22,190 bases of DNA, from NCBI GenBank assembly GCA_026770585.1, contig MU646527.1:126195-148384 (forward strand), written 5' to 3'. This stretch comes from Baffinella frigidus (taxonomy: Eukaryota; Cryptophyceae; Cryptomonadales; Baffinellaceae). Position 1 is the first letter of the stretch; every line of letters begins with the position of its first letter. A program made the position numbers and the translations under genes. Of this stretch, positions 1-22,190 are shown piece by piece. Under the pieces are notes generated by a model. It saw only the letters and a list, made by a program, of their open reading frames with translations, searched no databases and had not been told where the DNA came from.

Positions 1-1
1 G

Positions 2-123
2 TACAGGGGTACCTCGCTCATAAGAAAACAACCCCCCCGTAGGACTCTACAGTAGGACTATGCCTAGATCCCTACGGTGGTCCTAGGGGGAGGGCAGTTT
101 CTTATGAGCGAGGTACCCCTGTA
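2..123 (+). mobile_element. MITE-A copy 1
   Basis: Near-complete foldback element: terminal inverted repeats starting CAGGGGTACCTCGCTCATA, flanked by TA on each side, with a centre carrying CCTAC-GTAGG and CCTAGG short palindromes. TA duplication and size fit a Tc1/mariner-type non-autonomous MITE (family-level inference). No coding capacity. Confidence 0.8.
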
Positions 124-129
124 AATTAA

Positions 130-199
130 AAATACGTAGGCCCGAACTCCGGTGTGGGTTTTCAAACTCTGTGTTCTTGCAACCCAGATATTCCTGTAG
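130..199 (+). mobile_element. MITE-C right-end fragment
   Basis: The stretch CCGGTGTGGG...CTGTGTTCTTG...ACCCAGATATTCCTGTA resembles the right end of MITE-C (compare 15585-15642). The left part is missing or replaced by MITE-A at 2-123. Confidence 0.45.
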
Positions 200-244
200 C
201 TCATGGGGAGGGCGCTTGCCCGCAAAGGGTTGGGCAGGTGGGGG

Positions 245-383
245 CTAACGCTCTTTCTCTCGCTCGCTCTCTCTCGCTCGCTTTCTCTCTCGCTCTCTTT
301 CTTTCACGCGCGCTCTCTCTCTCTCTCGCTCGCTCGCTCGCTCTCTCGCTCGCTCTCTCTCTCTGTATCTCGCTCTCTCTCTC
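245..383 (+). repeat. CTCTCG/CT low-complexity tract
   Basis: Pyrimidine-rich CTCT, CTCG and CTTT repeats with period 2-4. The reading frames across it encode only Leu/Ser/Arg repeats and are not genes. A complementary GAGA tract lies at 10242-10300. Confidence 0.9.
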
Positions 384-432
384 AGGTGGTGTCGGTGGCG
401 GAGAGAATCTAAACTCGACCTAAACGCGAGAG

Positions 433-557
433 TCAACCTAAACGCCTTTTGTTAACGCGGGGTTTAGTCAACCCTCTGGTACAAGATTATGAACACGCAG
501 ACCCAAAATCTGGTACGGGATCTTAAGTTTTGGGTTCGTGTAACCAAGATATCCCTA
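433..557 (-). mobile_element. MITE-C fragment
   Basis: Contains the MITE-C inner motif (GTTTAGTCAACCCTCTGGTA at 462-481) and a diverged end CAAGATATCCCTA. One arm is eroded, so limits are approximate. Confidence 0.5.
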
Positions 558-741
558 AAGCGCGAGGGCTGAATTCCGAGTACAAAGGTGACTCAAAACT
601 GAGGTCCAACACCGCTCGTAGGGTGGTCTTAGGCCCATACAGGCGGGAAGGGCAATAAGTTGGAACCCACGGTCCGTCTTCCGGCGAATGCTCCACCTGA
701 AAACTGCACGTCCCATCTATTCGTGGGTTTAGCATTTTGGA
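558..741. other. Unassigned spacer
   Basis: Nothing recognised. There is a trace of MITE-A-like internal sequence (CGTAGGGTGGTCCTAGGCCCAT-like, around 616-640) but no intact ends. Confidence 0.4.
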
Positions 742-914
742 TCTTTGGGGTTTAAGGTTTGAGGTTTAGGATTTAGGGTTTAGGGTTTAAGGTTTGGGGT
801 TTAGGGTTCAGGATTTAGGGTTTAGGTTTTTTAGGGTTTACGGGTTAGGATTTAGGGTTTAGGGTGTAGGGTTTAGGATTTAGGGTTTAGGGTTTAGGGT
901 TTAGGGTGTAGGGT
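742..914 (+). repeat. Degenerate TTTAGGG heptamer array A
   Basis: About 24 heptamer-like units (TTTAGGG with variants TTTAAGG, TTTGGGG, TTCAGGA, TGTAGGG). The heptamer is that of Arabidopsis-type telomeres, but the units are heavily diverged and internal, so this is not a chromosome end. Confidence 0.9.
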
Positions 915-917
915 GCT

Positions 918-983
918 CACAGCGCTGCCACTTTGCCACTTTGCTCTTGGTGCGCAGGCACGCTACAAAGTGGCAGCGCTGTG
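918..983. repeat. Inverted repeat, 18-bp arms
   Basis: CACAGCGCTGCCACTTTG (918-935) pairs with CAAAGTGGCAGCGCTGTG (966-983) across a 30-base loop. It abuts the end of heptamer array A. It could form a stem-loop; no known family. Confidence 0.8.
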
Positions 984-1196
984 ATTCGCCCGACTTCCCG
1001 AAGCTCATGTCCTCCTGGGATTTCTAGAAGACAGGAGGCAGATGAGGATGCAACCCATCATCCTTCGCCCTGTCGTACGCCCGATCTACCCTAGCCTCCA
1101 CCTCTGCGGTGATACGCCCCACCCCCCAAGCACAAGTGACCAAGGGGCCCAAATCGTGGATTCTCCGCAATCCTTTCGCAGACCTCCCCCCCTCCC
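984..1196. other. Unassigned spacer
   Basis: C-rich DNA with open frames of no recognisable family. It leads into repeat D, whose usual 5' extension is not clear here. Confidence 0.35.
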
Positions 1197-1282
1197 TCGA
1201 AAGGAAGCATGGCCTTTCTACAGAACCAGATCCGGTGTCCGCCTATGTTGGGAGCTCGAAGAACCTAAAGGACCTAAAGGAC
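1197..1282 (+). repeat. Repeat D copy 1
   Basis: Contains GAAAGGAAGCATGGCCTTTC, a CAGAACCAG core, GTCCGCCTATGTTGGGAGC and GAAGAACCTAAAGGACC. About 13 such copies lie in the window, all in this orientation. Confidence 0.85.
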
Positions 1283-1884
1283 GGGGCATCGGCAGAAAAG
1301 CGTCAGGTGTGGGGAAGGGTGAGATTAGTGCCTGCAGCAGGGCCTGTCCACAACAGCGTCAACCGCGAGGGCACCTGTTCTATGGGGCGCCTGCTCTACG
1401 CCCCTCTGGGCAGGCAACGTGCGAAGACAGCCCCTCCGCAATCTCGTTGAGACAGAGCCCAGTCGCATCAATTCCGTGCGGTGCCGAGCAGCGGGGAGGA
1501 TCCGGATCCTGATTGAGGAAGGGCAACATGTGGGGGGAAGAATCGGGGACGGGCGATCCCGAAACGCAGGCACGGGTGCCGGGGCCAGTTAGATCCGCCC
1601 AGATGTAGAGATCCTCGGAAGACCTTTGGGCCCCTAGATCAGGGGGTCATTCGCTTATGGCTGCCCCCCGCCCCTGCGGCCCGATCGGTTCCTCTCGTTT
1701 GTCATGGGGCCAACATGTGTTTTATTCCCGAAAACGCAGTACAGTTTTACAACGACTAGTAGCTGGATTGTACGGAGATCTCGTTTAACAACATTGTAAG
1801 GGGGGGGGGGGGTCAGACACACTTCCTGGATTTATGACAGGACACATCTTTTGTCTTCAAAAGCGCGGTTGTTGTGTCTCCCTG
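1283..1884. other. Unassigned DNA upstream of alpha gene 1
   Basis: No known gene or repeat recognised. A 12-base G run lies at 1801-1812. It presumably contains the promoter of alpha gene 1, but no motif can be named. Confidence 0.4.
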
Positions 1885-1906
1885 ATCTCCTCACCACCCA
1901 ACCAAC
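1885..1906 (+). promoter_or_regulatory. Conserved 5' leader of alpha gene 1
   Basis: The C/A-rich bases just before the ATG (CTCACCACCCAACCAAC) closely match those before gene 2 (13402-13421) and more loosely those before gene 3 (CCACCACCCACCAGG, minus strand 6319-6305). This suggests a shared translation context or UTR. No TATA-like box is clear further upstream. Confidence 0.5.
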
Positions 1907-2257
1907 ATGTTCACCATGAAGATCGCTGCCCTCGCCTTCATCGGCTCCGCCGCCGCCTTCTCCCCGACCATGCAGATGTCGACCGGCCGCCGCGCCGCCA
2001 TCCAGGGCGCCGGCGCCGTCGCCATCGCGGCTCCCCTCCTCCGCACGTCGGGCGCCTCCGCGGCGATGAAGAAGGACAACAACGCCCCGATCATCACCAT
2101 CTTCGATGCCCGTGGTGGCTGCACCGCCAAGGCCGACCAGTACACTGGCGCCAAGTCCAACTCCGCCGACGACAAGATGTGCGTCAAGGTGCAGATGTCC
2201 AAGGTCGTCGCCGGCAACGCCGACGCCGTCCTCCAGGGCGTCCTCGGCCAGCTCTAA
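1907..2257 (+). CDS. Cryptophyte phycobiliprotein alpha subunit, gene 1 (RGGC type)
   Basis: A 116-residue light-harvesting phycobiliprotein alpha subunit. In cryptophytes two such chains cap two plastid-encoded beta subunits in the thylakoid lumen, each alpha holding one bilin through a cysteine. Seen here: residues 1-18 are a secretory signal ending AAF; Phe18 is followed by a short Ser/Thr-rich transit stretch; GRRA at 27-30 with the hydrophobic run after it is a twin-arginine lumen signal; an Ala-Ser-Ala site (50-52) leaves a mature chain starting Ala-Met-Lys, like known mature alpha chains. The mature part has ITIFDARGGC with Cys72 as the likely bilin anchor, then YTGAKS and DDKMCVK. The ATG lies in a CCAACCAACATG context shared with gene 2. 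No intron is needed. The motif has one more residue (RGGC) than the RGC of gene 2. The family assignment is firm; the bilin type and the exact isoform cannot be read from sequence alone. Confidence 0.93.
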   Translation: MFTMKIAALAFIGSAAAFSPTMQMSTGRRAAIQGAGAVAIAAPLLRTSGASAAMKKDNNAPIITIFDARGGCTAKADQYTGAKSNSADDKMCVKVQMSKVVAGNADAVLQGVLGQL

Positions 2258-2834
2258 GCTATCCATTGCTGGCAGCGCTAGTAGAACACGCCGAGAGGGG
2301 CGCTAAACCGGAAATACTGTTAGACTAGTGTGTGTGAATACAAGACATTTTCCTTGGAACTTTCTCGCGGGTGTTTTTCCTTGAATGTGGAATTGTCAGA
2401 GTGAGGCTCTGGTGGGCCCGGCTATGGTGGAACCTGCTGCACTGAACCAGGCTGGCAATCCAGAGCGCTGGGACTGGATGCAGCTTCACTCTGCAGCAAC
2501 TCATGAGCGTGCCTGGCAACAGCGGTGACAGGGAACGAGCAGCAGAGGCTCAACGGGACATGGCGGCCGAGACACTTGACTTGACCAGGCAGCAGCACTC
2601 TCCGAGCCGCGTGAACAGGGTTGGGAGTCGCGAGGCTGTTCCGATCAGGCTCCGCGTCGCCACAGCAGCCCTGCTGGTTGTGACTCAGGGCAACCCTGCG
2701 TCACACAGCAGGGCTGCTACCTGTCTGCCCGCACCGGTGGAGCCTACCTGCTTCCAACCACGAAGCGAGCCGTGTGATAGACGTTTCCAAGGACTTTCTT
2801 AATTTTTCAGGAACGCACAGCGCCCGTTCTCCTA
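2258..2834. other. 3' flank of alpha gene 1, unassigned
   Basis: No gene recognised; open frames are short. A bulged inverted repeat, AGCAGCCCTGCTG (2664-2676) with CAGCAGGGCTGCT (2706-2718), could fold. The start should hold the 3' UTR of alpha gene 1. Confidence 0.4.
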
Positions 2835-2873
2835 CATGTAATGCCCGTTTCTTATGAGCGAGGTACCCTTGTA
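2835..2873. mobile_element. MITE-A right-end fragment
   Basis: GTTTCTTATGAGCGAGGTAC followed by CCTTGTA is the MITE-A right terminus. The rest of the element is absent. Confidence 0.7.
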
Positions 2874-2892
2874 AGCGAAGGCACTGTTCATG

Positions 2893-3059
2893 CAAAAAGC
2901 CAACGCCAGCCATGTACTTGCAGCCCACAGATTGTCTACGGTAGGTAGGGGGGCTCCTACGACTTTATAATGCAAAACAATTCAAAAGTCGTAGGAGCCC
3001 CCCTACCTACCATAGGCAATCCGTTGGCTGTAAGTACCTCGCTGGCGTGAGCTTTCGGC
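2893..3059. mobile_element. Single-copy foldback element, about 165 bp
   Basis: Long inverted repeat. Left arm: ACGCCAGC, TGTACTTGCAGCC, GATTGTCTACGGTAGGTAGG and GGGCTCCTACGACTTT. Right arm: the mirror image from about 2976 to 3059. The loop is about 20 A/T-rich bases. The inner arms (about 2942-2963 and 2976-3010) are almost perfect. Unlike MITE-A, B and C by sequence. Confidence 0.8.
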
Positions 3060-3088
3060 ATCACTGTGGGTCTCAATTGGGAGGCACG

Positions 3089-3184
3089 TATCCCTTAAGT
3101 GGCCATGCCGTCGGCCAAGAGGTCCTAGGCAGGTCCTAGGGCCCTACGGTAGGGCGTATGAGCCTACTGGCCGCTTGAGAGGTA
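3089..3184 (+). mobile_element. MITE-B copy 1
   Basis: Terminal repeats TCCCTTAAGTGGCC and (diverged) GGCCGCTTGAGAGG between TA dinucleotides. The interior carries two AGGTCCTAGG boxes and CCCTACGGTAGGGCGTATG. Confidence 0.8.
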
Positions 3185-3392
3185 TCATACTCCGGGAAAC
3201 GCTCGATGCTTCTTACACAAGGAAGCTGAGGAGAAACGCTTGCTTTGTTCGTGTTGTATATTAACAGTATCAGAGACAACGCTTGCTCCACGCTTCTGAA
3301 CTATTGACAATATCCATCCTCGCCCTCACTGCCCTCGCTGCTCTCGCTGCACCCCCCACACGCCCCCTCCCCTCCTCCTTCTCGCTCTCAGA

Positions 3393-3428
3393 TCCAGTTT
3401 TGGCGTCCGTACGGACGCCAAAACTGGA
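3393..3428. repeat. Perfect 36-bp palindrome
   Basis: TCCAGTTTTGGCGTCCGT and its exact reverse complement meet at a central GTAC with no loop. It lies inside the left arm of the large inverted repeat. Confidence 0.85.
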
Positions 3429-3456
3429 CCGGTCTGTGTTCTCAAGTTCTGGTTTA

Positions 3457-3571
3457 TATCCCTTAAGTAGCCATAGGGCGAATATGTGTACAATATTCAC
3501 CCTAACTCGTCGTAGGCAGGTCCTAGTGCCCTACCGTAGGGCGTATGAGCCTACTGGCCACTTAAGGGATA
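3457..3571 (+). mobile_element. MITE-B copy 2, nested in a MITE-C end
   Basis: Ends TCCCTTAAGTAGCC and GGCCACTTAAGGGA between TA dinucleotides. The sequence outside (CTGGTTTA / GCCCAGATACCCCTGTA) is the MITE-C right terminus, so the insertion split that terminus at its internal TA. Confidence 0.85.
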
Positions 3572-3799
3572 GCCCAGATACCCCTGTAGTCACCTCGCCC
3601 TGAGACCGTCCAGGGTTCGCCAAACGCACTAGCTCCATTCTCCGGGGGGGTACAGGGGTACCTCGCTCATAAGGCGCCGGGATTCTGGAAACGCCCGCCC
3701 TCTGTTTCTTACTTATTAAGAAACGTAGGGGCAACTCCCGTCCCCTCTTGCTGAATTATTGAGAAACGCACCGGAAATGCCCGCCTTCTGTTTCTTACA

Positions 3800-3915
3800 G
3801 GGGCACCTCGTGTAAGAAAACGCAACTTAAGAAATCAGACCGGATTCAACCCCTGCGTTTCCTTACATAAGTACCAGAGGGTTGACTAAATCTCGTGTTT
3901 AGCCAACAGTAACAC
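3800..3915 (-). mobile_element. MITE-C fragment
   Basis: Contains AAGAAATCAGACCGGATT and TACCAGAGGGTTGACTAAAT, both inner MITE-C motifs, with no clear terminus on the right. Limits approximate. Confidence 0.55.
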
Positions 3916-3962
3916 CTCAAAAACGCCCTGTTTCTAATGTGAACCGTTTCTCATAGACAAGG

Positions 3963-4091
3963 TAGAGAGGGGTACCTCGCTCAGAAGAAACCGCCTTCCC
4001 CTAGCTGGCACCCTACAGTAGGCCTAGGGTCCCATGGCGAACCAGGGGGGGGGGTGCTTTCTTATGAGCGAGGTACCCCTGTACCCCTGTA
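3963..4091 (+). mobile_element. MITE-A copy
   Basis: Left end diverged (TAGAGAGGGGTACCTCGC); the right end is intact and followed by a second CCCCTGTA. The final TA is shared with the next element, MITE-B, at 4090. Confidence 0.8.
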
Positions 4092-4194
4092 TCCCTTAAG
4101 TGGCCATGCCGACAAATTTGAGGGGCAATAGGTCCTAGGCAGGTCCTAGGGTCCTACGGTAGGGCGTATGAGCCTACTGGGCACTTAAGGGATA
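4090..4194 (+). mobile_element. MITE-B copy 3
   Basis: Full element with TCCCTTAAGTGGCC ends and TA on both sides. It sits in the terminal TA of the preceding MITE-A, so it probably inserted after it. Confidence 0.88.
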
Positions 4195-4328
4195 GGGGTG
4201 CCTTGCTCATAAGGTGCGGAGATTCTGAAACGCCCGCCCTGTCTTTCTTAATTATTAGAAACGCAGGGGAAAACCCCGCCCAGCCGGTTTCTGCTGCGAT
4301 CCTCTGCACCGGGGGGGCTGATGTGATC

Positions 4329-4412
4329 CGAAAGGAAGCATGGATTTTCTGCAGATAAGTTCCAGTGTTCGCCTATGTTGGGAGCTCGAAGAGCCTAAAG
4401 GACCTCAAGGCC
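4329..4412 (+). repeat. Repeat D copy 2
   Basis: GAAAGGAAGCATGGATTTTC, TTCCAGTGTTCGCCTATG and a GAAGAGCCTAAAGGACC core. It is preceded by the longer extension GGTTTCTGCTGCGATCCTCT, also seen before the copies at 7880, 12128 and 12668. Confidence 0.85.
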
Positions 4413-4788
4413 CTCAATATCGTATTTATAAAGAAACGCACGAAAAGCGCACGTATCGTTTCTCAATCCTCAGCCTCGCCGTTTTCGGTGCCCTCGCTCG
4501 CCGCCCAAATATGGTTGCGTTATTTGGTGCCCGAAAATACGCCAGCTCCATTCTCCGGGGGTAGGGATACCTCGTGTACAAGAATCCGAAACCTGAGAAT
4601 ACTGAACGGATCTGACCTCTGCGTGTTCTTAAGAAAGAGATGACTCAAGTTTTCAGAATCCCGGCGCCTTGAGAGCTAGGTACCCCTGTACCCCCCCCCG
4701 GAGCATGGAGCTAGCAAATTTGGCGAGAACCCTGAAGAGTATGAGGGTGAGGTGACCACGTACGACAAATCCGGATCTGAGAGCGAGA

Positions 4789-4789
<1 letters not shown>

Positions 4790-4818
<29 letters not shown>
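4790..4818 (+). repeat. 29-base G homopolymer
   Basis: An unbroken G run. The length may be unreliable in sequencing. It replaces the C-rich stretch expected from the inverted partner at 3350-3382. Confidence 0.9.
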
Positions 4819-4821
<3 letters not shown>

Positions 4822-4861
4822 CGAGAGCAGCGAGGGCAGTGAGGACGAGGATGGATGTGCT

Positions 4862-5083
4862 TACAGGGGTACCTCGCTCATAAGAATCCGCAACCCCTCT
4901 AGGACCACCACAGGGCCCTTCACATGGGCCTACTGTAGGGTCCTAGGGGGAGGCGTTTTCTTATCCCTGAAGTGGCCAGGCGGTTAAATTTGACCGCCAA
5001 GAGGTCACAGGCAGGTCCTATGGCCATACGGTAGGGCGTATGAGCCTACTGGCCACTTACGGGATAAGTGAGGTACCCCTGTA
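4862..5083 (-). mobile_element. MITE-A copy with a nested MITE-B
   Basis: Ends CAGGGGTACCTCGCTCATA (left) and GAGGTACCCCTG (right), TA on both sides. The right arm is split at its TA by the MITE-B at 4962-5066. Confidence 0.87.
4962..5066 (+). mobile_element. MITE-B copy 4, nested in MITE-A
   Basis: TCCCTGAAGTGGCC ... GGCCACTTACGGGA between TA dinucleotides, inside the right terminal repeat of a MITE-A. Confidence 0.87.
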
Positions 5084-5235
5084 ATCGTTGTGAAGCGTGC
5101 AGCAAGCGCTCTCACTGACGTTGTCAATAAACAACACCAGGGTGCCCCGTGTGCCGTTATTTCCGTTATTGTGCTGGGCGGTCTCAGCCCGGGAGTGGTG
5201 CAGCCTCACTATACAGTACATGTACACGGTTAGAG

Positions 5236-5357
5236 TACAGGGGTACCTCGCCCATAAGAAACCGCGCCCCCGTAGGACCCTACAGTAGGGCTACGCCTAG
5301 GGCCCTACGGTGGTCCTAGGGGGGGGCGCAGTTTCTTATGGTCGAGGTACCCCTGTA
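5236..5357 (+). mobile_element. MITE-A copy, downstream of alpha gene 3
   Basis: Intact foldback with TA on both sides. It lies about 110 bases beyond the stop of alpha gene 3, in or near its 3' flank. Confidence 0.88.
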
Positions 5358-5374
5358 CAGTAGACGGTGAGAGT

Positions 5375-5457
5375 GGTGTGGGTATCCAGGCGCTAAGGGT
5401 ACCTAAGGACGCAAGGTCATGCGGACGCGAACGTAGATTCACTCAGGCCTCCGAGGG
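5375..5457 (+). repeat. Repeat E copy 1
   Basis: GGGTATCCAGGCGCTAAGGG ... AAGGACGCAAGGTCATGCGG ... TAGATTCACTCAGGCCTCCG matches 11289-11368 and, inverted, 15868-15957. It ends a few bases before the stop of alpha gene 3, on the opposite strand. Confidence 0.7.
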
Positions 5458-5464
5458 GGCGAGC

Positions 5465-6304
5465 TTAGATCTGGCCGAGGACGCCGTTGAGGACGGCCGC
5501 GGCGTTGCCGGCGACAACCTATTTTCGGGTTCAGGGTTTAGGGTTCAGGGTTCAGGGTTCAGGGTTTAGGGTTTAGGGTTTGGGATTTAGGATTTAGAGT
5601 TGAGGGTTTAGGGTTTGGGGTTTAGGGTTTAGGGTCTGGTTTTGAGGGCTTAGGGTTTGGGGTTTAGGGTTTGGGGTTCAAGGTTTAGGGTTTGGAGTTG
5701 GAGTTGAGGGTTTGGGGTTAGGGGTTAGGGGTGTAGGGTTAGGGTTTTGGGTTTTGGGTTTAGGGTTTGGGTTCTCGGGTTTGGGGTTTAGGGTCCGGGG
5801 ATTAGGGTGTAGGGTTTAGGGTATAGGGTGTAGGGTTCAGGGTGCAGGGTGCAGGGTTGAGGGTTTAGGGTTCAGGGTTTCGGGTTTCGGGATTAGGGAT
5901 TACGGTTGAGGGTTTAGGGTTTAGGGTTTAGGGTTCACGGTGCAGGGCGCGGGGTTGAGGGTTTCGGTAAAAACCTCCTTGAGCTGCAGCTTGACGCACA
6001 TCTTGTCGTCGGGGGTGTTCGACTTGGCGCCAGTGTACTGGTTGGCCTTGGCGGTGCAGCCACCACGGGCATCGAAGATGGTGATGAACGGCGCCTGGTT
6101 CTTGCGGGTGAGGAGCTGCAGCTCCTTCGGCCCGGGGGCGCCGGCGGCGGCCGAGGCGCCGTCCGGGCGGAGGAGCGGGGCCGCGAGGGCCGCGGCGCCG
6201 GCGCCCTGGATGGCGGCGCGGCGGCCGGTCGACATCTGCATGACCGGGTTGAAGGCCGCGGCAGAGCCGATGAACGCGAGAGCAGCGATCTTGGTGGTGA
6301 ACAT
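5465..6304 (-). CDS. Phycobiliprotein alpha subunit, gene 3, two exons (6304-5975 and 5518-5465)
   Basis: Light-harvesting alpha subunit, 127 residues if spliced. Exon 1 (minus strand, 6304 to 5975, 110 codons) starts MFTTKIAALAFIGSAAAF, carries GRRA at 27-30, an Ala-Ser-Ala processing site (50-52), a longer mature N-terminus than gene 1 (11 extra residues, with PGPKELQLL), then ITIFDARGGC with Cys83, YTGAKS and DDKMCVKLQLKE. The frame then runs into CCCTAA-type repeats. Exon 2 (5518 to 5465, 17 codons plus TAA) encodes VVAGNAAAVLNGVLGQI, which aligns with VVAGNADAVLQGVLGQL of gene 1. Joining the exons restores frame in phase 0, and the junction dinucleotides are GT and AG. It is probably a working gene with an intron; if the array is not spliced out, the product would be truncated and end in repeat-coded residues. 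The bases after the stop (TAAGCT) match gene 1. A repeat E copy and a MITE-A lie just downstream. Confidence 0.85.
5519..5974 (-). other. Intron of alpha gene 3, made of telomere-like heptamers
   Basis: This 456-nt stretch separates the two halves of alpha gene 3. On the coding strand it begins GTTTTTACCG after AAGGAG and ends CCCGAAAATAG before GTTGTC, a canonical GT...AG phase-0 intron. Nearly all of the interior is degenerate CCCTAAA/CCCTGAA/CCCTCAA heptamer, that is TTTAGGG-type on the + strand. The pentamer AGGTT occurs at both edges (5972-5976 and 5516-5520), consistent with a short target duplication at an AG/GT site. CTAAA and CTGAA units could act as branch-point-like sequences (inference). 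Genes 1 and 2 have no interruption here. Splicing is predicted, not seen. Confidence 0.82.
5521..5968 (+). repeat. Degenerate TTTAGGG heptamer array B (intronic)
   Basis: Heptamer-like units with variants TTCAGGG, TTTGGGG, TGCAGGG, TTGAGGG and TGTAGGG. It fills the intron of alpha gene 3, with CCCTAAA in the sense direction of that gene. Confidence 0.92.
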
Positions 6305-6319
6305 CCTGGTGGGTGGTGG

Positions 6320-6850
6320 GAGGATCAGAGGCAGTTTCACGCGCAAGGGATCCTGCTCCGGGGTTACCGCCTCGGTGGTCCGACACCAGACTGGTTCACG
6401 GCTGCACGTTCGAGATGCTGGATCGTGTAACTTGTCCACACGTGAGCTCCCAGCAATTGGCGGTCCGATCCAGTTGAGGCACGCGCTCAGCTGGATCGGA
6501 CCGGAGCGAGGCTGCGGTTGGTCCCCAGCTCCCCAGATGTTACCTGGCCTCCTACTGACTTCCTGTCTTAGGCCCTGGCGACTCCCCAGGAGCGAGTCCG
6601 ACTGCTCCTGGCTGACCAGGCCGAAGTCGGCTTGCTAAGCCGGCGGCTAGGAGAGCGGCGATACAGGCAATGCTCTTTCTGCTCAAAGAGCATAAGGAGC
6701 GGGCGGCGAGGAGGTCAGGCGGGAGCACGGGGGACCTGGGACTTGGGGGGGCCAAAAAAATGTGACGTGGTTCCACAGGTTATGTAGAGGACCCCAAACG
6801 GCTCCAATGTCATCAATCGCGAGTAGTGCCGTTTTTAGGGGTTCCATGAT
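6320..6850. other. 5' flank of alpha gene 3, unassigned
   Basis: No gene recognised. Holds an imperfect stem-loop with 18-base arms, CGGTCCGATCCAGTTGAG (6461-6478) and CTCAGCTGGATCGGACCG (6486-6503). It should include the promoter of gene 3 on the minus strand; no motif can be named. Confidence 0.45.
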
Positions 6851-6953
6851 CTTCCCGGCCGCGCCCAAAAAATCTGAGAACGGATTTGTGGAACAGAATC
6901 GAAAGTTGGTAAAGAATTATGGTTTCAGACTTTTTGGGCGCGGCCGGGAACAC
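6851..6953. mobile_element. Foldback element, about 100 bp, with a partial relative at 7126-7190
   Basis: TTCCCGGCCGCGCCCAAAAA (left) pairs with the mirror sequence ending about 6951 (TTTTTGGGCGCGGCCGGGAA). At 7126-7190, CCACAAATCCG ... TTTTGGGGGCGCGGCCCGGATCATC resembles the same sequence reversed. Confidence 0.65.
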
Positions 6954-7035
6954 GTCGAACTTTTCGCATTGTTCTAAGAAATCGAGGTCTGGGGGCAGCT
7001 AGATTCGAGAAATTGAGGGTTGTGTTTGACATGTA

Positions 7036-7111
7036 GGAAGCATGGCCTTGCTGCAGAACAAGTTCCGGTGTCCGCCTATGTTGGGAGCTCGAAGAACCTA
7101 AAGGACCTACA
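7036..7111 (+). repeat. Repeat D copy 3
   Basis: AGGAAGCATGGCCTTGCTGC, GTCCGCCTATGTTGGGAGC and GAAGAACCTAAAGGACC. Confidence 0.85.
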
Positions 7112-7323
7112 GGTCCGCACCGCGCTCCACAAATCCGAAACCACATTGGTGAACCAACTTTTGGGGGCGCGGCCCGGATCATCATCCTAAAATTCCCACT
7201 ACTGCACCCTCCCAACTTGCTTCCTTTCCAGAAGCAGCGCACCGCCGCAGAGAATCACAGCCTGGCGGGACAGAAGCGAAAGAAAGGATTGCTTTTTCAA
7301 TTGCTTTGTTCCTAAAGGTTTGA

Positions 7324-7412
7324 TCGGCTAAAATCTGCAGATCCTTTCTACGAAAGGGCGTGTCATTGGAATATGTTGGGAGAAATTAAAACCTCAAGGA
7401 CCTGCAGGACCT
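7324..7412 (+). repeat. Repeat D copy 4 (diverged)
   Basis: Only ATATGTTGGGAG and AACCTCAAGGACCTGCAGG are clear; the 5' part is eroded. Confidence 0.5.
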
Positions 7413-7470
7413 TCTCTCTCTTTCTTGCATGAGTCCCACAGCGCAAGAGAAGCAGGAAGCTGCTCGTGCG

Positions 7471-7592
7471 TACAGGGGTACCTCGCTCATAAGAAACCGC
7501 CCCCCCCTAGGACCATACAGTAGAACCACTCCTGGGACCCTATGTTGGTCCCAGGGGGGTGGGCGGTTTCTTATGAGCGAGGTACCCCTGTA
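7471..7592 (+). mobile_element. MITE-A copy
   Basis: Intact arms of about 30 bases with TA on each side. A conserved full-length copy. Confidence 0.9.
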
Positions 7593-7657
7593 GCGGGCTC
7601 TGCAGAAGCAGCACACCTACGCAGAGAATCGCAGCCTGGCGGGAGCGAAGCAAAAGG

Positions 7658-7733
7658 AAGCATTGCTTTTCTGCAGAACCAGTTACAGTGTATGCCTATG
7701 GTGAGAGTTCAAAGAACCTCAAGGACCTGAAGG
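7658..7733 (+). repeat. Repeat D copy 5
   Basis: GGAAGCATTGCTTTTCTGCA, AACCAGTTACAGTG and AAGAACCTCAAGGACC. A short GGAAGCGGCACAGAGGAT tandem follows at 7735-7795. Confidence 0.8.
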
Positions 7734-7734
7734 A

Positions 7735-7795
7735 TGGAAGCGGCACAGAGGATGGAAGCGGCACAGAGGATAGAAGCGGCATGGAAGCGGCACAG
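7735..7795 (+). repeat. 18-bp tandem repeat, about 3 units
   Basis: GGATGGAAGCGGCACAGA recurs three times with small changes directly after repeat D copy 5. Confidence 0.75.
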
Positions 7796-7879
7796 GCAGA
7801 GGCGGAGGCGGCGGTGCAGCAGAAGGCAATTTTTTTTACTGCTACGATCCTCTGCACCGGGGAGGGCTAGAAGTGATTC

Positions 7880-7963
7880 GAAAAGAAGCAGGGATTTTCT
7901 GCCGAACCAATTCCAGTGTCCGCATATGTTGGGAATTGGAAGAACCTAAAGGACCTAAAGGGC
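7880..7963 (+). repeat. Repeat D copy 6
   Basis: AAAGAAGCAGGGATTTTCTG, TTCCAGTGTCCGCATATG and GAAGAACCTAAAGGACC, with the longer 5' extension (CTGCTACGATCCTCTGCACC) ahead. Confidence 0.85.
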
Positions 7964-8095
7964 AGCAGGAGGCAGTTTTTGTTTTAACAAACCTCCTTTG
8001 GTAAACCACACCCGCGGACTTCGAAGGTATCGTGAACAACCCATACGCAATAAGAAATAGGACACTACGGTTGGCAATCCGTAGGGAAATACGTG

Positions 8096-8260
8096 TAGGG
8101 ATAACTGGGATACAAAAACCCAGAACTTAAGAGCCCACACCGGATTTTGGGCTTGCGAGCCGTTAATTTTGTACCATAGGGTTGACTAAATCTCATGTTT
8201 AGTCAACCCGCTGGTACTAATTCAAGAAAACATACAACACCGACCGAGGCTCAACCAGGT
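8096..8260 (-). mobile_element. MITE-C copy (diverged)
   Basis: TAGGGATAACTGGG end, CTTAAGAGCCCACACCGG, and an inner stem GGGTTGACTAAATCTCATG / TTTAGTCAACCC (8178-8211). The far end is eroded. Confidence 0.6.
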
Positions 8261-8375
8261 ATGTTCGTCACCATTCTGACCGTGGACTCCAACACGGCAT
8301 TGAAAATCCCCAGCCTTTAGGTCCTTGAGGCCCGCTGATCCTCCCGTTCTCTCGTGGGGCGGGCGCGGCTCGGTT

Positions 8376-8655
8376 CACAGTGTGATTAAATCCGTAATCC
8401 GTAATCTGAAATTAAATCTCCAATTCTTAATCTCTAATCCTTGAAGCCTGAAGCCTAACGAGTAATTGCACATCGCTAGACCTTAAACCCTCAGCCCTGA
8501 ATCCCAAACCTAAACCCCAAACCCCAAACCCTCATTCCTAATCCCTAACCCCTAACCCCGAACCCCTAACCCCTAATCCATAAAGCGTCAAGCCTAATGC
8601 CTAATCGCTAATCAATAAATCCTGAACCCTAAACCCTAAACCCTTAAACTCTGGA
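8376..8655 (-). repeat. Degenerate CCCTAAA heptamer array C
   Basis: TAATCC, CCTAAACC and CCTAACCC units in the orientation opposite to arrays A and B. A short relative lies at 8896-8930. Confidence 0.85.
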
Positions 8656-8679
8656 CCCGAATCAAGGCCACTTCGACTT

Positions 8680-8752
8680 GCCTTTTCTGCAGAACCAGTT
8701 CCGGTGTCCACCTATGTTGGGAGCTCGAAGAACCTGAAGGACCTAAAGGACT
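8680..8752 (+). repeat. Repeat D copy 7
   Basis: TTCTGCAGAACCAGTTCCGG, TCCACCTATGTTGGGAGC and GAAGAACCTGAAGGACC. Confidence 0.85.
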
Positions 8753-8932
8753 GCTGAAGGGGGGCGAGCTGCTGTCCTGTCCGGCTTCCGGAACAGGCAA
8801 AGGCCCGTCACGTCTCCCGCGGCCGTGCTCACCACGGCGTTTCGGCCTGACGGACCAAGAAACGTGCGTGCTGCTGTATGACGTTTATTAAATAAGCCCC
8901 CAAACCCTTAACCCAAAACCCTAACCCTATCA

Positions 8933-9345
8933 AGATTTATTCAAGAGGCTTCAGGATTCACTTAGGAGGACTCAGGAGTCAGTTAAGAATGTGCAGATAA
9001 GTTCCAGTGTCCGCCTATGTTGGGAGCTCGAAGAACCTAAAGGACCTAAAGAAACAGGTTTCAGGATTCAGTCAGCAAAAAGTTGGTGCGCTTTCCCAAA
9101 AAGACTTGGGATGTTGTCAGCAAGACACGGGATTCAGTCAGGATGACTCAGGATTTGGTCAAAAAGACTCAGGATTCAGTCAGGATGATTCAGGATTCAG
9201 TCAGGATGACTCAGGATTTAGTCAGATAGACTCAGGATTTGGTCAAAAGACCCAGGGTTCACTCGGAAGGTCTCACGATTCGGTCAAGAGGTCTCAGGAT
9301 TTATTCAGGAGGCCTCAATATGGTCAACAGGCCTCAGGATAGCAG
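8933..9345 (+). repeat. 21-bp minisatellite, split by repeat D
   Basis: Unit TCAGGATTCAGTCAGGATGA, about 21 bp, clear from 9061 to 9345, with a few older units at 8933-8990. Repeat D copy 8 sits between the two parts. Because 21 is a multiple of 3, one frame stays open and spells QDDSGFS repeats, but no gene structure supports translation. Confidence 0.85.
8992..9053 (+). repeat. Repeat D copy 8, inside the minisatellite
   Basis: AAGTTCCAGTGTCCGCCTATG core and GAAGAACCTAAAGGACC, lying between minisatellite units, so this copy arrived after the minisatellite began to form or was captured by it. Confidence 0.8.
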
Positions 9346-9489
9346 GACACCAACCCTCAACCGGACACCCTGATTCCCAAACGCCAAGTCCTGCACCTCG
9401 CCCCCGGAATTCTGTGTTGCACGGCGTCCTAACCCGTCCTTACTGAATCGTGAGTCGTTCCGACTGAATCGTGTGTCGTTCTGACACAG

Positions 9490-9612
9490 TCAGGCATCGT
9501 CTTGATCGAATCCTGAGTCGCCCTGCATGAATGCTGGGTCGCTCTGATGGAATCCTGAGTCGTCCTGAGTAAATCCTGAGTTGTTCTCACTGAATCCTAA
9601 GTCGCTGAGTGA
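9490..9612 (-). repeat. Inverted partner of the 21-bp minisatellite
   Basis: GAATCCTGAGTCGTCCTGAG and variants, the reverse complement of the unit at 9061-9345. The spacer 9346-9489 has nothing recognised. Confidence 0.8.
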
Positions 9613-10110
9613 ATTTCGCATAAAACCTGCTAGCAAAGTTGGCGAGAGTGTTCTGCTGCGGAGAGTGAAGGAAATTTGAACATGATAAAAATGGCTAACA
9701 TTCCACTGAGCAACGGCCATTTGCGCTTCGTTCGTGGAGGGAATTTTTTTTTGACCTTCAAAACTGGTCGAAAAAACTGGTACCCCACACCCCAGCCAGT
9801 TTCAGTGTTTAACTAAAGAAAATTGATAATTTATTGCCAAACAATCAGCGTCAGTGTCGCTTATGCTACGCATTGTGCCACATACTGTACCCCGTGCCGG
9901 CCGCTCATACGAGCATATTTCGGACGGATTCTAACTCCACCTCCTCACAACTGGTAATGATGAGACTGGTTGATGAGTTCTCGTCGGCCGCACTAGTTCA
10001 CATTTCATTAAAAACTCCGAGCCTCAGGAGGTCTATTTGGACCTGTTCACCACTTTAGGGATAGACCAGAAATCTTTGTAGGGCCCTGGGCGAGGCTTGA
10101 TTCGATCCAA
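9613..10110. other. Unassigned spacer
   Basis: No gene, RNA or repeat recognised. A/T content is higher than around it. Confidence 0.4.
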
Positions 10111-10112
10111 AT

Positions 10113-10198
10113 CGAAGCAGTGCCTCTTTGCAGGATACGTTCCAGTATCCGCCTAAATGTATGGTGGGAGTTAGAAGAACCTACAGGTCCTAAAAGAA
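10113..10198 (+). repeat. Repeat D copy 9
   Basis: GAAGCAGTGCCTCTTTGCAG, GTTCCAGTATCCGCCTAAATG and GAAGAACCTACAGGTCC. Confidence 0.75.
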
Positions 10199-10241
10199 GG
10201 GGGCCTGTAAAGGCAGACTCCCACTTGGTGGGTAGAGAGAG

Positions 10242-10300
10242 GTCGTGGGAGAGAGCGAGAGAGAGAGAGAGCGCGAGGGAGACAGAGCGAGACAGAGGGA
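10242..10300 (+). repeat. GAGAGA/GAGCGA low-complexity tract
   Basis: Purine-rich short tandem repeat, complementary in type to the tract at 245-383. Confidence 0.85.
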
Positions 10301-10690
10301 CAGAGGGATGTGCTTTCTACATGTTGAAGGGACCAGGGCGCGAACGCCCCCATCTCCGGCAGGGAACGAAACAAAAAGAGTCGGGCGGGGCCCCAGTTTG
10401 GCAAGAGATTTCCTGGGCACGCCGCACGGTGAAGGACGCCGCACGCTGGTCCCAGGATTACTGATTACTGAATTTATTAAAGAGTTTTCGCCGTTATTGC
10501 CTAACCCGTGCCATTACCAGACTATGATCGGTCCATGTTATACCCCGCTCAGTCTGTCTCCGAGGGATGCTCCCCGAAGATTTGCGCAGATGAAGTCAAC
10601 GACGAAGAAGAAGGAGAGGTTTGGTAGGTCCACGATGAAGAGTTACTGATTACTGACAAATGAATCAGTAATCAATAACAAAAAAACCAC
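10301..10690. other. Unassigned spacer
   Basis: Open frames here have no recognisable family. A small inverted motif TTACTGATTACTGA ... AATCAGTAATCA occurs at 10644-10676. Confidence 0.35.
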
Positions 10691-10735
10691 ACGGTCCGCC
10701 TATTCATGGGATTTCGAAGAACCTCCAGGACCTAC
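10691..10735 (+). repeat. Repeat D copy 10 (3' part only)
   Basis: GGTCCGCCTATTCATGGGAT and GAAGAACCTCCAGGACC. It is cut off on the right by a MITE-A. Confidence 0.65.
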
Positions 10736-10853
10736 AAGCGTACCTCGCTCATAAGAAAGTGCCTCCATCTAAGACCCTACAGTAGGCATACCCTGTATGC
10801 CTAGGGCCCTGCGGTGGTCCTACTAGGGAAGGCAGTTTCTTATGAGCGAGGTA
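10733..10853 (+). mobile_element. MITE-A copy, fused to MITE-C
   Basis: Left end TACAAGCGTACCTCGC is diverged. The right arm stops at GAGGTACAGGGG, where the next element, MITE-C, begins; the two share the TA. Confidence 0.8.
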
Positions 10854-11032
10854 CAGGGGCATCTGGGCTATAAAAACACGGGTGCTCCGACATCGGTCTC
10901 AAATTAGTACCAGAGGGTGGACTTAACGTCGAAAACGCAAGATTTAGTCAACCCTCTAGTACTAAATTAAGAAAACGGGGGGGCTAAATCCGGTCTGTGT
11001 TCTTCAGTCCTCGTTTCCCAGATACCCCTGTA
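10852..11032 (+). mobile_element. MITE-C copy
   Basis: CAGGGGCATCTGGG ... CCCAGATACCCCTG between TA dinucleotides. Inner order: GGGTGCTCCGACATCGGTC, the AGTACCAGAGGGT stem and GGCTAAATCCGGTCTGTG. Confidence 0.85.
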
Positions 11033-11040
11033 CAGGGATA

Positions 11041-11240
11041 GCCCATACAAGAAAACGCACCTTAAGAAAACGGACCGGATTTGAATTTAAGAAAAAGGTA
11101 CCGACCGGATTCTCCCTCCGAGTTCTTAATTCAAGCAAAGATAGGACCGACCAGATTCTCTGTTTTTTTATTCCAGTAAGAAAAAAGCGACTGACCGGAT
11201 TCTGTGTGTGCCAAGAAACAAATCGCACCCAGAAGCTTTG
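11041..11240. repeat. Tandem ACCGGATT-type motif
   Basis: AAGAAAA...GACCGGATT recurs four times at about 45-60 base spacing (near 11055, 11087, 11140, 11190). It looks like repeated inner pieces of MITE-C. Confidence 0.55.
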
Positions 11241-11288
11241 TCAACGACTACCCTCATTTTTGTTGCAACCAACCGGTTTCGGGTACCT

Positions 11289-11368
11289 GTGGGTATCTAG
11301 GCTCTAAGGGCATGTAAGGACGCAAGGTAATGAGGACGCCACTTAGGCCTTCGAAGTAGATACTAACG
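11289..11368 (+). repeat. Repeat E copy 2
   Basis: GTGGGTATCTAGGCTCTAAG, AAGGACGCAAGGTAATGAGG and ACTTAGGCCTTCGAAGTAGA. Best preserved together with the inverted copy at 15868-15957. Confidence 0.75.
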
Positions 11369-11610
11369 AAAGACTGAGGCATCCTCGTGAGACGTGGGGC
11401 CAGTAGCGTTCACAGTACCTACATAAGAGCTACCCTTTTGCGAGGTCCGCAGTCAACCTGTTCCTCGAGATGTTGAGGATTATCAAATCCCAAAAATCCT
11501 AAGGGTCGGCTGACGCCTGCAGTGGGCTTTGACGCGTGTGCGTTTTGGTTTCTGATCGGGGGTACATGTATCCGTGGATAGCTCTGATGAGCTGAGCCAT
11601 TGGATACAAC

Positions 11611-11818
11611 TACAGGGGGGATCTGGGCTATCATAAGAAACCAGAACTTAAGAATACAGACCGGATTTGGGCCTCCCGTTTTCTTGATTTAGTACCAGAG
11701 GGTTGACCAAATCTTGCGTACAGTCAAACCTCCGGTGCTAATCTATGAAAACAGACACCGGCCGATGTCGGAGCACCCGCGTTCTTATCCCTCACAGCTG
11801 TAAGTGGGTACCCTTGTA
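11611..11818 (-). mobile_element. MITE-C copy (reverse)
   Basis: CAGGGGGGATCTGGG at the left, the inner AGTACCAGAGGGTTGACC stem, CCGATGTCGGAGCACCCG near the right, and a TA boundary at 11817-11818. The right terminus is diverged. Confidence 0.7.
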
Positions 11819-11819
11819 C

Positions 11820-12115
11820 GGTTTCTAGGCCGACTTGGGCCCCTGGTGTGTGTGTGAACATGGCAACCATTGGTATCTTCACACGCCCCACTTGAGGACG
11901 ACCCTTCAGCCAACTTTCATTTTGGAGTCTTGTTTGGTTTGCGATCTGCGGAGGTATCCGTGGATGGAGCTCTGCTCAATCATTTGATACCTTGGGTCTT
12001 CAGCCGACTTGGGTCCCCCGCGTGTGTGGCCAGAAATTGATGTCTATACGCTGTCGCGTGCCCCACTTTAGACTACCCTTTAGCTGGCTTTCTGCTGCGA
12101 TCCTTTGCCGGGGGG
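11820..12115 (+). repeat. Two direct repeats of a 100-bp unit before repeat D
   Basis: GCCGACTTGGGCCCCTGGTG ... CGCCCCACTTGAGGACGACC (11829-11905) recurs as GCCGACTTGGGTCCCCCGCG ... TGCCCCACTTTAGACTACCC (12003-12080). The second runs into the 5' extension of repeat D. A related piece lies at 12580-12640. Confidence 0.65.
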
Positions 12116-12127
12116 CTGGATGTGATC

Positions 12128-12205
12128 CGAAATGAAGCATGGCTTTTCTGCAGAACCAGTTCCAGTGTCCGCCTATGGTGGGTGTTGCAAGAATATAACG
12201 GAGTT
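12128..12205 (+). repeat. Repeat D copy 11
   Basis: CGAAATGAAGCATGGCTTTTC, TTCCAGTGTCCGCCTATG; the 3' part is diverged. Confidence 0.8.
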
Positions 12206-12264
12206 CCTGCACTGAAGGGTTTGATCCTTGAAAAGCAGCCAGGCCATTCTGCACGATAACAGGA

Positions 12265-12320
12265 CAAGTTCCAGTGTCCGCCTACGGTGGGACCTCGAAC
12301 AACTTCAAGGACGTCAAGGA
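12265..12320 (+). repeat. Repeat D copy 12 (3' part)
   Basis: AAGTTCCAGTGTCCGCCTACG then CTCGAACAACTTCAAGGACG. Only about 60 bases after copy 11, so nearly tandem. Confidence 0.75.
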
Positions 12321-12373
12321 GTCGACCACCTCCAATTGACCATTCTGTCTCTGCAGTAATGCGTAATCAACCT

Positions 12374-12496
12374 TACAGGGGTACCTCGTACATGGAAAAA
12401 CGCCCCCCCCCCCTAGGACCACCATAGGGCGCTGGGCATAGGCCTTCTGCAGGGTCCTAGGGGGAGGCGCTTTCTCATGAGCGAGGTACCCCTGTA
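12374..12496 (-). mobile_element. MITE-A copy
   Basis: TA-bounded foldback; the left arm reads CAGGGGTACCTCGTACATGG and the right arm is intact. Confidence 0.87.
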
Positions 12497-12667
12497 CTAC
12501 GTTCAATAAAGCTCCCATAGCTCCCTCATGCGTCCTCCCCATTCGTGGGAGGAGCTGGACCTGTTTGATCAGAATATTATCTCTTGGGGAACACGTGCAA
12601 ACTTGAGGACTATCCTTTGGCCGGTTTCTGCTGAGATCCTCTGCAGGGGGGGGCTTGATGCGGTCCG

Positions 12668-12752
12668 GAAGGAAGCACTTCTTTTATACAGAACCAGTTC
12701 CAGTGTCCGCCTATGTTGGGAGCTCGGAGAACTTGAAGGACCTAAAGGGGGT
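12668..12752 (+). repeat. Repeat D copy 13
   Basis: GGAAGGAAGCACTTCTTTTA, TTCCAGTGTCCGCCTATG and GAGAACTTGAAGGACC, with the longer 5' extension at 12628-12660. Confidence 0.85.
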
Positions 12753-13401
12753 TTCTGAACTTCCCCCTTCTTCACCACCGGCATCTTCCAACCCCGCTCA
12801 TTAAATTAGCTCGTGTTTACAGGCTTTACGGGTCCAGACAAGTTACCGTTGTGCCCCTCGCGTCTCCAGGTCATCTTTCTCTTTGCGGACGAGGGCTTGC
12901 ACAGGTGCACATCCTTGCTGGCAAGGGTCTGCTGGCCAGGGCATGCTCTGGTGCCCTCCAGCTGATTGTCTTGCGGCAGGGCTCTCCTCGCACCGAGCCC
13001 TGGCTTGTTTGTCGGCCAGCGAGGTGCACGGCGTGGATCGTGAGGGAACAGCCCTCCCCGTGAGGGCAGAGGAAGCACCATCGTGCGGCGTCTGTCATGT
13101 GTCTGCAGAATGGCCCTCCTGGGGCCAGCGTGCGGCATCTCCCAGTGCGCGGGGTCCCAGGTCCTTTAGGTCCGGAGCAAAACTCTGCCAAACTGGTCAA
13201 AGAGACTTTAGCACTTAACGGTCCATTCAAAAGTTGACGTAGAGGGCAGAATGTCACACATTGTGGAACAAGCTCCAATTCCCCCCATGAATCTGACAAC
13301 TTGAAAATAATTGACCTTTGAAGAGTCAATCGTGTCCACGAGCCGGTGCCGAATTTGTTACGAATTTTCTGACATAAAACTTGGGGCCAGCTCGTGAAAC
13401 T
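12753..13401. other. 5' flank of alpha gene 2, unassigned
   Basis: Nothing recognised except a possible repeat D scrap, GGTCCTTTAGGTCC (13159-13172). Long minus-strand frames are antisense to gene 2 or to this spacer and have no known domain. Confidence 0.4.
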
Positions 13402-13421
13402 TTTCCCCACCACCAACCAAC
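13402..13421 (+). promoter_or_regulatory. Conserved 5' leader of alpha gene 2
   Basis: CCCCACCACCAACCAAC precedes the start codon, matching the gene 1 leader. The similarity fades a few tens of bases further upstream, so only the leader and presequence seem to be shared between the copies. Confidence 0.5.
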
Positions 13422-13799
13422 ATGTTCACCATGAAGTTCGCTGCCCTCGCCTTCATCGGCTCCGCCGCCGCCTTCTCCCCGACCATGTCCGTGTCGACCG
13501 GCCGCCGCGCCGCCATCCAGGGCGCCGCCGGCGCCGCCATCGCGGCTCCCCTCCTCCGCCCGACTGAGGCTGAGGCGGCGTCCAAGTACGCGGGTGCGAT
13601 GTACGCTAACCCCTCCGCGCCGGTGCTTACCCTCCTCGACCACCGTGGCTGCTCGCGCCAGGGCACCGAGTACAAGGGGCCCAAGGCGAACGACCAGGAG
13701 GACGAGCAGGTTGTCATCCTTCGCATGCAGAAGGTCGGCCCGGGTGAGGCTGGCGCCGCCCGCTTCCTGTCCAACGTCATCGGCGAGTTCAACGCGTAA
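13422..13799 (+). CDS. Phycobiliprotein alpha subunit, gene 2 (RGC type)
   Basis: A 125-residue alpha subunit of the cryptophyte phycobiliprotein, expected in the thylakoid lumen. The presequence is almost the same as in gene 1: MFTMKFAALAFIGSAAAF, a short transit stretch, GRRA at 27-30 and a hydrophobic core. The mature domain is clearly different. It has a longer N-terminus (roughly SKYAGAMYANPSAP), the bilin motif LLDHRGC with Cys77, then EYKGPKAND, EDEQVV and a C-terminus ending FLSNVIGEFNA. The loop DHRGC is one residue shorter than DARGGC in genes 1 and 3, as in classical closed-form alpha chains. DNA identity with gene 1 is very high over the presequence and drops sharply after it. The leader CCACCACCAACCAACATG matches gene 1. 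It could be the partner alpha chain in a heterodimeric antenna (inference). Confidence 0.93.
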   Translation: MFTMKFAALAFIGSAAAFSPTMSVSTGRRAAIQGAAGAAIAAPLLRPTEAEAASKYAGAMYANPSAPVLTLLDHRGCSRQGTEYKGPKANDQEDEQVVILRMQKVGPGEAGAARFLSNVIGEFNA

Positions 13800-14088
13800 G
13801 CGTTTCAATGGTGTGGTGACGCCGAGAGGCAAAAGTTGTAGATGTTTGCGAGACGGTCAGTAAAGGCTGTTCCACAAAACGCGCGTCTACCTGACTGAGT
13901 CACAGTGGGCCTGCCGTCTTGGTGCGGTGCGACCAGACGCTGTGTCTCCGCCCGACGTGCCGACACTTTGCTCTCTACCCCTGCCCCACGCCTCTCCCGG
14001 CACTGGGCATCTTTACATCCTCAGCGTAAGGCCCTGTGAAGAAGCTTGCTGTCGCCTCAGCGGAAGGCCCTCTGGGGACTTGATGTCG
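13800..14088. other. 3' flank of alpha gene 2
   Basis: Should hold the 3' UTR. No poly(A) signal, repeat or gene is recognised before the zinc-finger remnant. Confidence 0.4.
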
Positions 14089-14142
14089 TGCCTTGGATGT
14101 CCGCTTTTCGAAAAGTTGCCTTCTCTGTCCCTCGGCATGTGC

Positions 14143-14259
14143 TGGGGATCTCGCTCGTAAGGAAGCGCCGCCCCTTCAAGGACCACCATAGGGGTCTGGG
14201 CATAGGCCTACTGCATGATCCTGAGGGGTGGCGCTTTCTCATGCGGATGTACCCCTGAT
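14143..14259 (-). mobile_element. MITE-A copy (diverged) within the zinc-finger remnant
   Basis: GGGGATCTCGCTCGTAAGG left, CTTTCTCATGCGGATGTACC right, with the typical inner CCATAGG and CCTACTG boxes. The TA flanks are lost, suggesting an old insertion. Confidence 0.7.
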
Positions 14260-14321
14260 GCACACGTGATGGAAAATGTGGGGACTGTGACGAATGAGGA
14301 GCGTTTCTCTGCTCGGCCTGG

Positions 14322-14542
14322 TACAGGGGTACCTCGCTTATCCCTTAAGTGGCGAGTAGGCTCATACGCCCTACGGTAGGGCCCTAGGACCTGCCTAGGG
14401 CGAGTTAGGGTGAATATTCGCCCGTCCGCCACTTAAGGGATAAGAAACCGCCTCCACCTAGGACCCTACAGTAGGACCATGCCTGGGGTCCTACGGTGAT
14501 CCTAGGGGGGGGGCGGTTTCTTATGAGCGAGGTAACCCTGTA
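14322..14542 (+). mobile_element. MITE-A copy with nested MITE-B, in the zinc-finger remnant
   Basis: Outer ends CAGGGGTACCTCGCT and GAGGTAACCCTG with TA on both sides. The left arm is split by the MITE-B at 14339-14442. Confidence 0.87.
14339..14442 (-). mobile_element. MITE-B copy, nested in MITE-A
   Basis: TCCCTTAAGTGGCG ... CGCCACTTAAGGGA, TA on both sides, inserted at the TA of the MITE-A arm (CATAAGAAA). Confidence 0.9.
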
Positions 14543-14704
14543 CTGACGGTGCATTTAGCGCAAGCCAGGGGCACCTTCTCGATGGGAGGAGATGTTCAGT
14601 GCACGCCACGCCGCCTGACTGTGCACATGCGGATCCATTCTGGAGAAGCCGTGGATGTGTGAGACATGCGGCAAGGTCTTCTTCTAACAGTCCGGCATGC
14701 TGAC

Positions 14705-14826
14705 TACAGGGGTACCTCGATTACAAGAAAACGTCACTCCCCCTAGGACGACCATAGGGCCCTAGGCATAGGCCTACTGTAGGGTCCTACGGGGAGGCGT
14801 TTTCTTGTAATCGAGGTACCCCTGTA
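14705..14826 (-). mobile_element. MITE-A copy splitting a finger helix
   Basis: Ends CAGGGGTACCTCGATTACAA and its mirror, TA at 14705-14706 and 14825-14826. Removing the element and one TA makes CTGACTAGGCAAATGCGG continuous, reading LTRQMR in the finger frame. Confidence 0.9.
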
Positions 14827-14882
14827 GGCAAATGCGGGTCCATTCGGAGGTGGGGTGGCGTGAGGAGGAGGGTGGCGTACTG

Positions 14883-15001
14883 TACAGGAGTACCTCTCGC
14901 ATAAGAAAGCGCACCCCCCCCAGACCACCATAGGGCTCTAGCTAGACATAGCCCTACTCTAGGGTCCTCGGAGCATGCGCTTTCTTACGAGCGACCCTGT
15001 A
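14883..15001 (-). mobile_element. MITE-A copy
   Basis: Left end CAGGAGTACCTCTCGCATA. The right end is shortened (GAGCGACCCTG lacks the GGTAC). TA on both sides. Confidence 0.8.
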
Positions 15002-15034
15002 GGGAGGGGACGTGAGGGGATGCAATGGCTTCTG

Positions 15035-15187
15035 TACTTATCTCTGAAAACGAGTTCTAAAACTCGTTTTCTTTCAATTCCCCTATAAATTCGTCAACTT
15101 ATTCTTTACTCTCCGCATAAGTTGACAAATTTGTAGAGGAATTGACTTAAGAAAACGAGTTTTAGAACTCGTTTCCTGAGATAAGTA
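15035..15187. mobile_element. Foldback element, 153 bp, single copy
   Basis: TACTTATCTCTGAAAACGAG pairs with the mirror sequence ending GAGATAAGTA, including the inner palindromes AAAACGAGTTCTAAAACTCG and AAACGAGTTTTAGAACTCG. The loop is about 25 bases. TA at each edge. Confidence 0.82.
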
Positions 15188-15227
15188 CGATGGGGGAGAC
15201 GCGCGCGTCCGAACTAGGCAGTAACTG

Positions 15228-15346
15228 TACAGGGGTACCGCGCTCATAAGAAACCGCCACCACCGGACCCTAAAGTAGGGCTATGCCTAGGGCCTTGTGG
15301 TGGTCCTAGGGGGGGGGGCATTTCTCATGAGCGAGGTACCCCTGTA
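15228..15346 (+). mobile_element. MITE-A copy
   Basis: Intact, TA on both sides. The left arm has one change in its KpnI-like GGTACC neighbourhood (GGTACCGCGC). Confidence 0.88.
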
Positions 15347-15454
15347 GGGTGAGCGGGTTGGTCAGGAAACGTGTACCGCCTTACTCTCTCGCTACATTTA
15401 CAGCCCTATCTCGTGCTATGACCCTATGGTGGTCCTCTATCAGCACAGATGACA

Positions 15455-15642
15455 CAGGGGTATCTGGGATAAGAACACGGGTGCTCCGACATCGGTCGGT
15501 GTCTGTTTTCTTAAATTAGTACCAGAGGGTTGAATAAACGCAAGCTTTTATCAACCCTCTGGTACTAAAACAAGAAAACGGAGGGCTCAAATTCGGTCTG
15601 TGTTCTTAAGTTGTGGTTTCTCATAGCCCAGATACCCCTGTA
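15455..15642 (+). mobile_element. MITE-C copy (best preserved)
   Basis: CAGGGGTATCTGGG ... CCCAGATACCCCTG; inner GGGTGCTCCGACATCGGTCG and a perfect AGTACCAGAGGGTTGA / TCAACCCTCTGGTACT stem. TA on the right side only. Confidence 0.87.
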
Positions 15643-15716
15643 CTGTAGGCATAGCCCCACTGTAGGGTCCTAGCTAGGGGGCGGGGGCGGTTTCATATGC
15701 GCGAGGTACCCCTGTA
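15641..15716 (-). mobile_element. MITE-A right half
   Basis: TGTAGGCATAGCCCCACTG ... GCGAGGTACCCCTGTA. Its left half seems to have been lost, with the MITE-C at the break. Confidence 0.75.
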
Positions 15717-15867
15717 GAGGCTCCACGTCCTGCTGAAACCTAGCCTCCGTGGAACTACGGTCGTGTTCGACAATTTATTAAACCTCGTTCTTCCCCCAGC
15801 CTTTTACTCGAGAGGTCACGCGGGCTTTAGAAGGCCCTCACTTACCAGTCAACTCTCTCTACTTAGG

Positions 15868-15957
15868 AGGCCTAAGTGAATCTACTTCGAAGGCCTAAGT
15901 GACGTCCTCATAACCTTGCGTCCTTACATGCCCTTAGAGCCTAGATACCCACAGCCT
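15868..15957 (-). repeat. Repeat E copy 3 (reverse)
   Basis: TCTACTTCGAAGGCCTAAGT ... CCTTGCGTCCTTACATGCCC ... AGCCTAGATACCCAC, the reverse complement of 11289-11368. Confidence 0.75.
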
Positions 15958-16093
15958 CCGTGAGGGGAAAGGAACACATGACAGCCGTGTGCAGATCAAC
16001 ACCGATCTCTCCAAAAGTAAAATGCGTTGATTCGGATCGCACGCAAAATTGTCACCACATTTCATTCCGAGGAGGCCGTGTTTTCAAGGGGCA

Positions 16094-16214
16094 TACAGGG
16101 GTACCTCCCTAATAAGAAACTGCCACCCCCATAGGACCACCGTAGGGCCATAGGCATAGTCCTACTGTAGGGTCCTAGGGGGGGGCAGTTTCTTATGAGC
16201 GAGGTACCCCTGTA
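16094..16214 (-). mobile_element. MITE-A copy
   Basis: Full-length with TA ends. The terminal TA is shared with a truncated MITE-B (16213-16255: TCCCTCAAGTGGCC and about 25 further bases). Confidence 0.88.
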
Positions 16215-16255
16215 TCCCTCAAGTGGCCAGGGGGTCATGTGTGACCCTCCACAGG

Positions 16256-16382
16256 TACAGGGGTACCTCGCTCATAAGAAACCGCCTCCCCGTAGGACCC
16301 TACAGTAGGGCTATGCCCAGGGCCCTCTGGTGGTACTGGCGGGGGGGGGGGGGGGCTTTCTTATGAGCGAGGTACCCCTGTA
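16256..16382 (+). mobile_element. MITE-A copy
   Basis: Full-length with TA ends. It has a G run of about 15 where other copies have 5 to 9. Confidence 0.88.
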
Positions 16383-16423
16383 CTCGAAAACAACAGCAGC
16401 GCAGCGTGGTCGCCCTCCAAAGT

Positions 16424-16511
16424 AAGGGTAACTCGCTCGTGAGGAACCGCGCGCCACCCTAGAACCACCGTACGGCCCTAGGAATCTGCCTATTATGGGG
16501 TCCTAGTGGCT
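16424..16511 (-). mobile_element. MITE-A left part, cut by MITE-B
   Basis: AAGGGTAACTCGCTCGTGAG start and inner CCACCGTACGGCCCTAGG; the right arm is replaced by the MITE-B that begins at 16512. Confidence 0.7.
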
Positions 16512-16616
16512 ATCCCTCAAGTGACTAGGCCTCCAAATTTGGGTGCCTGAGGTCCTAGGCTGGTCCTAGAGGGCCCTACTGTAGGGCGTATGAGCCTACT
16601 GGTCACATAAGGGGTA
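16512..16616 (+). mobile_element. MITE-B copy
   Basis: TCCCTCAAGTGACT ... AGTCACATAAGGGG... between TA dinucleotides. Arms show matched changes (GTGACT/AGTCAC). Confidence 0.82.
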
Positions 16617-16629
16617 TCATACGTCTCAA

Positions 16630-16915
16630 TCCGTGAATTCACATTTAAAATCCGTGAATTCACGGAAAGTTGGGGCCCGCTCCGTACCTCCCCGTTTTTT
16701 TTGACCGAATTTGTCTCGCCGGGATCCGGTAGGGGAGCTCGATGCGGGGGGCGCTGGGCCCAGGCTCAACTCGGGAGCCCACCGACAGCACATCTTCCAA
16801 GCGGCTCAGGGCATTACATGGGCATGCATCCCCCTCCCCCTCCCTCGTTGCTGCCCTTCTCGGTTCTTCCCCCCACCACAAAAAACGAGTTTTTTTCATC
16901 CGTGAATTCACGGAT
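16630..16915. repeat. Three TCCGTGAATTCACGGA-type palindromes
   Basis: CCGTGAATTCAC (16631-16642), TCCGTGAATTCACGGA (16651-16666) and ATCCGTGAATTCACGGAT (16898-16915). The last is a perfect 18-bp palindrome. The DNA between has open frames without known domains. Confidence 0.7.
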
Positions 16916-16956
16916 TTCTTTATTTTCGCTTCAGACATTGCCACTAGGGAGGGAGG

Positions 16957-16983
16957 GCTACTTATGAGCAAGGTACCCCTGTA
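16957..16983. mobile_element. MITE-A right-end fragment
   Basis: CTTATGAGCAAGGTACCCCTGTA; no left part is visible. Confidence 0.6.
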
Positions 16984-17060
16984 GATCCACCCCGTCAACA
17001 AAATCCGCATCAAGGGGGGGTGGGGGGGGTTCGCATGGAGGCCGCAGGAGCAAAACGTGC

Positions 17061-17202
17061 CACTAGCCATCCCAACTGGCTCAAATAGTGCCCTGGAACG
17101 TCTTCGAGTTTACCTTGGATCGGGGTCGGATCCGACCCCGATCCAAGGTAAACTCGAAACTACCCCAGAGCACCATTTGAGCCACCTCCAAGGGCTAGAG
17201 GT
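17061..17202. mobile_element. Foldback with a perfect 56-bp palindromic core
   Basis: 17103-17158 is an exact loopless palindrome centred on GGATCC at 17130/17131. Imperfect arms continue outward: GGCTCAAAT (17078) with ATTTGAGCC (ends 17183), and CTAGCC (17063) with GGCTAG (ends 17198), all on the same centre. Confidence 0.85.
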
Positions 17203-17251
17203 GTCAGGACGGACCCTAGGACGGGCCCGCCTCAGGCAGGGAGAAGCCATT

Positions 17252-17645
17252 TGGGGTTTAGGGTTTCGGGTTTCAAGTTTCGGGTTTCGGGTTTCGGGTT
17301 TAGGGTTTAGGGTTTTGGGTTTTGGGTTTCGGAGTTTGGGGTTTAGGGTTTGGGAGTTTAGGGTTTGGGGTTTGGGGTTTGGGGTTTAGGGTTTAGGGTT
17401 TAGGGTGTAGGGTTTAGGGTTTAGGGTGTAGGGTGTAGGGTTTAGTGTGTAGGGTGTGAGGTGTGGGGTGTAGGGTGTAGGGTCGAGGATTTAGGGTTCA
17501 GGGTTCATGGTTGAGGGTTTAGGTTTTACGGTGAAGGGTGAAGGGTGTATGGTCGAGAATTTGGGGTTTACGGGTTAGGTGTTAGGGTGCAGGGTGTAGG
17601 GTGTAGGGTGTAGGGTGGAGTGTTCATTTTTTAGGGTTTAGGGTT
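17252..17645 (+). repeat. Degenerate TTTAGGG heptamer array E
   Basis: TTTAGGG, TTTCGGG, TTTGGGG and TGTAGGG blocks. TGTAGGG clusters at 17400-17480 and 17590-17625. Confidence 0.92.
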
Positions 17646-17691
17646 GCTCGAAATCACGGAAACGCGCCGCCAAAAGGTCCTACGGTACAGC

Positions 17692-17852
17692 AACAGGGGT
17701 ACCTCGCGCATAAGAAACTGGCTCCCCCTAGGACCCTACAGTAGGGCTATGCCTAGGGCCCGATGGTGGTCACCCTACAGTAGGGCTATGCCTAGGGCCC
17801 CATGGTGGTCCTAGGGGGGGGGGCAGTTTCTTATGAGCGAGGTCCCTCTGTA
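17692..17852 (+). mobile_element. MITE-A copy with an internal 39-bp duplication
   Basis: Normal ends, but the central unit (ACCCTACAGTAGGGCTATGC ... ATGGTGGTC) occurs twice in tandem, 17733-17771 and 17772-17810, making this copy about 160 bp. Confidence 0.87.
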
Positions 17853-17914
17853 GTACTAGGAGCATAGGACCACCCTAGGGCGGTCCGTGCCCTTACTCGC
17901 GAGTAACCCCTGTA
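17853..17914. mobile_element. MITE-A-like right half
   Basis: ATAGGACCACCCTAGGGCGG ... ACTCGCGAGTAACCCCTGTA, abutting the previous copy. Confidence 0.5.
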
Positions 17915-17960
17915 CCAACAGCAGCCACACCGTACAAGTGGCGGTCATCTGATAATTTTA

Positions 17961-18012
17961 CAAGGCCTTCACAGAAGGGGGAAAATGGTGGCCATGTTGG
18001 TTTTGATCCGGA
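17961..18012 (+). repeat. Repeat F copy 1
   Basis: AAGGCCTTCACAGAAGGGGG then AATGGTGGCCATGTTGGTTT and TGATCCGG. Matches 20632-20682 closely and 20782-20821 in part. Confidence 0.75.
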
Positions 18013-18073
18013 ATATCACTCAAGTGGCAAGCGTGTGTCATATTGGACCCCACGAAGGTCGTACGCTTCCACC

Positions 18074-18178
18074 TATCCCTCAAGTAGCCAGTAGGCACAT
18101 ACACCCTACGGTAGGGCCCTAGGACCTGCCTAGAACCTCTTGGTCGTCAAATTTGACGGCATGGCCACTTAAGGGATA
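18074..18178 (-). mobile_element. MITE-B copy
   Basis: TCCCTCAAGTAGCC ... GGCCACTTAAGGGA with TA ends, inner box GTCAAATTTGACGGCATGG. Confidence 0.88.
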
Positions 18179-18271
18179 GGCCTAAATAGGAGCAGTATGA
18201 GGCTAATCGCCACCTCAGAGATACGCACCCTTTCTTTTCCAGTGGGTCTATTCGGTCCACTAGAACGTTAC

Positions 18272-18316
18272 GGTTTAGGGTTTAGGGTGCAGGGTTTAGG
18301 GTTTAGAGTTTAGGGT

Positions 18317-18347
<31 letters not shown>

Positions 18348-18570
18348 AGGTTTTAGGTTTAGGGTTTAGGGTTTAAGGTTCAGGATTGAGGGTTTAGCAT
18401 TCAGGGTTCGGGGTTTGGGGTTTCGGGATTCGGGTTTGGGGTTTGGGGGTTCGTGAACCGGGTTTCGGTTTTTGGTCTCCGGGTTTCGGGTTTCGGGTTT
18501 GGGGGTTCGGGTTCCGGGTTCCGGGTTTCGGGCTTCGGGTTCCGGGTTTCGGGTTTCGTATTTCGGGTGT
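18272..18570 (+). repeat. Degenerate heptamer array F (TTTAGGG to TTTCGGG)
   Basis: Starts as TTTAGGG, then a pure TTGAGGG run near 18315-18345, then TTTCGGG/TTCCGGG from about 18420 on. Confidence 0.9.
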
Positions 18571-18811
18571 AAGGTGTAGGCGGGGGCCTGATATGGAGGC
18601 CGCGGAAGCGGGGGGGGGAGTGGCGTGCAAATCCATCCCGCAAGGGCCTCAATCGAGCTTGCGTGAGGGGGAAGGCATCTGCACAGCCACACGGCGAAAG
18701 TCATCACCCTAAGTCATCACACGAGGCGGGCCCGTCCGGATCCCGTACACATAGCATCCTGTCTCAGCCATCCGCCCGCATGCTTCAGCGCGGAATCAGT
18801 GTTCATAGGCC

Positions 18812-18961
18812 AACGGACTAAAAATGGGGTAGTTAGGCCTACGGTATTACCTACGGTAGGCCGTAGGTTTTTTCGGAGGGTTTTTCGGAGGAGCCCCCCT
18901 AGGCACCTACGGCCTACCGTAGGTAATACCGTAGGCCCAACTACCCCAGTTTTAGTCCGTT
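18812..18961. mobile_element. Foldback element, 150 bp, single copy
   Basis: AACGGACTAAAAATGGGGTA ... CCTACGGTATTACCTACGGT ... pairs with the mirror ending TTTTAGTCCGTT. Arms are about 57 bases with few mismatches; the loop has a repeated TTTTTCGGAGG. Confidence 0.85.
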
Positions 18962-19013
18962 ACCCTATAAGTGTGCGCGCCCCGGACGCAGAAGCCTGCC
19001 TCTGCCCATCCCG

Positions 19014-19098
19014 CGACCACTTTCGCCACGACCACTTTCGCCATGACCACTTTCGCCACGACCACTTTCGCCACGACCACTTTCGCCACAACCACTCC
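19014..19098 (+). repeat. 15-bp tandem repeat, about 5.5 units
   Basis: GACCACTTTCGCCAC repeated with one CCATGACC and one CCACAACC variant. Period 15 keeps frames open but no gene is seen. Confidence 0.92.
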
Positions 19099-19174
19099 GA
19101 TAAAGCCGCATCAGCGCTGGGTGTGTTCTCGTCAATCGTCAGGAGACACCAAACCACAAAGACACTTCAAGGAA

Positions 19175-19270
19175 AGTACTGGGGTACTCCGCTCGTAAAG
19201 ATCATCCCCCCCTCATAAGGACCACCGTGGCGCCCTCAGCGTGGGCCTAGTGTAGAGGGGGGCGGCAAGT
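19175..19270 (-). mobile_element. MITE-A left part (degraded)
   Basis: TACTGGGGTACTCCGCTCGTA and inner AAGGACCACCGTGG and GGGCCTAGTGTAG; the right arm is lost before heptamer array G. Confidence 0.6.
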
Positions 19271-19274
19271 GAGC

Positions 19275-20047
19275 CTCGACTAGGGTTTAACGTCTAGGGT
19301 TTAGGGTGTAGGATTTAGGATTTAGGATTTAGGGTTTAGGTCTTAGGGTCTAGGGTTCAGGGTTCAGGGGTTTAGGGTTTAGGGCTTAAGGTTTAGGGTT
19401 CAGGATGCAGGGTTTAGCATTTGGAGTTAACGGTTCAGGATTTAGGGTTTAGGGTTTAGGGCTCAGGGTTAAGTTTGTAGGGTCTGGATGAAGGGTTCAG
19501 GGTTCAGTATTTAGGGTTTAAAGTTTAGAGTTTGGGGGGTTGGGGCTAGGGTTTAGGGATCAAGGTTCAGTGGTTATAATTTAGGGTTTAGGGTAACGGG
19601 TTCAGGGTTTAGGGTGTAGAGTTTAGGGTGTAGGGTTTGGGGTTGAGGGTTGAGGGTTTAGGGTTCAGGGTTTAGGGTTGAAGCGTGAGGGTTTAGGGTT
19701 TAGGGTTTTGGGCTTAGGGTTTTGGGTTTAGAATTTAGGATTTAGGGTGTAGGGTTTAGGGTTTAGGGTTTAGGGTTTAGGGTTTAGGGTTTAGGGTTTA
19801 GGGTTCAGGGTTTCAGGCATCGGGTTTCGGGTTTCGGGTTCAGGGTTTAGGGTTTAGGTTTCAGATTTTCAGGGTTCAGGGTTCAGGGTCTAGGGTTTAG
19901 AGTTTAGAGTACAGAGTTTAGAGTTGAGGGTTCAGGGTTTAGGGTTTAGGGTTTAGGGTTCGGGGTTTTGGGTTTGGGGTTTGGGGTTTGGGGTTTGGGG
20001 TTTGGGGTTTGGGGTTTGGGGTTTGGGGTTTGGGGTTTATGTTTTAG
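19275..20047 (+). repeat. Degenerate TTTAGGG heptamer array G (longest)
   Basis: About 770 bases of heptamer-like units. It contains a pure TTTAGGG run of about 7 units (19752-19804) and a pure TTTGGGG run of about 9 units (19971-20038). Confidence 0.93.
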
Positions 20048-20136
20048 GGAGGTTTTCCTGTCATGATGAAACGTGGATGAGAGGATCTCAGCAAGCATTC
20101 CATACATGGGTATCTCGAATACAGAGATATCTCGAA

Positions 20137-20335
20137 TACAAAAAATGGTATTCCCCGAGTAAAATCCCTTGCTCGCCATCATGCAGGGGTATCTCGAATA
20201 CAAGAACCCACAACCTTCCTAGGGCCCTTACCCCAATGACCCTACGCGGGTGCTAGGAGGGGTGTGTTCTTGCAATCGAGATATCCATGCATGATGGCGA
20301 GCAAGGAATTTTACTCGGGGAAAACCATTTTTCTT
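20137..20335. mobile_element. Compound foldback around a MITE-A relative
   Basis: AATGGTATTCCCCGAGTAAA, TCCCTTGCTCGCCATCATGC (20145-20184) pairs with GCATGATGGCGAGCAAGGAA, TTTTACTCGGGGAAAACCAT (20290-20330). Inside, 20185-20292 is a diverged MITE-A-like foldback (CAGGGGTATCTCGAATACAAG ...). Additional TATCTCGAATACA copies lie at 20109-20142. Confidence 0.82.
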
Positions 20336-20344
20336 TGAGAAACT

Positions 20345-20418
20345 GGCAACGAAAATCACCACACGATTCGTTCTTACTAGTAACATTAAAGCCGTTGTGC
20401 AGTAAATTTCGTTGCCAT
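20345..20418. repeat. Short inverted repeat
   Basis: TGGCAACGAAAAT and ATTTCGTTGCCA enclose about 50 bases. No family recognised. Confidence 0.6.
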
Positions 20419-20631
20419 ATTCTGAAAGAAAAAGTATGTTTTCCCGGATAAGACTGTGTGCCACGCAGGGGGGGCGCAGGAGGTAAGGCTCGCCCACTCA
20501 GATGCGAAAACACTAAACCCTGAACGCCCTAGGAACACGCAAGGCAGTCACGACCGACCGTCTGGCTTCGGCGTCCGTTCACGAGCCTGCCGGCGGGGCT
20601 GTTCCACGACAGCAATTAGGTCCTAGTCGCG
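20419..20631. other. Unassigned spacer
   Basis: No gene or known repeat seen. Confidence 0.35.
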
Positions 20632-20682
20632 CAAGGCCTGCACGGAAGGGAATCCATGGTGGCCATGTTGGGTTCGATCCGT
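20632..20682 (+). repeat. Repeat F copy 2
   Basis: AAGGCCTGCACGGAAGGGAA then CCATGGTGGCCATGTTGGG and TTCGATCCGTA. Confidence 0.75.
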
Positions 20683-20781
20683 ACTAAACGCACTTTTCCC
20701 TCTCTCTCCGCCACCCCCGAGATGTTATTCGTCATCCGGATAATTCAGACCCTCGGGAGGACCGTCCCCACGTTGAACACG

Positions 20782-20821
20782 GCCCTAGAATACATGGTGG
20801 CCATGCTGGTTTCGAGCCGTG
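20782..20821 (+). repeat. Repeat F copy 3 (3' part)
   Basis: TACATGGTGGCCATGCTGGTTTCGAGCCG; only the right part of the repeat is clear. Confidence 0.65.
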
Positions 20822-20895
20822 ATACACCAAGGATACACGCACCTTTATCTCAAGAGAGGCACGAAGTCTCTCAGATGTTCCTACCTCGGAGGGAG

Positions 20896-21035
20896 TCCAG
20901 CCCTAAGCCCTAAACCCTTAAAACGTAAAACCTTAACCATACAGCCTCAACCCTTAGCCATACACCATACACCATACACCATACACCATACACCATACAC
21001 CATAAACAATAAACCCTGAACCTAAACCCATAAGC
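20896..21035 (-). repeat. Heptamer array H with a pure ACACCAT run
   Basis: CCCTAAA-like units at both ends and a perfect 7-bp ACACCAT tandem (about 6 units, 20958-21002) in the middle. Confidence 0.88.
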
Positions 21036-21107
21036 CCTGCTTGCTGGCGCCTCACGTCTCTTGCACCTTTGGCACCAGAGGCGAGAGCGTGTGACCACCA
21101 CTTCATG

Positions 21108-21435
21108 AAAGGCATGCCATAGGCCCTCTGGAGGGAAACGCACGGGATGGGAAGAAGCAAGAAACAGAAGGAGGAGGAGGAGAAGAGGAAGAACAAGAAA
21201 AAGAAGGAGGAGGAGGAGGAGAAGAGAAGAAGAAGAAGAAAGAAAAATGAGGAGGAGGAGGAGGAGGAGGAGGAGGCGGCGGAGAGGGAGAAGGAGGACG
21301 AGGAAGAGAAGGAGAAGGAGGAGGAGGAGATCATGAAGAAGAAAAAGGAGGAGGAGGAGGAGGAGGAGGAGGAGAAGAAGAAGAAGAAGAAAGGCATGCG
21401 ATAGGCCCGCGTCGGGAGGAAATCGCACGGGATGG
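21108..21435 (+). repeat. Purine tract (GAG/GAA) between direct repeats
   Basis: About 235 bases of almost pure A/G (21150-21390). It is flanked by AAAGGCATGCCATAGGCCC (21108-) and AAAGGCATGCGATAGGCCC (21390-), each continuing to CGCACGGGATGG. The open frame is only Glu/Lys repeats and is not called as a gene. Confidence 0.85.
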
Positions 21436-21765
21436 GCCCGCTTTGGGATAGCCTCTCTATCTAATGATGAAAGGACAGAGGTGAGTACCCTGCTTCTGGT
21501 ACCAAAGCTTTCCACCCATTGTTTCAACGCTCTTTCGGTATTTTGAAAGGCCCTTAGGTGGTTCTGAAATTTGTACCAAAATAGCTCCAGAAGGTTCCAC
21601 GGTGACCATCTTACCACGCCAGATTCTTGGAAGGTGTTGCCAAAAGTCAATTTTCCCTCAAGGCAGTGGTTTTCAAAAGTCAAAGAACCTTATCAGAAAG
21701 GTTTTTTAAACAAATACACCCACATCCAATCTGGCATGGTACGGCCCATCTGTAAGGACATAGGG
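21436..21765. other. Unassigned spacer
   Basis: No gene recognised; open frames are short and match nothing known. Confidence 0.35.
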
Positions 21766-21860
21766 TTCTTCCTTGTTCTTCTTCCTCCTCCTCTTCTTCC
21801 TCTTCTTCCTCTTCTTTCTCTTCTTCCTCTTCTTCTTCTTCATCCTCCTCCTCTTTTTCT
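21766..21860 (-). repeat. Pyrimidine tract (CTT/CTC)
   Basis: Almost pure C/T triplet repeat, complementary in type to the purine tract at 21150-21390. Confidence 0.9.
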
Positions 21861-21868
21861 GATATCCT

Positions 21869-22105
21869 ATTGTAGAAATGGGCTCCGCGCGGATTTCTAA
21901 AACGTGAGGTGAGGAGGTCAGGAACGTCTTTTTGAGAAAAAATCGTCGAAAATGAACTTTTGTGCTATCTTGAGGGTGGTTGATTCTATTTTAGGCATCT
22001 TGCCCATGCCTAAGATAGCATAAAAGTTCGTTTTCGACGTTTTTTTCTCGAAAAGACGTTTTTCCTGACCTGACCTTGAATCCGCGCGGAGCCCATTTCT
22101 ACAAT
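21869..22105. mobile_element. Foldback element, about 237 bp
   Basis: ATTGTAGAAATGGGCTCCGC (left) pairs with GCGGAGCCCATTTCTACAAT (right). Arms continue inward through AGGTCAGGAA, ACGTCTTTTTGAGAAAAAA and TGAACTTTTGTGCTATCTT with their mirrors. The loop is near 21985. Longest single-copy foldback in the window. Confidence 0.85.
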
Positions 22106-22190
22106 ATCCTAACCGAAACCTCAAGGAGCGCCCTGCCTCCAGGGCGGAGACCGAGAGAGGGAGGGGATAGAGAGGATGAAGAGAGACAAA
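22106..22190. other. Window end, purine-rich
   Basis: GAGAGAGGGAGGGG-type DNA; nothing recognised. Confidence 0.4.

Follow-up and report, generated by a model that had tools for sequence, protein, structure and literature searches.

Introduction

The origin of new introns is an old open question, and many of the clear cases derive from transposons. Several described systems come close to the locus reported here. In the chlorarachniophyte Amorphochlora amoebiformis 26 new GT/AG introns are recorded in 12 ribosomal-protein genes: half contain [AT]n repeats, nine lie at AG|GN sites of an intron-lacking relative and, in the parts of the paper drawn on here, they are described as having neither conserved sequence nor terminal inverted repeats (PMC12730881; this and all other papers are cited for the parts drawn on). 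Introners are intron-creating insertions, some families of which have target duplications of 3-9 bp and some terminal inverted repeats (PMC9860276), and direct repeats of 4-30 bp at or near the borders of 213 introns have been read as marks of insertion (PMC11782384).

Telomeric repeats can also be inserted far from chromosome ends. In mammals, interstitial telomeric sequences arise by addition of telomeric repeats at double-strand breaks, with target duplication at 6 of 130 rodent, 4 of 25 primate and 3 of 66 horse loci, the horse figure referring to duplication alone (PMC2246262, PMC7215372). In humans 31% of these sequences lie within introns (without making up the intron) and none, in the part of the report used here, in an exon; effects on splicing are left by the authors for future testing (PMC7215372). 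In yeast, telomeric tracts have been placed in an artificial intron of URA3, a gene that serves as a selectable reporter; by implication, a telomeric tract need not block splicing (PMC6410037).

Here we describe a stretch of 22,190 nucleotides from the cryptophyte Baffinella frigidus (contig MU646527.1, positions 126,195 to 148,384; hereafter the window), in which a light-harvesting gene (gene 3) carries a TTTAGGG-type array between coding exons, with a paralogous empty site in gene 1: a candidate interstitial telomeric sequence. Like the introns of Amorphochlora (as far as they are described in the parts used), it would be a new, repeat-bearing intron with GT/AG ends; unlike those introns, with their [AT]n repeats, it consists almost entirely of telomere-type heptamers, and its empty counterpart is seen in a paralogue rather than an orthologue. 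Like Introners, it would be an intron-creating insertion with a direct repeat, of 5 bp; inverted repeats of at least 12 nt at the insert (in 5200-6420; shorter ones would be missed) were not found. Unlike the short TTAGGG-type stretches of mammals, the array interrupts coding sequence and seems to have turned into an intron, and unlike the tract in yeast URA3, which is an engineered construct in a pre-existing intron, it is natural. For the introns with border repeats, the relevant part of PMC11782384 mentions none of telomeric type. A search for precedent of a natural spliceosomal intron of telomere-like repeat found none among the papers listed from an open-licence full-text collection from which most subscription journals are absent. 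That inserted repeat DNA may become an intron was already known; what is probably new is telomere-like DNA as the source. We put at about 70% the probability that telomere-like DNA entered a protosplice site of gene 3, probably in the course of repair of a break, and is removed from the transcript by splicing.

Results

An alpha-subunit gene interrupted by telomere-like DNA

The features of gene 3 are:

6304-5975, minus strand: exon 1, with ATG at 6304; 110 codons, leader and most of the mature chain (translation, PF02972)
5974-5519, minus strand: proposed intron, 456 nt, GT...AG, a degenerate CCCTAAA heptamer array in the sense direction
5518-5465, minus strand: exon 2, 17 codons and a stop, encoding VVAGNAAAVLNGVLGQI
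5972-5976, minus strand: left copy of the AGGTT direct repeat, at the donor (AG|GTT); the maximal repeat across the junction is AG + GTT
5516-5520, minus strand: right copy of the AGGTT direct repeat, at the acceptor (AG|GTT)
5537-5541, minus strand: the final CTAAA, 22 to 18 nt from the intron end; a possible branch site by the position of the motif, which is not a strict yTnAy
5933-5938, minus strand: candidate alternative in-frame donor, GTGAAC, which would add 12 residues and give a 139-aa product with the native C-terminus

A preliminary description had placed the break in the frame at 5974, the 456-nt array beyond it and the resumption at 5518, and these coordinates are exact. The array begins with GTTTTT and ends with AAAATAG, contains 59.3 copies of TTTAGGG at 5523-5935 (TRF) and has stops in all three frames. 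The two exons join in phase 0 to encode 127 aa, with the GT and AG junctions, phase and length that had been proposed. The joined protein has a match to PF02972 (57.7 bits against a gathering cut-off of 22.5; E 1.1e-15) and also matches 12 distinct PDB sequences, all of them named cryptophyte phycobiliprotein alpha chains. In a 39-row alignment that includes gene 3 the leader aligns with the family leader throughout, and D78 and C83 (the C of DARGGC) are nearly invariant; we take this cysteine to be bilin-binding. These matches identify gene 3 as coding for an alpha subunit of cryptophyte phycobiliprotein.

Exon 2 corresponds to the C-terminus of the family in the alignment and to the end of gene 1, as expected if it is the missing C-terminus, which is how it had been described. 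Length is uninformative here: a product read through to the first stop would have 110 + 17 aa, that is, also 127, so that 127 aa alone lends splicing no support. The sequence of the predicted tail, unlike its length, does.

Paralogues and the insertion site

Two further alpha-subunit genes are present in the window:

1907-2257, plus strand: gene 1, intronless paralogue, 116 aa; AAG|GTC at 2201-2206, AGGT at 2202-2205
13422-13799, plus strand: the third alpha gene, of DHRGC type, encoding 125 aa without an intron

In a tree of 36 mature alpha sequences (three truncated homologues being left out), gene 1 and the database sequence P0001 are closest to gene 3 (support 97/91). Gene 1 is uninterrupted and reads AAG|GTC where gene 3 breaks. 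Nucleotide identity between the two genes is 88.1% over 42 codons in the mature part of exon 1 and 88.9% over 18 codons between exon 2 and the end of gene 1. Both neighbours had been said to be without an intron at the site. Both are indeed uninterrupted, but only the gene at 1907-2257 is informative, that at 13422-13799 being of a divergent alpha type. Beyond the window, 33 of the 36 homologues (many of which may be from cDNA) continue through the break site in the alignment; the other three, P0033, P0035 and P0036, end or deviate ahead of it.

The tetranucleotide AGGT occurs once in the 384-nt spliced coding sequence of gene 3 (in 2 of 380 five-base windows), and that single occurrence is the site of the array. 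The AGGTT repeat is, however, partly implied by any intron placed in AG|GT: the flanks themselves supply part of it, and we therefore do not count repeat and splice ends as independent signs.

Some observations concern the family at large. The mature part of gene 1 is identical to that of P0001 (ENA), which bears a leader like that of gene 3; the mature part of the gene at 13422-13799 is identical to that of P0032, from transcriptome MMETSP0986 (B. frigidus), and again the leaders differ. By these protein matches the window would be placed in B. frigidus or a close relative. Identical mature chains with differing leaders in both pairs suggest, as far as sequence comparison goes, leader exchange or gene conversion among alpha genes. 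Scans of genome and viral contig collections gave no relatives of the gene 1 protein, and the window gave no match to Rfam at gathering scores.

Signals for splicing

In the sense direction the array contains only three GT (intron positions 1, 37 and 72) and four AG (200, 325, 338 and 455), compared with 60 GT and 46 AG on the antisense strand; no AG starts between positions 339 and 454. Motifs resembling a branch site are plentiful – 17 CTAAA, 3 CTAAC, 2 CTAAT, 6 CTGAA and 6 CTCAA, 34 altogether – and the last CTAAA occupies positions 434-438 of 456. The strict motif yTnAy has six copies, the last at position 254, about 200 nt from the acceptor; the lack of a strict motif near the acceptor makes the intron reading less certain. 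Predicted folding of the 456-nt RNA gives a minimum free energy of -9.3 kcal/mol in sense and -93.7 kcal/mol in antisense. The donor, GAG|GTTTTT, agrees with the consensus at five of nine bases (a general consensus, which may not be that of this lineage), and the last 30 nt of the proposed intron are rich in C and A, with no T-rich tract ahead of the acceptor.

All combinations of GT and AG at least 40 nt apart were examined (24). A single one gives a protein of family length with the native end; two others also restore the native C-terminus, one of the products being 12 residues longer and the other 7 residues shorter. Random insertion was simulated by placing pieces of the window's other arrays (listed below) into spliced gene 3 in 20,000 trials. 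When the insert was in C-strand sense it was exactly removable by GT-AG splicing in 1.3% of cases with a 5-nt duplication and in 0.01% with none; for G-strand sense the corresponding values were 3.2% and 2.7%. Since G-strand arrays find usable ends more often, the ends alone neither favour nor explain the orientation seen in gene 3.

Constraint and expression

Neither exon contains a stop or frameshift, and the two are about equally near to gene 1 (above). A stop is expected in only some 35% of neutral runs, however, and the absence of stops is thus weak evidence. More telling is the nature of the substitutions: 10 of the 12 amino-acid differences from gene 1 in the mature chain are states present in other members of the family (32 compared). 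Under neutral simulation the mean was 24%, and 10 of 12 was not reached in any run without a stop (about 65% of 5,000 runs). For exon 2 alone the count is two of three (P = 0.12 with 32 homologues, 0.04 with 13). The constraint recorded by this comparison could predate the insertion.

Purifying selection on the mature parts, which we had hoped to see in dN/dS, was not seen: Nei-Gojobori values for gene 3 against gene 1 are 1.11 for the mature part of exon 1, 1.21 for exon 2, 0.35 for the leader and 0.64 overall. The tree gives gene 3 a branch of 0.25 and gene 1 a branch of 0. Mature ratios and branch length are as would be found under relaxed constraint or diversification. In Guillardia theta each of the 20 alpha genes has been detected at the protein level (PMC5784005). 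Families of alpha chains are diversified, so that fast change need not mean the death of a gene, though recent loss is possible.

The 36 homologues obtained from a search of 5.77 billion proteins include neither a spliced nor an unspliced product of gene 3. As none of the three alpha genes of the window has an exact match among these homologues, this lack is weak evidence.

Telomere-like DNA elsewhere in the window and in B. frigidus proteins

Apart from that in gene 3, the window contains these telomere-like arrays, all dispersed:

744-914, plus strand: telomere-like array (TRF and scan)
8476-8649, minus strand: telomere-like array in the opposite orientation, with the G-rich strand on minus
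17250-17645, plus strand: telomere-like array (TRF and scan)
18268-18556, plus strand: telomere-like array (TRF and scan)
19281-20049, plus strand: telomere-like array, the longest

A 21-mer scan assigns 2,480 bases to telomere-like DNA (11.2% of the window, in ten stretches); the same scan of one mononucleotide shuffle of the window assigned none. The assembly of Baffinella CCMP2293 measures 534.5 Mb, of which 41.1% is repeats (PMC9756366). The arrays at 744-914 and 17250-17645 begin alike, with TTTGGGGTTTA, and have gctc just past the end; they are perhaps copies of one unit, and their shared ends make a mobile origin of the arrays possible.

Peptides of telomere-like kind were also sought in proteins. 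A query with such a peptide gave 786 matches from 7,990 scored candidates (those sharing most words). Among the best 120 of the 786, 11 of the 12 with an NCBI source are gene models of B. frigidus; a longer query (best 120 of 159 matches) added two further named models, P0186 and P0233. The second of these is a model of RIO1. It can be aligned to human RIO1 as far as K250; the next residue, V251, opens the telomere-like run VFKPETRTPEP; read-through of gene 3 gives VFTETLNP at the junction. The K|V junction of P0233 thus resembles the E|V of gene 3, as MAG|GT would give. Two more proteins look like the case of P0233: the alignment of P0066 (RRM) ends at about SCKV, and that of P0132 (Dus) at GIDQM, before QV. 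The V of P0066 may be native, for human PABP1 also has ILSCKV. At the protein level all three are hints of telomere-like introns. In addition, P0233 has a telomere-like insert of 19 residues (122-140) that interrupts the conserved kinase domain and has no counterpart in human RIO1; it would be either an intron wrongly read as coding in the gene model or a genuine in-frame insertion.

No general signal emerged. Of 218 listed proteins with telomere-like peptides, 22 had no array by the rule applied and 48 had fewer than 45 residues before the array; in the remaining 148, [KQE]V stands at the array start 24 times (22 proteins) and at the control position 18 times (16 proteins), raw counts that differ little. 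For this reason only single, aligned cases are relied on. A subset bearing Pfam domains was chosen post hoc, the pattern having been noticed beforehand; 24 of the 32 listed Pfam proteins were examined (the 32 less P0189, P0193, P0196, P0224, P0239, P0244, P0245 and P0250), and domains were confirmed. Nine look eukaryotic and have an array that runs to or near the protein end: P0066, P0132, P0158, P0173, P0206, P0211, P0220, P0230 and P0233. By eye, [KQE]V marks the change-over in all but P0206 and P0211 (7 of 9); the automatic rule finds four of the seven. Several look-alikes, for instance P0098 (SpoU family), in which STLN repeats are in frame and the domain resumes afterwards, look bacterial rather than telomeric and were not counted.

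The preliminary description had called introns built from telomere-like DNA rare. That view has to be tempered: given telomere-like DNA over 11% of the window and within B. frigidus gene models, RIO1 among them, the array as such is not exceptional here, and introns built from telomere-like DNA may be common in the Baffinella lineage.

One homologue of gene 3 deserves separate mention. In P0036 (ENA), an open reading frame of the alpha family, residue 61 is followed, at PQ|V, by a peptide of CT-rich simple repeat with one telomere-like motif, much like the CT array that occupies 249-383 of the window. It is possible, from the peptide, that P0036 represents a second repeat-built intron in the alpha gene family.

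Discussion

Alternative explanations

The main rival to the intron reading is that gene 3 is a recent pseudogene: insertion of the array would have ended its function, and the GT/AG ends would be a by-product of the 5-bp AGGTT duplication, unused or poorly used. The weak donor, the missing T-rich tract and the lack of a strict branch motif near the acceptor all fit such a history, as do a mature dN/dS near 1, the long branch of gene 3 and the absence of its product from the 36 homologues; the family is, moreover, redundant, with three copies in the window and 20 in G. theta (PMC5784005). Yet only 1.3% of random C-strand-sense insertions with a 5-nt duplication are exactly removable, both exons are free of stops and frameshifts (weak in itself, as noted) and about equally diverged, and the substitutions are mostly ones that the family tolerates. 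On this evidence we regard a dead gene as unlikely. A different possibility grants the array a role in some messages, in which it would be kept, giving the tail VFTETLNPAPCTVNPKP, or spliced from the donor at 5938, giving the 139-aa isoform with its 12-residue insert. The in-frame GTGAAC and the weakness of the primary donor speak for it, but neither product is among the 36 homologues and the read-through tail is unlike any C-terminus in the family alignment; partial or regulated splicing of this kind seems to us very improbable. Least credible of all is a telomere-like tract mis-joined into gene 3 during assembly. Such repeats are hard to assemble, but a chance join would hardly have placed GT...AG at the gene's sole AGGT and kept both exons whole. 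Of the preliminary description, gene identity, coordinates, splice ends, phase and the empty site of the paralogue are correct, and the weight of the additional tests lies with an intron rather than with a broken gene, splicing as such being a prediction.

Where the array came from is a separate matter. Instead of a repair insertion it might be a member of a mobile, intron-generating family similar to Introners, an origin compatible with splicing. Six TRF arrays in 22 kb, a 5-bp direct repeat within the range of target duplications (3-9 bp) of some Introners (PMC9860276) and the start and downstream gctc common to the arrays at 744-914 and 17250-17645 would all agree with mobility. No inverted repeat of at least 12 nt lies at the insert, however (the two inverted pairs in 5200-6420 are elsewhere), and the ends of the gene 3 array differ from those of the other five, so that a mobile origin is, in our estimate, rather improbable. 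We prefer insertion during repair, with moderate confidence.

How telomere-like DNA may become an intron

Under the preferred reading, namely repair insertion followed by splicing, telomere-like DNA would have been inserted at a staggered break, or with duplication of a 5-bp target, at AG|GT, as sometimes happens at mammalian interstitial telomeric sequences. Duplication of AGGT would provide the GT donor and the AG acceptor together and would leave the spliced mRNA in frame. With the C-rich strand in the RNA, the intron body would have few GT and AG, little secondary structure and many possible branch motifs similar to CTAAA; the first AG after a late branch point would then be the true acceptor, and mature gene 3 protein would be made from the spliced message. 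From the composition of the sense strand we infer that telomere C-strand RNA is close to a blank intron body.

The same properties allow a wider reading, which we offer tentatively and rate below even odds: in Baffinella-type cryptophytes spreading telomere-like arrays may be a running source of new spliceosomal introns, through C-strand-sense insertions at AG|GT. Such insertions would be introns at once by virtue of their CTAAA motifs and near lack of competing GT and AG, while those in G-strand sense would fail, having GT and AG in nearly every repeat and strong structure. That simulated G-strand arrays obtain usable ends more often makes this reading less certain. If it is true, intronic arrays should show an orientation bias genome-wide, a prediction that makes the idea testable with the existing genome and RNA-seq of one alga.

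Gene 3 offers an unusual combination: the donor DNA is recognisable, the empty site can be read in a close paralogue at a distance of about 3 kb, and the sequence offers a reason why splicing could have been immediate. Should RNA confirm the intron, telomere-type DNA would join the identified sources of introns. The case is relevant, too, to what is still to be settled in mammals (PMC7215372): how telomeric repeats affect splicing, and what follows when they land in a coding exon.

Other repeats in the window

The window holds several other repeat families. A foldback (MITE-like) family of about 120 bp is bounded by TACAGGGGTACCTCGCTCATAAGAAA and the reverse complement of that sequence; a 123-nt stretch recurs in nine copies at 60% identity or more, with inverted matches elsewhere. 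A second foldback family, TATCCCTTAAGTGGCC...GGCCACTTAAGGGATA, lies in places inside the first, an arrangement that to the eye suggests nested insertion. A further repeat, dispersed and with the core CCGCCTATGTTGGGAGCTCGAAGAACCTAAAGGACCTAAAG, has 8 copies of 104 nt and 11 of a 60-nt part. Positions are:

5235-5358, 1-123, 7470-7592, 14421-14543, 14704-14826, 15225-15347, 16255-16377, 17691-17813: TACAGGGGTACCTCGCTCATAAGAAA foldback family
3080-3184, 3467-3571, 4090-4194, 4962-5066, 14322-14418, 18072-18178: TATCCCTTAAGTGGCC...GGCCACTTAAGGGATA foldback family
1178-1281, 4308-4411, 7011-7114, 7631-7734, 7859-7962, 8647-8750, 12108-12211, 12646-12749: CCGCCTATGTTGGGAGCTCGAAGAACCTAAAGGACCTAAAG dispersed repeat

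A tandem array of the 21-bp unit GTCAGGAAGACTCAGGATTCA occupies 9116-9317 and is followed at 9435-9604 by a 21-bp array that resembles its reverse complement.
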